Assembly (NCBI GenBank): GCA_009995045.1
Contig: JAACQG010000006.1
Location: 102,448-166,447 of the forward strand
Origin: Alphaproteobacteria bacterium
Lineage (GTDB): Bacteria > Pseudomonadota > Alphaproteobacteria > Micavibrionales > Micavibrionaceae
Length of the DNA stretch: 64,000 bases
Direction: 5' to 3'
Positions within the stretch are counted from its first letter, which is position 1. Every line of letters begins with the position of its first letter. Under the pieces are notes generated by a model. The model had not been told where the DNA came from, made no database searches, and saw only the letters and a program-made list of their open reading frames with translations. Position numbers and translations under genes: made by a program. Shown in pieces: positions 1-64,000 of the stretch.

Positions 1-651
1 AGGCGCGCTCTCATCGGATGCATCTTCATCGCCTGCCCCATGTTGAATGTCATCAAGCTTAAACGGGATCAATTGCTGCACAGTTGGCTTTTGACTAAGC
101 ACGGACACAAACTCGTTATACACCAAGCTACAAACGTCAAACTCACCTGCATCAAGCTTTTCAAGAAGATAATCTGTAATCTTGCTCGCTTCTGCGTATT
201 CAATCTTTCTTGCGGCCAAAACGCCGATAAAACTTTCCCAAATCTTGGAACCAAACTCACCACGAAGCGCATCACGCCCCTTGCGTCCAACACAGACAAT
301 CGAAACGTCTTTACCTTCTTTTTGTAACTCATACGCCTTGTAGCGTGCCGCCCGTGCAAGGTTAGCATTAAAACCACCACACAAACCACGATCCGCTGTG
401 ACCACAACAAGCAAATGCTTTTGATCCGAACCCGTTCCCGCCAAAAGCTTAGAACTGGATTCATTCACCACAACATTCGCCGCAACACGAGAAAGCATTT
501 TAGACATGCTTTCCGCATATGGCTGCGATGCTTCGGCCTGATCTTGCGCACGACGAAGCTTACTCGCCGCAACCATTTTCATGGCTGAAGTAATTTTCTT
601 GGTCGATTTGACCGATGAAATACTGTCTCTATAGTCTCTTAAACTTGCCAT
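1..651 (-). CDS. atpG: ATP synthase F1 subunit gamma (3'-truncated by window edge)
   Basis: This is the central rotor shaft of F1 ATP synthase, which couples proton flow through Fo to ATP formation at the inner membrane. The reading frame begins at the ATG at 649-651 and stays open to base 1, giving 217 codons of an expected 290 or so; the C-terminal helix lies outside the window. The N-terminus (MASLRDYRDSISSVKSTKKI) and the AMKMVAASKL motif that follows are hallmark gamma-subunit sequence, and TADRGLCGGFN is the conserved central motif. It follows atpA after 21 bases on the same strand, so the order is atpH-atpA-atpG, the standard alphaproteobacterial F1 order. Identity is secure; only the end is missing. 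Confidence 0.96.
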   Translation of the reverse strand, partial: MASLRDYRDSISSVKSTKKITSAMKMVAASKLRRAQDQAEASQPYAESMSKMLSRVAANVVVNESSSKLLAGTGSDQKHLLVVVTADRGLCGGFNANLARAARYKAYELQKEGKDVSIVCVGRKGRDALRGEFGSKIWESFIGVLAARKIEYAEASKITDYLLEKLDAGEFDVCSLVYNEFVSVLSQKPTVQQLIPFKLDDIQHGAGDEDASDESAP

Positions 652-672
652 TTAAGCCTTATCCTATTTGAG

Positions 673-2220
673 TTAAGCCGCTTCCGCTGCGTTCGTGAAA
701 CCTTTTGTGAAGTCACCAAGATATTTACGAAGCTTTTTCTCCAAAGCATCATCAATCTTCTTGGTTTCCTGCAATGTATCCAAAATCTCGCCCGCATTTG
801 CGCGAATATCTTGAACAAGGCGCGCTTCATATGCATCGACCTGATCCACTGCAACACCATCAAGATAACCTTTAGTACCAGCAAAGATCACAATCACTTG
901 CTCTTCCACAGTAAGCGGAGAGTATTGTGGCTGCTTCAAAAGCTGCGTCAAACGCTGACCGCGTGCGAGCAATTTCTGTGTAGATGCATCAAGATCGGAC
1001 GCAAACTGCGCAAACGCTTCCATTTCACGGAACTGCGCAAGCTCAAGCTTAATTGTACCCGCAACCTGTTTCATCGCCTTGATCTGCGCTGCAGAACCAA
1101 CACGAGACACAGAAAGACCAACGTTAATCGCTGGACGAATACCTTTATAGAACAAACCTGTCTCAAGGAAAATCTGACCATCCGTAATTGAAATCACGTT
1201 TGTTGGAATATACGCCGAAACGTCACCACCTTGTGTCTCAATGATAGGAAGCGCAGTCAAAGAACCGCCACCATTAGCTTCAGACATCTTCGCTGAACGC
1301 TCAAGAAGGCGTGAGTGAATATAGAAAACGTCACCAGGATATGCTTCGCGACCTGGTGGACGACGAAGAAGCAATGACATTTGACGATATGCAACCGCTT
1401 GCTTGGAAAGATCATCATATACCGCCAAAGCGTGAAGACCATTGTCACGGTAATATTCACCAATCGCACAACCAGTATAAGGCGCAAGAAACTGCATTGG
1501 CGCAGGATCAGAAGCAGTCGCCGCAACAACAGTCGTATATTCCATTGCACCTTGCTCTTCCAACTCTTTAACAAGCTGAGCAACAGTTGAACGCTTTTGA
1601 CCAATCGCAATGTAAACACAGTAAAGATGCTTCTTCTCATCCGCAGCCTTGTTCACTGTCTTTTGGTTAATAATCGCATCAATCGCAACCGCAGTCTTAC
1701 CTGTCTGACGGTCACCAATGATAAGCTCGCGCTGACCACGTCCAATTGGAACAAGCGCATCAACCGCTTTAATACCTGTTTGCATCGGCTCGAAAACGGA
1801 TTGACGTGGAATAATACCCGGCGCCTTAACTTCAACGCGGCTCATTGTCACATCTTTAAGCGGGCCTTTACCATCAATGGGGTTACCAAGACCGTCAACA
1901 ACACGACCAAGCAAACCTTTACCTGTTGGGACTTCAACAATGTTCCCTGTACGACGAACAATGTCGCCCTCTTTAATTTCACGGTCATCACCAAAGATAA
2001 CCACACCGACATTGTCGATCTCAAGGTTAAGCGCCATACCTTTAATGCCGCTTGGGAATTCAACCATTTCACCGGCTTGGATGTTATCAAGACCGTAGAC
2101 GCGGGCAACGCCATCACCAACGCTCAATACTTGACCAATTTCCGCGACATCCGCTTGCGCACTAAAATCCGCAATTTGCTTTTTTAGAATGTCAGAAATC
2201 TCTGCTGCACGTATTTCCAT
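673..2220 (-). CDS. atpA: ATP synthase F1 subunit alpha
   Basis: This is the 515-residue non-catalytic nucleotide-binding subunit that alternates with beta in the F1 hexamer. The Walker A motif GDRQTGKT lies near residue 170, and the segment containing SRLLERSAK and the [15 protein letters not shown] motif are diagnostic of the alpha subunit. Length matches the family (about 510). The ATG at 2218-2220 is preceded by a strong ribosome site (AAGAAGGAAC on the coding strand). It lies 16 bases downstream of atpH and 21 bases upstream of atpG, so the three genes are almost certainly one transcript. Fo genes are not adjacent, as is usual in alphaproteobacteria. Confidence 0.98.
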
Positions 2221-2236
2221 GTTTTAAGTTCCTTCT

Positions 2237-2827
2237 TTAGCTAACTTCTTTTAAATTTGTATTTTCATTGGCGCCGCCCGTCATTGAAGTCTTCAATCTC
2301 TCCAATTTCCGCGCGACAGAATCATCAATCATATGCGACCCAACGGTCACAATCATGCCACCCAAAATGGATGGCTCAACCTTAGTATTCAAAACGACAT
2401 CCGCACCAGTTTCTTTCTTTAGCGTATCTTGCAAACTCTTCATTTGCGCCGCTGTCAAATCTTGGGCTGTTTCTACCGTCACAATAATTTCACCACGACG
2501 CTTGGACACTTCACGTTGAAACACAGACAAAACCGATTCGAGGATATTCAAACGACGATTTTGTACCAACACTTTCAGGAAGTTTGTCGTGATTGTCGTA
2601 AAACGTGCCTTCTTTGCAATCGCGTCAATCGCGTCAAACTGCTGCGATTCGCTCGTAACCGGCGAATGAATGAGCTGTCTGAAATCCGCAGAAGATGAGG
2701 CCATTCCGACCAAATCAGAGAAATCTTTTTCAACATCTTTAAGCTTTTTGGAATCTTCCGCCAAATCAATCAAGGCCCCGACATAACGGGATGCGACTAC
2801 ATTGTGAGATTGTGCTGCTTTTGCCAC
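2237..2827 (-). CDS. atpH: ATP synthase F1 subunit delta
   Basis: This 196-residue subunit is the peripheral-stalk cap that joins F1 to the b subunits of Fo. The N-terminal helical domain (SRYVGALIDLAE) and the C-terminal segment with VEPSILGGMIVTVGSHMIDDS are characteristic of the OSCP/delta family, and the length is normal for alphaproteobacteria. The chosen start is a GTG at 2825-2827 with an AAGGGAAA ribosome site just upstream; no in-frame ATG gives a better N-terminus. It is the first gene of the F1 operon here, and a candidate promoter lies about 45 bases upstream of the start. Confidence 0.95.
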   Translation of the reverse strand: MAKAAQSHNVVASRYVGALIDLAEDSKKLKDVEKDFSDLVGMASSSADFRQLIHSPVTSESQQFDAIDAIAKKARFTTITTNFLKVLVQNRRLNILESVLSVFQREVSKRRGEIIVTVETAQDLTAAQMKSLQDTLKKETGADVVLNTKVEPSILGGMIVTVGSHMIDDSVARKLERLKTSMTGGANENTNLKEVS

Positions 2828-2870
2828 TGATGATTTCCCTTAAATCTAGTTTTATAAGTTCGTTGGCCGT

Positions 2871-2899
2871 GATTTAGCATAGCCATGACGACCTGACAA
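2871..2899 (-). promoter_or_regulatory. Candidate promoter of the F1 ATP synthase operon
   Basis: On the minus strand a TTGTCA -35 hexamer (2894-2899) and a TAAATC -10 hexamer (2871-2876) are separated by 17 bases and face atpH. The predicted start of transcription would leave a leader of about 35 bases before the GTG of atpH. Both hexamers are imperfect, so this is a plausible assignment rather than a sure one. Confidence 0.4.
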
Positions 2900-2952
2900 G
2901 AGTCTAAAACCCAATACCACAAAGATTCTGCAACAATTTAAATGAAATTTTT

Positions 2953-3822
2953 CTAACCGATAACCGCATTTATTATGCGCATAAAGGACGGTGCAATAAT
3001 TTGCACCTGCCCAAACCCATATCGGTCATCATCCATGCCAAGCATAAGCAGGTTCAAAACAACAAGATGAGCCGCGTAAATCATCAAACTATGCCGCCCC
3101 ATAACCTGAAGCGGCCACACCAAAACACCAAGCCGTTCTGTAATCTTCGGATACGTCACGCTACGAAAAACATACAGCACACTCATCAACGCCGCCACCC
3201 CGCCGAGCAACACATACATCTGCACCGCATCAAGCTGCGCAATAGACGCCCCGGAAAAAAACGCATAAAACACGCCGATCGCAGCGAGAAACCCAAAATA
3301 CGCAAACGGCGTTATAACGATCCCCTCTTTATAACGCCGCATATAGCCATACACCGTAAACATCATACCCATCGCGCCATATTCAACCACCATCATACTC
3401 GGGAAGCTTAAAAAGAATAAGATAAAAAACATCCCAGCAAACGATTCATAACTTTGAAGCGCACCAACCATCAAACGATCAACCCACAACCGCGCAAGCG
3501 CAAGCGAGAACAATATATTGAGCGGCAAAATATAATACCCACTTACCAGCGTCGATAAAAACACCGCAATCGCGCCAATCCAAATCGCTCCCTGCACATG
3601 GCGCTTATCCGAATAACCAATCAGGAAAAACCAAATCGGCACCGACAAACGGCCAACAACACGAAACCACTCCTGCTCCGGATAAAAGAAATGCCCAACA
3701 TGATCGACAAACATCAACACAAGCGCGAGCGACTTGAGCAAATCATAACTCGTCAAAACAGGCGGTAATGTTTTATCTCGCACGAACAAACGTTTAGAAT
3801 AAGAAGAAATTGCACCGAACAT
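2953..3822 (-). CDS. TraX family multipass membrane protein (acyltransferase-like)
   Basis: The 289-residue protein has about eight hydrophobic segments. Its N-terminal half carries the pattern LKSLALVLMFVDHVG, then RVVGRLSVPIWFFLIGY, which is the signature of the TraX family. The founding member, TraX of the F plasmid, N-acetylates pilin, but chromosomal homologues are widespread and their substrates are unknown. No conjugation genes are nearby, so a role in pilin acetylation cannot be inferred. The start codon at 3820-3822 has no ribosome site; instead a perfect TATAAT box ends six bases upstream, which predicts a leaderless message. It diverges from the spermidine-synthase-like gene. Confidence 0.75.
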   Translation of the reverse strand: MFGAISSYSKRLFVRDKTLPPVLTSYDLLKSLALVLMFVDHVGHFFYPEQEWFRVVGRLSVPIWFFLIGYSDKRHVQGAIWIGAIAVFLSTLVSGYYILPLNILFSLALARLWVDRLMVGALQSYESFAGMFFILFFLSFPSMMVVEYGAMGMMFTVYGYMRRYKEGIVITPFAYFGFLAAIGVFYAFFSGASIAQLDAVQMYVLLGGVAALMSVLYVFRSVTYPKITERLGVLVWPLQVMGRHSLMIYAAHLVVLNLLMLGMDDDRYGFGQVQIIAPSFMRIINAVIG

Positions 3823-3828
3823 GTTAGT

Positions 3829-3834
3829 ATTATA
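3829..3834 (-). promoter_or_regulatory. -10 box for leaderless TraX-like gene
   Basis: A perfect TATAAT hexamer on the minus strand ends six bases before the ATG of the TraX-like gene. A clear -35 hexamer was not found at 16-18 bases. The short distance leaves no room for a ribosome binding site, and none is seen. Confidence 0.45.
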
Positions 3835-3871
3835 CCCTCAAAAACCAAACAAACGACATAAAGTTTACATC

Positions 3872-5308
3872 ATGAACAAAACTCTGCCCGTCTTTGCTCT
3901 CTTTCTCGTCATCATCCTAGAGGGATACGTAGTCCTCTCATCAGAGCTTCTCGCAATCCGCCAAACAATTCCCTTCGTCGGAAGCGGCACAGACACGGTA
4001 TCCATCATCATCGCCGCTGTTCTCATGCCGCTTGCCTTTGGATACCAAGCCGGCGGAAGCTTCAGACCAGGTTTTAAAGATAACGGACAATACCAAAGCA
4101 TCCGTAACAAGCTGACACAAAATATCTTTATCTCCATGTGCATCTTATCCATCGGGCTTTCATATGCACTGATCAATGTCTTCTTTGCGGGTGCGATTAA
4201 AATTGGAATTTCCAATCGCCTCATTTTAACATGCCTCTATTCGCTTATCTTCCTTGTCATCCCCGTCTATTTACTCGGACAAACCATCCCCCTCATCAGC
4301 AATTATTTCGGGCGTGAAAAACTTTCAAAGGTAACAGGGAAAATCCTCTTCTTCTCAACCTTCGGATCATTCCTAGGCGCAGTTTTCTCAACACTGGTTT
4401 TAATGGCTTATATTGGCGTTCACCACACCGTATCCATAAACTTCATAATCCTAACCGGGCTTATTATCCTCCTAAGCAAAAAGAAATTCTCCGAAAGAAA
4501 CATCATCGCCATCGCCATCGCCGCGGGCACACTCTTTTTAAATTCCGATAAAATTATGGATGTTTTTGGCGTGGTCGAGAACAACAAATACAACACCATC
4601 ACCTATATCGAAACCCAAGAAAACGGCGAACTGGCACGCCACCTCGTCCTCAACAACAACTCATCATCCATGCTCACCGAAAGCGGGATAAAACATGATT
4701 ACGTCGAATACATTGAGAAAATTGCCATCGACCCAATCACCAATGGCACATCACCAAAAGACATACTCGTCATAGGCGCAGGCGCCTTTACGGTTGGCTT
4801 GGATGACGAAACAAACAATTATGAATATCTGGACATTGACTCCAGCCTACAAAAAATCTCCGAAGATCTCATTCTTAAAAAACCGCTGGGCAAGAACAAA
4901 ACATTCCACCCAACCCCTGCCCGCGCATTTCTGACGCAAACAAACAAAACCTATGACCTCATCATCCTCGACACATATTTGGGCGCTCTAACCCTGCCCG
5001 AGCATCTGGTGACACGCGAATTTTTTGAACAAATCAAAAGCAAACTCCACAACGGCAGCGTCGTCATAGCAAACTTCATCGCATCCCCCTCATTCAACAG
5101 CGCATTAAGCCGAAATTTAGACAACACAATCCGTGATGTTTACCCCAATGTGTCCCGCCAAGTCATAGACGACTATAACATTTGGGACACATCCCCCGAT
5201 GAAACAGAAAACATCATTTACACATATAAACATCACGAAGACGCAAAAACACGCAATGTCTATACTGACAATAAAAACCGCGTCTTTTACGACAAACCCA
5301 GACAATAA
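3872..5308 (+). CDS. Membrane-anchored spermidine-synthase-like methyltransferase-fold protein
   Basis: The 478-residue protein has an N-terminal membrane half (about residues 1-230, six to seven hydrophobic segments, starting with a segment of the LSSELLAIRQ type common in fused spermidine synthases) and a soluble C-terminal half with a Rossmann fold. In the latter, VIGAGAFTVG is the glycine-rich nucleotide motif, EYLDIDSSL supplies an acidic ribose-binding position and DLIILDTY is the following strand. This architecture matches the membrane-bound spermidine synthase-like family, whose products are mostly uncharacterised, so the true substrate is unknown. The ATG at 3872 is preferred to that at 3821 because it begins directly at the first membrane segment. 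It is followed after 19 bases by the hydroxylase gene. Confidence 0.75.
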   Translation: MNKTLPVFALFLVIILEGYVVLSSELLAIRQTIPFVGSGTDTVSIIIAAVLMPLAFGYQAGGSFRPGFKDNGQYQSIRNKLTQNIFISMCILSIGLSYALINVFFAGAIKIGISNRLILTCLYSLIFLVIPVYLLGQTIPLISNYFGREKLSKVTGKILFFSTFGSFLGAVFSTLVLMAYIGVHHTVSINFIILTGLIILLSKKKFSERNIIAIAIAAGTLFLNSDKIMDVFGVVENNKYNTITYIETQENGELARHLVLNNNSSSMLTESGIKHDYVEYIEKIAIDPITNGTSPKDILVIGAGAFTVGLDDETNNYEYLDIDSSLQKISEDLILKKPLGKNKTFHPTPARAFLTQTNKTYDLIILDTYLGALTLPEHLVTREFFEQIKSKLHNGSVVIANFIASPSFNSALSRNLDNTIRDVYPNVSRQVIDDYNIWDTSPDETENIIYTYKHHEDAKTRNVYTDNKNRVFYDKPRQ

Positions 5309-5315
5309 TATATGC

Positions 5316-5321
5316 TAGAAT
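5316..5321 (+). promoter_or_regulatory. Extended -10 box for leaderless hydroxylase gene
   Basis: TGCTAGAAT forms an extended -10 element (TGC at 5313-5315, TAGAAT at 5316-5321) that ends six bases before the ATG at 5328. The same nine bases recur before the DUF484 gene. No Shine-Dalgarno sequence is present between box and start. Confidence 0.4.
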
Positions 5322-5327
5322 AATAAG

Positions 5328-6146
5328 ATGTTAGAGCTACTTCAAAACACAGCCAAAGAAACAGGCATCTTCACCTTGCAACTGATTGTCATCGGCGCGA
5401 TTTTCTTTTTCATCGAAAAAATCCGTCCCGCCGAAAAAAACACTCATTTCATAAAATCCGATTTCAAACAGGAATTAGGGCTAGCCGTTTTAAACACATC
5501 TGTCTTCTATCCCATCATCAACGCAATATTCGCTATCGCTATTCTTAAAGCGCTCATTGACTTCCTGCCCTATCAAATTTTCAATGAACAATTGTCAACG
5601 CTTCCCCTTTTGCTACAGGTATTGGCCGCGTGCTTTATAATGGATTTTGCAACCTATTGGCGTCATCGAACAACACATCGCGTAAAATGGCTGTGGCCTT
5701 TCCATTCCATCCATCACGCCGCTAAAAACTTAAACTGGCTGACCTCCGCACGATTACACCCCGTTGATGTACTGGTCGCAACCATCTTTGATGTTGTTAT
5801 CCTTCATATATTTGGATTTGAAGCAACAGGGATAGCAATCGCGGTATTGGTCATTGGCCTCTATAATTTCTTTACCCATGCCAATATCGATCTGAAATTT
5901 CAAAAACCAATCCGCTATATATTTGCCTCACCCAATTTCCACAGATGGCATCACGCCACAGAAAAAAGTGCATATGACAAAAATTTCTGCGCCATGTTTT
6001 CGCTCTTAGATGTCATGTTCGGAACATATTATCACCCCGAAGACCTCCCAGAAGGCTACGGCCTAGAACCACAGGAGCAAGAATTATACCCCAAAAGCAT
6101 GTGGGGCTGGCTCACCTATCCATTTCAAAAACTGCTACAAAAATGA
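5328..6146 (+). CDS. Sterol desaturase / fatty acid hydroxylase family protein
   Basis: This 272-residue membrane protein belongs to the di-iron fatty acid hydroxylase superfamily, whose members hydroxylate or desaturate lipids. All three histidine clusters that bind the two irons are present: HRTTH (residues 113-117), HSIHH (126-130) and NFHRWHH (203-209). At least four hydrophobic segments surround them. The lipid substrate cannot be told from sequence; bacterial relatives act on fatty acids, sterol-like lipids or carotenoids. The gene follows the spermidine-synthase-like gene after 19 bases but seems to have its own -10 box. Its last 12 bases overlap the 3' end of priA, which is convergent. 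Confidence 0.88.
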   Translation: MLELLQNTAKETGIFTLQLIVIGAIFFFIEKIRPAEKNTHFIKSDFKQELGLAVLNTSVFYPIINAIFAIAILKALIDFLPYQIFNEQLSTLPLLLQVLAACFIMDFATYWRHRTTHRVKWLWPFHSIHHAAKNLNWLTSARLHPVDVLVATIFDVVILHIFGFEATGIAIAVLVIGLYNFFTHANIDLKFQKPIRYIFASPNFHRWHHATEKSAYDKNFCAMFSLLDVMFGTYYHPEDLPEGYGLEPQEQELYPKSMWGWLTYPFQKLLQK

Positions 6147-8354
6147 CTGCGGATCGATATCAATGTAGATTCGCACCGTAGACGGACATTTAACGCTATT
6201 GATCCATGCGCTAATCGTGGTTTGAATATTAAGCTTCTTATCCGCCTGCACCAATAAACGATACCGAAACTTCCCGCGCAACCGCGTAAAAGGCGCAGGC
6301 GCAGGACCAAGCGTCATAATCCCCTCGCCATGTGGCGCCAAACGCCCCAAAGCCTTCGATAACTCAACCACCTGCCCCTCATCACGCCCAGAAACAATAA
6401 CCCCCACCAATCGGCTATAAGGCGGCATATGCGCCGCTTCACGTTCCGCCGCTTCTGTCTCAAGAAAAGGATCACGCGCCCCTTGCGCAAGCGCCTGCAT
6501 GATCCGATGTTCCGGCATATATGTCTGAAGCATAACCTTACCCGGCTTTTCCGCCCGTCCCGCACGTCCCGCAACTTGATGCAACAACTGGTAACATCTC
6601 TCCGCCGCGCGAAGCTCACCACCCGTCAAACCAAGATCCGCATCAACCACCCCGACAAGCGTCAAATTCGGAAAATGATGCCCCTTGGCGATAATCTGCG
6701 TGCCGATGACAATATCAATTTTATCATCCTTAATCTCCTGCAACATCCGCTTCAACTGCTCATTATTCTCCGCAGTATCCGAGGCAAGCAAAAGAATATT
6801 CGCATCAGGAAAATAAGCCTTCGCCTCCTCATAAACCCGCTCAACCCCAGGCCCACATGCCGCAAAACTATTCTCTTCCGAACATTCGGGGCAATGTTGC
6901 GGCGGGCGCGTGGCATATCCGCAATGATGACACTGCAACTTACCGTCTCGTTTATGTTCAACAAGCCACGCCGTACACCGCGGACACTCCATCCGATGAC
7001 CACAAGTCCGGCACAGCGTCAAAGGCGCGTATCCACGACGGTTCAAAAACAAAAGAACTTGCGATCCGCTCTGTATCGTTTCTGTGATTTCAGCCTTAAG
7101 CGTCGGCGATATAAAATGCTGCGCATCACATTTATCAACACGCATATCAATCGTCTCAATCTGCGGCATCCGCGCCCCACCAAAACGATCTGGCAACGTC
7201 AAATGCTCATACCGCCCCAGCCACGCATTATGAATCGTCTCAAGGCTAGGCGTCGCCGATACCAGCACAATCGGAAACCCGCCCATATGCGCCCGAACAA
7301 CCGCCATATCCCGCGCATGATAAATAACGCCATCTTCTTGTTTATATGCGCTGTCATGCTCCTCATCGACAATAATCAAACCCAAATCCTGATACGGCAG
7401 GAACAACGCCGAGCGCGCGCCAATCACAACTTTCGTATGCCCCTCCGCCACGCCGCGCCACGTTGTTCGCCGCGCCCCTTGCGACAAATGCGAATGCCAC
7501 ATCGCCGGCGCACACCCAAACCGCGCCTGAAACCGATCCAAAAACGCATTCGATAACGCGATTTCAGGTAGTAAAATAACAACTTGCCGCCCCTTCTTAA
7601 GCGCCGCCGCAACCGCTTCAAAATACACCTCGGTCTTACCCGCGCCCGTCACGCCATCTAACAACGACGCATGATAGCCACCTGCCTTTACTGCATCTTT
7701 TAACACTTGTGCAATCGCATCTTGATCCTCTGATAAAACCGCACCATCCCGAAACGGGTCAGGCTTTTTACACGGCGCAGGGTTAAAGATATCAACTTCC
7801 TCCAATAACCCCTTGCCAAGCAATCCCTTAACAACTCCCGCACTCACCTCCGCATCCCGTGCAATCTCCGCCGCAATGCGCGCCGTACCATCCGACATCG
7901 CATCAAGCACCGCCTGCTGCTTCTGCGTGACCTTAGGCATCGCACCTATATCTTTGATTTTATACCCTTTTGCAGGCTTCGGAAGCTCAAGCCCCGCAGG
8001 AACAGACAATGCCATCTTCAACACATACCCACGCGGCGTCATCGTATAATCAGCAACCCAATCAATAAAATCACGCATCGCCTTAACCATCGGTTTGGCC
8101 TTATGCTTTGCCACAATATATTTCAGCTTTTTCGGATTCACATCACCCGCAGCCACACCCCAAACCACCGCCGAAACCTCTCGCCCACCAAGCGGGACAA
8201 TCACATAATCCCCAACCTCATAGACCTCCCCATGGGGAACGCCATAATCATACGCCCTATCAACCGGATACGGCACAAGCACAGAGACGCATCTGCTCGC
8301 ATCCACCGGCGGCAAACTCTCTTCTGGCTCTTCAAACATATCGTTTTGCGTCAT
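6135..8354 (-). CDS. priA: Primosomal protein N' (replication restart helicase PriA)
   Basis: PriA recognises stalled forks and D-loops and reloads the replisome. The 739-residue protein has the N-terminal DNA-binding domain (YPVDRAYDYGVP), a Walker A motif GVTGAGKT (about 234-241), the DEEH helicase motif (about 330-333), the aromatic loop that follows it, and eight cysteines in the zinc region (about 448-491), all intact. The chosen start is the ATG at 8352-8354; an upstream GTG at 8390 would add 12 residues that include a Cys-Cys pair unlike the family N-terminus. Its 3' end overlaps the convergent hydroxylase gene by 12 bases. Placement close to the atp genes is common in alphaproteobacteria. 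Confidence 0.95.
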   Translation of the reverse strand: MTQNDMFEEPEESLPPVDASRCVSVLVPYPVDRAYDYGVPHGEVYEVGDYVIVPLGGREVSAVVWGVAAGDVNPKKLKYIVAKHKAKPMVKAMRDFIDWVADYTMTPRGYVLKMALSVPAGLELPKPAKGYKIKDIGAMPKVTQKQQAVLDAMSDGTARIAAEIARDAEVSAGVVKGLLGKGLLEEVDIFNPAPCKKPDPFRDGAVLSEDQDAIAQVLKDAVKAGGYHASLLDGVTGAGKTEVYFEAVAAALKKGRQVVILLPEIALSNAFLDRFQARFGCAPAMWHSHLSQGARRTTWRGVAEGHTKVVIGARSALFLPYQDLGLIIVDEEHDSAYKQEDGVIYHARDMAVVRAHMGGFPIVLVSATPSLETIHNAWLGRYEHLTLPDRFGGARMPQIETIDMRVDKCDAQHFISPTLKAEITETIQSGSQVLLFLNRRGYAPLTLCRTCGHRMECPRCTAWLVEHKRDGKLQCHHCGYATRPPQHCPECSEENSFAACGPGVERVYEEAKAYFPDANILLLASDTAENNEQLKRMLQEIKDDKIDIVIGTQIIAKGHHFPNLTLVGVVDADLGLTGGELRAAERCYQLLHQVAGRAGRAEKPGKVMLQTYMPEHRIMQALAQGARDPFLETEAAEREAAHMPPYSRLVGVIVSGRDEGQVVELSKALGRLAPHGEGIMTLGPAPAPFTRLRGKFRYRLLVQADKKLNIQTTISAWINSVKCPSTVRIYIDIDPQSFL

Positions 8355-8481
8355 ATTTCTATTCTTAAACGCGCAGCACATGAACGTCACGAAAGAAGTT
8401 TATATTTATTTTTAAAAAACCCTCTGTGATCTACAATTACGACATGTTAGAAATGCCCTATAGCAAAAGGAATCGCATATT

Positions 8482-9138
8482 ATGAAATTTTTCGTCGACA
8501 CTGGTGATATTGAAGAAATTAAATCCCTAGCCGCAACAGGCATGGTTGATGGCGTCACAACCAACCCATCTTTAATCGCAAAATCTGGCCGCGATTTCCT
8601 CGAACTCATCAAAGAAATCTGCGAAATCGTCGACGGCCCCGTCTCCGCCGAAGTCGCCGCAACCGATTACGAAACCATGCGCAAAGAAGCCGAAGTGCTT
8701 CGCAAAATCGCCGACCACGTCGCCGTGAAAGTCCCCCTCACCGAAGACGGCCTGCGTGTGTGTAAAGAATTATCCGATGACGGAACAATGGTAAATGTCA
8801 CATTATGCTTCTCCCCCGCCCAAGCCATCTTGGCCGCAAAAGCCGGCGCATCCTTCGTCTCACCATTCGTTGGTCGCCTCGATGACATCTCGCAAGACGG
8901 CCTTCAGCTTATCTCCGACATCGTGCGCATCTACGATAACTACCCCAATTTTGACACCGAAGTCCTCGTCGCATCCATCCGCAACCCGCTTCACATCGTC
9001 GACAGCGCAAAGATGGGCGCACATGTCATGACATCCCCGCCAAGCGTGATCAGGCAGCTCTACAAACACCCCCTCACCGAAAGCGGCCTAGCGGCATTCG
9101 TTAAAGATTGGAAAAAAACAGGACAAAGCATCTTATAA
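8482..9138 (+). CDS. fsa: Fructose-6-phosphate aldolase / TalC-type transaldolase
   Basis: This 218-residue class I aldolase belongs to the short TalC/Fsa family, which acts on fructose 6-phosphate or sedoheptulose 7-phosphate in the cytoplasm. The opening [16 protein letters not shown], the [12 protein letters not shown] motif and the Schiff-base lysine in VAVKVPLT (about K83) are all present, and the C-terminal domain is full length. Sequence alone does not separate aldolase from transaldolase activity in this family. The ATG is preceded by AAAAGGAA. It diverges from priA, a neighbour it often has in alphaproteobacteria. Confidence 0.93.
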
Positions 9139-9145
9139 AAATTGA

Positions 9146-9796
9146 CTAGCGCGTGATATCACGAATTAAATCAGGCAATTGAGGCAGGCCATGCTCTAAA
9201 ACATGACCTGATTGAGAAGACAACGATCCCAAATAGAGAGCCGCCTCCGTATCAGGCGCACGAGCAATAGGTATAACTGACCGTCCCGTTATCTGCGCCG
9301 CATTAAATGCCACAAGCATATCGCTAGCCCTGTCACCAACCATAAATGTAATTCCGTCATCCATACAAATCTCAGAAATGATTGCTTGCAATCCAACGGG
9401 GTTAGGCTTGGCTTCATCTCTATTTTTTGAAAAACGAACAATATCAAACAACTCTGTAATACCATTATATTTCACAGCGCGCTCCCCAAGAGGAGGAGGG
9501 TCATTTGATAGCAGAGCGGTAAAACGCTCTTCCCTCAATACACGAAGTATGGCAGCAGCCTCAGGATCCAATTTTGAAATCCCGGTCCAAACAGCCTGCT
9601 TAAAAGCATCAGGAATAAGCTGCCTATCTGTAACTTTTCTCTTTAACTGTCTCGCAGTTTTCAAACAACGATGCGCTCCACCGACAACCAAAGTGGCAGC
9701 ACCCTCATGATGAGCAGCAGCTCCTAAAAAGCTATGCGCAGGCTTACGCTCCGTGAGCGTTCCCCTAAGATCAAATATAACGCAGTCTTTTGGCAT
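9146..9796 (-). CDS. HAD-superfamily protein with altered first catalytic motif
   Basis: The 216-residue protein has the fold and motifs of a haloacid dehalogenase-type hydrolase: motif I FDLRGTLTE (residues 8-16), motif II LLSNDPPP, the motif III lysine in AKPNP and motif IV MVGDRASDM. In motif I the second aspartate of the usual DxDxT is replaced by arginine (R11, codon AGG), while the nucleophile D9 remains. That aspartate normally acts as the general acid/base, so phosphatase activity may be lost or changed. The gene is convergent with fsa, seven bases away. The substrate is unknown, and the family assignment is firmer than any function. Confidence 0.7.
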   Translation of the reverse strand: MPKDCVIFDLRGTLTERKPAHSFLGAAAHHEGAATLVVGGAHRCLKTARQLKRKVTDRQLIPDAFKQAVWTGISKLDPEAAAILRVLREERFTALLSNDPPPLGERAVKYNGITELFDIVRFSKNRDEAKPNPVGLQAIISEICMDDGITFMVGDRASDMLVAFNAAQITGRSVIPIARAPDTEAALYLGSLSSQSGHVLEHGLPQLPDLIRDITR

Positions 9797-9907
9797 CTGG
9801 CACGACTTCCTTAACTTTACCTATGACCTTATAGTAAATATTATGTAAAAAGTAAAGCTTTTAACGCCTTAGCATAATATATTTTCCCAAAAATAAACAA
9901 TACTGCG

Positions 9908-9936
9908 TTCTCACTAAAGCCGCATTGTGCTAGAAT
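9908..9936 (+). promoter_or_regulatory. Promoter of DUF484-xerC, predicted leaderless
   Basis: TTCTCA (9908-9913) and TAGAAT (9931-9936) are spaced by 17 bases, and the -10 box is extended by TGC just upstream. The box ends seven bases before the ATG at 9944 and there is no ribosome site, so transcription should start at or next to the initiation codon. Confidence 0.5.
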
Positions 9937-9943
9937 CAGCACC

Positions 9944-10657
9944 ATGACAGACCCCCATATAAAACCTGCGACAGACATGCCTCTCACAAAAAACGACATC
10001 ATCACCTTTCTCAAGGAAAACCCGACCTTCCTCGATGATAACCCTGACGCATTCGAAGCCCTCATCCCCGAGAAAAAACGCGGAAAACGCGGACAACCCG
10101 CCGACTTTCAAGCCTATATGATTGATCGCCTCAAATCCGACCGCGAAGAAGTCATCGAAAGCACGCGCGAAATTGTTGAAAATTCGCGCGCCAACATGAA
10201 CAATCAGCAACGCATCCACGCCGCTGTCCTGCGCCTGCTAGAAGCACAAAGCTTCGAAGATTTCATCCACTCCATCACAATGGACATCGCCAACATCCTT
10301 GATGTAGACATCTCCGTCCTCGTCGTCGAAGCCGATGGAGATCATATCCCCCACGTCAACACAAACGGCGTGCGCATTATCCCCGCGGGCACAACTGACA
10401 AATGGATGACCGATAAATACGTCCTCCTCCAAGATAACATCAGCGGCTCCGAAGCCATCTTCGGCGGCGGAGCAACATTGGTGCGCTCGCAAATCTTGCT
10501 CCGCGTGGACATCTCAATGGACACACCACCCGCAATCCTAGCCTTCGGCAGCCGCGATCCAAATACATTCATCGACGGACAAGCCACCGACCAAATCCTC
10601 TTCCTCGCCCGCGTAATCGAGAGGAGCTTCCGCTCATGGCTCAACCTCCCCGTATAA
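9944..10657 (+). CDS. DUF484 family protein
   Basis: This 237-residue protein is a DUF484 member, a GAF-like family commonly encoded immediately before xerC. The conserved N-terminal segment ITFLKENPTFLDDNPDAF and a helical stretch (DRLKSDREEVIESTREIVEN) precede the GAF-like domain that runs from about residue 85 to the end. Its role is not established; the persistent linkage with the XerC recombinase suggests a link to chromosome dimer resolution or cell division, which is inference. The last 22 bases overlap xerC, which implies translational coupling. Initiation appears leaderless. Confidence 0.88.
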   Translation: MTDPHIKPATDMPLTKNDIITFLKENPTFLDDNPDAFEALIPEKKRGKRGQPADFQAYMIDRLKSDREEVIESTREIVENSRANMNNQQRIHAAVLRLLEAQSFEDFIHSITMDIANILDVDISVLVVEADGDHIPHVNTNGVRIIPAGTTDKWMTDKYVLLQDNISGSEAIFGGGATLVRSQILLRVDISMDTPPAILAFGSRDPNTFIDGQATDQILFLARVIERSFRSWLNLPV

Positions 10658-11607
10658 ATGCCACAAGCGGCATAAAAGAAGAAACCCTCGCCACTTGCGC
10701 GCCTGACCTTTCGGACACGTTACAAAAATGGATCGACTTCCTGCGCGTGGAGAAAAAAGTCTCCAAACACACCTTCCGCGCCTACACCGCCGATGTCAGC
10801 CATTTCATAACCTTCATCCGCGACCACAACGCAAAAGCCCCCTCCATCGCCGACATCGCCGATATCCGCATCACCGATTTCCGCAGCTGGATGAGCAAAA
10901 AAGCCATGAGCGGCTCAAGCAACGCCAGCCGCGCCCGCAGCCTTTCGGGCGTCAAAAACTTCCTAAATTGGATGGATAAAAACGGCATCATGCATAACGC
11001 CGCCATAAGCGTACTTCGCAGCCCTAAACTCGGTCACAAACTGCCGCGCCCCCTCCTCGAAGGGCAAGCCATGAAAGTCTTGGAAAACGCCGACCTCCTC
11101 TGCGCAGAAGATTGGATCGGCATGCGCGACCGCGCCCTGTTCACCCTGCTGTATGGATGTGGCCTGCGCATCAACGAAGCTCTCGCCCTCGACATAAAAG
11201 ATATGCCGCATGACGGCTATATCCGCGTGATGGGAAAAGGCAGCAAAGAACGCCAAGTGCCCGTGATCGACATCGTTGACGCTGCATTAAAAACATATCT
11301 CGAACTCTGCATTTTCCCCGCTTCGCCCGATCGCCCCCTCTTCGTCGGCACACGCGGCGGCAGATTAAACCAAGGCGTTGCACAAAAATCCATGCGCCAA
11401 ATCCGCAGCGTCCTTGGCTTGCCCGAAACAGCCACACCGCATGCCCTGCGCCACTCTTTCGCAACCCACCTCCTGCAAAACGGCGCCAACCTGAGAGAAA
11501 TTCAAGAACTCCTCGGCCATAGCAGCCTAAGCACAACCCAACGCTACACCGAAATCAACGCCGAAGAACTCATGCGCATCTACAAATCCGCCCATCCAAG
11601 GGCTTAG
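10636..11607 (+). CDS. xerC: Tyrosine recombinase XerC
   Basis: XerC, with XerD, resolves chromosome dimers at dif during division. The 323-residue protein has the SAM-like core-binding domain (residues about 25-115) and the catalytic domain with the full set of active residues: R178 (GCGLRINEA), K201, H269 and R272 (HALRHSF), H295 (LLGHSS) and the nucleophile Y304. Length is normal. It starts inside the DUF484 gene (22-base overlap). XerC rather than XerD is preferred because of the DUF484 neighbour. Its stop overlaps that of a small convergent gene by four bases. Confidence 0.93.
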   Translation: MAQPPRINATSGIKEETLATCAPDLSDTLQKWIDFLRVEKKVSKHTFRAYTADVSHFITFIRDHNAKAPSIADIADIRITDFRSWMSKKAMSGSSNASRARSLSGVKNFLNWMDKNGIMHNAAISVLRSPKLGHKLPRPLLEGQAMKVLENADLLCAEDWIGMRDRALFTLLYGCGLRINEALALDIKDMPHDGYIRVMGKGSKERQVPVIDIVDAALKTYLELCIFPASPDRPLFVGTRGGRLNQGVAQKSMRQIRSVLGLPETATPHALRHSFATHLLQNGANLREIQELLGHSSLSTTQRYTEINAEELMRIYKSAHPRA

Positions 11608-11795
11608 CCTTGCATCGGAGACAAACGAGCTGCAAGCTCAGCAAACAAATCCAAATCACTCGTTGGATGCTCATCATTAACCCACTTCGCAGTGGCAGCC
11701 TTAGCAAACTGTGCCGGACCATCCGACACACCAAAATCAGCAGGCCAGCCAACACCAGTACCACCAAAATCATTTTCAGGTAATTTATCCGTCAT
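11604..11795 (-). CDS. Small hypothetical protein (63 aa)
   Basis: This is a 63-residue acidic-to-neutral protein that starts MTDKLPENDFGGTGVGWPAD. It has no membrane segment, signal or cysteine pair. The ATG at 11793-11795 is chosen over an upstream Met (11840) because AGAGGAAA, a good ribosome site, sits eight bases before it. The stop codon overlaps that of convergent xerC by four bases. A conserved tract (KAATAKWVNDEHPTSDL) suggests a folded small protein, but no family was recognised. Confidence 0.6.
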   Translation of the reverse strand: MTDKLPENDFGGTGVGWPADFGVSDGPAQFAKAATAKWVNDEHPTSDLDLFAELAARLSPMQG

Positions 11796-11884
11796 TTTTA
11801 TTTCCTCTTCACATAAAACATAAAAAGACGGTACAAACACACCCGCTCCTAATCAACAAAAACAATTGCTGCAGTGCAAATATA

Positions 11885-11911
11885 TTGACATATTACACCA
11901 ACAACTATAGT
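11885..11911 (+). promoter_or_regulatory. Candidate promoter for the 280-aa unknown gene
   Basis: A perfect TTGACA (11885-11890) is followed after 15 bases by TATAGT (11906-11911). The spacing is two bases short of ideal, which lowers confidence. The leader before the ATG at 11939 would be about 20 bases and holds an AGGAG site. Confidence 0.35.
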
Positions 11912-11938
11912 TTCCGTATTCAATCAGGAGCAATACAA

Positions 11939-12781
11939 ATGAACGAACCACTTAAACTCTGGTCAGCAACGGGCGCAAACGTGTCCTTTTACGGAAATCC
12001 TTTTGAACTTTCAAAGCATAGAGCCGAAAGCGGAGCATTGAGTGACGGAGAAAATCGTCAAACCCGTTACCAACTTGCCCTCATAAACATCTTAAAAGGC
12101 AAACAATGCGATGTGCCTCCCAACGAACTGGTCATGGCTATTATCCCTAAATTACTTGAAGCAATAAAACAGGATGACCGCCTAAATTCACTTGACGAAA
12201 AAAATAGAAACACACTCATTGAGGTGGCAATTAGCCAACTTCCCATTGAAACATCATTAACATTTTCCATGATGAAGCCGCCCCAAAATTCAGCAGCCAC
12301 AAAAACACAAAAGACAACCAATAAGCCAACTCAACTGGCCGCTTTCCCCTTAGCTGCTACAGCAAAAAAGCCGCAGCCCCCGAAAAAAGAAACACCTAAA
12401 TCCGTAAGAGAATTCACCCTTGAAGGAGATAACTCAAATATTGAAGGCATTAGAATTTTCTTCGCAGGCGATGAAATATACCTTGATGATCCCGACGAAC
12501 ACATCATGCTCGTCACCATATTAGAGGCACAAGAAAACAGCAAAAGACAAGGCCTACACAACGATACATTGGCCGTCGTTTTAGGCTCTGCAAAAAGAGT
12601 ACCCGCCCTATACATGAACCTCTTAAGATCAATGGAGGCCGAAGCGTCAGGCTCATCAAAAGCGCTAAGCTTCGATAAAACAACCAAACGCCACACAACC
12701 AACGTCCCTGTTAAAAGCTACACCACAAAAGACGAAAACCCGAAGAGCGTGATCGCGCTCCTCGGGTCAAATTTAGAATAA
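11939..12781 (+). CDS. Hypothetical protein (280 aa), accessory
   Basis: No family was recognised. The ATG at 11939 is chosen because TCAGGAGC lies just upstream; the open frame extends further 5' but through low-quality sequence. The protein is soluble with no signal peptide. Residues 1-105 look globular, residues about 106-145 are a Pro/Thr/Lys/Ala-rich linker, and a second globular part (about 150-225) includes an acidic stretch YLDDPDEHIMLVTILEAQE. The C-terminus is again Lys/Thr-rich. It lies between xerC and lpd on the plus strand, opposite to the TCA block, like several other unknown genes in this window. Confidence 0.65.
   Translation: MNEPLKLWSATGANVSFYGNPFELSKHRAESGALSDGENRQTRYQLALINILKGKQCDVPPNELVMAIIPKLLEAIKQDDRLNSLDEKNRNTLIEVAISQLPIETSLTFSMMKPPQNSAATKTQKTTNKPTQLAAFPLAATAKKPQPPKKETPKSVREFTLEGDNSNIEGIRIFFAGDEIYLDDPDEHIMLVTILEAQENSKRQGLHNDTLAVVLGSAKRVPALYMNLLRSMEAEASGSSKALSFDKTTKRHTTNVPVKSYTTKDENPKSVIALLGSNLE
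12738..12767. other. Strong hairpin overlapping the 3' end of a coding sequence
   Basis: ACCCGA (12738-12743) pairs with TCGGGT (12762-12767) and GAGCG (12745-12749) with CGCTC (12756-12760), an 11-pair stem with one A-C mismatch and a six-base loop. It ends 14 bases before the stop of the 280-aa gene. It lacks a following T run, so it may be a transcript-stabilising or partial termination structure, or only coding chance. Confidence 0.4.
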
Positions 12782-12797
12782 ATCATTCTTAGATGGT

Positions 12798-14186
12798 TTA
12801 AATATGCAACGGACGCTTATGAACCGCGAGCGCTGCCTCTTTAACAACTTCTGTTAACGTCGGATGCGCATGAACGGTGCGGGCGATATCTTCCGCTGTC
12901 CCTTCAAATTCCATCACGGACACAACTTCCTGAATAAGGTCACCAGCACTTGGTCCAATAATGTGCGCGCCCAAGATACGATCCGTTTTAGCATCCGCCA
13001 AAATCTTCACAAACCCTTCTGTCGCGCCCATCGCACGCGCACGACCATTGGCCATGAACGGGAATTTACCGGCGTTATATTTCACGCCCTCTTCCTTCAA
13101 TTGCGCTTCTGTCTTACCAACATTGGCAACCTCCGGCCATGTGTAAACAACACCGGGGATACAGTTATAATCAATATGACCACTCTGCCCCGCAAGCATC
13201 TCAGCCAAAACGACGCCTTCTTCTTCGGCCTTATGCGCAAGCATCGGGCCCGCAATCACATCACCAATCGCAAAGATACCCTCAACGCTTGTCTCAAATG
13301 TCTCATCAACATGAATGCGTCCACGCTCATCCATCTCAACACCAACCGCGTCAAGACCAAGCTTATCCGTATAAGGCTTACGCCCAACCGCCATCAAAAC
13401 GATCTCCGCAGAGAGCTTTTCTTCATCCCCGCCTTTTGCTGGCTCAAGCGTCAAATCAACACCCTTCGCGCCGGATTTCGCTGAAGTCACCTTCGCACCT
13501 GTCTTGAACGTTATGCCCTGCTTCTTGAAAATCTTATTTGCTTCTTTGCGCACTTCTTCATCCATGCCCGGCAAAATCTGATCCAGATATTCAATCACGG
13601 TAACCTCGGCACCCAAACGACGCCAAACTGTCCCCATCTCAAGGCCAATCACACCGCCGCCAATCACGATCATAGATTTCGGCACAGACGTAAGCTCAAG
13701 CGCACCCGTTGAAGACACAATCTTCTTCTCGTCAATCTCTATATTCGGCAATGACGCAACATCAGAACCAGTGGCGATAATGATATTATCCGCCTCATAA
13801 GTATCCTTACCGACCTTAACCTTACCGGCTTCAACAATCTCGCCATGCCCCTTGAGGTGATCAATTTTGTTCTTTTTAAAGAGGAACTCAATCCCCTTCG
13901 TGTTTGCCTCAACAACTTCGTCCTTAAATGCCATCATCTTTTTAAGGTTCAATTTCGGTTTCACGTCAATACCGATATGGTCAAAATGCTCGGACGCATC
14001 TTCAAATTTCTCAGATGACGCAAGCAATGCCTTGGATGGAATACAACCAATATTCAAACATGTCCCGCCAAGCGTCTCACGCTTTTCCACACACGCCGTC
14101 TTAAGCCCAAGCTGCGCACAGCGTATCGCCGCCACATAACCACCCGGGCCAGAACCAATCACAATTACATCATATTTATCAGCCAT
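12798..14186 (-). CDS. lpd: Dihydrolipoyl dehydrogenase (E3)
   Basis: This FAD enzyme reoxidises the lipoyl arms of 2-oxo acid dehydrogenase complexes with NAD. The 462-residue sequence has the FAD GxGxxG motif (GSGPGGYVAA), the redox disulfide GGTCLNIGCIPSK (about residues 40-52), the NAD GGGVIGLEMG motif and the C-terminal interface histidine-glutamate pair (HAHPTLTEV). It is complete. It is separated from odhB by plus-strand genes (14.3-17.9 kb) but belongs to the same minus-strand TCA block, so it most likely serves the 2-oxoglutarate dehydrogenase complex. Confidence 0.97.
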   Translation of the reverse strand: MADKYDVIVIGSGPGGYVAAIRCAQLGLKTACVEKRETLGGTCLNIGCIPSKALLASSEKFEDASEHFDHIGIDVKPKLNLKKMMAFKDEVVEANTKGIEFLFKKNKIDHLKGHGEIVEAGKVKVGKDTYEADNIIIATGSDVASLPNIEIDEKKIVSSTGALELTSVPKSMIVIGGGVIGLEMGTVWRRLGAEVTVIEYLDQILPGMDEEVRKEANKIFKKQGITFKTGAKVTSAKSGAKGVDLTLEPAKGGDEEKLSAEIVLMAVGRKPYTDKLGLDAVGVEMDERGRIHVDETFETSVEGIFAIGDVIAGPMLAHKAEEEGVVLAEMLAGQSGHIDYNCIPGVVYTWPEVANVGKTEAQLKEEGVKYNAGKFPFMANGRARAMGATEGFVKILADAKTDRILGAHIIGPSAGDLIQEVVSVMEFEGTAEDIARTVHAHPTLTEVVKEAALAVHKRPLHI

Positions 14187-14353
14187 TTTTTAGAACATCC
14201 AATTTTCGTTATTTGATACAAATTTTCCCTGCATTATTAGCGTATACAAAAACAGAAAACCACCCCAAATGATTTACCATATAAAAAACTTGACGCGCCG
14301 CAATATTTCCATTAGAAAATGCGCATATTGAGTCATCAAAAAAGAGTAAACAT

Positions 14354-15463
14354 ATGTCCGAAGATATTGGCCTCTCACCGTTCCCAATCCCACAGGGCGC
14401 AAGAATAATAGAATACCCACGCATAGAAGACGTCTTCGGCAAGTTTAAATTCAATGATGGCCTGCTCGCACAATTCAAACACCAATCAACCTTTGCCGAT
14501 GCTATAAAATTATTCACCCCCATCCAAGAACCCGAATTTGGGATATACGTCGATAGCCTCGAAGCGCTTCGCATATCTCCTCGCTTTTTAGGACAAAACC
14601 CAACAAGCACAATTTCTGACATCGCAGACCGCAATTACCAATACATCACATTCGCTATCGCGCATAATACCCCTGACCACCCCCTTAATCATGATTATAT
14701 GATGCAATGGCGTATCGAGGTTGACGTCAATGGGCATGACATCGATCAAAAACATATCCGCTTTTGCATCAAAAGCCGCGATAAATCAGGGCTCATGCGC
14801 GACGAATGGGAAACAGACATGAACGATTACGATGTCGAAACTGCCATTAAAAAGGTCATTGCCGAAAACGCAGAAAACATGCCCAAAGACCTCCCCGCAG
14901 AATTGTTAAAATCAGCACATGAAACATTCGTATCCGGCCACAGCGCAACATCACGAAGCGGGTATAACGGTTTTCAATGGCGCAAAAAATGGCAAAGCAC
15001 GACCCTGCATAATTTTTCAAGCGACGTACAAATTGTTGGCACACGGCAAGGTTTAATCTCACGCCGCCACGAAATCGAAGACGAAGTCCGCGCTATATTT
15101 GGCAACCCTATCTTGCTTACTGATAATTTCGAACGCGTAGCAAAAGGCGCGCTTGATGTGCATCGCGGCCAAATCATAACGGGCGCAAAGCATACAAATG
15201 CTAGAACAATGAAATCAAGCCTTAGCAAAGCCGCGTTCGCTGAACACGCAACACAAGGCGCATTTGACAAAAGCTCCATTCAGGAAAAAGGGTGGAAAGA
15301 CAATGTCATCCCGATATCCGACTCAAGAGAGGCACACCACCAAGTCGGTGATTATTTCCACGACCCCGCGCTAAAAGCTGGCTTAATGCATATGCTTCAG
15401 GCCCTCCCCCCAAAAGGCAGCATCTTTTCCCCACACGAACTCCCCACACGGCAAGTCGCCTAA
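14354..15463 (+). CDS. Hypothetical protein (369 aa), accessory
   Basis: No family was recognised. It is a soluble, roughly neutral protein without signal peptide or membrane segments. The first 270 residues look like one or two mixed alpha/beta domains; residues about 160-235 include a charged, histidine-containing region (HETFVSGHSATSRSGYNGF). The C-terminal 100 residues are rich in Lys, Ser and His and look less ordered. The ATG at 14354 follows a weak AAGAG. The opposite strand is also open over 14209-14634, but with no coding features. It is the first of four consecutive plus-strand genes set between lpd and odhB. Confidence 0.7.
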   Translation: MSEDIGLSPFPIPQGARIIEYPRIEDVFGKFKFNDGLLAQFKHQSTFADAIKLFTPIQEPEFGIYVDSLEALRISPRFLGQNPTSTISDIADRNYQYITFAIAHNTPDHPLNHDYMMQWRIEVDVNGHDIDQKHIRFCIKSRDKSGLMRDEWETDMNDYDVETAIKKVIAENAENMPKDLPAELLKSAHETFVSGHSATSRSGYNGFQWRKKWQSTTLHNFSSDVQIVGTRQGLISRRHEIEDEVRAIFGNPILLTDNFERVAKGALDVHRGQIITGAKHTNARTMKSSLSKAAFAEHATQGAFDKSSIQEKGWKDNVIPISDSREAHHQVGDYFHDPALKAGLMHMLQALPPKGSIFSPHELPTRQVA

Positions 15464-15483
15464 TCTCGGCGCAAAACAAGCCC

Positions 15484-15500
15484 TTTAAAAACATTTAACC
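15484..15500. promoter_or_regulatory. Near-consensus CtrA-type site
   Basis: TTTA-N7-TTAACC, one mismatch from TTAA-N7-TTAA(C), lies 33 bases before the start of the ChaN-like gene. A TATATACTA stretch that could be a -10 region follows within 15 bases. A single near-match in AT-rich DNA is weak by itself; it is listed because perfect sites precede two other accessory genes. Confidence 0.35.
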
Positions 15501-15532
15501 CTTTTTCTATATACTAATGAAAAAAGGTAGAT

Positions 15533-16405
15533 ATGGATCCACAGGGCTACATCAACACACAAATTGCCAATGGCAGAGACATAGTTTTTGGCGAAGAACA
15601 TAGCGCCATAGGCTCCACCATGACTTTTTTTGCACAAACCATTGAACAAAACCCGAACCGCATTGCTGGTGTGTCATTAGAATTCCCACCCGAGGTTCAA
15701 CCATATATTGAGCAAGCCGCACGCGGCGAGATAAGCGCAGACGCATTTTCAAAACAAATGCGTATCACCCTTGAACAATCATATCTTGAAACAGCAGGTT
15801 CTCTGCTGGGCGATGGACGCATCACACAAGAACAATATGATGATTATGAGATTTTTATCAATGACCGCGTCACTGGAGTCTTAACAGGCGATAAAAACCT
15901 ATTCACTGAAGCGGAGATCGCACGCGACCAAGAGGCATTTGGCACCATGTTCACCATGATCGGCATTGCAGAAAAAAACGGCGTACCCGTCGCAGCAACT
16001 GATATAGACAGAGAATTCCCCGTATTAATGGATATGGGAGAAGCAATCATGGATGACTGGCTAAGCCGCGTTGATGACACAAGTGATTATGCATTATTCA
16101 AAGATCAATTTGATGTCACGAGCGATAAACAATTCCTTGTCCATAGAGGGGCAGGCCATACTGAGGATATAAACGGGCATGCAACTGGCTTGGACGATTT
16201 CCTAGAACGCGAAGGGCGCAATGTCGTAAATATCGGTAATTATAGCTCTTTAGAAATGTTAACGCACGAAGTGAACAGAGAACTAAACGACTACGGCAAC
16301 ACTATAGAAGAGGGAACGGACATGACAATTATAGGCACGCAAGGCTTCGAAAGCAGCCAAACTGATATCTTCAAAAATCCATCCCTTGCTGCGCCCAAAT
16401 TATAA
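15533..16405 (+). CDS. Putative EreA/ChaN/TIKI-like superfamily protein
   Basis: The 290-residue protein starts with VFGEEHSAIGS (G20, E21, E22, H23), followed 25 residues on by GVSLEFPPEVQPYIE and ARGEISADAF, and later has GVPVAATDID and a distal FLVHRGAGHTEDINGHATG motif. This spacing of a Gly-Glu-x-His, a following Glu in a hydrophobic strand and a late Gly-x-Gly-His matches the EreA/ChaN-like fold that includes haem-binding ChaN and TIKI-type proteases. I infer membership from these motifs only. It has no signal peptide, unlike ChaN, a lipoprotein. The ATG at 15533 follows AAAAAAGGTAGAT. Function unknown. Confidence 0.5.
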   Translation: MDPQGYINTQIANGRDIVFGEEHSAIGSTMTFFAQTIEQNPNRIAGVSLEFPPEVQPYIEQAARGEISADAFSKQMRITLEQSYLETAGSLLGDGRITQEQYDDYEIFINDRVTGVLTGDKNLFTEAEIARDQEAFGTMFTMIGIAEKNGVPVAATDIDREFPVLMDMGEAIMDDWLSRVDDTSDYALFKDQFDVTSDKQFLVHRGAGHTEDINGHATGLDDFLEREGRNVVNIGNYSSLEMLTHEVNRELNDYGNTIEEGTDMTIIGTQGFESSQTDIFKNPSLAAPKL

Positions 16406-16480
16406 TATTGCCATACCTAACGCTAACAAGTCGCATAATTCCCTCTGGCATCGCCATGCCTTTTCCAATAGCTTTACAAG

Positions 16481-17419
16481 ATGAACAACCCTGATTCCAC
16501 ATCAATCTATAAACACATGCAAGCCGCCGTCGACATCGTATCGACAAGCCCGCACCCAACCAACAAAATCGCCGCAACACTTGCTGGCGATGGTTTCGCA
16601 ATAAGCCGCACAAATGCATGGCCGCTCCCGATCCTAAACACAATCGGCACGACAGCACAAATCGGCAATTCCAGCAGCACAATCCACGCCGAAACCGCCT
16701 GCATTTTTGCTGCAGACAAAACCAACGCCGCCAGCCTTTTTGTCACTGACCCGCCTTGCCCTAACTGCATGAAAAACATGGCAGAAGCTGGCATTGCAAA
16801 ACTCTATATCGACCATAAAGGCTTCGACAAAGATTGGGTCAAACGCCGCGGTGACAGCTTTGAGACAATGTCCATGCGCGTTGCCGAAAAAGCAGGAATG
16901 GATGTCTTCGTCATCTATCGCCCAAAGAAAGACCAAGAGCAAAAATTCGAAGTCATCTCCAGACACCCGCCGGGCTATAAACCAAAAATCGAAAACCCTG
17001 CAAAAATCGAACCTTTTGAAAACTGGAAAAGCGCATTAAATGCTGCACAAAAAACATATGGCGACGAACCCTTCGCCCTCGCCCGAGCCACAAATCAAAA
17101 CGGCGAAAGCGTTTCCATCCTCGTCGATCGCCACCCGACAATTGGCTACACATACGAAACCGTAGAAAACAAACAAGACAAATACAGCTTCATCCTCCAA
17201 CCCATAAACCGCCTGCTGATGATCGCAGCAAAAGAAGGACTAACCCTCGACGCCGACCACATCTATTCATCACGCATCCCTACCTCGCGCGAACTGGTCA
17301 ATTTTATTGGCGCGGGATATTCCAAAATACAAATTGGCGACCGCGCATCATCGCGTGATGAACATGGGCCCGCCGCATTATCAACCCTCATAGAATCTGC
17401 TATCATCTCCGTATTATAA
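16481..17419 (+). CDS. Tandem-domain cytidine/deoxycytidylate deaminase-like protein
   Basis: The N-terminal domain (about residues 10-145) has complete zinc deaminase motifs: the HAE triad (H69, E71) and PPCPNC with C93 and C96. It resembles dCMP/CMP deaminases. The C-terminal half (about 180-310) follows the same order of elements, and its stretch NRLLMIAAKEG...IPTSREL...GAGYSKIQIGD lines up with HAETACIFAAD...PPCPNC...EAGIAKLYID, but the zinc ligands are replaced. This suggests a duplicated, catalytically dead second domain. The substrate could be a nucleoside, nucleotide or pterin-like base. The start has no good ribosome site. It is 13 bases ahead of a secreted-protein gene and likely co-transcribed. 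Confidence 0.7.
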   Translation: MNNPDSTSIYKHMQAAVDIVSTSPHPTNKIAATLAGDGFAISRTNAWPLPILNTIGTTAQIGNSSSTIHAETACIFAADKTNAASLFVTDPPCPNCMKNMAEAGIAKLYIDHKGFDKDWVKRRGDSFETMSMRVAEKAGMDVFVIYRPKKDQEQKFEVISRHPPGYKPKIENPAKIEPFENWKSALNAAQKTYGDEPFALARATNQNGESVSILVDRHPTIGYTYETVENKQDKYSFILQPINRLLMIAAKEGLTLDADHIYSSRIPTSRELVNFIGAGYSKIQIGDRASSRDEHGPAALSTLIESAIISVL

Positions 17420-17432
17420 AAGGAGACGCCAC

Positions 17433-17894
17433 ATGAAATACAAATACCTCACCCTCGCCGCTTTCGGATTTTTAGGCGGTATCGCCGGATCAACAATGTT
17501 CGCCGCCGCGCCATCAATAGCCGCAAAAGCAAAATCGCTCTACACAACCAATTTCTTCAATGATGACGGCGAGCGTGTTGTAACCCTCGGCAGCAACAAT
17601 TCCGAAGAAGGAACCCTGTTTCTATTCAACGGCTCAAATCAAAAATTAGAAGTGCAAATGGGCGCATACCCGTCAGGATCAGAGAAAGGACAATCTTTGA
17701 TCGGTATGCATGACCGCAACGGCTATCTCCGCCTGCTACAACGCATGCACGGCCCAAAAGATTCCCCCACTGTCGTCATGAAAGACAGCACAGGAACAGA
17801 CCGCATCATCTTCGGCCTGGACGGTTCAACACAAGAACCATATTTCCGCTACCTCGATAGCCAGGGCATCATGAAAAACCTAATCCCCCAATAA
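17433..17894 (+). CDS. Secreted hypothetical protein (153 aa)
   Basis: The first 30 residues form a signal peptide-like segment (Lys at positions 2 and 4, hydrophobic core with GGIAGSTMFAAAP, Ala-x-Ala sites). The mature part is Gly/Asn/Asp-rich with short beta-strand-like repeats such as FNDDGERVVTLGSN, GQSLIGMHDRNGYLRL and TDRIIFGLDG, consistent with a small all-beta periplasmic or exported domain. No family was recognised. AAAAGGAGACGCC gives a strong ribosome site. It follows the deaminase gene by 13 bases and is closed by a clear terminator. Confidence 0.7.
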   Translation: MKYKYLTLAAFGFLGGIAGSTMFAAAPSIAAKAKSLYTTNFFNDDGERVVTLGSNNSEEGTLFLFNGSNQKLEVQMGAYPSGSEKGQSLIGMHDRNGYLRLLQRMHGPKDSPTVVMKDSTGTDRIIFGLDGSTQEPYFRYLDSQGIMKNLIPQ

Positions 17895-17898
17895 GCAA

Positions 17899-17924
17899 AA
17901 GCCCGCAAAACAAGCGGGCTTTTT
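17899..17924. terminator. Rho-independent terminator (probably bidirectional)
   Basis: AAGCCCGC and GCGGGCTT form an eight-pair stem around a seven-base loop, followed by a T run (17920-17924) on the plus strand. A shorter A run before the stem would serve minus-strand transcription. It ends the deaminase/secreted-protein unit and lies 28 bases past the stop of odhB. Confidence 0.85.
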
Positions 17925-17952
17925 AAATATCATCTCTATGGCTAAAACGTAC

Positions 17953-19188
17953 CTATACGTCCAAAACCAAACGTGAAGGATCTTCAATTGCATTCTTAAT
18001 ACGAAGCAAAGATCCAACAGATTCACGACCATCAATAATGCGGTGATCATAGCTCTGCGCAAGATACATCATCGGACGAACAACAATTTCGCCCGTCTTT
18101 TGATCAACAACAGGACGCTTAACAATGTTATGCATACCAAGGATCGCTGATTGCGGCGCATTCAAAATCGGTGTCGACATCATTGATCCAAACACACCAC
18201 CATTGGTGATCGTGTAAGTACCGCCTGTCATTTCATCCATAGAGAGCTTGCCATCACGCGCGCGAGTGCCAAGATCAACAATCTCTTTCTCAATCTCCGC
18301 CATCGACTTCTGATCCGCATCACGAATAACCGGAACAACAAGACCCTGCGGCGTAGAAACAGCAACACCGATATTATAGTAATTCTTGTAAATAATATCC
18401 GTGCCATCAATCTCCGCATTAACCGCTGGAAACTCCTTAAGCGCATTAATCGCCGCCTTCACGAAGAACGACATGAAACCAAGCTTAATGCCATGTTTCT
18501 TAACAAACGCATCTTGATATTGTGAACGAAGATCCATAATAGGCTGCATGTCGACTTCATTGAATGTCGTCAACATCGCCGCATTCTCTTGTGCTTCCTT
18601 AAGACGCTTTGCAATCACCTGACGCAATTTCGTCATACGAACACGCTCTTCCCGTGGCCCAAGGTCACGTGGTTCAGATGGTTTAGCCGGCGCAGAAGAA
18701 GATTTCGCCGCAGGTGCAGACGCACCGGATTCAAGGAAGTTTTGAACATCCTCTTTCGTGATACGTCCCTCTTTGCCCGTCGCAGGGATCTTAGACGCAT
18801 CAAGATTATTATCATTAATAAGCTTACGAACAGCAGGAGACGTTTTCGGCTCATCCGATGTGGACGCCTCTTTCTTTTCTTCCTTCGGCGCTTCAGCAGC
18901 CTTGCTCTCTTTTGGCGCGTCGTCTTTCTTATCATCGGCTGGCGCGGAACCGCTGCCCTCACCCAATTCACCAAGAAGCGCACCAACTTCAACCGTTTCG
19001 CCTTCACTAACAATAATTTTCGCAATCACACCGTCCGCTGGCGCACCAACTTCTAATGTTACTTTATCTGTCTCAAGCTCAACAATCGGCTCATCCGCTT
19101 TCACGGCTTCGCCTTCTTTCTTAAGCCACTGAGCAACAGTTGCCTCACTAACAGATTCACCCAATGTTGGAACAACGATTTTAGTCAT
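17953..19188 (-). CDS. sucB: Dihydrolipoyllysine succinyltransferase (E2 of 2-oxoglutarate dehydrogenase)
   Basis: This is the core of the 2-oxoglutarate dehydrogenase complex; it passes succinyl from the lipoyl arm to CoA. The 411-residue protein has one lipoyl domain with the modified lysine in [11 protein letters not shown] (about K43), an Ala/Lys/Glu/Pro-rich linker, an E3/E1-binding domain ([18 protein letters not shown]) and a catalytic domain ending with the SYDHRIIDG active-site motif. The order and sizes are normal. It lies downstream of thiL on the same strand and belongs with sucA and lpd. Confidence 0.96.
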
Positions 19189-19275
19189 GATTATCCTGAT
19201 CTTTTTATTAGAATTTACTCAGACATATTTACGCGGCGCTCACCCGAAAGGCAAGCCCCCAATAGCGTTAAATGC

Positions 19276-20250
19276 CTAAAAATGCGTCCAACCGTCGCTC
19301 TCAAACGCCATCGGCTCACCAGATGCATCAAGAACCTGCACCGCGTCCCCTTCAAAATCAAAGGAAACGAACGTACCAATCGCACACACACATACCCCGC
19401 GCTCCGCTGCCTGCGCTTTAAACGCCTCAAAATCCTCGGGCGCCACGGCAAGCGCCAATTCATAATCATCTCCGCCGGTGATCAAATCCTCAACAGAGAT
19501 AACCCCTTGTTCCATAAGGCGTTTAGCCCCATCACTAAACGGAATTTTATCCCCATGCACCTGCGCGCCTAAACCCGACGCACCGCAAATATGCGATAAA
19601 TCCGCAATCATCCCGTCCGATATATCAACCGCCGCATTTGCATATGTATGCACCGCCTCTGCAATGGCTGTTCGCGGCATCGGACAATGACACGCCGTCG
19701 TAAACTCTGCGGGATCATCCACATCCAAAATGCCCAACAAAACCTTTAATCCAATCACGGCGTTACCAATATTGCCCGTGACAACAACAAGATCACCCGC
19801 CTTCGCGCCAGAACGCTTAACCGCCTTACCCTTTGGCACCAATCCCGTAATGGTCAATGAAACAAGCATCGGCCCCTCAATAACGGTGGTATCACCGCCG
19901 GAACAGAAAACTTCAAACGCACGGTTGTCTTCCATCAACGCCTCGGTAAATATCTTCGCCCACGCCGCATCCGGCTTTCGCGAAAACGCCAGATTAAGCT
20001 GATAACAATACGGCACCGCCCCCATCGCCGCCATATCCGACAAATTAACCCGCAAACATTTATGCGCAATATTATCCGCAGATTCATCATCAAGAAAATG
20101 AACACCGCCACACAACGTGTCCGAACTCATCACCAAATCATAACCATCCGGCACATCAAGGATCGCCGCATCATCAAGCAACCCGCCCGCTTCCTTGCGC
20201 CCCATCGTAAGAGGACGAAAATAATCACGTATCATCTCAAATTCATGCAT
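19276..20250 (-). CDS. thiL: Thiamine-monophosphate kinase
   Basis: ThiL phosphorylates thiamine monophosphate to the active cofactor thiamine diphosphate. The 324-residue sequence has the AIR synthase-type fold with MSSDTLCGGVHFL and NLSDMAAMGA (metal and nucleotide binding near the N-terminus), VTGNIGNAVIGL and DISDGMIADL, then GGDDYELALAV near the C-terminus. It lies between thiD and sucB on the same strand. The product is the cofactor of SucA, encoded a few kilobases upstream, so the grouping is functionally coherent. The ATG at 20248-20250 lacks a clear ribosome site. Confidence 0.95.
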   Translation of the reverse strand: MHEFEMIRDYFRPLTMGRKEAGGLLDDAAILDVPDGYDLVMSSDTLCGGVHFLDDESADNIAHKCLRVNLSDMAAMGAVPYCYQLNLAFSRKPDAAWAKIFTEALMEDNRAFEVFCSGGDTTVIEGPMLVSLTITGLVPKGKAVKRSGAKAGDLVVVTGNIGNAVIGLKVLLGILDVDDPAEFTTACHCPMPRTAIAEAVHTYANAAVDISDGMIADLSHICGASGLGAQVHGDKIPFSDGAKRLMEQGVISVEDLITGGDDYELALAVAPEDFEAFKAQAAERGVCVCAIGTFVSFDFEGDAVQVLDASGEPMAFESDGWTHF

Positions 20251-20325
20251 GAGCAGATATTAACGAAATCAATATAAATAGGCAAAGGATTTAAAGAAAC
20301 CGCAGGAATAGAAAGACGCAAAGGA

Positions 20326-21114
20326 TTATGTCCAGGCATTCCAAAAATGATGAACCGGCCCTGCGCCTTTGCCCACATTCAAATCATCCGCATGACGGAT
20401 CGCCTCTGTGATATAACTCTTCGCCTCGCCAATCGCATCAATCATAGTATGCCCATGCGCAACATACGCCGCAATCGCCGACGAAAGTGTGCATCCCGTG
20501 CCATGCGTATTCTTGGTCATAAGCCGCGGCGCTTCAAACACCTCAATCCCGCCATCATACGCATACACATCAAGGCATATCTCACCCGTGCCATGCCCAC
20601 CTTTAAGCAACACACCGCTTGCCCCCAAGCTAAGCAAATCTCGCGCCGCCTCAACCGCATCATCAATCTTGCGTCCCGACAATATCGCCGCCTCATGGAT
20701 ATTCGGTGTAATCACATCCGCAAGCGGAATAAGCATCTCCTTAAGCGCATCAACCGCGTCATCCGCAATAAGCTGATCCCCGCTCGTCGCAACCATAACA
20801 GGATCAAGAATAATATTTCGAACATCACGCTCACGCAAAAAGAACGCCAATGCCCTAATGCTCTCAACATCCCCAAGCATGCCAATCTTAACCGCCGCGG
20901 GCGGCACATCATCAAAAACACTGTCCAATTGCTGAATTAAAAACGAAGACGGAACCGAATAAACACCCTGCACCCCCATGGTATTTTGCGCCGTAAGCGC
21001 CGTAAACACGCTCATCCCATAACAACCAAGCGCCGAAAACGTCTTCAAATCCGCCTGCACCCCCGCCCCTCCAGAAGAGTCAGACCCCGCAATCGTTAAA
21101 ACTTTTGGTATCAT
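20326..21114 (-). CDS. thiD: Bifunctional hydroxymethylpyrimidine kinase / phosphomethylpyrimidine kinase
   Basis: ThiD carries out two phosphorylations of the pyrimidine half of thiamine. The 262-residue ribokinase-fold protein opens with TIAGSDSSGGAGVQADLKTF and has the late anion-hole motif THGTGCTLSSAIA with the catalytic cysteine. Length is normal. It starts two bases after the stop of thiE, so the two are translationally linked. An upstream supply of the pyrimidine (thiC) is not in the window, so salvage or a distant thiC must be assumed. Confidence 0.96.
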   Translation of the reverse strand: MIPKVLTIAGSDSSGGAGVQADLKTFSALGCYGMSVFTALTAQNTMGVQGVYSVPSSFLIQQLDSVFDDVPPAAVKIGMLGDVESIRALAFFLRERDVRNIILDPVMVATSGDQLIADDAVDALKEMLIPLADVITPNIHEAAILSGRKIDDAVEAARDLLSLGASGVLLKGGHGTGEICLDVYAYDGGIEVFEAPRLMTKNTHGTGCTLSSAIAAYVAHGHTMIDAIGEAKSYITEAIRHADDLNVGKGAGPVHHFWNAWT

Positions 21115-21116
21115 AT

Positions 21117-21764
21117 CTATGCCTTCAATTCTTTGTTCAACGGCATATCCAACATGGCACGAAACGCCCCAACCGCCGCGCTAATATCATCCGCTTCCGA
21201 TATGCTGCGCATCATCGCAACGCCATTCGCGCCTGCATCCACAACGCTGCGCGCATTCTCCGCCGTAATCCCGCCAATTCCGACAACCGGAACCTTCGCC
21301 ATTGCCGCCAGCATCGAAAACCGCTCCGCCCCTAAAACTGGCTTGCCCTTATCTGTTTGCGTCGGATAAAACGGCCCGACACCAATATAATCAACAACCG
21401 TCTCATCAACCGCCGCAATATGCTCTGGCGTAAATGCTGTCTGACCGATAATCGCATCAAACCCTAATGTCGCGCGCGCCTCTTTGGGGTCGCTATCGCC
21501 CTGCCCCAAATGCACACCATCCGCGCTCGCCGCAACCGCGACATCAACATAATCATTGATCAAAAGCGGAATATTATACGCCTTCAACAATTCCGCCATC
21601 ATCGCTGCATTCGCCAAAATCCGCGGCATGTCACCCGATTTATCGCGATACTGCACCATCGTAACGCCCGCTTGGGCTGCCTCCATCACAACATCAACAA
21701 CCGACCGCCCCCCACAACACGCAGGATCAGCCACAAAATAAATAGAAAGGTCAAATGAGTTCAT
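21117..21764 (-). CDS. thiE: Thiamine-phosphate synthase
   Basis: ThiE joins hydroxymethylpyrimidine diphosphate and thiazole phosphate to give thiamine monophosphate. The 215-residue TIM barrel has the expected motifs: VQYRDKSGD, LLINDYVDVA, ADGVHLGQGD, YIGVGPFYPTQTDKG and VVGIGGITAENA. It is the first gene of thiE-thiD-thiL. No TPP riboswitch (CUGAGA or ACCYGAU elements) was found in the short upstream region, which it shares with the divergent LysM-amidase gene and a CtrA-type site. Confidence 0.95.
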   Translation of the reverse strand: MNSFDLSIYFVADPACCGGRSVVDVVMEAAQAGVTMVQYRDKSGDMPRILANAAMMAELLKAYNIPLLINDYVDVAVAASADGVHLGQGDSDPKEARATLGFDAIIGQTAFTPEHIAAVDETVVDYIGVGPFYPTQTDKGKPVLGAERFSMLAAMAKVPVVGIGGITAENARSVVDAGANGVAMMRSISEADDISAAVGAFRAMLDMPLNKELKA

Positions 21765-21784
21765 AACGTCAATATCAGGGAAAT

Positions 21785-21799
21785 TTAAGCATTTGTTAA
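21785..21799. promoter_or_regulatory. Perfect CtrA-type site upstream of LysM-amidase gene
   Basis: TTAA-N7-TTAA (half-sites at 21785-21788 and 21796-21799) matches the CtrA consensus known from Caulobacter and other alphaproteobacteria. It lies 49 bases before the amidase start and 21 bases before thiE on the other side, so it could control either. A third TTAA follows three bases later. Confidence 0.55.
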
Positions 21800-21847
21800 G
21801 ACTTAAACGTCATAATGAAAAGAAAAAAATATGAGGGTGTTTTTTAA

Positions 21848-23797
21848 ATGGCTTTAGATGATGTCGAACAAGACGCTTCGACCAATAGACAATATGTCGT
21901 AAAATCAGGCGACAATATCACAACAATAGCCAAATCATTTGGCTACAATGATATCGATGATTTCATTGCGCTCAATGTCGACAAATACCCATCACTAGAA
22001 AACAACCCCGGCTTAATTCAGCCCGGCTGGACATTCAACACACAACGTGAAGCGCCTGAAACAGGAAGCTATTCTGTCAAACTAGGCGACAATCTAACCG
22101 ACATCGCAACATCCTTCGGAACCGATGTAGACACCTTGGTAAAATTAAATCAAGACACCTACAGATCATTAAGAACCGATCCTGATACCATCCAACCAGG
22201 ATGGACTTTAAGCGTCGCAAAACCAGAGCCTATAGCAACACCAACACCAGATATCGCGCCTACACAATCCCCTCAGAATGGCACACCACCGGATATGAGC
22301 GCCGATTTTGATGCAGCAACCAGACCTCAAACTGATGCTCCGGTATTAAGACAACAAGCCCCCGATCTGCCGTCTGCACCGGCCATTCAGGACGCGCCAG
22401 CACCAATAGAAACCCCACAGCAACCAGACGCATCGTCTGCACCAGACGTCCTCACCGACAATATCCAACAACCACAGCCAGCAGAAATGGATGAAGCACT
22501 GGCAACCATCACAGAGCTTGAGCCAGAACCAACAACTTCACGCTCAGAGCAGCCCACAACACTCACATCACCAAACGAACAACAAGAAACCCACACCGTT
22601 GTGAGCGGTGACACACTGGGTAAAATAGCCGAGAGATTTAACACCGATGTCGAAACACTGGTCAAACTCAATCAGGATGCCTATCCCTCACTCAAAACAA
22701 ATCCAGGCTTAATTCATCCTGACTGGGAATTAAGTGTCTCCGCCCCGACAGGACTTGCAGATTTATTACCAAACATTGAAAGCGCCCCCGCTCAACCCGA
22801 AATTTCCGCCGCACCGGACATGCCGACACCCCCTATCACCGAAGCTGATGAACCAATAATCACATCCGCATTAGATACCTCGCCAGCATTAACACAACCA
22901 CCATCACTCGGTGACGCACCCCGCCCTGACGACAAACCAGCAATCAGCGGCTCATTCAACACATCAAACAGCCGGGATGAGCGCCTTGCACAATTATCAG
23001 CAAGCGTCTGGAACAACATCAGAACAGGCGAACCAATCGTAACAAAAGCATCCGCTAGCCAATCAAACACATTAATCATCATTGATTTAGGTCATAATAC
23101 TGGCGGCGATCCAGGGGCAGAGTCAAACCACAACCACCTCACAGAAATTGACGTCATCGACCCCGTCGGCGGCGAATTAGCAGCCCAGTTGAGAGCTCAA
23201 GGCTTTGATGTACTTTTCACCCGTAACCCCGGGGAGAGATTACAAGGTTTTGAAACACGCAACAGCAGAGTAGGCCCGAATGGGCTAACCGGCAGAGCAG
23301 CCAGAGCAGATTTTGCATCACTCACAACACAACATGGAGGATATCAAAACTCTATCCTGTTAAGCCTTCACGCTGACTCCGAACCAACCAACACAGCAAA
23401 AGGACTAATTGCTTACGCAGGCTCTAGACCGAATGGAGATGGCAGAGTAGATATTGGCCGCGCAGCAATTGACCCGGATTCAAGAAAACTTACCCAAGCA
23501 ATTGCGGGTAACGTAGAAGTAAGATCAAAAACCAACACAGCAGACGCGACAGTTTTATCACGCTTTGAACGGACACAACCATCACAAGGAAAGCACGTAG
23601 CCGCCCTTGTCGAGCTAGGCTTCCTAAGTAACGCTCAGGACGCATCAAGATTAGAAGATATGTCACAAGCCCCGGAATCCATCGCAGAACAAATCACATC
23701 AGGCATAATGGCATTCTATTCAGAAAACATTCACCCACAAAACGGCCCAGACATAACAATCGCATCTTTATCTACGCGATCAGCACCTCCAAACTAA
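21848..23797 (+). CDS. Triple-LysM N-acetylmuramoyl-L-alanine amidase without a Sec signal
   Basis: The 649-residue protein has three LysM peptidoglycan-binding modules (about residues 15-64, 74-122 and 248-297), Pro/Ala/Thr-rich linkers (123-245, 300-400) and a C-terminal Amidase_3 domain (about 408-635). Zinc ligands H416 (DLGHN), E433 and H508 (SLHAD) and catalytic E589 (VELGFLSN) are all present, so it should cleave the amide between MurNAc and the stem peptide. The N-terminus MALDDVEQDA is hydrophilic with no signal peptide. The stop overlaps that of convergent sucA by four bases. The ribosome site GAGGGTG is ten bases from the ATG. Confidence 0.88.
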   Translation: MALDDVEQDASTNRQYVVKSGDNITTIAKSFGYNDIDDFIALNVDKYPSLENNPGLIQPGWTFNTQREAPETGSYSVKLGDNLTDIATSFGTDVDTLVKLNQDTYRSLRTDPDTIQPGWTLSVAKPEPIATPTPDIAPTQSPQNGTPPDMSADFDAATRPQTDAPVLRQQAPDLPSAPAIQDAPAPIETPQQPDASSAPDVLTDNIQQPQPAEMDEALATITELEPEPTTSRSEQPTTLTSPNEQQETHTVVSGDTLGKIAERFNTDVETLVKLNQDAYPSLKTNPGLIHPDWELSVSAPTGLADLLPNIESAPAQPEISAAPDMPTPPITEADEPIITSALDTSPALTQPPSLGDAPRPDDKPAISGSFNTSNSRDERLAQLSASVWNNIRTGEPIVTKASASQSNTLIIIDLGHNTGGDPGAESNHNHLTEIDVIDPVGGELAAQLRAQGFDVLFTRNPGERLQGFETRNSRVGPNGLTGRAARADFASLTTQHGGYQNSILLSLHADSEPTNTAKGLIAYAGSRPNGDGRVDIGRAAIDPDSRKLTQAIAGNVEVRSKTNTADATVLSRFERTQPSQGKHVAALVELGFLSNAQDASRLEDMSQAPESIAEQITSGIMAFYSENIHPQNGPDITIASLSTRSAPPN

Positions 23798-26715
23798 ACC
23801 GTCAAGGCCTCATCAACCAGCTTCTTCTGCTCTTCCAAATGGCGAGACATCAAACCGGTCGCAGGCGCCGCGGCGGCAACACGCCCAACATATTTCGGAC
23901 GCGATGCTTTATGCTTCAGCTTGGTAAGGACATTCTCGATACGGCGGTCAACAAACTGCCACGCGCCTTGGTTTTCCGGCTCTTCCTGACACCAAACAAT
24001 GTCAGCATTCTTACAACCAGCCAATTCCTCCGCCAAAACAAGACCAGGGAACGGATAGAGCTGTTCTAGACGTAAGATACGAATATCATCAATACCGCGC
24101 TCACGACGCTCCGCAAGCAGGTCATAATAAACCTTACCAGTACACAGGATCACACGCTTGATCTTGTCCGCCTTAACAAGGCTATCACGATCATCATCCC
24201 ACAAAACACGGTGGAATGTGCTTTCCTTCGTGAACATATCAATATCAGAAACGGCCAATTTGTGACGCAACAAAGATTTCGGCGTAAACACAATCAATGG
24301 CTTTCTGAAATCACGATGCATCTGACGGCGCAGCGCATGGAAAAAGTTTGCCGGTGTCGTACAATTAACAACCTGCCAGTTATCTTCCGCACATTGCTGC
24401 AAGAAACGCTCGGGACGCGCCGAGCTATGCTCTGGCCCTTGCCCTTCATATCCATGCGGCAACAACATCACCAATCCCGACATACGAAGCCATTTAGATT
24501 CGCCCGATGAAATAAACTGGTCAATCATCACCTGCGCACCATTCACGAAATCTCCAAATTGCGCTTCCCAAATCGTAAGCGTCTTCGGATCCGCCAATGA
24601 ATACCCATATTCAAACCCAAGCACCGCCATCTCGGAGAGCGGTGAATCATGCGCTTCAAATTTCGGATCATCATTGGTCAACGTCTTAAGCGGATAATAT
24701 TGCTCATTCGTCTCTTGATCATACCAAATCGCATGGCGGTGAGAGAACGTCCCGCGCCCAACATCCTGCCCCGAAAGACGAACCGGATATCCTTCATCAA
24801 GCAATGTCGCATAAGCCAACGTCTCACCCATCGCCCAGTCAAATCCTTCGCCCGTTTCCAACATCTTCGCCCGCGCATCAATCACACGCTTAAGCTTTTT
24901 ATTAATGTTAAATCCGGCTGGAATGGCAGTAATAACACGCCCGACTTTTTGAATCACATCCTCATCAACACCTGTCTCGCCGCGGTTTGGCCCCTCGGTC
25001 GCAACACGCATATCCGACCAGACCCCCGCCAAGAAATCGGCTTCATTGGGCTTATAACTCTCGGTCGCCTTAAACGCATCCTCAAGATTGCCCTCAAATT
25101 CAGCAACCATGCCTTCAAATTCATCTTGCGTGACAACCTTTTCGCCCACCAATTGCTCTGCATATTTGGTCAACGATGTCTTTTGCTCGGAGATTTTCTG
25201 ATACATGATCGGCTGCGTGAACGCTGGCTCATCGCCTTCGTTATGGCCAAATCGACGATAACAGAACATATCAATCACGACATCACGCTTAAATTCCTGA
25301 CGAAACTCCGTCGCTATCCGCGCAACATGCACAACCGCTTCGGGGTCATCCCCATTCACGTGGAAAATAGGCGCTGCCAACATTTTCGCCACATCCGTTG
25401 AATACGGACCAGAGCGCGAATATTTCGGCATGGTCGTGAAACCAATCTGGTTATTAATCACAATATGAACAGTCCCGCCAACACGATAACCGGGAAGCTC
25501 TGAAATCATAAGCGTTTCCGCCGTAATCCCCTGCCCAGCAAACGCCGCATCACCGTGCAAAATCAATGGCATAACAGAAATTGACTGCACATCATCGCGC
25601 TGCAACTGTTTCGCCCGCACCTTACCGATAACAACCGGATTCACAAATTCAAGGTGAGACGGGTTAGCCGTCAATGACAGGTGAATATTATTGCCGTCAA
25701 AATCACGGTCACTGGATGTCCCCATATGATATTTAACATCACCCGAGCCAAGCACATCATCAGGCGTCGAAGACTGCCCCTGAAACTCGACAAAAATCGC
25801 AGTAAAGGATTTACCCATGACATTCGCAAGCACATTCAAACGCCCGCGATGCGCCATACCAATGACCATCTCTTCAAGGCCCATCTGACCGCCACGCTTC
25901 ATGATCTGCTCAATCAATGGAATAAGCGCTTCACCGCCATCAACGCCAAAACGCTTCGTGCCCGGATATTTTTTATGAAGGAATTGCTCGAACTTTTCGC
26001 CCGCAATCATGCGCTGCAAAATCGCGCGTTTACCGGTTTCAGTGAAATCAGTCTTGTTACGCGGCTCTTCAATACGCTCTTGTACCCATGCTTTTTCTTT
26101 GGGATCGGTAAGATGAAGAAACTCAACACCAATCGTACCGCAATATGTCTCCTTCAAGATTTCAATAATCTCGCTCAACGTTGCGTATTCTTTGCCCAAA
26201 ACACCATTGATGAAAATCGGGCGATTATAATCAGATTTTGAAAACCCGTAATGCGCTGGATCAAGCTCAGATTCTGGCGCAACCTCTTTCAATCCCAACG
26301 GATCAAGATTCGCAAGCATGTGCCCGCGCGCACGATAGGCCCGTATAAGCATCAACGCGCCGATGGAATCATTCGCCGCCTGTTTAACATCATCACTGGA
26401 AACGCCGCCCTTCGCGCGCTGTCCTGATGGTGCGCTTTTTGCGCCTGATGCTTTCGCTGCTTCTGTACCATGCGCTGGCAAATCATCATTCGCATTGCCG
26501 AACGCACGCTCGGATTTGCGGTTTTCCTTGGGCGTCCAACTCGCGCCCGTCATTTCGCTCAAAAGCTCAACTTCTTTATCAGCAAGATCACCGAAAAACT
26601 CCTGCCAGCTCTCATCAACATTGGACGGGTTAGAGAGAAACTCGGTATATAAATGCGCGATATATTCCGCGCTCACGCCTGTTAAGAATGAGATATTTGA
26701 TGCTTCTTGCGACAT
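23794..26715 (-). CDS. sucA: 2-oxoglutarate dehydrogenase E1 component
   Basis: SucA decarboxylates 2-oxoglutarate with thiamine diphosphate and passes succinyl to the lipoyl arm of SucB. The 973-residue protein has the short N-terminal E2-binding segment (YIAHLYTEFLSNPSNVDESW), the GMAHRGRLNVLANVMGK motif, the ThDP/Mg region with HINGDDPEAVVH-type sequence (written HVNGDDPEAVVH here) and the LLPHGYEGQGPEHSSARPER motif near the C-terminus. Length is normal. It lies upstream of thiE-thiD-thiL and sucB on the minus strand, with the amidase gene facing it. Confidence 0.97.
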   Translation of the reverse strand: MSQEASNISFLTGVSAEYIAHLYTEFLSNPSNVDESWQEFFGDLADKEVELLSEMTGASWTPKENRKSERAFGNANDDLPAHGTEAAKASGAKSAPSGQRAKGGVSSDDVKQAANDSIGALMLIRAYRARGHMLANLDPLGLKEVAPESELDPAHYGFSKSDYNRPIFINGVLGKEYATLSEIIEILKETYCGTIGVEFLHLTDPKEKAWVQERIEEPRNKTDFTETGKRAILQRMIAGEKFEQFLHKKYPGTKRFGVDGGEALIPLIEQIMKRGGQMGLEEMVIGMAHRGRLNVLANVMGKSFTAIFVEFQGQSSTPDDVLGSGDVKYHMGTSSDRDFDGNNIHLSLTANPSHLEFVNPVVIGKVRAKQLQRDDVQSISVMPLILHGDAAFAGQGITAETLMISELPGYRVGGTVHIVINNQIGFTTMPKYSRSGPYSTDVAKMLAAPIFHVNGDDPEAVVHVARIATEFRQEFKRDVVIDMFCYRRFGHNEGDEPAFTQPIMYQKISEQKTSLTKYAEQLVGEKVVTQDEFEGMVAEFEGNLEDAFKATESYKPNEADFLAGVWSDMRVATEGPNRGETGVDEDVIQKVGRVITAIPAGFNINKKLKRVIDARAKMLETGEGFDWAMGETLAYATLLDEGYPVRLSGQDVGRGTFSHRHAIWYDQETNEQYYPLKTLTNDDPKFEAHDSPLSEMAVLGFEYGYSLADPKTLTIWEAQFGDFVNGAQVMIDQFISSGESKWLRMSGLVMLLPHGYEGQGPEHSSARPERFLQQCAEDNWQVVNCTTPANFFHALRRQMHRDFRKPLIVFTPKSLLRHKLAVSDIDMFTKESTFHRVLWDDDRDSLVKADKIKRVILCTGKVYYDLLAERRERGIDDIRILRLEQLYPFPGLVLAEELAGCKNADIVWCQEEPENQGAWQFVDRRIENVLTKLKHKASRPKYVGRVAAAAPATGLMSRHLEEQKKLVDEALTV

Positions 26716-26806
26716 TTTAAAGGGGCCTTATGTGCGTTAATTCAGGGTAACCATAATGGATGTAATGCCTCGCAAAAGCAAGGTCAAGAACGCATTGAAT
26801 ACAAAG

Positions 26807-27364
26807 CTAAATATATTCCAGATTTAACGCAGATGAGAGCGCCAAAAGCGCTTTGCGTTCATCGGGAGAAATCGACAGAAAGTCCTCAAAACTTTTCACA
26901 GGAAGCTTCTTGGCCTTGGCTTGACGCACCATTTTCAAATACCGCAAATACGCCTTAAACCGCCCAAAACCGGCCTGCGATTCAATATCCTCACGAAACG
27001 CAAGCGCCACCGCCTCACCCAACGCCAATATACGACGCGCATAGGCGGCGCGTTCCTTATGATCGACCTGAGACGCTAAAATCGAGAGCGCATCGGCGCA
27101 TTCCTTTGGCACATGCGCCAAATCCTTATGCCAATTCTTCCACTCATGCTTATGCTTGATCGTTTCCGCCATCACATGCTGAACAAGCTCTGATCCGAAA
27201 ACACCGTCGGAAAACCCATAAATCAAATTCTCCAGCGCGCGCAGCTCATTTTCACTCGCCGCATCCCCGCCAGAGCTATCACTAGCAGACACAAAAAGCC
27301 CCGCCCGATACGGAAGGCTGATAAGGCGCTTAAATTGATTATCTGTAAAAGTTTCTAAAACCAT
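26807..27364 (-). CDS. Hypothetical protein (185 aa) beside sucA
   Basis: No family was recognised. The predicted soluble helical protein begins MVLETFTDNQFKRL from an ATG at 27362-27364; a TTG eight codons upstream (27388) is possible but no better supported by a ribosome site. Residues about 100-175 are an alternating helical region rich in Ala, Lys and Arg (RILALGEAVALAFRED, then YLRYLKMVRQAKAKK). It has the same orientation as the TCA genes and sits between sucA and a DUF4174 gene, with 91 bases before sucA. Confidence 0.65.
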   Translation of the reverse strand: MVLETFTDNQFKRLISLPYRAGLFVSASDSSGGDAASENELRALENLIYGFSDGVFGSELVQHVMAETIKHKHEWKNWHKDLAHVPKECADALSILASQVDHKERAAYARRILALGEAVALAFREDIESQAGFGRFKAYLRYLKMVRQAKAKKLPVKSFEDFLSISPDERKALLALSSALNLEYI

Positions 27365-27402
27365 GATTATACGATACGCAATATCCAAAAGAATTCAATC
27401 TC

Positions 27403-27879
27403 TTATTGCGCATCAATCTCCCGCTGACGCATCGGCATCGCATCAATCACATCAAAAATCTCAGACGGCTCAACAACCCCGCTCCAAAACTCCTTAATCT
27501 CACCATCAAGCCCGACAAGCGTCACGCTCAACTCGCCCTCAATAACAACATCACGCGAAAATAAAGTCTCCAGGTAACGTCGCTCCTGCCCGTTTTCCAA
27601 AATGCGCGTTTGATAGGGAAAGGGTGATAAGTCATCAACTTTCCTCAAAACCTGACTGGTTAGCTGAAGAACAATCAACTCCCGCTCCTCCATCTCAGGA
27701 ACATAATCACGCAGCAATGCAATCTGCTCCAACACTTGCGGCGAATTCTCATCCGCGCTCAACACAAGTACACGGTTCTGCCATTTCAACGCATCAAAAC
27801 TCTGCGCCGAAACAGGCGTCCCCAACACAAGAATGGCCCCCAAAAGGAGCCATCCAAAAATTTTATATCGCTTCATCAT
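27403..27879 (-). CDS. DUF4174 family exported protein
   Basis: The 158-residue protein has a Lys/Arg N-terminus and a hydrophobic core (about residues 6-24) ending TPVSAQS, a good signal peptidase site, so it should be periplasmic. The mature part begins with the family feature FDALKWQNRVLVLSADE, a thioredoxin-like strand order without the CxxC, and ends with TLVGLDGEIKEFW followed by IFDVIDAMPMRQRE, typical of DUF4174. The start at 27879 is chosen for the GGAAGG ribosome site five bases away. Function is unknown. It lies between sucD and the 185-aa unknown gene. Confidence 0.75.
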   Translation of the reverse strand: MMKRYKIFGWLLLGAILVLGTPVSAQSFDALKWQNRVLVLSADENSPQVLEQIALLRDYVPEMEERELIVLQLTSQVLRKVDDLSPFPYQTRILENGQERRYLETLFSRDVVIEGELSVTLVGLDGEIKEFWSGVVEPSEIFDVIDAMPMRQREIDAQ

Positions 27880-27945
27880 ATTAACCTTCCCAAAAATCAG
27901 GTTGATGGTCATTACATTTAAAGCAGCATTTGCAGCCTATTAAAT

Positions 27946-28821
27946 TTAAGCAGCGATTGCTTCCTTGATTGCCTTACCAAGACCCGCAGGGCTCTCAGAT
28001 ACGACAAAACCAGCATCACGCATTGCTTTCATTTTCGCAGGCGCAGTATCATCTGATCCTGAAATCAACGCTCCAGCATGGCCCATACGCTTACCTGGAG
28101 GAGCAGTCGCCCCAGCAATAAATCCGGCAATAGGCTTCTTATTCTTGAGGCCTTTATAATATTCAGCCGCTTCAATCTCTGCCGTTCCGCCGATCTCACC
28201 GATCATAAGGATCGACTCGGTTTCTGGGTCATTCATAAACAAATCAATACAATCGATAAAGTTCGTGCCGTTCACCGGGTCACCACCAATACCAATACAT
28301 GTCGATTGACCAAGACCAACCGCGCCTGTTTGTGCAACCGCTTCATATGTAAGCGTACCAGAACGTGACACAATCCCTACAGAACCGCGCTTATGAATGT
28401 GACCCGGCATAATACCGATCTTACATTCATCCGGCGTAATAACACCCGGACAGTTCGGGCCAATCAAACGAGTCTTAGAACCCGCCAAAGCCGCCTTCAC
28501 CTTAACCATATCAAGCACAGGAATGCCTTCAGTGATACAAATCGCAAGCTCAACTTCCGCTTCAATCGCTTCAATGATCGCCGCCGCCGCAAATGGTGGT
28601 GGAACATAGATCACAGAAGCATCAACACCAACCGCGTCTTTTGCTTCTTTCACCGTATTAAACACAGGAAGACCAAGATGCTCCTGCCCGCCTTTTTTCG
28701 GCGTAACACCACCAACCATGTTGGTGCCATAAGCAATCGCTTGCTCACTGTGGAACGTGCCTTGTGATCCGGTGAAACCCTGACAAATTACTTTTGTTTC
28801 TTTATTGACTAAAACTGACAT
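27946..28821 (-). CDS. sucD: Succinate-CoA ligase subunit alpha
   Basis: SucD forms the CoA-binding and phosphohistidine half of succinyl-CoA synthetase. The 291-residue sequence has the CoA motif [25 protein letters not shown], and the active-site region [10 protein letters not shown]-type motif ([12 protein letters not shown] here) containing the phosphorylated histidine. Length is normal. Its start codon overlaps the sucC stop by one base (TAATG), so translation is coupled. Confidence 0.98.
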
Positions 28822-30020
28822 TACGCCGCCTCCGCTTGGCTAGTGGCTGCAACTACCTTCGTCGCAGCATCTTCTAAATCATCGGCAGAAATAATCGGCA
28901 AACCAGAAGCCGCCATCAATTCCTTACCCTTTTGAACATTTGTTCCTTCAAGACGCACAACAAGCGGCACGCTCAAATTCACTTCTTTCGCTGCGGCAAT
29001 CACGCCCTCGGCAATAACATCACATTTCATGATGCCGCCAAAGATATTGACAAGAATGCCCTTAACACTTGGATCAGAAAGAATGATCTTGAATGCTGTC
29101 GTCACGCGCTCTGCTGTCGCGCCACCACCAACATCCAAAAAGTTCGCAGGCTCACCGCCCTTAAGCTTAATGATATCCATAGTCGACATCGCCAAACCTG
29201 CACCATTAACCATACAGCCAATATTGCCATCAAGGCGCACATAAGAAAGCTCGTTATCCGCAGCCAATTTCTCATTCGCGTCCTCTTCTGTCTCATCACG
29301 AAGCGCTTTAATATCGGGGTGGCGATAAAGCGCATTCCCGTCAAAGCTCATCTTCGCATCAAGCGCCATAACCTCATCACCAACAGTGATCAACGGGTTA
29401 ATCTCGACAATTTCCGCATCCAATTCGATGTAGCATTTGTAAAGATTAGCAAAAAGCACCTTCGCGCTCTCCGCCTTTGCACCGCTCAATTCAAGACCAG
29501 CCGCCAACTTGTCACCATCCGCATCGGTAAAACCGGCAACTGGATCAATCGCAACACTGATAATCTTTTCTGGGTGGCTCTCGGCAACCTCTTCAATGTC
29601 CATTCCGCCTTCGGTCGAAACCATAAACGCAACTTTGCTCTGACCACGGTCAAGAACAACTGAACAATAATATTCTTTTTCAATGTCCACACCGTCTGTC
29701 ACGTACAAACGCTGAACTTCCTTGCCTTCAGGGCCAGTCTGCTTTGTCACCAAAGTCTTACCCATCATTGCTTCTGCCGCTGCGCGAACATCATCAACTG
29801 TCTTACAGAGACGAACACCGCCCTTGCCTTCTGGATTATCGGTAAAATGACCGGCACCGCGTCCACCTGCGTGGATTTGCGCCTTAACAACGTAAAGATC
29901 TGTTGTCATGCTCTCTGCGGCTTTAACCGCCTCTTCAACGTTCATTGCAGGAATGCCGTCCGGCACCGCTACGCCATACTTCTTAAGAAGTTCTTTTGCT
30001 TGGTATTCATGAATATTCAT
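28821..30020 (-). CDS. sucC: Succinate-CoA ligase (ADP-forming) subunit beta
   Basis: SucC is the ATP-grasp subunit that pairs with SucD to convert succinyl-CoA and ADP to succinate and ATP. The 399-residue protein starts [17 protein letters not shown] and has [22 protein letters not shown] and [14 protein letters not shown], all diagnostic. It is the first gene of the sucC-sucD pair and directs translation of sucD through a one-base overlap. The upstream region is shared with a divergent 705-aa unknown gene and holds a perfect CtrA-type site. Confidence 0.98.
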
Positions 30021-30181
30021 GGATGAGTCTCTCTTTTAGTTGTCCAAATATCTTGAGCCGAGTGTGCAGCGCAAGAATGAATCTACATCCAATGACTTAG
30101 CCGCCCCTCACACCGATTGCAACCCGTAAAGCGCCAAAAAAACACGATAAAATGCACATCTTTAGGGTTTCATTGGCTTTC

Positions 30182-30198
30182 TTAATAATACCTTAACC
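30182..30198. promoter_or_regulatory. Perfect CtrA-type site upstream of the 705-aa gene
   Basis: TTAA-N7-TTAACC (half-sites 30182-30185 and 30193-30196, with the favoured C following) is a full consensus CtrA box. It lies 75 bases before the GTG of the 705-aa gene and about 160 bases before sucC on the other side. A CATATATTAG stretch downstream could be the -10 region. The rest of the 252-base gap shows no gene. Confidence 0.55.
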
Positions 30199-30272
30199 TT
30201 TCTTCCATATATTAGGGGCAGAATATTATAAGTGGCAATAAGTCACATTGAGTAAATAGAGAAGGTGTATAA

Positions 30273-32390
30273 GTGGCGTTAGATGATGTAACAACATCGC
30301 AGGAGTTAGAGGATACAGCGGTTTTCACGCCGAATCTTGTGCTCGACCTACTCCGCTCAATCGCCCCCGATATCAATCCACCTCAAGGTATTATCAACAT
30401 GCTAGCGCGTGATGCAAACCGCTATCAAGGCGGCGACAACCAAACCGCAACCCTTGAAGCACTAGAAGCAGACATCATAAGCGCATTTGAAAACTCAGAG
30501 CCCCCCATAAACAGCCCTGACGGCCCAGCAACAGATGCAAATATCAACTACGTTCAAAGCACCCTCAACCTCATCCTAGCCGGCGCCGACGGCGCCATAG
30601 CCAACATCTCCGCCCAAAACATGGGCGGAATAACCCCGCAGGAAAAAGAAAAAGAACGTGCTAAAAGAGTAAACGCAGATGCAGTATTTTCTCAAATGAT
30701 GGATTCAGCTTTGAATTCTGCTGCATCAAACGCAGCATTAGCAGCTGGTATTCCCGCTAATGTATATAACAATCTTTCACTATACGTTGATAGAAATTTA
30801 CCTGAAGCAAGTCGAACAGCAATTGATAGTATCGCAAATGATGTTTCAAAAGGACAATCAATTGATGACGAAGAGGCACGCACTGCAATCGACGGGATAG
30901 TAAAGTCCGTTGAAAATGTTCCCGAATATTATGAAGGTTTAACAGACGAACAAAAAAGTGAATTTCTAAAAATCAAGCTAGCTGAAGACACAGCTGAAAA
31001 AATGTTAAAAGACAACCCTAACTTAGACCCTGAAGAGGCATTTAATCAAGCACTTGAAAAGATTAATGAACTTGAGGCATCCAACCCTGAAATATTCCAA
31101 GATCTAATACAAACCGCAGATCAAAGAATATTAACACTAAAAGCAGAGGGTGTCGCAACATCACACACACTAAGAACAGGAGCATCACTTGCAACTTATG
31201 GCTTAATGAGCAACGCTAAAAGCTCTGACTTTTCCGACCCTAATAACATCACTGAAGGAATAAGCACCCTTATCGAAAACCCTTCTGCACAAAACATAGA
31301 CAAATTCATCGCTGACCTTGACAAAAGCATCGTTGAAAATGGAGAGCAAGGCATCGCCTTGCGTGAATCCCAAGAAGCACTTGAAGCAAAAATTGAAAAT
31401 CTCAAAAACTCGCCTTACGCAAATGACGGCCCTATCAGAGCCCAAATCGAGCTTGCAGAAGCCCAAATTGAAGGCATGGAAGAAACCTTCGATAACTTAA
31501 CCAACATGAATATGCTCCTTATAGAAGTCAAAGTGTTTGTCGATGACAACAAAAAAGCAATTCTCAATAACAACAATCCAAACCAACTTATGGCCATGGC
31601 CCTTCAAAGCCCAAGCCTCAGAGAGGCAATAGACAAAATCTCCGGCGGCATTGGTAGTGAAAAATGGCAAGCAGGCATAGAAGCTGTCGCTGCTCAAATA
31701 GGGCTAAGCGAAGAATACACCGCTAAATATATTCAAGAACAAATCGATATATCCAATAAAGTAACAGAATTAGAAAACTCCGTTACATACATGGAAGAAT
31801 TCAAAGCACAAATCGAAGCTGATGCCGCACAAGGCATCAACAATCATTTCTCACCGGAAAAAGCCGCCGAAATGATTGCGGAAAGGGAAGCTGAAATTCA
31901 GCAATTAAAAGATGAATTGTACGGAAGCACTATCCATGACGGCTTAGTTTCAGAAGCATCCGACGCACCAGCAGCTCCCGCCCCAGATCCGGCTCAAGCT
32001 TTTCTAGATAACAATCCTGAGCTAAAAAGCTACATTTCATCATTATCTGAACTGCCATATATATCTGAAGCAGATCTGCTATCTGAGCTTGAAGAACGAG
32101 GCTTAACAGCAGACCAAGCAGCTCAAATCGCAGAAATCGCAGAAACAAAAATGGCGGTAAATGTTGCCCCCAAAATTGCGACACCAATGCTTGAAAATCA
32201 AATTGACAGGCTTTCCTATAACAGTCCGCCACCATCATTGTCTGGAACATATAACGTAGCAGCAGCAGAAAACCAAGAACCAACACCACAAACACCGGCA
32301 CCAGAGGTAATGACGCCAAAAGAGATAGAATTAGCGGCCAAAGTGGAAACCGCAAACACACCAGGATCGCCGATGAATATGAGCGCTTAA
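30273..32390 (+). CDS. Large soluble protein of unknown function (705 aa), coiled coil
   Basis: No family was recognised. The start is a GTG preceded by GAAGGTG; the first residues, (M)ALDDV, are the same as in the LysM-amidase, and the DNA around both starts is alike. The protein is acidic, soluble and mostly helical with no signal or membrane segment. Segments around residues 360-420 and 490-560 have heptad character (ELENSVTYMEEFKAQIEAD, EREAEIQQLKDELY). The last 80 residues are Pro/Ala/Thr-rich and disordered in appearance. Asn-rich patches occur near residue 430. It reads as a structural or scaffold protein, or an exported effector, by appearance only. Confidence 0.7.
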   Translation: MALDDVTTSQELEDTAVFTPNLVLDLLRSIAPDINPPQGIINMLARDANRYQGGDNQTATLEALEADIISAFENSEPPINSPDGPATDANINYVQSTLNLILAGADGAIANISAQNMGGITPQEKEKERAKRVNADAVFSQMMDSALNSAASNAALAAGIPANVYNNLSLYVDRNLPEASRTAIDSIANDVSKGQSIDDEEARTAIDGIVKSVENVPEYYEGLTDEQKSEFLKIKLAEDTAEKMLKDNPNLDPEEAFNQALEKINELEASNPEIFQDLIQTADQRILTLKAEGVATSHTLRTGASLATYGLMSNAKSSDFSDPNNITEGISTLIENPSAQNIDKFIADLDKSIVENGEQGIALRESQEALEAKIENLKNSPYANDGPIRAQIELAEAQIEGMEETFDNLTNMNMLLIEVKVFVDDNKKAILNNNNPNQLMAMALQSPSLREAIDKISGGIGSEKWQAGIEAVAAQIGLSEEYTAKYIQEQIDISNKVTELENSVTYMEEFKAQIEADAAQGINNHFSPEKAAEMIAEREAEIQQLKDELYGSTIHDGLVSEASDAPAAPAPDPAQAFLDNNPELKSYISSLSELPYISEADLLSELEERGLTADQAAQIAEIAETKMAVNVAPKIATPMLENQIDRLSYNSPPPSLSGTYNVAAAENQEPTPQTPAPEVMTPKEIELAAKVETANTPGSPMNMSA

Positions 32391-32466
32391 TTTGCGCAAA
32401 ACCCGCGGATACTGTATAATAAGCTAAGAATTAACAAAAAATAACAAGGATATAAAACAACAAAAA

Positions 32467-32985
32467 ATGGCACGTCCACACCCTTTCATCGAAGAAGCAG
32501 CAAGGCTCAATTTAGAGCCATTCGGGCCCGATGCCACCGCGGAGGAAAAAGCGCAGCGTGAAAAATTGGTCGCTAAGCATATAGAAAATTTGACAGCTTA
32601 CACCATAAATCCCGATGCGGGTGACATGACGCCTGAGCAATTTGAAGCAAGACAAAGCGGCGTCTGGACCGCAGAATTGCTTAAAAGCCAAGGCGGAAGC
32701 CGATATAATTTCGGCAATATAGCTGCCACACTCGGCAAAACATTTATGGCTGTATTCAGCTGGCTTATTGGCAATACCGAAGAAGCCTCCGCCCTTTACG
32801 CCGAATTAGAGCGTGAGGAAAGATACGCCCCGAGAGAGGGAAGTCCGATCATTACGAACACTCCAGATACAAAGGGATTAGCCGGAGCGCAAGCAGATTT
32901 TGAAAAGCAGTTCGCCAACGCGACAAACGCTCAAAATCTCAATCGCGCCCCTGCCCCTAGCCTCGACATGAAACCTGCCGCTTAG
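32467..32985 (+). CDS. Hypothetical protein (172 aa), partner of the 705-aa gene
   Basis: No family was recognised. It is a soluble helical protein beginning MARPHPFIEEAARLNLEPFG with one hydrophobic stretch (about residues 82-102, ATLGKTFMAVFSWLIG) that could be a membrane-active or buried helix. The C-terminus is Ala/Pro-rich (APAPSLDMKPAA), as in the 705-aa protein. It follows that gene after 76 bases on the same strand. The nearest AAGGA lies 16 bases before the ATG, which is too far, so initiation is unclear. It converges on mdh with six bases between stops. Confidence 0.6.
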   Translation: MARPHPFIEEAARLNLEPFGPDATAEEKAQREKLVAKHIENLTAYTINPDAGDMTPEQFEARQSGVWTAELLKSQGGSRYNFGNIAATLGKTFMAVFSWLIGNTEEASALYAELEREERYAPREGSPIITNTPDTKGLAGAQADFEKQFANATNAQNLNRAPAPSLDMKPAA

Positions 32986-32991
32986 CAGACT

Positions 32992-33972
32992 CTAGCCGAG
33001 CAAATCTTCAACAGCCTTACGCTCTTCACGCAATTCTGTTTCAGTTGCATCCATTTTCGCGCGTGAAAATGCGTTAATCTCCAACCCTTGCACGATTTGG
33101 TATTGTCCGCCCGCACATGTCACGGGATAGCCGTAAATGATGCCCGGCTCAATACCATATGATCCATCGGATGGAACAGCCATGGAAACCCAATCCCCAT
33201 CAGTCGTGCCAAGCGCCCAATTGCGCATATGATCAATCGCCGCAGACGCCGCAGACGCGGCCGAAGACGCCCCGCGCGCCTTGATGATCGCCGCGCCGCG
33301 TTGTTGCACAGTCGGTATAAAATCGCTCTCATACCAATCTTGCTCAACCGCATCAATCGCGGATTTGCCCTTAACTTCGGCATGGTGAATATCAGGATAT
33401 TGCGTCGCCGAGTGATTGCCCCAGATGATCATCTTCTTCACATCCGTTGAATGCGCACCCGTTTTCTCAGCAAGTTGCGAAAGCGCACGGTTATGATCAA
33501 GACGAACCATCGCAGTAAAGCATAACGGATCAAGGTCAGGCGCGTTTTCCTGTGCAATGAGTGCATTCGTATTCGCAGGATTGCCAACAACCAAAACTTT
33601 CACATCGCGCGATGCATGATCGTTCAATGCTTTGCCTTGTGGCCCGAATATACCGCCATTGGCAGAGAGCAAATCTTTGCGCTCCATCCCATCTTTGCGG
33701 GGCATAGAGCCAACAAGCAACGCATAATCAACATCCTTAAACGCGACATTCGCATCATCAGACGTAACAACGCCTGCAAGCAATGGAAACGCGCAGTCAT
33801 TAAGCTCCATCACAACGCCGGAAAGCGCACCAAGTGCGGGCGTAATCTCAAGCAAATGCAGGATAATCGGCTGATCCGGCCCAAGCATTTCGCCTTGCGC
33901 GATACGGAATAAAAGGGAATATCCAATTTGTCCGGCGGCTCCGGTAACAGCGACTCTAACTGGTGATTTCAT
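32992..33972 (-). CDS. mdh: Malate dehydrogenase (long NAD-dependent type)
   Basis: The 326-residue enzyme oxidises malate to oxaloacetate, closing the TCA cycle. Motifs are [19 protein letters not shown] (NAD site), the substrate loop with [23 protein letters not shown] and the catalytic histidine in [11 protein letters not shown]. This form is the cytosolic-type MDH family, not the lactate-dehydrogenase-like MDH (opening with an IGxGxIGG motif) that most alphaproteobacteria carry beside sucCD. The ATG at 33970-33972 is preferred because AAGGAG precedes it; the longer frame adds 23 hydrophobic residues with no support. A short low-complexity run ([10 protein letters not shown]) lies near residue 238. 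Confidence 0.95.
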
Positions 33973-34054
33973 GGGCGATAGCTCCTTGTTGAATTTTGAT
34001 TCGTACGTGATTGTAAACCACAGGTAACAATAGATAAACATGGATTTTTATGCA

Positions 34055-34139
34055 TGTCATTGTGAAGCGTAACGAAGCAGCCCAGCGCACCCAAGAAATA
34101 TCCTGAATGGCCGCTTCGCTGCGCGCCTCGCCATGACTT
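34055..34139. repeat. Imperfect palindromic repeat element
   Basis: The left arm (34055-34083, TGTCATTGTGAAGCGTAACG then AAGCAGCCC) is nearly the reverse complement of the right arm (34108-34138, ending in TCGCCATGACTT), with 24 bases between. The core TCATTG-GAAGCG-AACGAAGCA resembles dispersed palindromic elements seen in intergenic DNA of many bacteria. It lies in the 228-base gap upstream of mdh. No second copy was seen in the window. Confidence 0.6.
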
Positions 34140-34200
34140 GTAAAATGCCGTGATTTTTTTATTTGCATTTTTACCTCGTAAAGCATTGTTATAATTAAAT

Positions 34201-34689
34201 TTATTCAATAATTTCATTGCGTTTCGCACGCTGTTTTTTATACGGCCCGCGCTTTTTCAATGCCTTAAGCGTTTTCACCGTCTTGCGATATTGATCCTGC
34301 GCCTTAAACGCGGCAGCATATTTCATGGGGTCGCAATCAACGCGCCCCAGATTTTGATATGTCGTATCCGCATCGCTTAAAAGCCTACGAAAAGCGATAT
34401 CAAGGATATCTGCCTGCTGCTCCAAACGCTCAACGGCGTCACGTTCCGTCCCCTCCTCCAGCATAAGACGCATCGCATCAATGATATCGCGAATATCATC
34501 TGCTTGTTCGGGAATCGGGTTTTCAATCGCTTCACGCTGTGCATTATGCAAATCAAGCTCCAACATCATTTGCGCCGCCCTTCTCTCGATGGGATTCTCG
34601 TGATTTAAAAATTGAATGCGGCTGTCATGATCTTGAGAAATCATGCCTGAAGAAGATGTCGGGGGTGGGGTGTCTGTATCATAAGCCAT
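34201..34689 (-). CDS. Hypothetical protein (162 aa) under a palindromic promoter
   Basis: No family was recognised. The protein starts MAYDTDTPPPTSSSG, has a long helical middle (about residues 40-125, with repeated Glu/Asp/Arg and the stretch RLMLEEGTERDAVERLEQQ) and a strongly basic tail (KALKKRGPYKKQRAKRNE) that could bind nucleic acid. There is no ribosome site; a consensus promoter ends five bases before the ATG, so the message should be leaderless. The promoter is embedded in a perfect inverted repeat, which implies tight repression, perhaps by this protein. The tail is compatible with DNA binding but no helix-turn-helix is evident. Confidence 0.7.
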   Translation of the reverse strand: MAYDTDTPPPTSSSGMISQDHDSRIQFLNHENPIERRAAQMMLELDLHNAQREAIENPIPEQADDIRDIIDAMRLMLEEGTERDAVERLEQQADILDIAFRRLLSDADTTYQNLGRVDCDPMKYAAAFKAQDQYRKTVKTLKALKKRGPYKKQRAKRNEIIE

Positions 34690-34723
34690 ACGACAATATA
34701 GGATTTATTTCCTATATTGTCAA
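34690..34723 (-). promoter_or_regulatory. Consensus promoter inside a perfect 12-bp inverted repeat (operator)
   Basis: GACAATATAGGA (34692-34703) and TCCTATATTGTC (34710-34721) are perfect inverted copies around a six-base spacer. On the minus strand the same bases supply TTGACA (34718-34723) and TATATT (34695-34700) at the ideal 17-base spacing. A dimeric repressor bound here would cover both promoter hexamers. The -10 box ends five bases before the ATG. Confidence 0.85.
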
Positions 34724-34734
34724 GCTCGCGCACG

Positions 34735-36000
34735 TTATCCTTTAACGGGCTTCAATCCCAAAAACTCCAACTGCCAATTCAACTCATCGGCGGTCATGGG
34801 GTAATCGGTTCCATCTTTGGGATAGATCATCTCTTTGGGCTGCACCTGCCCCACGGTTTTTTGCAGCTCGAACGCAAAGCGCATCGACAATCCCGCTTTC
34901 CATGCCAGCGCCACAATTGCCTTGGGTGCGCGCATATCTATGATTTTTGTCACGCTGATGAAATTGCTTTTTGCAAGATGCGCGATCGCCCCCGCGACAA
35001 AATCATAATCACGCATACCAAGTGCATCAGATAGCTTTTCCTCGGACAAGCCGCCCTCTTCGTTGATGGCGCGTTTAAGGCGCTGTTCAACGGGTTCGCT
35101 GTCATCGGGGTTGCTGGCGGCATAATCAAGACGGCGGCGGAACACATCGGCAATTTCATGCGTGGTTTCGGGATCAAAATCCCCGCGTAGCATCAACAAA
35201 TCACGCACCGACCCTTCAACAAATTCCGCCAATTGCTTGGCAAGATCCGCAGGCAGGCTTTTACGAATGGAAATCGGTTTTTGCCATTCGGGAAATTGTC
35301 GCGCTTTTTCGACGATAATCTGCAGCACCATCTCACTGAGATTGGCGCCTTCATTGCTGATCAGGGCCGTACCGCCCTGAATATCCTCAACATCAATCAC
35401 CGCGCGCGATACATCGGCGCTGACGCGATCACGACACGCAATCGCCTCGATCACCCAACTGGCGGGGTGGTTTTTTAGGATATCGAGCAAATCTTCATCC
35501 GCCAACGCCGCGCAAAAGCGCAAAATCGGCTCGGAGACTTCGCGCTCCACATCCCGCGCGAGCTGCCCCGCAACCTTCGGCGGGGTGTAGGCATGATCCT
35601 TGAGCGTCGACGATAGCGCCAAGCGCACCTTCAACACCTCATCCAGCGCAAGCGTACCGAGCGCCTGCACGGTAAACGCATAAAGCTGGCTATGTTCATC
35701 ATGTGAAATATCAGGAAGCAGCGCCATCAACCGTTTCGCCAGCGCAAGGCGCACATCCGTATCATCATCCCCCGCCAAAACCGAAGACACATGGATCGGC
35801 GCGGATGTGTTCTTAGCGACCGCTTCACGGACTTTCGGATCGGGATCACTCTCGGCCAGATAATATAAAATCTCTTTATTGGTATTGGTGTCACGCGCAA
35901 GCGACATACGCTCTTTCACCTTCGCGCTTTGCAAAGATTTCTTTTGCTCCGAATAATCCTTCGGCTTTTTGACAAAGAAGCGCGTAATAAAATGTGGCAT
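34735..36000 (-). CDS. DUF2336 domain protein
   Basis: This 421-residue soluble protein belongs to DUF2336, a helical-repeat family largely confined to alphaproteobacteria. Residues about 25-130 show HEAT-like repeats (RMSLARDTNTNKEILYYLAE, then DPKVREAVAKNTSAP and DVRLALAKRLMAL), and the remaining part also keeps a helical repeat pattern up to the AIAHLAKSNF region. The role is unproven; members have been linked with stress and cell-cycle functions, but nothing here narrows it. AAGGGGGT sits directly before the ATG. It is 98 bases downstream of zapE, in the same direction. Confidence 0.85.
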   Translation of the reverse strand: MPHFITRFFVKKPKDYSEQKKSLQSAKVKERMSLARDTNTNKEILYYLAESDPDPKVREAVAKNTSAPIHVSSVLAGDDDTDVRLALAKRLMALLPDISHDEHSQLYAFTVQALGTLALDEVLKVRLALSSTLKDHAYTPPKVAGQLARDVEREVSEPILRFCAALADEDLLDILKNHPASWVIEAIACRDRVSADVSRAVIDVEDIQGGTALISNEGANLSEMVLQIIVEKARQFPEWQKPISIRKSLPADLAKQLAEFVEGSVRDLLMLRGDFDPETTHEIADVFRRRLDYAASNPDDSEPVEQRLKRAINEEGGLSEEKLSDALGMRDYDFVAGAIAHLAKSNFISVTKIIDMRAPKAIVALAWKAGLSMRFAFELQKTVGQVQPKEMIYPKDGTDYPMTADELNWQLEFLGLKPVKG

Positions 36001-36098
36001 ACCCCCTTATAACGCATTCACACCAAAGATCATCCCTTTTTCTAAGCTATGTCCACGCAGAAATTTAGGGGGGGGATGGTTGGATGGACAAATTCCCG

Positions 36099-37202
36099 TC
36101 AATCGCTTCGATCCAAATATGCCGCGCTTTGCATTTCCTGCAACCGCGAGATTGTGCGTTCAAATTCATAAGCATGATCATCGCCGGTATATAATTCAGC
36201 AGGCAGCGCATCCGCGCTCACAACTAGGCGCGTGTTGTTTTCATAGAGCACATCCACCAAATTCATCAACCTCTTGAGCGCGTTGCGGTCATCCGAATCC
36301 ATACGCGGAACCCCATCAAGCAGGACGCTGTTATAGGATTGTGTAATCATAAGATAATCCTCCGCACCCAAAGGTTTCATGCATAATTGATCAAAGCTGA
36401 ACCGCGCCACACCCTTCGCCGCCGCGCTCACCTTAATCTTGCGCCCCTTGACCTTTAGTGTCTGCGGCGTGCCTTGTGCCCCATCGCTCAAGCGCGCAAA
36501 AACCGCGCTCATCTGTTGGTCGGCTTTTGCACCCAGCGGAGAGAAATAACTCCCCTCCTCCATCAAAAATTGCGTGCGATAATCATGCGGACTGTCCAGA
36601 TGAAACACATGCATTTTCTCTTTGATAAGCGCAATAAACGGCAGGAAACGATCACGCTGCAAGCCGTCTTTATACAGATCATCAGGATCCCAGTTGCTGG
36701 TGGACACCACCACAACACCATGCTCAAACAAACACCGATATAACCGCCCAAGGATCATCGCATCCGCAATATCAACCACATGAAATTCATCAAAACACAA
36801 AACCCGCGATTTCTCGGCAATACGCGCAGCGAGTAACGGCACGCTTTCATCCGCGCCCTCGCGAATGCTGTCGTCACTGCGGCGGGTGTGGATATAATCA
36901 TGCACCGAAATCATAAATTCATGGAAATGCACGCGCTGCGCGGGGACGTCTTCAGGCAGGCAGTGATAAAACAAATCCATCAACATGGATTTACCGCGCC
37001 CAACCCCGCCAAAGAAATACACACCCGCGGGCGGCTCCTCGCGTTTGCCAAACCAACCACGCTTGGGTTTATAGGTCAGCAATTCCTGATACAGCCGATC
37101 AAGCTCCACCACGGCTTTTTCCTGCATAGGATCAGCTCTCAGCGCGCCGCTTTTAAGGCGCTTCTGGTATATCTGTTTCGGGCTTTTTTGTTTTTGCGGC
37201 AT
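36099..37202 (-). CDS. zapE: Cell division protein ZapE (AFG1-like ATPase)
   Basis: ZapE is a cytoplasmic AFG1/LACE1-type ATPase that associates with the FtsZ ring in E. coli. The 367-residue protein has the family N-terminus (Q-Y-Q-K-R-L-K-S-G followed by an Asp and Gln in DPMQEKAV), Walker A FGGVGRGKSM (about 64-73), Walker B LCFDEFHV and the STSNWDPDDLYKDGLQR sensor region. The first 50 bases overlap the 3' end of tatC, an unusually long overlap. The start at 37200-37202 is kept because the residues it adds match the family. Confidence 0.95.
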   Translation of the reverse strand: MPQKQKSPKQIYQKRLKSGALRADPMQEKAVVELDRLYQELLTYKPKRGWFGKREEPPAGVYFFGGVGRGKSMLMDLFYHCLPEDVPAQRVHFHEFMISVHDYIHTRRSDDSIREGADESVPLLAARIAEKSRVLCFDEFHVVDIADAMILGRLYRCLFEHGVVVVSTSNWDPDDLYKDGLQRDRFLPFIALIKEKMHVFHLDSPHDYRTQFLMEEGSYFSPLGAKADQQMSAVFARLSDGAQGTPQTLKVKGRKIKVSAAAKGVARFSFDQLCMKPLGAEDYLMITQSYNSVLLDGVPRMDSDDRNALKRLMNLVDVLYENNTRLVVSADALPAELYTGDDHAYEFERTISRLQEMQSAAYLDRSD

Positions 37203-37926
37203 AACGAATTAATAAAATTGATATCTCATATAAAAGCAATATTGGCATCGCCAACAGGATTTGACTAACAATATCGGGCGGCGTTAGCAATGCCGCCACA
37301 ATAAATGTAATGATAAGCGCATATTTACGCTTTGACGCCAACCCATCCGCGCTAACAATCCCCGCCTTTCCGAGTAAGGTCAAAAGAACAGGCAGTTGAA
37401 AACACACGCCAAACGCAAAGATCAACGTCATGATAAGATCAAGATACTCGCTCACCCGTGCCTCAAGCTGAATCGGCAAGGTGGTTTCTTCCGCCCCTGT
37501 CTGAAAGCTTAAAAAGAACGGCCAAGCCTGTGGCATCACAACGTAATAAACCGCCGCGCCGCCCGCAAAAAACAAGATCGGCGTTGCGATTAAAAAAGGC
37601 AGGAACGCGCCGCGCTCGCTCCTATACAGCCCCGGCGCAACAAACAGCCACAGCTGAAACAACAAAATCGGAAAGGTCATAAAAACCCCCGCGAAAAACG
37701 CAACTTTAAGATACGTGAAAAACGCCTCGGTCAGCCCCGTATAGATCAACCGCTGTGATCCGCCCTCCGCCGCCATCGCATCCGCAAGCGGTTGCACGAG
37801 GAACGCATAAATCGGCTCAACGAAGGCAAAACAAATCGCCGTGCCCACAATCATCGCCGCAATCACCCATAACAGGCGCTTACGCAGCTCAACCAAATGC
37901 CCGATAATCGGCTTTGCTTCGCTCAC
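37153..37926 (-). CDS. tatC: Sec-independent protein translocase TatC
   Basis: TatC is the twin-arginine signal receptor in the inner membrane. The 257-residue protein has six membrane helices, the N-terminal HLVELRKRLLW motif and the FxxFEPxF-type F-V-E-P segment (FAFVEPIYAFLVQPL). It starts at a GTG (37924-37926) that overlaps the TGA stop of the upstream symporter gene, so translation is coupled. The 3' end overlaps zapE by 50 bases. tatA and tatB lie upstream, separated from it by the symporter gene. Confidence 0.96.
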   Translation of the reverse strand: MSEAKPIIGHLVELRKRLLWVIAAMIVGTAICFAFVEPIYAFLVQPLADAMAAEGGSQRLIYTGLTEAFFTYLKVAFFAGVFMTFPILLFQLWLFVAPGLYRSERGAFLPFLIATPILFFAGGAAVYYVVMPQAWPFFLSFQTGAEETTLPIQLEARVSEYLDLIMTLIFAFGVCFQLPVLLTLLGKAGIVSADGLASKRKYALIITFIVAALLTPPDIVSQILLAMPILLLYEISILLIRYAAKTKKPETDIPEAP

Positions 37927-39170
37927 ACCGCCCCCTTCACATCATCAGGATGGAGAAGACGATCCATCACCGCGCTCGCGGTTAAATCACCGGTCACGTT
38001 AATCGTTGTGCGACACATATCAAGCAGGCGATCCACACCAAGAATAAGACCAATGCCCTCTGGCGGGACACCAATCCCACCAAGGATTGTCGCCAAAACA
38101 ATCAGCCCAACCCCCGGAAGCGCCGGCGTACCGATAGACGCGCCAATCGTAGTCAAAAGCAAAATCAAGGTCTCGCCCATGGTCAAATCAATGCCGAAAA
38201 CCTGACATAAAAATATCGCTGCAACCGCTTGATAAAGGGCGGTTCCATCCATGTTAATCGTCGCGCCCAGCGGAATCACAAAGCCACGAATATCCTCATG
38301 AAGATGTAAATTCTCTTCGGCCACTCGCATGGAAACTGGCATCGTCGCCGCAGAGGAGCTTGTTGAGAACCCGACAATTTGCGCATCACGGATACCCGCC
38401 AAAAAACCGAGCGCACTACGCTGCGCCAGCACACGCACCAGCACAAGATACACCAACATCATAATCAAAAGCCCCGCCAACACGCAGCCCATATAGACAC
38501 CCATCCCCGCAATCGCGGACAACCCCATGGATGATATCGCCTTCACCATCAAACTAAACACCGCCACGGGCGCGATCCACATCGCCCAATTCACAACCAT
38601 CATCGACGCATCTTGGGTGAAAACCAGTACATTTTCGACCGTTTTGGTCGCCTTGGTGCGGATGCTCAACATCGCGATCCCGACAATAATGCCGAGAATA
38701 ACAAGCTGTAGCATATCCTTGTTGAGCTGCGCTTCTGCGGGATTGACGGGAATAATATTCAAGATACGCTGCGGCACGCTTAACCCCTCAAGCGCGGAAG
38801 TATCAACGGCGGGCGCGGATATCTCCCCCATCAAACTTTGATCAATCAAAAGACCGGGCTTAACGATGGATGTAATGCCGATACCAATCGTGATTGCCAC
38901 CGCCGTGGTCATGATAAAATAGGGAATGATACGAATGCCCACCCGCTTGAGCGCATCAATCGAACCCGCGCTCGCCACGCCAAGCACAACCGATGACAAT
39001 ACAAGCGGCACAATAATCATCTTAAGCATGGCAATAAAGATATCACCGGGCAAAATCACCCAGTCAATCATCGCATCAGGGATCGGCACATAAACCGCGC
39101 ATGCCACACCCAGCACCATGCCGACCAGAATTCTAAGCCATAAATGGGTTTTCAGCATATTAAGAGGCAT
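37923..39170 (-). CDS. Dicarboxylate/amino acid:cation symporter (DAACS family)
   Basis: This 415-residue transporter has eight membrane segments and two re-entrant loops typical of the DAACS (GltP/DctA) family, which import glutamate, aspartate or C4-dicarboxylates with protons or sodium. The HP1 motif SSSAATMPVSM and the TM7 motif NMDGTALYQAVAA are intact. The preferred start is the ATG at 39168-39170, with AGGGGGAG upstream, which overlaps tatB by 11 bases; its TGA overlaps the tatC GTG. It is thus tightly inserted between tatB and tatC, which are normally adjacent. Substrate choice between dicarboxylate and glutamate cannot be settled. Confidence 0.92.
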   Translation of the reverse strand: MPLNMLKTHLWLRILVGMVLGVACAVYVPIPDAMIDWVILPGDIFIAMLKMIIVPLVLSSVVLGVASAGSIDALKRVGIRIIPYFIMTTAVAITIGIGITSIVKPGLLIDQSLMGEISAPAVDTSALEGLSVPQRILNIIPVNPAEAQLNKDMLQLVILGIIVGIAMLSIRTKATKTVENVLVFTQDASMMVVNWAMWIAPVAVFSLMVKAISSMGLSAIAGMGVYMGCVLAGLLIMMLVYLVLVRVLAQRSALGFLAGIRDAQIVGFSTSSSAATMPVSMRVAEENLHLHEDIRGFVIPLGATINMDGTALYQAVAAIFLCQVFGIDLTMGETLILLLTTIGASIGTPALPGVGLIVLATILGGIGVPPEGIGLILGVDRLLDMCRTTINVTGDLTASAVMDRLLHPDDVKGAV

Positions 39171-39510
39171 TGTCTTTGCGCTCCCCCTCTTGTGTATCAT
39201 CACCCTTAAACGCGTCTTTCACATCATCAGGCAAAGGTTCAATTGGCACCATGACATCTTCGTCTTCTGCGGCCTCATCGAATGCATCGCTACGGCGCGC
39301 TGTCTCGAAATTCACGGATTTACGGATATCGTCCATATCCGCCTCGCGCATAAAATCATCAAATTGTTGGGTGAATGCGTATTTAATATATGAGATGCGG
39401 CGCATCAAATTGCCCAGACCACGCATCATCGCAGGAATTTCGTCGGGGCCAATCACCAAAACGCCAAGCCCCATAATCACAACCAATTCTGTCCAGCCAA
39501 AATCAAGCAT
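39160..39510 (-). CDS. tatB: Sec-independent protein translocase TatB
   Basis: TatB forms the Tat substrate receptor with TatC. The 116-residue protein starts MLDFGWTELVVIMGLGVLVI, one membrane helix with a glutamate at position 8, then a GPDEIP hinge and an amphipathic helix (residues about 25-60), and an acidic, unordered C-terminus. This is standard TatB architecture; TatB rather than TatA is indicated by the glutamate in the helix and the longer tail. It follows tatA by nine bases and overlaps the symporter start by 11. Confidence 0.93.
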   Translation of the reverse strand: MLDFGWTELVVIMGLGVLVIGPDEIPAMMRGLGNLMRRISYIKYAFTQQFDDFMREADMDDIRKSVNFETARRSDAFDEAAEDEDVMVPIEPLPDDVKDAFKGDDTQEGERKDNAS

Positions 39511-39519
39511 GGTCGGTCG

Positions 39520-39726
39520 CTATTTCACATCTTTTGATGTGTCGGATGAGATATCCGAACTGCTCTTATCCAGTTTTTTCGGCTCGTCATCATTATCTTT
39601 AAGCCCTTTTTTGAAGGAATTAATCCCCTTGGCGAGGTTCTCGGCGATGGCCGGCACACGTCCCGCACCAAACACAATCAAGATTAACAACAATACAATC
39701 GCAATTTGCAACGGACCCGGAGCCAT
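39520..39726 (-). CDS. tatA: Sec-independent protein translocase TatA
   Basis: TatA oligomers form the variable-size pore of the Tat system. The 68-residue protein has a single membrane helix (GPLQIAIVLLLILIVFGAG) followed by the amphipathic segment RVPAIAENLAKGINSFKKGLKD and a Ser/Asp/Lys-rich tail. Its start lies two bases after the scpB stop, so the two are likely coupled. Length is typical. Confidence 0.94.
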   Translation of the reverse strand: MAPGPLQIAIVLLLILIVFGAGRVPAIAENLAKGINSFKKGLKDNDDEPKKLDKSSSDISSDTSKDVK

Positions 39727-39728
39727 AT

Positions 39729-40415
39729 TTACATTCCTTCTAACGCTTTTTCGATTTCCATGCGGATTTCATGTTCGTCTTCCGCATCTTCTTCATCGGA
39801 TGAATCTACGCTTGTCTCTTCATCCTGTCCAGCGAACAAATCGCCAGTATCATCACCGCCATCAAGACCGGGAATCGCCTCAATCGCCGGACGACGATCC
39901 AGCAATCCCGAAGCCTTAAGATCATCCATCCCCGGCAAATCCATGATAGATTCAAGGCTGAATTGATCCAAAAACCCCGGCGTAGTCACCCAAGTCAATG
40001 GCCGCCCCGGTGTCTCACGGCGGCGTCCGGGCTTCACCCATCCCGCCTCAATCAACACATCAAGCATCCCGCGATGCGTGGTCACACCGCGAATATTCTC
40101 AACCTCCACCCGCGTCACAGGTTGGTGATAGGCGATAATCGCCAATGTCTCGGTCGCAGCGCGTGATAATTTTTTCGAAACTTCTTTTTCAATCGTCAGC
40201 ATCTCCGCTAAATCCGCAGCAGTACGAAACGCCCATTGCCCGTCAAGGCTCACCAGCGAAACCCCGCGCCCGTCATAATCCTTTTGCAACTGCATCAAAG
40301 CCGCGCCAACATCCGCCCCCTCGGGCATGCGCTCATATAGATCCTTCGTGCTAAGCGGCTCGGCAGACGCAAATAATAAAGCCTCAACAAGACGCGTCGT
40401 TTCATTCATGCTCAT
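39729..40415 (-). CDS. scpB: Segregation and condensation protein B
   Basis: ScpB binds ScpA and helps the SMC complex compact and segregate chromosomes. The 228-residue protein has two winged-helix domains; LVEALLFASAEPLSTKDL at the N-terminus and the AATETLAIIAYHQPVTRVEVENIRG region (residues about 85-110) are signature sequence, and the GRPLTWVTTPGFLDQF region closes the second domain. The last 45 residues are very acidic. Its ATG overlaps the scpA stop by four bases. Confidence 0.96.
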   Translation of the reverse strand: MSMNETTRLVEALLFASAEPLSTKDLYERMPEGADVGAALMQLQKDYDGRGVSLVSLDGQWAFRTAADLAEMLTIEKEVSKKLSRAATETLAIIAYHQPVTRVEVENIRGVTTHRGMLDVLIEAGWVKPGRRRETPGRPLTWVTTPGFLDQFSLESIMDLPGMDDLKASGLLDRRPAIEAIPGLDGGDDTGDLFAGQDEETSVDSSDEEDAEDEHEIRMEIEKALEGM

Positions 40416-41248
40416 CCCTCAATCTCCGCTTCGCGTCCGCGCATGTAAATCGGGCGGAACAGGCCGTCTTGTTTAATCTCCAACTTGCCCTGCTTGGCCA
40501 GTTCCAGCCCCGCAGTAAAGGTCGACGCCAACGCGCTGCGTCCGTAAACCTTATCCTTAATCCCTTCCGGCACAAAACTCTCCAGCGTTGTCCAAACCGA
40601 ATGAATCCCCTTACGCGGCAATTTACCAAGCATGCGCGTCAAACGCCCCATCGCATCATCCATCGACATTAAACGAAATTCCGGCAGGTCGTAATGCGTA
40701 TCTTCATTGCGCTGTTTAATATCGCCATAAGCCTTGAGCATGTCATAGAGGCTTACATCCCAGCGCGTATCGGTATTAACCGTGATCCCCTCCGGCGCGC
40801 CGCGGGCATAAACACCCTGCCCCAATTGCGGCCGCTCCTTGAGCTTTTCTGCCGCGCTTTGCATAGCCTCCAAACGACGAAGCTGAAATTGCAGCGCTTC
40901 CGCCATTTCCTCAGCCGTCGGGTCTGGCCCTTCATCTTCGCGGGGGAGCAATAAGCGCGATTTGAGATAAGCAAGCCACGCCGCCATCACCAAATATTCC
41001 GCCGCAAGTTCAAGGTTGAGCGCCTTCGCCCGATCCATAAACCCCAGATATTGACGCACCAATTGCAAAACAGAAATTTGAAGAAGATCAACTTTTTGAT
41101 TACGCGCCAAATCGAGCAGCACCGAAATAGGTCCCTCATAGCCATCAATATTCAGCAAAAGCGCATCCGCTTCATGCATAGCTTGCTGTTCGCTTCGGGG
41201 AATATCTTCCTCAAAAGCCGCAGATGACTGGGTCGCAACTGTGTTCAT
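40412..41248 (-). CDS. scpA: Segregation and condensation protein A
   Basis: ScpA is the kleisin subunit that bridges the two SMC heads. The 278-residue protein has the N-terminal signature YEGPISVLLDLARNQKVDLL, the AAEYLVMAAWLAYLKSRLLLP helix and a C-terminal winged helix (TFTAGLELAKQGKLEIKQDGLF), all in place. A short Gln/Ser-rich N-terminal extension precedes the domain. It ends in a four-base overlap with scpB and starts 20 bases after nagZ. Confidence 0.96.
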   Translation of the reverse strand: MNTVATQSSAAFEEDIPRSEQQAMHEADALLLNIDGYEGPISVLLDLARNQKVDLLQISVLQLVRQYLGFMDRAKALNLELAAEYLVMAAWLAYLKSRLLLPREDEGPDPTAEEMAEALQFQLRRLEAMQSAAEKLKERPQLGQGVYARGAPEGITVNTDTRWDVSLYDMLKAYGDIKQRNEDTHYDLPEFRLMSMDDAMGRLTRMLGKLPRKGIHSVWTTLESFVPEGIKDKVYGRSALASTFTAGLELAKQGKLEIKQDGLFRPIYMRGREAEIEG

Positions 41249-41268
41249 GCGCTCAGTTTTAAGGGTTT

Positions 41269-42231
41269 CTAACAGTTTTGCAAGGATTTCTGCGCCTTTG
41301 CCGACAAGTTAGGCACAGTTTTCGCAATCTTTTGCATATCCGCAAGCTTGCCCGAACAATAAAGCGCAACATCACAGCCAGCCTTAATCACCGCCTCACT
41401 GCGCGCGGCGACATCACCCAAACCATCAAGCGCATCCATATCCAGATCATCAGATACCAACAATCCCTTAAACCCGATATCCCCACGGATCACATCTTGT
41501 ATCACCGCAGGCGAGGCCGATGAGGGAAGGTCAGGATCAATATCCTCATACACAATATGCGCCGCCATCGCCCAGACTTGATCCGCCACATCAGAGTCCG
41601 CAATGTCTTTAAACGGTTTAAAATCAGTCGCTTGCAGTTCCTCGCGAGACGCCGAGACACGCGGCAAATCTTTATGCGAATCTGTTGCTGCCCGCCCATG
41701 ACCGGGAATATGTTTGATAATCGGCGTCACCCCCGCCTTGATCAGATAACGACACACCGAAAGCGCAAGCCGCGACACGATCTCCGGGTCTTCGGAAAAC
41801 GCCCGATCACCAATCGCATCATGAGTCACATCCGTCAGCACATCGAGCACAGGCGCGCAATTAACCGAAATCCCCGCCGCGATCAGCTCCTCGGCAAGCT
41901 GTAAAATCGTAAAGCGCAAATCCGTCAACGCATCATCAATATCAACCGCCGCCCGCGCACCAAATGTCCGCATAGACGGATATCCGCGCCAAATCGGCGG
42001 CTTCAGGCGTTGCACACGCCCGCCTTCCTGATCTATCAAAATCGGACAATTCCAACCAACGCTGTTGCGCAAAGAATCCGTGAGCGCACGAAGCTGTTCC
42101 GGTGTTTCGCAATTGCGCCCAAACAAGACAAAGCCAAGCGGCGCAGCATCAGAGAAAAAGCTGCGCTCATCATCACTAAGAGCGCAGCCTTCGCAGGAAT
42201 AAATAACAGCTTTGGAATTATTGAGTGACAA
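41269..42231 (-). CDS. nagZ: Beta-N-acetylhexosaminidase NagZ
   Basis: NagZ removes GlcNAc from anhydro-muropeptides during cytoplasmic cell-wall recycling. The GH3 TIM barrel has GFVLFGRNCE, LIDQEGGRVQRL, the catalytic dyad loop KHIPGHGRAATDSH and the nucleophile aspartate in SDDLDMDAL. No ATG lies near the family start. The chosen TTG (42229-42231) has AGGTGG five bases upstream and gives 320 residues; a GTG three codons earlier (42240) is also possible. It overlaps the end of the SPOR gene by 14 bases, so coupling is likely. A much longer frame (to 42345) adds residues with no family match. Confidence 0.92.
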   Translation of the reverse strand: MSLNNSKAVIYSCEGCALSDDERSFFSDAAPLGFVLFGRNCETPEQLRALTDSLRNSVGWNCPILIDQEGGRVQRLKPPIWRGYPSMRTFGARAAVDIDDALTDLRFTILQLAEELIAAGISVNCAPVLDVLTDVTHDAIGDRAFSEDPEIVSRLALSVCRYLIKAGVTPIIKHIPGHGRAATDSHKDLPRVSASREELQATDFKPFKDIADSDVADQVWAMAAHIVYEDIDPDLPSSASPAVIQDVIRGDIGFKGLLVSDDLDMDALDGLGDVAARSEAVIKAGCDVALYCSGKLADMQKIAKTVPNLSAKAQKSLQNC

Positions 42232-43222
42232 GGCATCCACCTGGAGATTGTGCTTTGATTGAGCCACAAATCTCTGACGCGCTTTCACCGGCCATTGGCC
42301 CGGCCTGAATACGGAAGAAAACGCCTTTCGCACCAAGGTCGGCACGCTCTACGCGGTATTTCGCACCCGCAAGCTCATCAGGATATTTTTTCTGAAGCTT
42401 TGACCACTCGCTAGCAGCCGCCGCCGCGCTTTTGATACTGCCAAGCTGCACATAATGTGTACCCGGGCGAATATCAAAACCAGAAGCAGGGCTTATATCT
42501 GCCGCTTCCTTGGCTACATCTTTCTTCGGTTCAGCTTTCTCAACAACAGCCGCAGGCTTGGTGTCTTTTTTCTCTAAAACATCACGAACAAATTCAATTG
42601 TCTCCGGTGATGAGCCAGGCTTATAGAGTGTATCAGGCTTAGACGGGGCCGCTTCATTTTTCGCCATCTGCGCATCTGCGCTTTTTTCTTGCGCTGCTTG
42701 TTCGCTTTTCGCTTTTGCGACAACCGCATCAAGCGTATCACCGCCCGTTGCTTTCGGCACACCATCGACACCCGTTGCTTCTTCAACCAACGCTGCAGTA
42801 TCGCTTCCGTTGCGACGTGCTTCAGATTCTTTAATGATGCGTTCAGCTTCCGCGGCAAACACTTCAAGGCGATCAACCGGCTCTTCTTCTGCCAATAAAT
42901 TCTCTATGGATGTCACCTCTGCCCCATCAGGGTCGCGAAGAGATGAATACACTGTGCTGTCTTGGAATGGCACATCAAGGCCGCCCGGGTCGGAGGGAAG
43001 CTCTTTAAATGGTGTTGCTTCGGCTTGGACGATCGGCACATCGGTTGCATCATCAGATGGATAACTTGCAATGATAACCCCCGCAAATGCCGCGCCAGTC
43101 AGCAAGATAGCCACCGTCGCGAAAACAGGATTTTTCATCTTTCGGGTCAGCCCGCCGATCAATCCTTTTCTGCCTGAATTATAATTATCGTAATTAAAGT
43201 TGTCGTAGTTACTCTGGTTCAT
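42218..43222 (-). CDS. SPOR domain-containing inner-membrane protein
   Basis: This 334-residue bitopic protein has a short Asn/Tyr-rich cytoplasmic part, one membrane helix (residues about 33-53), a long charged, Ala/Glu/Lys-rich periplasmic linker and a C-terminal SPOR domain (about 255-334, beginning GTHYVQLGSIKSAAAA and ending with GVFFRIQAGPMAG). SPOR domains bind denuded glycan at the division site. The gene commonly precedes nagZ and scpAB in alphaproteobacteria, which matches here; the usual argS between dgt and this gene is absent. AAGGTAATGAGCG provides the ribosome site. Confidence 0.9.
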   Translation of the reverse strand: MNQSNYDNFNYDNYNSGRKGLIGGLTRKMKNPVFATVAILLTGAAFAGVIIASYPSDDATDVPIVQAEATPFKELPSDPGGLDVPFQDSTVYSSLRDPDGAEVTSIENLLAEEEPVDRLEVFAAEAERIIKESEARRNGSDTAALVEEATGVDGVPKATGGDTLDAVVAKAKSEQAAQEKSADAQMAKNEAAPSKPDTLYKPGSSPETIEFVRDVLEKKDTKPAAVVEKAEPKKDVAKEAADISPASGFDIRPGTHYVQLGSIKSAAAAASEWSKLQKKYPDELAGAKYRVERADLGAKGVFFRIQAGPMAGESASEICGSIKAQSPGGCLVTQ

Positions 43223-43270
43223 CGCTCATTACCTTGATTTGAATGGGTGAAATTTGATTCATGCATCCTT

Positions 43271-44494
43271 TTAGCGCAAATCCCAGTAGAGATCAAAAAG
43301 ACGCTCATGCTCACGAATGGCATAACGGTCGGTCATACCCGCTATATAATCACATACGATACGGGCGCGTATCTGTTTGTCATCAACGCCTCCCGCCTCT
43401 TTCACGCGTGCCTGCCAATTGTCAGGAAGCACCTTATAGTTTTTCGTAAAAGCTGTGAATAAGTCGGTTATGATCTTCTCGACCTTCAAATGCAGGCGCT
43501 CAATCGTATAATGACGGTACATCCGCGCGAATAAAAATGTACGCAATTCATCAACTTGTTTGCGCATATCATCGCTAAACGCAACCATTTGGAGCCCGGC
43601 GGCGCGCACATCTTCGGGGCTTTTGGGATTTACATCACGAATACGCCCTCCCGTTTCACTCAACACATCATTGACCATTGATCCGATCATGGTACGAATC
43701 GTCTCGTTTACAATATAGCGCTCCTCGATATCGCCGTGTTCTTTACGCACATCATGCAAGACCCGCCCCAAAAGCGGCACATCTTCCAAATCTTTAAGTG
43801 TAAATAAATGGGCGCGTAAACCATCCTCGACGTCGTGATTGTTATACGCCACATCATCCGATAGCGCGGCAACCTGCGCTTCAATTGAGGCATGCGAATC
43901 CAGCTCCAAATCCATCTGCTTTTGCAGCTCCCGCACCGCGATTTGCGGGCCATCGGGCGTAACAGTATGCGGGCCGTTATGCTTCACAACCCCCTCAAGC
44001 GTCTCCCATGTCAAATTCAAACCGTTCCACTGCGGATATTTACGCTCCAATGTGGTTAGAACGCGTAAAGATTGATCATTATGCTCAAACCCGCCATATG
44101 GCTCCATACAGATCGCAAGATAATCCTCACCGATATGCGCAAACGGCGTGTGACCCAAATCATGCGCCAGCGCGATGCCCTCGGCCAAATCTTCATTCAC
44201 CATCAATTCCCGCGCAATCGAACGGGTAATTTGCGACACCTCCAATGTATGTGTTAAACGGGTACGATAATGATCCCCCTCATCATAAACAAAAACTTGG
44301 GTTTTATATTTTAACCGCCGAAACGCCGAGGCATGGATAATACGATCACGATCGCGTTGAAACGCATTGCGATGCTCACTGGTCGGTTCATCATACACGC
44401 GACCCCGCGTATTTTCAGGAACACACGCATACGCCGCAAGCGGTAACGCACAATAATTGTAGGCTGGATCAGAACTCATGTTGCTCATACTCAT
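43271..44494 (-). CDS. dgt: Deoxyguanosinetriphosphate triphosphohydrolase-like protein
   Basis: This 407-residue HD-domain enzyme removes triphosphate from dNTPs. The metal-binding motif is spread over HTLEVSQI, ALAHDLGHTPFAHIGED and a downstream DDVAYNNHD segment; the nucleotide loop ASAFRRLKYKTQVF is at about residues 55-70. All are intact. Three Met codons (44494, 44488, 44479) could start translation; the first is kept because a TATAGT box ends six bases upstream, which suits a leaderless message. It is divergent from erpA with only 21 bases between starts. Confidence 0.93.
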   Translation of the reverse strand: MSMSNMSSDPAYNYCALPLAAYACVPENTRGRVYDEPTSEHRNAFQRDRDRIIHASAFRRLKYKTQVFVYDEGDHYRTRLTHTLEVSQITRSIARELMVNEDLAEGIALAHDLGHTPFAHIGEDYLAICMEPYGGFEHNDQSLRVLTTLERKYPQWNGLNLTWETLEGVVKHNGPHTVTPDGPQIAVRELQKQMDLELDSHASIEAQVAALSDDVAYNNHDVEDGLRAHLFTLKDLEDVPLLGRVLHDVRKEHGDIEERYIVNETIRTMIGSMVNDVLSETGGRIRDVNPKSPEDVRAAGLQMVAFSDDMRKQVDELRTFLFARMYRHYTIERLHLKVEKIITDLFTAFTKNYKVLPDNWQARVKEAGGVDDKQIRARIVCDYIAGMTDRYAIREHERLFDLYWDLR

Positions 44495-44515
44495 ATTTAG
44501 ACTATATAATTAAGT
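44481..44515. promoter_or_regulatory. Overlapping divergent promoters for dgt and erpA
   Basis: For erpA, TTGCTC (44481-44486) and a perfect TATAAT (44505-44510) are 18 bases apart and the -10 box ends five bases before the ATG. For dgt, TATAGT on the minus strand (44501-44506) ends six bases before its ATG. The two -10 boxes share bases 44505-44506, so the two polymerases cannot bind at once. Confidence 0.6.
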
Positions 44516-44833
44516 ATGACCTTAATCATAGACGACAGCGCGGTAAAGCGCATTGAAGAATTACGGACAGCGCAAAGCAAAGATTCGTTGATGTTGCGTA
44601 TCACCGTCGATGGCGGTGGCTGCTCAGGATTTCAGTATAAATTGGAATTAACCGAAGACACAACAGACAAAGATAAAATCTTTGATAACGCTGTGATCGC
44701 CGATGATATCTCCATGCCGTTCTTAAACGGATCAACCGTCAAATTCGACCAAGGGTTAATCGGATCCGAATTCAAAATCGAAAACCCCAACGCCGTATCC
44801 GGCTGCGGCTGCGGCACAAGTTTTTCGGTTTAG
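44516..44833 (+). CDS. erpA: Iron-sulfur cluster insertion protein ErpA (A-type carrier)
   Basis: This 105-residue A-type carrier hands iron-sulfur clusters to target enzymes. The three ligand cysteines are present as GGGCSGFQYKLE (first) and SGCGCGTSFSV (pair at the C-terminus). Length is normal. ErpA or a closely related IscA-type name is equally acceptable; the lack of isc or suf genes beside it favours ErpA. Its start seems leaderless and its promoter overlaps that of dgt. The dgt-erpA-xthA neighbourhood is typical of alphaproteobacteria. Confidence 0.93.
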   Translation: MTLIIDDSAVKRIEELRTAQSKDSLMLRITVDGGGCSGFQYKLELTEDTTDKDKIFDNAVIADDISMPFLNGSTVKFDQGLIGSEFKIENPNAVSGCGCGTSFSV

Positions 44834-44835
44834 GG

Positions 44836-45075
44836 TTAAGGGTCTTTAGGGTCTTTAGGTTCACGAGGCTCTATGAGAGGTGCCTCATGAGGCCCTTGCT
44901 GATACCCCCTAAGCATATCTTCATATTCCGCGCGTAAAGGCCCTGCGTTATCACGGGCATATTGCGCCCTCAATTCACGCGCTACAACATCCTCTTGCTC
45001 AGGAGTCGGTGAGGAAGGTGAGTCAGCCCTAACCATTTTTTTAAATTTTTCAAACAATCGATCCGCTAAAGACAT
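44836..45075 (-). CDS. Small hypothetical protein (79 aa)
   Basis: A charged 79-residue soluble protein starting MSLADRLFEKFKKMVRADSP. It ends in a repetitive Pro/Glu/Lys/Asp tail (EPREPKDPKDP) encoded by two tandem copies of AGGGTCTTT-type DNA (44840-44862). The ATG at 45073-45075 is chosen over one five codons earlier because the N-terminal amphipathic helix then begins the protein. No family was recognised. The stop lies two bases from that of convergent erpA. Confidence 0.55.
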   Translation of the reverse strand: MSLADRLFEKFKKMVRADSPSSPTPEQEDVVARELRAQYARDNAGPLRAEYEDMLRGYQQGPHEAPLIEPREPKDPKDP

Positions 45076-45189
45076 ATAAAACCCAACCAAAAAATATTAT
45101 GAAAAATATAGTAAAGGCTTCGACGACAATTTGTCAAGAAATTTGAATTCCCTCTTTCATTCCCGCCGTAATCTTTTAAACTCCCTTCT

Positions 45190-45969
45190 ATGAAAATCGC
45201 ATCCTGGAACGTTAATTCAATCAAAGCCCGCAAAGATCACGTGATCAAATACCTGCAAGATACTGATCTTGATGTCTTAATGGTGCAAGAGCTCAAAGGA
45301 TTAGACTTCCCCGCCGAAGATTTCGAAGCCATCGGATATAAAACCGCCGCAGTCACACAAAAAGCGTATAACGGCGTCGCCATTTTCTCAAAAACGCCAA
45401 TCACCGTGATCCTCGATAAACTCCCCGGCGATGAGAGCGACGAACAAGCACGCTATATCGAGTTTGAAACCACCGGCCCATACGAAACGCCCCTACGCCT
45501 TATCAATATATACCTGCCCAACGGCAACCCGATAGGCACCGAAAAATTCACCTATAAATTGGCATGGATGGAACGTTTAAGATTAAGGCTGAAAGAGTTG
45601 AAAGATAACAACATTCCCTTCTCCATCGGCGGTGATTTCAACATCATCCCACAAGACAAAGATTGCTATGACCCAAATGCATGGAAAGACGACGCCCTCA
45701 AACAACCCGAAAGCATCGCCGCCTATCGCAGCCTCATCAACCTAGGTTTAACCGAAGCGTTTCGTATCTATAACAAATCAAGCGGCCAATATAGCTTCTG
45801 GGACTATCAGGCAGGCGCATGGCAAAAAGACAACGGTATCCGCATCGACCATTTCCTCCTCTCCCCCGAAATCGCCGACCGCATTCAAAATTGCGTGATC
45901 GACAAAACACCACGCGGCTGGGATCGCCCCTCCGACCACACCCCAATCATCATCGAAATCGCCGCATAA
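45190..45969 (+). CDS. xthA: Exodeoxyribonuclease III
   Basis: This enzyme is an AP endonuclease and 3'-5' exonuclease of base-excision repair. The 259-residue protein starts MKIASWNVNSIKARKDHV and has the metal-binding glutamate in VQELKGLD, IYLPNGNPIGTEKF, GGDFNIIPQDKDCYDP, RIDHFLLSP and the final DHTPIIIEI, so all catalytic residues are present. Length is typical. It is transcribed towards the downstream lipoprotein gene, 105 bases away. Confidence 0.96.
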   Translation: MKIASWNVNSIKARKDHVIKYLQDTDLDVLMVQELKGLDFPAEDFEAIGYKTAAVTQKAYNGVAIFSKTPITVILDKLPGDESDEQARYIEFETTGPYETPLRLINIYLPNGNPIGTEKFTYKLAWMERLRLRLKELKDNNIPFSIGGDFNIIPQDKDCYDPNAWKDDALKQPESIAAYRSLINLGLTEAFRIYNKSSGQYSFWDYQAGAWQKDNGIRIDHFLLSPEIADRIQNCVIDKTPRGWDRPSDHTPIIIEIAA

Positions 45970-46074
45970 TCATTCTTCACAACAAAAAGTCATGTTGAAG
46001 GATGATTTATGATAAAAGTCATGGTAGTGTTTACATGACCTTAATTTCTTATTTCCGAGATACCCGAGATACCT

Positions 46075-47040
46075 ATGAAAAACAAATTCCTGAAACTCTC
46101 CCTCATCGCCCTTGCATCATCAACAATGATCACGGCATGTAGCGCCCCAACCGCATTTCGCGACGAAGTGGCATACAGAATCGCCTCGCCCTCATGGATG
46201 GTTCAACGCACCATCAAGACCGAAAATTTCGAGCTTACCGCGTTTGAACGTATGCACGCGAAAAACGCCCCGGTGACAATCTACATCGAAGGAGATGGCA
46301 CCGCCGATCGCTCCTCACAAACCGGTGAGACGGAAAACCCGACACCAATCAACCCCGTCGCCCTGCATCTTGCCAGCCGCGATAAATCGAAAAACGTCGT
46401 CTATATCGCGCGCCCATGCCAATATACGGACACCGTCCATTACGATCACAGCCCTGAAAACAAAACATCAGAAAACGAAAAAGAAACATGTGATTCCGCA
46501 TATTGGGAAAGCGCCCGTTTCGCCCCTGAAGTGATAACCGCCTATAACAGCGCGCTCGACAATATCGCACCTCGCTACTCCACCAAGGATTTCCATCTTG
46601 TCGGATATGATGGCGGCGGCGCAATTGCAGCCATCCTCGCAGCAAAACGCGATGATGTGCTCAGCCTGCGCACAGTGGCAGGAAATCTCGACCATGATGC
46701 ACAAAGCGTTTATCTCGGCATTGCCCCCCTCAATGATTCTCTCAACGCCGTCGACTTCGCAGACGATTTGAAAGACGTGCCGCAACACCACTTCATCGGC
46801 GGACAAGATGAGACAATCAAACCAGCCGTCCTCAATAGCTATCTTCAAGCCATCGGCAACTCGCGCTGTGTGAAATACACAATGATACAAGAAGCCGAAC
46901 ACGCCCGCGGATGGGTCGACAAATGGCCAGAATTGCTAAAAGCCGACTTACCTGCTTGCGAGAAAAAAGAAGTTGTATTCGAACCCATCGAAATACCGGA
47001 ACCTATTTTCGTACCGCGCATGATTGGCGACAAAAAATAA
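46075..47040 (+). CDS. Putative lipoprotein alpha/beta hydrolase with Asp nucleophile position
   Basis: The 321-residue protein has a lipoprotein signal ending MITACS (lipid-modified C22), so it should be tethered to a membrane in the envelope. The mature part fits an alpha/beta hydrolase: IYIEGDG (oxyanion strand), VVYIARPCQY, the nucleophile elbow GYDGGGAIAA, IGGQDETI and a late histidine (H276, EAEHARGW). The elbow carries Asp (D179) in place of the usual Ser. That fits a hydrolase using Asp, or a non-catalytic family member. Two Cys pairs may form disulfides. A clear terminator follows. Confidence 0.7.
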   Translation: MKNKFLKLSLIALASSTMITACSAPTAFRDEVAYRIASPSWMVQRTIKTENFELTAFERMHAKNAPVTIYIEGDGTADRSSQTGETENPTPINPVALHLASRDKSKNVVYIARPCQYTDTVHYDHSPENKTSENEKETCDSAYWESARFAPEVITAYNSALDNIAPRYSTKDFHLVGYDGGGAIAAILAAKRDDVLSLRTVAGNLDHDAQSVYLGIAPLNDSLNAVDFADDLKDVPQHHFIGGQDETIKPAVLNSYLQAIGNSRCVKYTMIQEAEHARGWVDKWPELLKADLPACEKKEVVFEPIEIPEPIFVPRMIGDKK

Positions 47041-47061
47041 AATACCTCCCCCCTAAAATAT

Positions 47062-47098
47062 AAAAAACGCCGCAATGTTAAATCTTGCGGCGTTTTTT
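47062..47098. terminator. Strong bidirectional terminator
   Basis: AAAAAACGCCGCAA pairs with TTGCGGCGTTTTTT, a 14-pair stem with a nine-base loop, so both strands end in a T run after a GC core. It separates the lipoprotein hydrolase gene from the convergent cNMP-domain gene. Confidence 0.92.
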
Positions 47099-47116
47099 AT
47101 ACTGGCATGAAAAATA

Positions 47117-47497
47117 TTATTTACATTTATCAGTGTTAGATTTTTGAAGGCGGTCAACAAAACGATAAAGCATCGTTTTAATCAATGGATCGCACTGACT
47201 AATCTTTTCATCCATCATCTTCTTTGAAATCACAGCCAAGCGTGTTTTGGTATGCGCAACCGCCGATGATGAATGCTTAACACCCTTAATGAGCGCCATC
47301 TCACCGAGAGTATCCCCCTCACCAATAATCGCAATTTGTTGGCGAACACCGTCCTCGGCGCGGAAAATCTCGACCTCACCTTTTTCAATCACAAACGCCT
47401 CAAGCGCCTCATCGCCCTCATTAAAGATAGCGACCCCCTCAAAATACTCTTTTCGGATAATAACTTTTTCTTTTTCTAACAATCCAAGAATCCCCAA
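47117..47497 (-). CDS. Stand-alone cyclic nucleotide-binding-fold protein
   Basis: The 126-residue protein is a lone cNMP-binding beta-roll: FNEGDEALEAFVIEKGEVEIF, then GEGDTLGEMALI. It lacks a helix-turn-helix, kinase or channel part. The phosphate-binding cassette that normally reads GE-x-AL-x5-RxA has no arginine (EMALIKGVKHSSSAVA), so cAMP binding is doubtful. A paralogue lies at 61681-62067. The start is a TTG (47495-47497) with no ribosome site, so it is uncertain; the domain itself is complete from residue 12. Confidence 0.75.
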   Translation of the reverse strand: MGILGLLEKEKVIIRKEYFEGVAIFNEGDEALEAFVIEKGEVEIFRAEDGVRQQIAIIGEGDTLGEMALIKGVKHSSSAVAHTKTRLAVISKKMMDEKISQCDPLIKTMLYRFVDRLQKSNTDKCK

Positions 47498-47605
47498 ACA
47501 AGATAAAATCTAGATATAAGAATACGTCATATTGATTAAACGACAATTAAAAACACACGATTAAACACAATGGAAATCACAAATAACGATTTTTGATAGG
47601 ATAAA

Positions 47606-47680
47606 TGGTGCCCAGGGGCAGAATTGAACTGCCGACACGGGGATTTTCAATCCCCTGCTCTACCACTGAGCTACCCGGGC
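47606..47680 (-). tRNA. tRNA-Phe (GAA)
   Basis: The minus strand folds into a full cloverleaf: acceptor GCCCGGG pairs with CCTGGGC, the anticodon loop TTGAAAA gives GAA, and the T arm reads GTTCAATTC. The terminal CCA is encoded. Confidence 0.97.
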
Positions 47681-47762
47681 GATGTTCGATAACGAACAAG
47701 ACATAGCCTTATATGAAATAGGCGGCTAAATGTCTATAGGGTATTGATAATTTTCGTGAGAA

Positions 47763-48989
47763 TTATTCAAATTTTCCGATAAAACGTTCATCCAGCGGAG
47801 GGGTGCGGCGTTTTCGGGTCATCTCGATTAAGCCAAGATTGGTCAGGCCATGAATTTGCACCGTGCAGGGATCATCATTAATAGCCTCTTCCAATGCGGC
47901 AATCAATTTGCCTTGCTCTTTCTTGGAATTCATCTTTAAAAAATCGATCACAATAATGCCGCCACAATTACGCAGGCGTAATTGACGCGCAATCTCTTTT
48001 GCGGCTTCAACATTTGTGCCCAATTTGCTGTCTTTATCGCTGCCTTTATTCACATCTACCGCCGTAAGCGCGGCTGTTCCCTGCATGATAACACTCCCGC
48101 CCGATGGCAGGACGCAATAACTCTGAAATAAATCCTCAATCTGCCCAAGGATATCACGCTCGTGAAACAAGGCGAGGTCTTCTTCGGCATTGGCGAGCTC
48201 GATAGGGGCGATTTTTGTCACCAGATCCGGCGCGAATATGCCGCACCACTCTTCAACCTCTTCAAAATGCTCCATCGTGACGACTTCAATGCGCTCAATG
48301 CGCTGCGCGGCTTGATCGCTTAATGTGCGTTGAATGGCGTCAGGGCCAAGGGCGATAAGCCCAGGATCGCTACCATTCATATACTCTTGCATTTCCGACC
48401 AAGCGGAATACAAAATCTTGCCCTCGCGCATGAGGACATCAGTCTGCGTATTTGCCGCCGCCAAACGCAAGATACAGCCGTTAATATCTTCAAGCTCGTC
48501 TTGCATCTTCAGGAGTTGTTTGCGCATCTTTTTATCGCGAATACGCGTCGACACGCGGTTAATCTCCATCATCGGACAATAGATCAGGTAACGACCAGGC
48601 AAGGTGATATCCATGCTCATCTGCGGCGTTTTCGTTTCCGCTCGTGCGTAATCATCATAATCTTTGGGGATATAGGCGCTCTTTGCCTGAACGGCGATCA
48701 TGTCGCCCGCTTTGTAGCTTTTGCCGATCGCGCTTGCGCCGCCTTTAACAACGCGTCCATCTTCGTTTGTCCGGCGCGTGTCGTTGTTATAAAGGATGCC
48801 GGTGTTAAACCCGTCAAGATCAAGAAACGCCGCATCGAGCGCCGCATCAATCGATTTCACCCGCGCCCAGTAAATCGAGCCCCAGCGCACTTCTTCATGC
48901 GTCGGCTCGACTTCTAACCCGTCAAGGCGACCATTTTTCAAGGCCGCTACCCAGATGCGTCCTTCTTCTTCTTCAATTAAAATATCCAC
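47763..48989 (-). CDS. rng: Ribonuclease E/G family protein (short RNase G type)
   Basis: This endoribonuclease processes rRNA and degrades mRNA. The 408-residue protein has an S1-like start (GSIYWARVKSIDAALDAAFLDL), the DNase I-like catalytic aspartates in TAVDVNKGSDKD and GGIIVIDFLKM, and the C-terminal LTNLGLIEMTRKRRTPPL motif. It lacks the long acidic scaffold of RNase E and the extended C-terminal domain, which fits the short alphaproteobacterial RNase G. The start is a GTG five bases after maf. It lies at the end of the murA-hisG-UPF0262-infA-maf-rng row. Confidence 0.93.
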   Translation of the reverse strand: MDILIEEEEGRIWVAALKNGRLDGLEVEPTHEEVRWGSIYWARVKSIDAALDAAFLDLDGFNTGILYNNDTRRTNEDGRVVKGGASAIGKSYKAGDMIAVQAKSAYIPKDYDDYARAETKTPQMSMDITLPGRYLIYCPMMEINRVSTRIRDKKMRKQLLKMQDELEDINGCILRLAAANTQTDVLMREGKILYSAWSEMQEYMNGSDPGLIALGPDAIQRTLSDQAAQRIERIEVVTMEHFEEVEEWCGIFAPDLVTKIAPIELANAEEDLALFHERDILGQIEDLFQSYCVLPSGGSVIMQGTAALTAVDVNKGSDKDSKLGTNVEAAKEIARQLRLRNCGGIIVIDFLKMNSKKEQGKLIAALEEAINDDPCTVQIHGLTNLGLIEMTRKRRTPPLDERFIGKFE

Positions 48990-48994
48990 TTAAA

Positions 48995-49585
48995 TCAAGC
49001 CTGACTATATCCGCTGCCTTCTAACAACCTTATTGTATCATAAAGAGATAGGCCAACGACATTGGAATACGATCCTTGTATAAATTTTATATAGGCCGCA
49101 GCCAATCCCTGGATCGCGTATCCACCCGCTTTGCCCTGCCACTCTTGGCTTTCGAGGTATTTGGCAATTTCCGATGGGCTTAAGGATTTGAATTTCACTA
49201 CGCTGTCACATACACGGCTCATCGTTTGCCCGTCAGGGGTGATCAACGCAATTGCGCCATAAACATGATGACGACGCCCCGATAACAAGGACAGATGCTT
49301 TTGCGCATCTTCGCGGCTTTCCGCCTTATCCAGAACGCGCCGCCCACACGCAACAACCGTATCCGCCGCAAGGATGTACGCACCTTTATGCGTGGCCGCA
49401 ATCGCCTCCGCCTTACTCACAGCAAGGCGCAATGCAAGATCACGAGGAAGCTCGTCACGCCCTTTAATCCTCAAAGGCGTTTCATCAATATCAGCAGGAA
49501 GGATGTCATCGGGCACAATCCCGATTTGTTTCAATAGATCAACACGCCGCGGGGACGCGGAGGCAAGAATAAGTCTATTTTTCAC
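48995..49585 (-). CDS. maf: Maf-type nucleoside triphosphate pyrophosphatase
   Basis: Maf proteins hydrolyse non-canonical NTPs (dTTP/UTP or m7GTP) to the monophosphate. The 196-residue sequence has the [14 protein letters not shown] start, [24 protein letters not shown] and [12 protein letters not shown] motifs. The GTG at 49583-49585 is chosen because it begins directly at the family motif; an ATG ten codons earlier is inside infA and has no ribosome site. It overlaps the infA stop by 11 bases. The canonical infA-maf-rng order holds. Confidence 0.93.
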
Positions 49586-49793
49586 GGAAAATAATGCGAC
49601 CTTTGGAAAGGTCATAAGGAGTCATTTCAACAACCACGACATCGCCTTGTAACACACGAATGCGGTTTTTGCGCATTTTACCAGCGGTATGCGCCAAGAT
49701 CACGTGATCATTCTCTAAAGTGACGCGAAACATGGCGTTAGGCAAGATTTCGGAGACAACCCCTTTAAATTCAATCAGATCTTCTTTTGGCAT
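49575..49793 (-). CDS. infA: Translation initiation factor IF-1
   Basis: IF-1 occupies the ribosomal A site during initiation. The 72-residue S1-fold protein reads [19 protein letters not shown] at the start and has the [25 protein letters not shown] core and the KGRIIFREK end typical of the family. Length is normal. Its 3' end overlaps maf by 11 bases. Confidence 0.98.
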
Positions 49794-49856
49794 TTCTACT
49801 CGTTCAATAGTTGTTAATGAAGGTTGTTATACTGTTTTTCATGAAAAAAGCAATCC

Positions 49857-50339
49857 TTATCGCCACATTGTCAAGTTTTGAGCGTGGAGAACGCATATCA
49901 ACGTGAATAAGCGCCGCGCCGTGTCAAAATCCATATCGATTTTATCCGATAATCGTTCATGCAATGATTCTGCCCCTTCGTTATGAAGACCGCGCCGCCC
50001 CATATCAATGGCTTCAATGCGCGATGGTTTGCCCTCGCGCATAGCTTCATCATAACTGCGCACGATCATAAAGTAATCCTTCACCAGGCGGCGATAGGGT
50101 TTGAGCGAGAGCACATGCATCGGCAAATCTTTACCCACAGCGTTTTGAATGCGAAACACCAAGCGATTCTCTTCGACCGATAGCGCGAGGGCATATGGGC
50201 CACTCGTCGGATGTTTCAACGGCTTAAACACGCTCTCACGCGTGAGATCACGTATGGCGACATCGCGATCACGAGCAAGCAAGGCCTGATGCTCATTCAA
50301 TTCAAGATCATCAATAATAATGGAGGATATGTCAGACAT
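49857..50339 (-). CDS. UPF0262 family protein
   Basis: This 160-residue protein belongs to UPF0262, a family restricted to alphaproteobacteria and of unknown function. Signature stretches are IIIDDLELNEH, ERAVAIRDLTRE-type sequence near residue 28 (here RDVAIRDLTRESVFKP), LSLKPYRRLVKDYFMI and RIEAIDMGRRGLHNEGAE. It begins five bases after hisG and precedes infA, the typical place for this family. Confidence 0.93.
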   Translation of the reverse strand: MSDISSIIIDDLELNEHQALLARDRDVAIRDLTRESVFKPLKHPTSGPYALALSVEENRLVFRIQNAVGKDLPMHVLSLKPYRRLVKDYFMIVRSYDEAMREGKPSRIEAIDMGRRGLHNEGAESLHERLSDKIDMDFDTARRLFTLICVLHAQNLTMWR

Positions 50340-50344
50340 TGCGC

Positions 50345-50992
50345 TTAAGCCACCGCGACGCGGAATTTCTCAATCCAATCGCCGATAGTGTCGGGATTTG
50401 TCTTAAGCGCGGTGCGGTTTACGATCAATTTCGAAACAATCTTCAAAATCTCGTCTGTCTCAACCAGATTATTCGCCTTCAGCGTGCTACCAGTCTCAAC
50501 CAAATCAACAATACGATTGGCCAAGCCCAAAGCAGGTGCAATTTCCATCGCCCCGTTCAGCTTAATGCATTCGGCCTGAATTCCCTTTTTCGCGTAATGT
50601 TTCGCGGTTAAATGCGGGTATTTTGTCGCGATACGGATATGGCTGGCATTATCCGCCACACCGACCTGATCTTTGGGCACAGCCACACTAAGGCGGCATT
50701 CACCAATGCCAAGGTCGATCGGAGCATACAGCTCGTCATAATCAAATTCTTCAATCACGTCCGAGCCAACAACCCCAATATCCGCGCCACCATACGCCAC
50801 AAATGTCGCCACATCGAATGCACGCACACGAATGATATCAAGGTTTGGAATATTGGTCGAAAATTGAAGCTTGCGTGATTTCGGATTGTGAAAATCATCC
50901 TCAGGCTCAATCCCGCATGACGCGAGAAGCGGCAAAAGCTCTTCCAAAATTCGCCCTTTCGGGATCGCAAATATAAATTTTTCGTCAGTCAT
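50345..50992 (-). CDS. hisG: ATP phosphoribosyltransferase, short form
   Basis: HisG catalyses the first step of histidine synthesis, joining ATP and PRPP. The 215-residue protein opens with [17 protein letters not shown] and has [28 protein letters not shown] and the PRPP loop in [14 protein letters not shown]. It lacks the C-terminal regulatory domain of the long form, so it should need HisZ as its regulatory partner; hisZ is not in the window. hisD, common at this position in alphaproteobacteria, is not present either. Confidence 0.95.
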
Positions 50993-51038
50993 AAGAAGGT
51001 TTTACAGGATTTTTGTGCAGATGCGAAGGAAATTATTA

Positions 51039-52382
51039 TTACGCCTTTTGAATACGCGCCCCAACACCGCCGAGCTTACCGACAATGTTTTCATAGCCGC
51101 GCTCCAGATGGTAGATACGGTTGACCGTTGTTTCACCTTCAGCCACCAGCCCCGCAAGCACGAGCGCGACAGACGCGCGCAAATCAGTTGCCATCACCTC
51201 GGCCCCTGTTAGTTTTTTCACGCCGCGTATGATCGCCGAATTGCCCTGAACGGAGATATCCGCGCCCATGCGCGATAGCTCAGGCACATGCATGAAACGG
51301 TTTTCGAAAATTGTTTCTGTGACCATGCCTGCACCATCAGCAATGGTGAGCATTGCCATAAATTGCGCCTGCAGGTCGGTGGGAAAACCGGGATGCGGCT
51401 CGGTCATAATGTCGATCCCTTTAAGCGGCGTGTTAATATCACGCGCAACGATCACATCCAAACCATCTTGCTCAACGCTCATACCCGCTTGGCACATCAA
51501 CGCAACAGCAGAGTTGATATGATCAATAGATGTATTTTCAAGGCGAACCTGCCCCCCCGTCATACCGGTTGCGATCATATATGTTCCCGTTTCAATACGA
51601 TCCGCAATCACACGGTGATGCGCGCCGCCTAGACTGGGCACGCCCTCAATACGAATCGTATCGGTTCCAAGCCCTTCGATCTTTGCGCCCATCGCGATCA
51701 AACATTCACCGAGGTCGTTAATCTCCGGCTCGCGCGCGGCATTGGCCAATACTGTTGCCCCCTTGGCGAGCGTTGCCGCCATCATTAGGTTTTCTGTCGC
51801 ACCAACCGATACTTTCGGGAATAAGATCTTCGCACCCTGCAAGCCGCCTTTTGGCGCTTTGGCGTTGATATACCCTTCTTCAAGCGTAATCTGCGCGCCC
51901 ATCTCTTCAAGCGCTTTAATATGCATATCCACGGGACGTGTGCCAATCGCGCACCCACCAGGAAGCGATACTTTCGCATGCCCGAAGCGCGCCAAAAGCG
52001 GGCCGAGCACCAAAATCGATCCGCGCATTTTACGCACAATGTCGTAGGGCGCAGTTTGAGTGGTAATCGTGCCGGCGTTGATCGCCATAATATCGCCTTC
52101 ACCTTCAACAGTGCAGCCGAGATAATCAAGCAACTCAACCTGTGACGCGATATCACGCAAGCTGTTTGGCATGTTCTCCAGCCTTAATGTTTCCTCCGTC
52201 AGGATAGATGCGCACATCAACTTAAGCGCGCAATTCTTCGCGCCGCTGATCGGAATAATGCCATTGAGCTGCTGTCCGCCAATCACTTTGATTTTATCAA
52301 GCGCGGATGCAGAAGGCGCAACGCCTTGCACATCCAATGCCGCACTATGCGAAAGGTCGATTATTTTGCTCGGTTTATTCAT
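51039..52382 (-). CDS. murA: UDP-N-acetylglucosamine 1-carboxyvinyltransferase
   Basis: MurA makes the first committed step of peptidoglycan synthesis, adding enolpyruvate to UDP-GlcNAc, and is the fosfomycin target. The 447-residue protein has the active lysine in [12 protein letters not shown], the catalytic cysteine in [14 protein letters not shown] and the substrate loop [23 protein letters not shown]. The cysteine is present, so fosfomycin sensitivity is expected. A 27-residue N-terminal extension precedes the usual start and has no internal Met, so it seems genuine. AAGGA precedes the ATG. Confidence 0.97.
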
Positions 52383-52477
52383 TGATTAATCCTTAAGACT
52401 GCGCCTCATTCCAGTTTTGCTAATAAACACAAAAGCGCACGAGAACACAAGAAAATATTACGTCAAACAAAGATGCA

Positions 52478-53110
52478 CTAAAGACGCGGAAGAGTCACGC
52501 CGCGCTGGCCCATATATTTGCCTGCACGATCCGCATAAGACACCTCGCATGGTTTGCTTCCTTTAAAAAACAGGAATTGCGCCACGCCTTCATTGGCGTA
52601 TACCTTCGCAGGAAGCGGTGTTGTGTTTGAAATCTCAAGCGTAACATGCCCCTCCCAACCGGGTTCTAGCGGGGTCACATTCACAATCAAACCACATCGC
52701 GCATAGGTAGATTTACCAAGGCAAATCACCAATACATCATCAGGAATGCGGAAATATTCGGTCGTATGCGTCAGCACGAAGCTATTAGGAGGGATAACAC
52801 AAACCTCTTGCTCGCGGGTGACAAAGCTTGTGTCGGAAAATTCTTTGGGATCGACCATCGCATTATCAACATTGGTGAAAATCTTGAAATCCGGCGCGCA
52901 TCGTGCGTCATACCCATAAGACGAAAGCCCGTAAGAAATCACACCATCGCGCGTTTGCTTTTCTACAAATGGTTCAATCATGCCTTGGTTTTGCGCCAGA
53001 TCACGAATCTGGTGATCCGCCAAAATACCCGGATGCGCCGCGGCATGCGCCTGCGCTTTTTCCAATGCTATGCTATCAAGTTTTTGTTTATTATCCATTA
53101 CGGCTTCCAT
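52478..53110 (-). CDS. dcd: dCTP deaminase
   Basis: Dcd converts dCTP to dUTP for thymidylate synthesis. The 210-residue trimeric dUTPase-fold enzyme has the catalytic [12 protein letters not shown] motif, [15 protein letters not shown] with the active glutamate and [24 protein letters not shown]. The ATG at 53108-53110 is used; a TTG two codons earlier (53116) is an alternative, with a GAGG site closer to it. An 18-to-25-residue N-terminal stretch is unlike the shortest family members. It follows a tiny basic protein gene directly. Confidence 0.95.
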
Positions 53111-53116
53111 ACTCAA

Positions 53117-53251
53117 TCAATCCTCACGCTCATCATCTTTATCATCAGCTTTTGCATTATCATCTTTTTTCACAGCTTTGCGTTTGCGCAAATTCTCACG
53201 CAAGGCTTTCGCGCGCTTATCGAGTTTATCCTGATTCTGTTTTGCTGACAT
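53117..53251 (-). CDS. Tiny basic/charged protein (44 aa) upstream of dcd
   Basis: The open frame from the ATG at 53249-53251 to the TGA at 53117-53119 encodes 44 residues starting MSAKQNQDKLDKRAKALREN, followed by a Lys/Arg patch (LRKRKAVKK) and an acidic tail rich in Asp. The LRxNLxxRK pattern resembles a class of tiny proteins found near murA or dcd in many alphaproteobacteria. The stop lies six bases before the dcd ATG and just touches its alternative TTG start. A helix bearing a basic surface is likely; function is unknown. Confidence 0.6.
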   Translation of the reverse strand: MSAKQNQDKLDKRAKALRENLRKRKAVKKDDNAKADDKDDERED

Positions 53252-53336
53252 ATTTACCTTATAAAGAAAAAGAGGCGTGACACGCTAGGAGTTTTGATGT
53301 AATTTCCCGCTCGTATTGGGGATAACCCCACACCCC

Positions 53337-53411
53337 GCCGCGGTAGCTCAGTGGTAGAGCGCGTCATTGGTAATGACGAGGTCGAGAGTTCAATTCTCTC
53401 TCGTGGCACCA
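53337..53411 (+). tRNA. tRNA-Thr (GGT)
   Basis: The cloverleaf is complete: acceptor GCCGCGG pairs with the TCGTGGC end (two G-U pairs), the anticodon arm CGTCA-TTGGTAA-TGACG gives GGT, and the T arm reads GTTCAATTC. The CCA end is encoded. Confidence 0.97.
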
Positions 53412-53429
53412 TTTATTCCAAACAAAAAT

Positions 53430-54914
53430 TTACAGCACCAACGGTAGCATAAACCTTGAGGCCAGTGTGATCACGATAATGGCGATCAAATTGATAAAGA
53501 TGCCTGCCTTTATCATTTGTGAAACGCTGATATAGCCAGATGCAAAGACAACCGCGTTGGGCGGCGTTGCAACGGGGAGCATAAACGCACAACTGGCGGC
53601 CAGCGCTGCGGGCGCAGCCAACAGAAGCGGCGGGATACCGCTCGCCACGGCAATAGAGGCAACAATCGGTAAAAATGCTGCTGTTGTTGTGACGTTACTG
53701 GTCAACTCGGTGAGCAAAAGAATCGTCGTACAAATAACAAAAATCAACATGAACAAAGGAATATCAGCCATGCTGGAGAGCCCTGCCCCAATCCAGCTTG
53801 CAACGTCTGTGCTACCGATTGCAGCGGCCAAAGACAGACCGCCGCCAAAAAGCACCAACACGCCCCATGGCAATTTTTCTGCATCCTGCCATGACAATAA
53901 GCGCTGATCCTTTTCCGCGCCAGAATTGCCAGACGGCAATAAAAACAGCAACAATCCGCAAAAAATACCGATGCTGGTATCATTCAAATTCGCAAAAATT
54001 TCAACCTTGTTCAAAAGAGGCCTACACATCCACAATGACGCCGCCAAAAAGAAAATAAGACCAACACGCTTTTCCGCCATTTTGGGTCGCCCCAGATCCT
54101 TCAGCGCCTCCTGAATAATGCTGCGCCCGTTTTTATCGCTCTCTTTTTTACATTCTGGATACAAAATATGCGTCAAAACAAACCATGTCGCAGGCAACAT
54201 AATCATCACGATTGGAACAGCCAGCAGCATCCAACCGACGAATGAAATGTCGATCTCATACTCACTCGATAAAAATGCCGCCATAAATGCATTGGGCGGT
54301 GTTCCGATCAATGTCCCAATCCCGCCGATCGAGGCCGCATAAGCAATCGCCAACATCATCGCGGTGCCAACGCCGTCCTGCTCTTTATGCAGGTCATCCC
54401 CCTTACCGATATAGGCAATCACAGACGCCGCAACCGGCAGCATCATCACCGCGGTGGCCGTATTGCTGACCCACATGCTCAAAAACGCAACGGCAATCAT
54501 AAAGCCTAAGATCAGCATATCGGGACGCGTCCCCACACGCGATGCAATGTTCAACGCAATACGCTTATGCAGATTCCATCGCTGCAGCGCGCGCGCAATG
54601 AAAAACCCGCCCATAAACAAGAATACCAGCGGATGCGCAAACCCACTTGCCGCGTCTTTAATATTGGCAATACCAAGCACAGGAAAAGCAACAAGCGGAA
54701 TAAGCGCAGTTGCCGTAATATGGATCGGCCCCGTGACCCACCAAATCGCCATAAGCAAAGCAACGCCAACAACATTCCATCCCGCATTAGACAGGCCCGA
54801 AGGCGGCGGCAATACATGGGGCATAACCAAACAAGCAAAGCCTAGAATTAATCCGGCAATACGAATAGGCGTGTATATTTTCGCGCCCTCTAATTCTGTG
54901 ATTTTCTGATCCAA
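53430..54914 (-). CDS. DASS (SLC13) family anion:cation symporter
   Basis: This 494-residue transporter has about 12 membrane segments and the two SNT-type motifs of the divalent-anion:sodium symporter family: VSNTATAVMMLPVA in the first half and LTSNVTTTAAFLPIVAS in the second. Members carry succinate, malate, citrate or sulfate. Substrate cannot be fixed from motifs, but TCA dicarboxylates are most likely. The gene is convergent with tRNA-Thr (18 bases apart) and lies 48 bases past the usher stop, which is on the same strand upstream. Confidence 0.92.
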   Translation of the reverse strand: MDQKITELEGAKIYTPIRIAGLILGFACLVMPHVLPPPSGLSNAGWNVVGVALLMAIWWVTGPIHITATALIPLVAFPVLGIANIKDAASGFAHPLVFLFMGGFFIARALQRWNLHKRIALNIASRVGTRPDMLILGFMIAVAFLSMWVSNTATAVMMLPVAASVIAYIGKGDDLHKEQDGVGTAMMLAIAYAASIGGIGTLIGTPPNAFMAAFLSSEYEIDISFVGWMLLAVPIVMIMLPATWFVLTHILYPECKKESDKNGRSIIQEALKDLGRPKMAEKRVGLIFFLAASLWMCRPLLNKVEIFANLNDTSIGIFCGLLLFLLPSGNSGAEKDQRLLSWQDAEKLPWGVLVLFGGGLSLAAAIGSTDVASWIGAGLSSMADIPLFMLIFVICTTILLLTELTSNVTTTAAFLPIVASIAVASGIPPLLLAAPAALAASCAFMLPVATPPNAVVFASGYISVSQMIKAGIFINLIAIIVITLASRFMLPLVL

Positions 54915-54962
54915 AATGCGCCCCTTTTAGTGAAAAACGCTATTCAAACGATACGCAATGAA

Positions 54963-57900
54963 TTATTGAGCCGCAGCCAGCTTTTTCGCGCTTGGATATA
55001 TTTCTACCTTGCAGTAAAAATCACGCGCGACCAGCGCTCTACAGCGATTATAAGCATCATCAATATCTTCACTTTCCAAACCAACCCGCAAAATATGCTC
55101 CCCCGTTTTGGGAAGCGCGTAGCTTTGAGATGGCGGAACATACAATTGCGTACCGCGTAAAATTTCGCCATAACGCGTCTTCAATCGATACCACATAAAC
55201 GACGTCAAAAGACGCGATTTATATGCGCCAAGGTTAAGCGCAATCTCATAGTTATTCTGGGAGAAATCAATATGCGGATGCTGCGCTTTATAATCATCAA
55301 GATTGGCCAGAATTTGTGATGGAATATCGCGCTCCCCCGCATCAAGAATCACGTCATTGCCAAATATCGTCGTACCATCGTAACCAATCTCAATAAATTG
55401 CGGCCTCGGACGACGAATATCTTTCGGCAGTCCATTATCAGCAACCGAAAGCGCATAACGCCCCGGCGGCACCAAACTGAACAAATAAAATCCATCGGAG
55501 GCTGAAGCGCTGCTTTGGATAACCTCACCCTCCTCATCCTGCAATACTAACGTTACGTTACGGATCGGTTTTGAATCCCCGCTTGCATCGCGCGCATAAA
55601 CTGTGCCGTCAATCTCACCGGAATTGTGAACAGGAATATCGACGCGCACATTCGTCCCCGTGCGCGGCATGATGGATACCCCCTCCTCCGCAGCAATCCA
55701 ATATGGATCACTCAAGGAGCCCGATTCCACGAAAACATCCGTGATAACATTGGGACGCAAACGCTCAATAAAGGCAACGCCATCCTCATTCGTATTCGAA
55801 CCTCCTGCATTTTGAGGCGTCAACACACGCGCATCACGGATTGGCTCATCTCCCTCATCAAAGATTTTATTCCCGTTCGCATCAAGGAAAACAAACGCGT
55901 TGATCGATCCACTCGCCGTAACAAAATCACGCGACATCACAATGCCATCAGGGTTCTTGGTAAGACCAAAGCGTGTATTCAGCGTGGCTTCCACATTGCC
56001 ATCGCTATCATAACTGAAACGTGGCGTAATGGTCGCATGTTCAGGACGCCAGTTAAGCTGCCCTGCGAGGCTCGTGACGTCTGTTTCAAGAGTACGACCA
56101 ACTTCCAACTGCCCCTCAAGCTCGGGGGAGATTCGCCTGCGCCATGATGCAAAAAGCGAATCCAATTGGTTATTCGGCTGCAGCTCATAGCTTGCGCGTC
56201 CGCGAAAAATATTGCGCCCGACACTGCCGACAATCGACGTATTTGTGTTTAGATTAGCGCCATTAAGACTATCCGAAGCATCATTGTATGACAAATTCTG
56301 GTTGAATCCCAATCGCTTATATGTCGTATTTAAATTCAATAGAGCATCAAGACTGCTCTCACCGTTTGAACGCTCGGCATAATTAACAGTCGCAGCATAT
56401 CTTGGGCTGCTGCCCAATTGAAATGGCATCGGCCCTTCCAAAGCATAGCGATTTGAAAAGACGTCAATGACCCCGTTTTCACTTGAATTTCTATAATTAT
56501 CAGTCGCGAAATTCACATCACTGCGGAAATTATGCCGACCAAATTGGCGCGTCACTACAAGCTCCGAAGCAAGCTCCCCTTGTTCATCCGTCGCAAAATC
56601 CGCATTCAACAACGCCCCGCCATATGTTGTGGAAACGCCCGCGCTCCCATACGCTTTTTGCTCCCCATCTTCTTCACGATAACGCGCCCCTAAACGCAGC
56701 GCCGTTTTATCGGTCAGCGGTGTTTCAAAGAACCCCACAAAATGCGGTGTATTTTTATCGGGATCACGGCTTTCATATTTATCGTAAAATTGACGATTTT
56801 GAAACGACAGAGAAACATCATAAATATTGCTATCGGTCGCCTCACGATTAGGGTCATAAGGCACGCTCACATTCTCTTCACGCACCTCCCCTTGTGGCCC
56901 ATACGCAACGACGCGAAACGCATTACGATCAGAAAACAAACGTACATTATTAAACGAGTAATAGCCATTTTCATCCGTCTGCTCAAACGCAAGAAGTGAA
57001 TTATCACGATAAAGCTCAACATCCCAACCAGGGAAAATATATCCGCTAATCTGCGTGGACGGTGTGGTTTGACGCACCAATGGGTCAAGATTCGTAATGC
57101 GAACCCCTGTCTCCGGCGGCGCGCTGCCCGTAATCGGCAGGCGTGTAGGCTGCACATCCCCAACCTCAAAACGGCGCGCCTCAAGAGAGCCAAGCAATTC
57201 CGGTGACGCAGATTCCTGCATGTAGGTCACACGTGCACTACGGATTTTCTCTTCGTTATTGGCAGAAATATTCGTCGTCAGTGCGCCATAAGCAAATTCA
57301 CCCGCAGTGCGAATATTCACATCCTGCCCACGCACAGGATCACCATTTCCAGATTTTCGATAAAATGTCCGCGAGCTCACATCCGCCTGCGGCACGCTCA
57401 GCAATTTATAATCATCCTCCCCCCGCGGAAGAGAAGCAGGTTCACGGCTAAAGGCACGTTCTTTAAATTTACGACGATTAAGACGCTCCATGATCGGCAG
57501 AGGGGGATTGGCATCAAGCATCACAAGCTGCTGCCCAACAATTGGCTCCAGCTCTAGGCCGAACCAGTTCTCAAAATCAGTATAAGGAAAATATAAATCA
57601 TCATCTTTTTCAAGAAAACGACTGCCAATGGCAAATTCCTCACCATTAGAGACAACAAGCCCTGCGGATTTATTTAAGCTGAACAGACGATTTTCACGAA
57701 TATACCACCCATTAAAATTCTTGGTCTCGGGATCAAATTCAATCGGAAAATCCGCAACATTAAAAAAGTCACGCATAGATAAATAAATCGTTCCATCATG
57801 CACCTCCCCCAAAACATCACCATCAAGCGGCTGATTTGGCAAAACCCGAAACGTCAAAATAAGGATTTCCCCATCAGGCAAGCCCCTAAGGTCTAATGGC

Positions 57901-58109
57901 TTTTTCTCGATACCCGCATTTTGTAAAAACACATTCGCGCGCTGATAATTGCCGCGCATCTTGCTAACGAAATCTTTGATCAACGATTGCTGCGCGGCGG
58001 AAACGCCTTGCGACTGACCTTCTTCACTGGCCGCACAGGGGCTGACCGCCATAATAGAAAGGCAGCAGGCCATAAAAGTGAGTGATTCTGTACGAAACGG
58101 AAAAGACAT
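54963..58109 (-). CDS. Outer-membrane fimbrial usher with C-terminal SPOR-like domain
   Basis: The 1048-residue protein has a signal peptide (residues 1-28, ending PCAAS), an N-terminal domain with YFPYTDFENWFGLELEP, a long beta-barrel region (about 260-760) rich in alternating strands, a Cna-B/carboxypeptidase regulatory-like stretch (about 765-960, with VFLDANGNKIFDEGDEP and ASDGFYLFSLVPPGRYALSV) and a final segment GEHILRVGLESEDIDDAYNR with SPOR character. This matches a FimD-type usher, which secretes and assembles pilins handed over by a PapD-like chaperone. The SPOR-like tail is not a usual usher part. The chaperone and pilin genes lie just upstream, though the pilin gene runs the other way. 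Confidence 0.8.
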   Translation of the reverse strand: MSFPFRTESLTFMACCLSIMAVSPCAASEEGQSQGVSAAQQSLIKDFVSKMRGNYQRANVFLQNAGIEKKPLDLRGLPDGEILILTFRVLPNQPLDGDVLGEVHDGTIYLSMRDFFNVADFPIEFDPETKNFNGWYIRENRLFSLNKSAGLVVSNGEEFAIGSRFLEKDDDLYFPYTDFENWFGLELEPIVGQQLVMLDANPPLPIMERLNRRKFKERAFSREPASLPRGEDDYKLLSVPQADVSSRTFYRKSGNGDPVRGQDVNIRTAGEFAYGALTTNISANNEEKIRSARVTYMQESASPELLGSLEARRFEVGDVQPTRLPITGSAPPETGVRITNLDPLVRQTTPSTQISGYIFPGWDVELYRDNSLLAFEQTDENGYYSFNNVRLFSDRNAFRVVAYGPQGEVREENVSVPYDPNREATDSNIYDVSLSFQNRQFYDKYESRDPDKNTPHFVGFFETPLTDKTALRLGARYREEDGEQKAYGSAGVSTTYGGALLNADFATDEQGELASELVVTRQFGRHNFRSDVNFATDNYRNSSENGVIDVFSNRYALEGPMPFQLGSSPRYAATVNYAERSNGESSLDALLNLNTTYKRLGFNQNLSYNDASDSLNGANLNTNTSIVGSVGRNIFRGRASYELQPNNQLDSLFASWRRRISPELEGQLEVGRTLETDVTSLAGQLNWRPEHATITPRFSYDSDGNVEATLNTRFGLTKNPDGIVMSRDFVTASGSINAFVFLDANGNKIFDEGDEPIRDARVLTPQNAGGSNTNEDGVAFIERLRPNVITDVFVESGSLSDPYWIAAEEGVSIMPRTGTNVRVDIPVHNSGEIDGTVYARDASGDSKPIRNVTLVLQDEEGEVIQSSASASDGFYLFSLVPPGRYALSVADNGLPKDIRRPRPQFIEIGYDGTTIFGNDVILDAGERDIPSQILANLDDYKAQHPHIDFSQNNYEIALNLGAYKSRLLTSFMWYRLKTRYGEILRGTQLYVPPSQSYALPKTGEHILRVGLESEDIDDAYNRCRALVARDFYCKVEIYPSAKKLAAAQ

Positions 58110-58202
58110 ATATAAAAGAATCGCTGCCGGTTAGAAATGATATGAACGCAACACTTCATATAACCATATTCACACCCTACCAACAATATAAATAGAGATA
58201 TC

Positions 58203-58242
58203 AACGAATTTCATAAAAATTATGAAAAATAATTCGTTTTTT
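58203..58242. repeat. Interrupted palindrome with T run in the pilin-usher gap
   Basis: AACGAATT (58203-58210) pairs with AATTCGTT (58231-58238) and the inner TCATAA (58211-58216) with TTATGA (58220-58225), an interrupted 14-pair stem followed by a T run on the plus strand. It lies in the 299-base gap between the usher and pilin starts. It could be an attenuator ahead of the pilin gene or an operator. The remaining gap is AT-rich and holds no gene. Confidence 0.5.
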
Positions 58243-58408
58243 CTGTTTATTTTTTATAGAATTAAGAATGATTTAATCTTTTTGATGTGATAATGTAGGG
58301 GAAGGTAAGATTTAAGTGGGACTGTAATTTTATCTTTGTTGAGTAACTTAGGAAAAGCTTTCAACACGTCTTATATGAGGCATTAAACATCCAAAGGAGA
58401 AACCTATC

Positions 58409-59002
58409 ATGAACTTTTCTACTATAAAAAAATTAGCCGTAACGAGTGCAGTAGCCCTGACACTCTTTGTTGGCGCGCCTGCCGATGCGCAGGTAACATC
58501 ATCAATCACAGGAACATTCGCAACAGCGTCAGCACTGTCAACATCTGCTGGTACTGCGCTTGATTTCGGGACATGGGCAATTAACGTTGGTGGTACTGAT
58601 TCACTAACAATTCCTATCGCCCCTGCACTGACTGGTTCTCCACCTGTACCTACATGTGGCGGACAATCTGATGCTGCAACACTTTGTATCAACACAGTAC
58701 CACCAGCGACATCTGGAACAGTGACTGTTACAACACCAACAGCGACAACAGTGCAAATCAGCGCCGTTATTTCATCAAACTTTGTGGACTCCACTCTAAC
58801 ACTGGGCTCATTAACATACACAGACTCAGTTGTAACAGCAGGTGCAATTCCAGCCGTGACATCGCCTGGTACACTTGCGACAACAACAAGTGCAGCAGCA
58901 GAAACAATTGCAATTGGTGGAACTCTGACCATTGCCGGCGGCACACCCGCAGCATCAGGTTCATACACAGCATCTGCAATAGATGTTTCATTCCAATACT
59001 AA
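58409..59002 (+). CDS. DUF4402 family pilin-like secreted protein
   Basis: The 197-residue protein has a signal peptide ending GAPADAQ, then a Thr/Ser/Ala/Gly-rich beta-strand protein. The pattern TALDFGTWAIN near the start and LTIAGGTPAASGSYTASAIDVSFQY at the end is the DUF4402 signature, a family of immunoglobulin-like secreted subunits often coded beside chaperone-usher genes. It is probably the main structural subunit. A strong AAAGGAG precedes the ATG and a terminator follows the stop. It is on the plus strand, against its chaperone and usher. Confidence 0.78.
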   Translation: MNFSTIKKLAVTSAVALTLFVGAPADAQVTSSITGTFATASALSTSAGTALDFGTWAINVGGTDSLTIPIAPALTGSPPVPTCGGQSDAATLCINTVPPATSGTVTVTTPTATTVQISAVISSNFVDSTLTLGSLTYTDSVVTAGAIPAVTSPGTLATTTSAAAETIAIGGTLTIAGGTPAASGSYTASAIDVSFQY

Positions 59003-59022
59003 ATTGGATTTAATAATTAAAT

Positions 59023-59051
59023 AAAAAGGCGGTCTTAGAACCGCCTTTTTT
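59023..59051. terminator. Bidirectional terminator between pilin and chaperone genes
   Basis: AAAAAGGCGGT and ACCGCCTTTTT form an 11-pair stem with a six-base loop and run into T on both strands. It closes the DUF4402 pilin gene (stop 21 bases before) and the convergent chaperone gene (stop 23 bases after). Confidence 0.92.
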
Positions 59052-59073
59052 AATGCATAACCAATACAATAAA

Positions 59074-59931
59074 CTAATTTGTGACCGGAACGACAATCTC
59101 ATCCATAACCACATGCTCGTTGGTCTGGCCTTCCGCCTTTTTAAACACCACCCGCAATGTACCAGGCTTCAAACCATCTAAATTTGTGACCATTGTAAAT
59201 GTACGTTCAGTCAGCTCAGGGAATAAATTTGCATTCCCAAGCGAACCAATCAAAACCTCGCTACCACCGCGCGCTGTAAAATAAGCATCAAGCGCGCCAA
59301 TCACACCATGCATTCCCGAACGAATAGCGGGCACATTGATGATCAAATTACCCGTCTTCGGATTAACATCAAAACTTGGCCACTGCAGCTCCACATTAAT
59401 ATCATAATCACCAACACGATAAATAACAGGAATAGAAAATGATGCATTCACTTTCGCACCAAAACGAGCTTCATTCTCACCCAAAGTTGGATCTTCAACA
59501 AATTCTGGCGGCGTTATAGCCGGCATCACCTTAAACTTCAAATGAGATTTATACTCCCCATCCGCCAAATCCGCTGGACGACGAACAGCAACACGCACTG
59601 TCTGTTTCTCATTCGGTGATAACGTGATCTGACGGGGCGTAAAAACCGCAAAATCCATCAAATTGCGATACCCTTCAGGCAAAACAACATTATATTTGGC
59701 AGCCTCCTCAATCGGCGCATAACCGCCTAATTTATTAACCTGAACAAACTGCTCCCATTGCAAACGATACGTATTGGTTTGATTGCTGTTATTCACCAAC
59801 ACAATCGTAGCCGTCCTGTCGCGCCCCTCCATAACAACCTGAAGCGGCGTGATCAGCAATTGCGCACGAGCCACATGAGCCGAAGACGCCATCACAATGA
59901 CAAACAAGACCAATACACGAAGCAATTTCAT
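59074..59931 (-). CDS. PapD-like periplasmic pilus chaperone
   Basis: This 285-residue protein has a signal peptide ending VARAQ and two Ig-like domains. The N-terminal domain has QVVMEGRDRTATIVLVNNSN and FTPRQITLSPNEKQTVRVAVRRP, with the late strand that donates to the pilin groove; the C-terminal domain follows from about residue 150. This is the chaperone fold that keeps pilins assembly-competent in the periplasm. It is longer than classical PapD (about 240). AAGGGAA precedes the start. It follows the second DUF4402 gene by 40 bases on the same strand and should be co-transcribed. Confidence 0.82.
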   Translation of the reverse strand: MKLLRVLVLFVIVMASSAHVARAQLLITPLQVVMEGRDRTATIVLVNNSNQTNTYRLQWEQFVQVNKLGGYAPIEEAAKYNVVLPEGYRNLMDFAVFTPRQITLSPNEKQTVRVAVRRPADLADGEYKSHLKFKVMPAITPPEFVEDPTLGENEARFGAKVNASFSIPVIYRVGDYDINVELQWPSFDVNPKTGNLIINVPAIRSGMHGVIGALDAYFTARGGSEVLIGSLGNANLFPELTERTFTMVTNLDGLKPGTLRVVFKKAEGQTNEHVVMDEIVVPVTN

Positions 59932-59971
59932 ACAATATTCCCTTAATATAAGTTTTTTATGATTTTAAGAT

Positions 59972-60463
59972 TTATAACACATTAACAGTAAGCGTCATCA
60001 GGGCAATAAAATTTGAATTACCAACATAATTCGTTCCATTCCCATTCGTTCGTATCCGCGCACCAATATTGATAATCGCTTCACCGCTCGCATCTGTATT
60101 GGGCGGCGCATCAATATCAAAATTATCAATCACCATCTGCTGCCCCGCGGAAATCATTTGCTGATCGACCGAAACACTCACCGTAATAGGCCGCAAAGGC
60201 GCAGCGCCGGTCAACCGATACACCCCAACCTTCCCGCTTGTAACATAATCAAAATTCGCCCCCGCAGAAACACTGCCCGTGGATGCAATTGTAATATCGT
60301 AAACAGCGTCATTACGCCTTACGGTTGCCTCACCAAAATCAAGCGGCTCGACAGTTTCAATGCTTTGCGCATAACCATCACGCACGTTAAACCCTGCAAC
60401 CAAACAAACAAACGCTGTCACCGCTAAAAAAAACCGCAAAACCGATATTGTTATTTTTACCAT
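59972..60463 (-). CDS. DUF4402 family protein, second pilin or tip subunit
   Basis: The 163-residue protein has a signal peptide (FFLAVTAFVCLVAG core, cleavage near GYAQS) and a DUF4402-like mature domain: LDFGEATVRRND at the start and SNFIALMTLTVNVL at the end. It is unlike the plus-strand pilin in sequence and less Thr-rich, so it may be a minor subunit, an initiator or tip adhesin. It heads the chaperone transcript. There is no ribosome site; a TATCAT box ends five bases before the ATG, which predicts a leaderless message. Confidence 0.7.
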   Translation of the reverse strand: MVKITISVLRFFLAVTAFVCLVAGFNVRDGYAQSIETVEPLDFGEATVRRNDAVYDITIASTGSVSAGANFDYVTSGKVGVYRLTGAAPLRPITVSVSVDQQMISAGQQMVIDNFDIDAPPNTDASGEAIINIGARIRTNGNGTNYVGNSNFIALMTLTVNVL

Positions 60464-60578
60464 GCCATATGATAGCGTTATTAATAAATCGGAACAATTA
60501 CTTTCCTAAAGATTAAATAAAATCACATTATATTAGACGCCACTCTTTCCTAACCCCTTAAAATTAGGTATCTTTTAT

Positions 60579-60666
60579 ATGTGGGAAGTGATTCTTGGGT
60601 ATATCGCTTTTCTATTTTGAGTGTTCTTCACGTTCTAAATTCTTTTCTTCCCACATTTCCGTGGGG
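60579..60666 (+). other. Structured leader with competing helices before the AMIN lipoprotein gene
   Basis: ATGTGGGAAG (60579-60588) and CTTCCCACAT (60647-60656) form a perfect ten-pair helix closing a 58-base loop. CCCAC in the right arm (60650-60654) can instead pair with GTGGG (60661-60665) in a short hairpin with a six-base loop. The two folds exclude each other, the layout of a regulatory leader. No known riboswitch class was recognised. Confidence 0.4.
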
Positions 60667-60684
60667 CTGCTGGTTTAAATCTTT

Positions 60685-61665
60685 ATGACCAAAAACATAT
60701 TATTATGTTGCACATTGATTGTACCGCTGTTGGCCGTAAGCGCCTGCAGTCAGCAGTTTATACCCAATTCAAACTCAGCAAATACCAGCACAAATACCCA
60801 AAACGCATCTGCTGATTCTGGAGAAAACGCGAGCAATAAAGGCTTCGCAAACAACCCGATCGTCGCCCCGCCTAGCTACGATCAACGACCACTAAAACCA
60901 GGCGAATCACCACCTCCTCAAACACTGCCGAATGGCCTGCCAGCGCTCAAACCTCTTAAAGGCGTGAATGTAGACAAGCTGTTTTCAGAAAATATCAACG
61001 ACACCAATCGTCGCTTTGAACGCGTAGAAAACGCGGTTGTCGATATGCGCCGTGAATTCGAAGCGGTTAAACCCGCTATCGTAAGGCTCGTAGCAGTGGA
61101 AGAGGACATCCAAAAAATGGTTGAACAGCTAGAGGCAATTGCTTCCCAAGAGCAATACGCAGCCCCGCCTCAACGCGCACCCATTCAACCATCAACAGCA
61201 CCGCAAAATCTGACACCCACAGATATGCAACCCACGCCACAAAAGACGTCAACACCAATACCTTCTGTCAGCGTGGCAACACCTGCCCCACAGCCAGCAG
61301 CAGCGCCAAAAACAAACAATACATCATCCGGCCCCGTCGTTAAAAACCTGAGAACAGGAATACATAACGACAGCGTAAGGCTTGTTTTGGATATGAGCTC
61401 TAAAACACCATATACAATCGATCTCGATAGCAGCGAGAACATCCTTGTTATCGAACTCCCACAAGCAGGATGGAACGGGGCCAACTCCAAAGCATTCGGA
61501 GCAAAAGAACCTCTTCTCGCCTCCTACAACGTTGAGAGCATGAACGGCGGACAAGGCACGCGCATCGTCATTCCAATGAAAAAAGCGACACGCATTATAA
61601 AGCAAGCCGTGCTCCCACCGGGCAGCAACCCGAATTTCCGCATGTATATTGATTTAAGCTTATAA
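60685..61665 (+). CDS. AMIN-domain lipoprotein
   Basis: The 326-residue protein has a lipoprotein signal with VSACS (Cys near residue 21), an Asn/Ser-rich and Pro-rich linker, a coiled-coil segment (about 95-150, RRFERVENAVVDMRREFE) and a C-terminal AMIN domain (about 215-326, VKNLRTGIHNDSVRLVLDMS to MYIDLSL). AMIN domains bind peptidoglycan or secretin complexes in the periplasm. The coiled coil suggests oligomer formation. There is no ribosome site in the leader. A cNMP-domain gene follows after 15 bases. Confidence 0.82.
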   Translation: MTKNILLCCTLIVPLLAVSACSQQFIPNSNSANTSTNTQNASADSGENASNKGFANNPIVAPPSYDQRPLKPGESPPPQTLPNGLPALKPLKGVNVDKLFSENINDTNRRFERVENAVVDMRREFEAVKPAIVRLVAVEEDIQKMVEQLEAIASQEQYAAPPQRAPIQPSTAPQNLTPTDMQPTPQKTSTPIPSVSVATPAPQPAAAPKTNNTSSGPVVKNLRTGIHNDSVRLVLDMSSKTPYTIDLDSSENILVIELPQAGWNGANSKAFGAKEPLLASYNVESMNGGQGTRIVIPMKKATRIIKQAVLPPGSNPNFRMYIDLSL

Positions 61666-61680
61666 GAGCAAGGCAGGCAC

Positions 61681-62067
61681 ATGACCAAGAAAACAGTTCA
61701 TTTCAAAAAAGGCGAGCGCATCATCACAAAAGGCGATGAGGCAACAAACGCGTATATGATCATATCGGGAAAAGTGCGCGTATTCCTTGAAGAAGACAGC
61801 AAACAAGTCGAGCTCGCACATCTAGAAAAAGACAGCATTTTCGGCGAAACAGCAATATTCACCGACCAAGTCTATGGCGCCAATATCGAAGCCGACGAGG
61901 ACACGGAATTATTCATTATCACCCGCCAATCTTTCGATGAGATGCTAAAAGGATCAGATCCCGTCATGCGCGCACTCATCCGTATGCTCATCGAACGCCT
62001 TAAAAACACCAACGAAGCCCTCCTCAAAAGCGAAACGCGTGAATTTATGGATATCGCGTTCATTTAA
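61681..62067 (+). CDS. Stand-alone cyclic nucleotide-binding-fold protein
   Basis: This 128-residue protein is a single cNMP-binding beta-roll (FKKGERIITKGDEATNAYMI, SGKVRVFLEE, then FGETAIFTDQVYGANIEA) with a C-terminal helix that ends in RLKNTNEALLKSETREF. As in its paralogue at 47117-47497, the arginine of the phosphate cassette is missing, so a canonical cyclic nucleotide is not expected. No effector domain is attached. AAGGCAGGC precedes the ATG. It lies between the AMIN lipoprotein and the CDF transporter genes and is likely part of one unit. Confidence 0.78.
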   Translation: MTKKTVHFKKGERIITKGDEATNAYMIISGKVRVFLEEDSKQVELAHLEKDSIFGETAIFTDQVYGANIEADEDTELFIITRQSFDEMLKGSDPVMRALIRMLIERLKNTNEALLKSETREFMDIAFI

Positions 62068-62084
62068 AGTGAAAACGAATAATA

Positions 62085-63011
62085 ATGGCATCAGGCTCTA
62101 AAAAAGTAATCATCGCCGCGTTAATCGGCAACTCCCTCATCGCTGTAACAAAATTTGTTGCATCAAGCATGACGGGAAGCTCGGCCATGTTCTCGGAAGG
62201 GGTTCACTCCCTCGTCGATACAGGCAACCAGGCATTGCTACTCTACGGCTTAAAAGCAGCCAAAAAACCCGCAAGCACAGCCTTCCCGTTTGGTCACGGC
62301 AAAGAAATCTATTTCTGGAGTTTTGTCGTCTCCATCCTGATCTTCGCACTCGGCTCCGGTATTTCTATATACGAAGGTATTCACCACATCCTCCACCCCG
62401 AGGAAATCACAAACCCGCTCATCAACTATATTGTATTAAGCCTCGCCATGGCATTTGAAGGAGCGGCTTTATGTGTGGCATTCAAAGAATTTAATAAAAC
62501 ACGCGGCAATAAAACCTACTTAAACGCAGTCAAAGACGGGAAAGACCCATCCATGTTTGTGGTCTTATTTGAAGACAGCGCAGCCATGCTCGGCCTATTC
62601 GTCGCCATTATCGGCATTACGCTCGCCCAAATCACAGGCGATATCTGGTGGGACGGTGTCGCATCAGTAGCCATTGGCGTTATACTTGGCATGACTGCGG
62701 TATGGCTTGCGATTGAAACGAAAGGCCTCTTGATCGGTGAAGCCGCAAGCCCGGAGACAGTCGCCTCAATCCGCGACATGGCCGAACAAAAAGATGAAAT
62801 CAACGCAATCAACGAAATCCTCACACTGCATATGGGCCCGGAATATATTTTGGTGAATATTTCCATTAATTTCAGGAACGATATTACCGCAGATGCATTG
62901 GCAACATTGATTGATGCGCTTGCTAAAGAAATCAAAGTCAAACACCCCTTCGTCAAACGCGTCTTTGTAGAAGCAGAATCACTGAAAGAATTAGGAGATC
63001 ACCATGACTGA
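62085..63011 (+). CDS. Cation diffusion facilitator (ZnT-like) transporter
   Basis: This 308-residue CDF transporter has six membrane segments and a cytoplasmic C-terminal domain. The metal site uses HSLVDTGNQ in TM2 and FEDSAAMLG in TM5 (Glu-Asp in place of the usual His-x-x-x-Asp), a pattern like the ZnT9 subgroup. The FPFGHGKEIYFW loop is conserved. It probably moves Zn or another divalent metal out of the cytoplasm; the altered TM5 site makes the ion uncertain. There is no clear ribosome site. Its end overlaps the dehydrogenase gene by eight bases. Confidence 0.87.
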   Translation: MASGSKKVIIAALIGNSLIAVTKFVASSMTGSSAMFSEGVHSLVDTGNQALLLYGLKAAKKPASTAFPFGHGKEIYFWSFVVSILIFALGSGISIYEGIHHILHPEEITNPLINYIVLSLAMAFEGAALCVAFKEFNKTRGNKTYLNAVKDGKDPSMFVVLFEDSAAMLGLFVAIIGITLAQITGDIWWDGVASVAIGVILGMTAVWLAIETKGLLIGEAASPETVASIRDMAEQKDEINAINEILTLHMGPEYILVNISINFRNDITADALATLIDALAKEIKVKHPFVKRVFVEAESLKELGDHHD

Positions 63012-63789
63012 CCTTAAAGGAAAAACAGCCCTCATCACCGGATCAACAAGCGGCATCGGCCTCGCATTGGCGCATAATCTCTCCGATCATGGCATCAACA
63101 TCGTCCTGAACGGTTTCGGCGACGCAAAAGAAATTGAGCGCGAGCGCAAAGCAATCGAAGATAAAGGCGTAAAATGCATCTATAACGGCGCAGACATGAC
63201 CAAATCAACCGAAATCGAGCTGCTCGTCAAAGAGGCGGAAGAGACATTCGGCACAGTCGACATCCTCATCAATAACGCAGGCATCCAATTTGTGAGCCCC
63301 GTTGAAGACTTCCCACCGCAAAAATGGGAAGCCATCATTGCCATCAACCTATCTTCGGCGTTCTACACATCCCATTACGTTGTCCCCCTCATGAAAAAAG
63401 CGGGATGGGGCCGCATTATCAACATCGCGTCCGCGCACGGTCTTGTTGCTTCACCGTTCAAATCCGCATATGTTGCCGCCAAACATGGTATCGTCGGCCT
63501 CACCAAAACGCTAGGCCTCGAACTGGCTGAAGATAACATCACCGTCAATGCCATCTGCCCCGGCTACGTAAAAACCCCGCTTGTCGAAGGGCAAATCGCC
63601 GACACCGCAAAAGCCAGAGGCATGAGCGAAGAAGATGTCATAAACAAGGTTATCCTTGATGCGCAATGGACAAAGAAATTCGTGACAACCGATCAAATCG
63701 CCCAACTCGCGCTATTCCTCGCTTCCGATGCCGCAGAAAACATTACTGGCTCGACACAATCCATTGACGGTGGATGGACAGCGGCGTAA
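63004..63789 (+). CDS. bdhA: 3-hydroxybutyrate dehydrogenase (SDR family)
   Basis: This 261-residue short-chain dehydrogenase oxidises D-3-hydroxybutyrate to acetoacetate with NAD. It has the cofactor motif TGSTSGIGLALA, NNAGIQFVSPVEDFP, the catalytic Ser in NIASAHGLV, YVAAKHG (Tyr and Lys) and the CPGYVKTPLVEGQI loop, all as in bacterial BDH. The Gln in NAGIQFV and the last GGWTAA fit this enzyme rather than a general SDR. AGGAG lies before the ATG, which overlaps the CDF gene by eight bases. Confidence 0.93.
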   Translation: MTDLKGKTALITGSTSGIGLALAHNLSDHGINIVLNGFGDAKEIERERKAIEDKGVKCIYNGADMTKSTEIELLVKEAEETFGTVDILINNAGIQFVSPVEDFPPQKWEAIIAINLSSAFYTSHYVVPLMKKAGWGRIINIASAHGLVASPFKSAYVAAKHGIVGLTKTLGLELAEDNITVNAICPGYVKTPLVEGQIADTAKARGMSEEDVINKVILDAQWTKKFVTTDQIAQLALFLASDAAENITGSTQSIDGGWTAA

Positions 63790-63817
63790 GCCATTTACCA
63801 TCAATTTAGCTAAAGGT

Positions 63818-63833
63818 TTACATAATTATTAAC
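63818..63833. promoter_or_regulatory. Near-consensus CtrA-type site
   Basis: TTAC-N7-TTAAC (63818-63821 and 63829-63833) is one base from the CtrA consensus; a TTAA-N6-TTAA overlaps it. It lies 90 bases before the partial gene at the window edge, and a TATATAATAG stretch follows at about 63854-63862 as a likely -10 region. Confidence 0.4.
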
Positions 63834-63922
63834 TCTTTTTAATACTTTTTGCGTATATAATAGAAGCTGTGAATAAAATAGCCGCCTACAAAAACACGGC
63901 AAAAAATAGGGATTAAAGGGAC

Positions 63923-64000
63923 ATGGCATATAAAGATGTAAATCAAATGGATCGCGCCGATGGCGAGGCACAAACCGAAACCATCCAAACGCTGCACATC
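63923..64000 (+). CDS. Unknown gene, 5' part only (cut by window edge)
   Basis: An open frame of 26 codons runs from an ATG at 63923 to the window end, beginning MAYKDVNQMDRADGEAQTET. AAAGGGAC gives a strong ribosome site. The start shares Met-Ala-x-x-Asp-Val with the LysM-amidase and the 705-aa protein, and a near-CtrA site lies upstream, so it may belong to the same set. No family can be assigned from so little. Confidence 0.55.
   Translation, partial: MAYKDVNQMDRADGEAQTETIQTLHI

Follow-up and report, generated by a model that had tools for sequence, protein, structure and literature searches.

Two accessory genes with a common CtrA-type box and a common start: a candidate class of fast-evolving leaderless proteins in a Micavibrionaceae genome

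The window, a stretch of 64,000 nucleotides from an alphaproteobacterium of the Micavibrionaceae, holds two accessory genes that raise a single question: why should a LysM-amidase and a 705-aa protein of no family each stand behind a TTAA-N7-TTAA box and begin with nearly the same residues? A sequence-only reading had proposed that both genes are under the control of CtrA and that their start is either an export or targeting tag or the trace of a duplicated promoter-plus-start cassette. The best explanation as a whole, to which we give a probability of about 0.6, is that the pair belongs to the CtrA regulon and to a fast-evolving class of leaderless proteins whose control DNA is conserved. The features on which the analysis is built are collected in Table 1.

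Table 1. Features of the two accessory genes and their surroundings, in window positions.
Feature	Position	Strand	Remark
CtrA-type box TTAAGCATTTGTTAA	21785..21799	+	48 nt upstream of LysM-amidase start
5' leader with GAGGGTGT	21826..21847	+	precedes LysM-amidase start; in-frame TAA directly before ATG
LysM-amidase, 649 aa, starts MALDDV	21848..23797	+	Pfam LysM 1.1e-24 (3 stretches), Amidase_3 3.8e-19
sucC	28821..30020	-	conserved flank, used to locate the block in relatives
CtrA-type box TTAATAATACCTTAA	30182..30196	+	76 nt upstream of 705-aa gene start
Leader TTGAGTAAATAGAGAAGGTGTATAA	30247..30272	+	precedes 705-aa gene; also before two further CtrA-box genes in the genome
705-aa leaderless protein, no family	30273..32390	+	first gene of accessory block, beside sucC
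172-aa gene	32467..32985	+	second gene of block; position of the g2/g3 genes of relatives
mdh-like gene	32992..34041	-	conserved far flank of block

Placement of the CtrA-type boxes

Perfect boxes do precede both genes as had been read, with the distances corrected from 49 and 75 bases to 48 nt (to the ATG at 21848) and 76 nt (to the GTG at 30273); the first of them also lies 20 nt from a divergent thiE-like start. Raw box counts were dropped as evidence, since they are not striking in either the window (4 against 1.5 expected, with 7/100 shuffles reaching 4) or the genome (54, with 86 for the reversed pattern used as control). The placement of the boxes is more informative. In a sample comprising the window and 20 stretches from relatives (378,109 bases), TTAA-N7-TTAA occurs 37 times in intergenic and 0 times in coding DNA, as compared to 3–10 intergenic and 1–12 coding matches for each of 13 control spacings. 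Thirty of these 37 boxes fall inside the accessory block that begins at sucC (7,150 intergenic bases), where the 13 other spacings have a mean of 1.85, while outside the accessory blocks there are 7 boxes against 4.0 for other spacings. Ahead of these accessory genes the box is clearly commoner than in the remaining intergenic DNA; in the window's own genome, 39 of the 51 boxes read are intergenic.

The available portions of two papers give TTAA-N7-TTAA as the box of the CtrA regulon in Alphaproteobacteria (PMC9437464, PMC11264516). The window's genome encodes a CtrA ortholog (equivalog NF045991, 406 bits with a cut-off of 350, locus G000:C11:1085-1771), and all 7 same-genus relatives have a box where the 705-aa gene stands in the window. 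Together with the spacing-specific, exclusively intergenic boxes of the accessory block, this supports the proposed CtrA assignment well, and it is very probable that both genes are under CtrA control through these predicted sites. In its phosphorylated form, CtrA would occupy TTAA-N7-TTAA ahead of each gene, which would thereby be switched during a single cell-cycle phase; in several sister species, the putative site would consist of three half-sites in a row, TTAA-N7-TTAA-N7-TTAA.

The CtrA targets studied so far are mostly conserved motility, pilus and division genes. The present genes resemble pilA-type promoters of Caulobacter and the CtrA regulon in general in having the same box, a CtrA ortholog and a chemotaxis gene (the CheA-like L185) among the box-bearing genes of the genome. 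They differ in that the best-conserved boxes precede fast-evolving, family-less genes rather than those for pili or flagella, in the three evenly spaced half-sites, and in the exchange of coding sequence behind the box.

The sucC-mdh block and the proteins behind the boxes

In all seven same-genus relatives, the gene behind the box at the 705-aa position encodes a leaderless-looking protein. A box lies near the sucC start in 12/21 sources, including all 8 of the genus, and in 4/12 from other genera of the family; the blocks of G011 and G012 hold good SLT enzymes and have no box near the sucC start. The exact extended site, TTAA-N7-TTAA-N7-TTAAATTTTA, has 5 matches among those listed for 58 genomes, and 5/5 are at the sucC spot. 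A scan of named genomes with sucC gave no close named relative among the matches listed, the best of them being an unclassified Pseudomonadota MAG at 75 % identity.

The protein itself is not conserved in any comparable way. We found no homolog of the 705-aa protein in phages, in 57 relatives or among 104 genomes of its family other than its own, and no homology to its positional counterparts (hhalign 0.3 %), so that orthology rests on position. A low-confidence model (mean pLDDT 54.8) is mostly helical and, used as a query, gave no significant match to PDB folds (best E 0.11); residues 1–142 have low prediction confidence and no fold. Two further relationships that seemed plausible by eye were rejected, namely a link between the 172-aa protein and the third gene (E 0.12 to the N-termini of g2/g3 proteins, hhalign 0.2 %) and a common helical hairpin domain, whose seed profile did not match the 705-aa protein. 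Among the third-gene proteins tested (n=10), 3 match no family and 3 score below cut-off.

The LysM-amidase is, by its domains, a predicted leaderless wall hydrolase. Its Amidase_3 domain scores 69.8 bits (curated cut-off 27), with no NCBIfam equivalog above its cut-off, and it carries the motifs IDLGH, LTE, SLHAD and ELGFLSN, which are presumably the surroundings of the expected catalytic residues. There is no hydrophobic N-terminus, and the in-frame TAA immediately before the start, in this gene as in the 705-aa gene, means that no longer N-terminus is possible. A Sec-secreted autolysin was rejected given the lack of a signal peptide and a best 12-residue hydropathy of 0.48, compared to 2.24–2.54 in three signal-bearing transglycosylases of relatives. 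The protein thus shares domain order and motifs with known LysM and N-acetylmuramoyl-L-alanine amidase (Amidase_3) wall enzymes and differs from them in having no signal peptide and in its disordered Pro/Ala-rich linkers. Comparable hydrolases stand behind a box in two relatives (an amidase homolog in G019 and a LysM+M23 protein in G006); of the 7 relatives with an amidase match, only 2 carry a box ahead of that gene, and the spectrum of box-preceded leaderless enzymes comprises amidase, LysM-M23 and alpha/beta hydrolase.

Both genes would then be CtrA regulon members within a class of accessory genes whose products are leaderless and whose control DNA is better conserved than the coding sequence. 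The products of this class would be wall hydrolases without a signal peptide (the LysM-amidase, the relatives' amidase and LysM-M23, and SLT/M23 in some blocks) as well as large helical proteins. Not all class proteins are leaderless, since the N-terminus of the GH108 protein in G010 is hydrophobic (2.23), and box genes overall show no shortage of hydrophobic N-termini relative to other genes (13 % vs. 17 %). A shared, fast-evolving gene class with a fixed promoter nonetheless seems probable. We found no such block described in the available text of the literature on the CtrA regulon, on CtrA with peptidoglycan hydrolases or lineage-specific genes, on Micavibrio or on Micavibrionales.

The common start and leader

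The likeness of the two starts holds at both the protein level (MALDDV in the LysM-amidase, (V/M)ALDDV in the 705-aa protein) and the DNA level, where the pair ranks second in similarity among 11,175 gene pairs, behind a pair of neighbours that likewise encode proteins with similar beginnings; that the remainders are unlike is borne out by their different Pfam content. The genome search that the sequence-only reading called for gave no further gene beginning MALDDV, and the start DNA pattern does not recur elsewhere in the genome, while all of its 8 other matches in 57 relatives fall within other genes or ORFs. The idea of a genome-wide MALDDV tag was thus rejected, and the export or targeting tag is not supported as stated: the start is neither found on further proteins nor conserved in homologs, and the first 142 residues of the 705-aa protein are predicted with low confidence and no fold.

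The cassette proposal fares better in part. Starts of the form DTGGC-N-TTA occur in 4/546 genes, these being the pair and the g1 positional counterparts in sister genomes G003 and G004, whose proteins begin MALD and MALLDD. GGTGT within 20 bases before the start is found in 3/151 genes, the pair and one more CtrA-box gene. A leader of the form TTGAGTAAATA..AGRGGTG recurs in at least two more genes of the genome that carry a CtrA box (the L184 giant gene and the L182 gene), and the motif is present in 4/37 box genes vs. 3/179 others in the window's genome and in 8/50 vs. 9/281 in relatives, both tests reusing the discovery data. By count the leader pattern is not over-represented (22 matches vs. 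18 for the reversed control in 58 genomes); 7 of the 22 lie no more than 250 nt from a box, and 12 open an ORF of at least 200 aa, 5 of these with a box. Box, leader and first codons occur all together in the pair only. The leader and the similar sister-genome starts thus speak for the cassette, and the absence of the full start from further genes against it. Given the shared leader and the rarity of DTGGC-N-TTA starts, a promoter-leader-start cassette with a changing coding part is plausible, and we regard it as an even question whether the shared start was inherited in this way or arose by chance. On this view, the coding sequence at the sucC-mdh spot would have been exchanged or have changed until no likeness was left, with the box and a portion of the leader retained in front of it, joined in a few species by the starting codons (DTGGCNTTA).

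If the start is instead a coincidence, the boxes are CtrA sites before two ordinary neighbouring targets and the common DTGGCNTTAGAT / MALDDV has no history, a reading that we consider somewhat short of even. A given gene pair shares residues 2–6 by chance with a probability of 1.7e-6, which gives about 3.4 pairs per 2000-gene genome and makes the hexapeptide no more than suggestive by itself; the confinement of the full start to this pair and the lack of homology in the remainder also agree with coincidence. It sits less well with an expectation of 0.003 for such a pair in one 60-gene window, with the rank of the start-region DNA, with the leader in further box genes, and with MAL starts in 2/7 relatives' counterparts (chance 2.9e-4, post hoc, the G003 and G004 proteins being mutually related). 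One may also ask whether the sucC-side box, which lies between divergent genes and 161 nt from the sucC start, switches a CtrA-controlled TCA-cycle operon that has accessory genes beside it by chance. This seems improbable, as 9 further box sites precede inner g2/g3 block genes (L035, L037, L038, L040, L043, L050, L051, L054), boxes also precede accessory genes at a great distance from sucC, the amidase among them, and sucC is found in 37/38 genomes, yet 9/20 relatives have no box there.

Export and role

The leaderless proteins would leave by a Sec-independent route, the simplest being one of two type I secretion systems, and would act on the peptidoglycan of the producing cell or of its neighbours. 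We hold export to be nearly an even matter and the type I route to be doubtful. The window's genome has two complete type I systems, one of which (L222) comprises a cadherin/Ig-repeat protein, TolC, an LssB-type ATPase and HlyD. The pair has neither an adjacent transporter gene nor RTX repeats, and type I substrates lacking both exist. In the available text on Micavibrio aeruginosavorus, type I systems include a giant substrate beside TolC-HlyB-HlyD (PMC3189940); L222 is similarly arranged, whereas the CtrA-box proteins adjoin neither system here and their use of one is only inferred.

Amidases, muramidases, M23 enzymes and lipase-like hydrolases without a signal peptide are the usual cargo of contact-dependent injection machines such as type VI, so that the amidase, LysM-M23 and alpha/beta hydrolase behind the boxes, along with their rapid divergence, resemble interbacterial effectors of leaderless wall and lipid hydrolase type. 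No immunity gene was recognised beside them, unlike such effectors, and many members have no enzyme domain, which makes injection against other bacteria unlikely. Less likely still is exit by way of the flagellar export apparatus, timed together with the motility genes that CtrA drives: the box of the CheA-like gene and FlhA in 50/58 genomes would fit it, but no FlhA (PF00771) turned up in the genome of the window (93.75 % complete) or in G004 (assemblies about 94 % complete), and both have the block.

Beyond the regulon and class that we favour, one could imagine a fixed, CtrA-controlled launch site beside a housekeeping operon, with promoter, leader and first codons inherited and the coding part swapped or rewritten, that would supply cell-cycle-timed, leaderless, wall-attacking proteins exported without Sec, the LysM-amidase being a second landing; this fuller picture is rather unlikely. 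The most concentrated CtrA boxes of the 378 kb sample lie at a spot that has preserved its control DNA but not its protein, so that orphan effector-like genes could be sought through their promoters rather than by homology. It also makes testable how leaderless wall hydrolases exit from the cell and whether cell-cycle timing protects their producer.

Placement of the TTAA-N7-TTAA boxes

Counts of the CtrA-type box (TTAA-N7-TTAA) alone were rejected as evidence of meaning (4 in the window vs. 1.5 expected; 54 in the genome, G000, vs. 86 for the reversed pattern). The placement of the boxes, unlike their number, is meaningful. In the window and 20 stretches of relatives' DNA around sucC (378,109 bases, 9.6% intergenic), a sample picked around this locus that says little on the remainder of the genomes, 37 N7 sites are intergenic and 0 coding, while each control spacing (N2–N6 and N8–N15) gives 3–10 intergenic and 1–12 coding sites. 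Triple half-sites occur 8 times at N7 and never at spacings 4–6 and 8–11, and with the region just upstream of sucC excluded there are still 17 intergenic and 0 coding N7 sites. The sequence-only reading had tied the box to accessory genes, and this was borne out: accessory blocks hold 30 N7 sites vs. 1.85 on average at the other spacings, with 7 vs. 4.0 outside them. G000 encodes a CtrA gene, and 39 of its 51 boxes read are intergenic. Other G000 boxes precede what we take, by sequence resemblance, to be ordinary genes (CheA-, RpoH- and CarD-like), and no Pfam family matches the products of seven further box genes (a giant of 1711 aa and proteins of 478, 247, 287, 217, 234 and 326 aa).

Coordinates of the features discussed
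Feature	Source	Position	Remark
LysM-amidase gene	window	21848..23797	649 aa
Its box	window	21785-21799	48 nt before start
705-aa gene	window	30273..32390	
Its box	window	30182-30196	76 nt before start
Box	window	47536-47550	38 nt before gene of 126-aa cyclic-nucleotide-binding protein
Box	window	58262-58276	152 nt before 1048-aa protein with SdrD_B-like and carboxypeptidase-regulatory-like domains
purH-lepA spot	G000 contig C24	L224:4005-9140	
purH-lepA spot	G017	L228:7112-13402	
Type I set	G000 contig C24	L223:5450-12544	complete, without obvious substrate; then CHASE2 / guanylate-cyclase protein
474-aa alpha/beta hydrolase (Hydrolase_4)	G017	L226:6355-7779	leaderless; CtrA boxes and leader motif

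The variable spot between sucC and mdh

A block of genes divergent to sucC extends as far as mdh, with the 705-aa gene at its head. The same spot in 20 relatives mostly holds one to several genes unmatched to window proteins; in one stretch (L047) no divergent gene lies immediately beside sucC. A box is found near the sucC start in 12 of 21 sources (8/8 of the genus, 4/12 from other genera of the family, 0/1 from another family). Among the matches listed for 58 genomes, the 32-base triple element, matched exactly and with ATTTTA after it, occurs at least 5 times, each at the sucC spot (G001, G003, G004, G007, G013), and aligning ten such regions with MAFFT leaves one TTAA half-site invariant.

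In six of seven sister species and in G013, the first block genes form one recognisable, very divergent family (pairwise 21–41% over parts), which that of G003 joins. The 705-aa protein falls outside it (hhalign probability 0.3%) and has no match in 57 relatives or in 104 other family genomes. Its single-sequence model is helical (mean pLDDT 54.8), confident for residues about 145–290 and not for 1–142 and 622–705, and nothing in the PDB matches it below E 0.1.

A scan of ten first or large proteins gave no family match above cut-off. Of ten inner-block proteins scanned, four exceed Pfam cut-offs (SLT in G012 and G011, M23 in G017, GH108 in G010), three have SLT or NlpC/P60 matches below cut-off and three match nothing. 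At sucC the G011 and G012 blocks have no box, and the N-terminus of the GH108 protein is hydrophobic. Leaderless hydrolases behind a box occur outside the block: the window LysM-amidase, an amidase homolog of G019, a LysM+M23 protein of G006 whose gene adjoins sucD, and the G017 alpha/beta hydrolase. A box precedes the amidase gene in 2 of 7 genomes with an amidase match.

Between purH- and lepA-like genes lies another variable spot. It carries two small genes, a gene of 203–247 aa and a giant leaderless gene (1711 and 2096 aa) that Pfam does not match, and CtrA boxes precede several of these genes; in G005 (L229) a box follows purH at the contig end.

The shared start

The two boxes and two starts first read from the sequence were confirmed in position. 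An in-frame TAA lies immediately 5' of both start codons, so an earlier protein start is impossible. For this reason, and with a best 12-residue hydropathy of 0.48 (vs. 2.24–2.54 in three signal-bearing transglycosylases of relatives), the LysM-amidase lacks a signal peptide.

Residues 2–6 would be common to two genes by chance ~3.4 times per 2000 genes; the start-region similarity of the pair ranks 2 of 11,175 gene pairs, which counts against pure chance. The full DNA start is confined to the pair in G000, and none of 8 other matches in 57 relatives is a gene start of this type. The proposed promoter-plus-start cassette is partly supported: the leader recurs before at least two more box genes and DTGGCNTTA in G003 and G004. 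In G000, the leader with GAGTAA then GGTGT/GGGTG precedes 3/37 box genes vs. 0/179 others; counted genome-wide across 58 genomes, the leader pattern is not enriched. The GGTGT-type motif (4/37 vs. 3/179, p 0.018, in G000; 8/50 vs. 9/281, p 0.0013, in relatives) was scored on data reused from its discovery. MAL starts occur in 5 of 546 genes, of which two are the pair and two head the blocks of G003 and G004; the chance of at least two such starts in 7 relatives is 2.9e-4, a post hoc value in which the G003 and G004 genes are related. Only these four begin DTGGCNTTA. On these results we favor the reading that the start was retained at the sucC spot while the protein changed greatly, with the amidase as a second bearer.

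Proposed export and regulation

Type I adaptors exceed cut-off in 56 of 58 genomes vs. 1 of 14 control genomes, and G000 has two complete type I systems, one without an evident adjoining substrate. For Micavibrio, PMC3189940 reports systems of types I and II and none of type III or IV. FlhA was not found in the G000 assembly or in G004, which argues against flagellar export. Most of the genus has it, and CtrA-boxed chemotaxis genes are still present. CtrA would bind at the boxes and limit expression to one phase, and the leaderless proteins may be exported.
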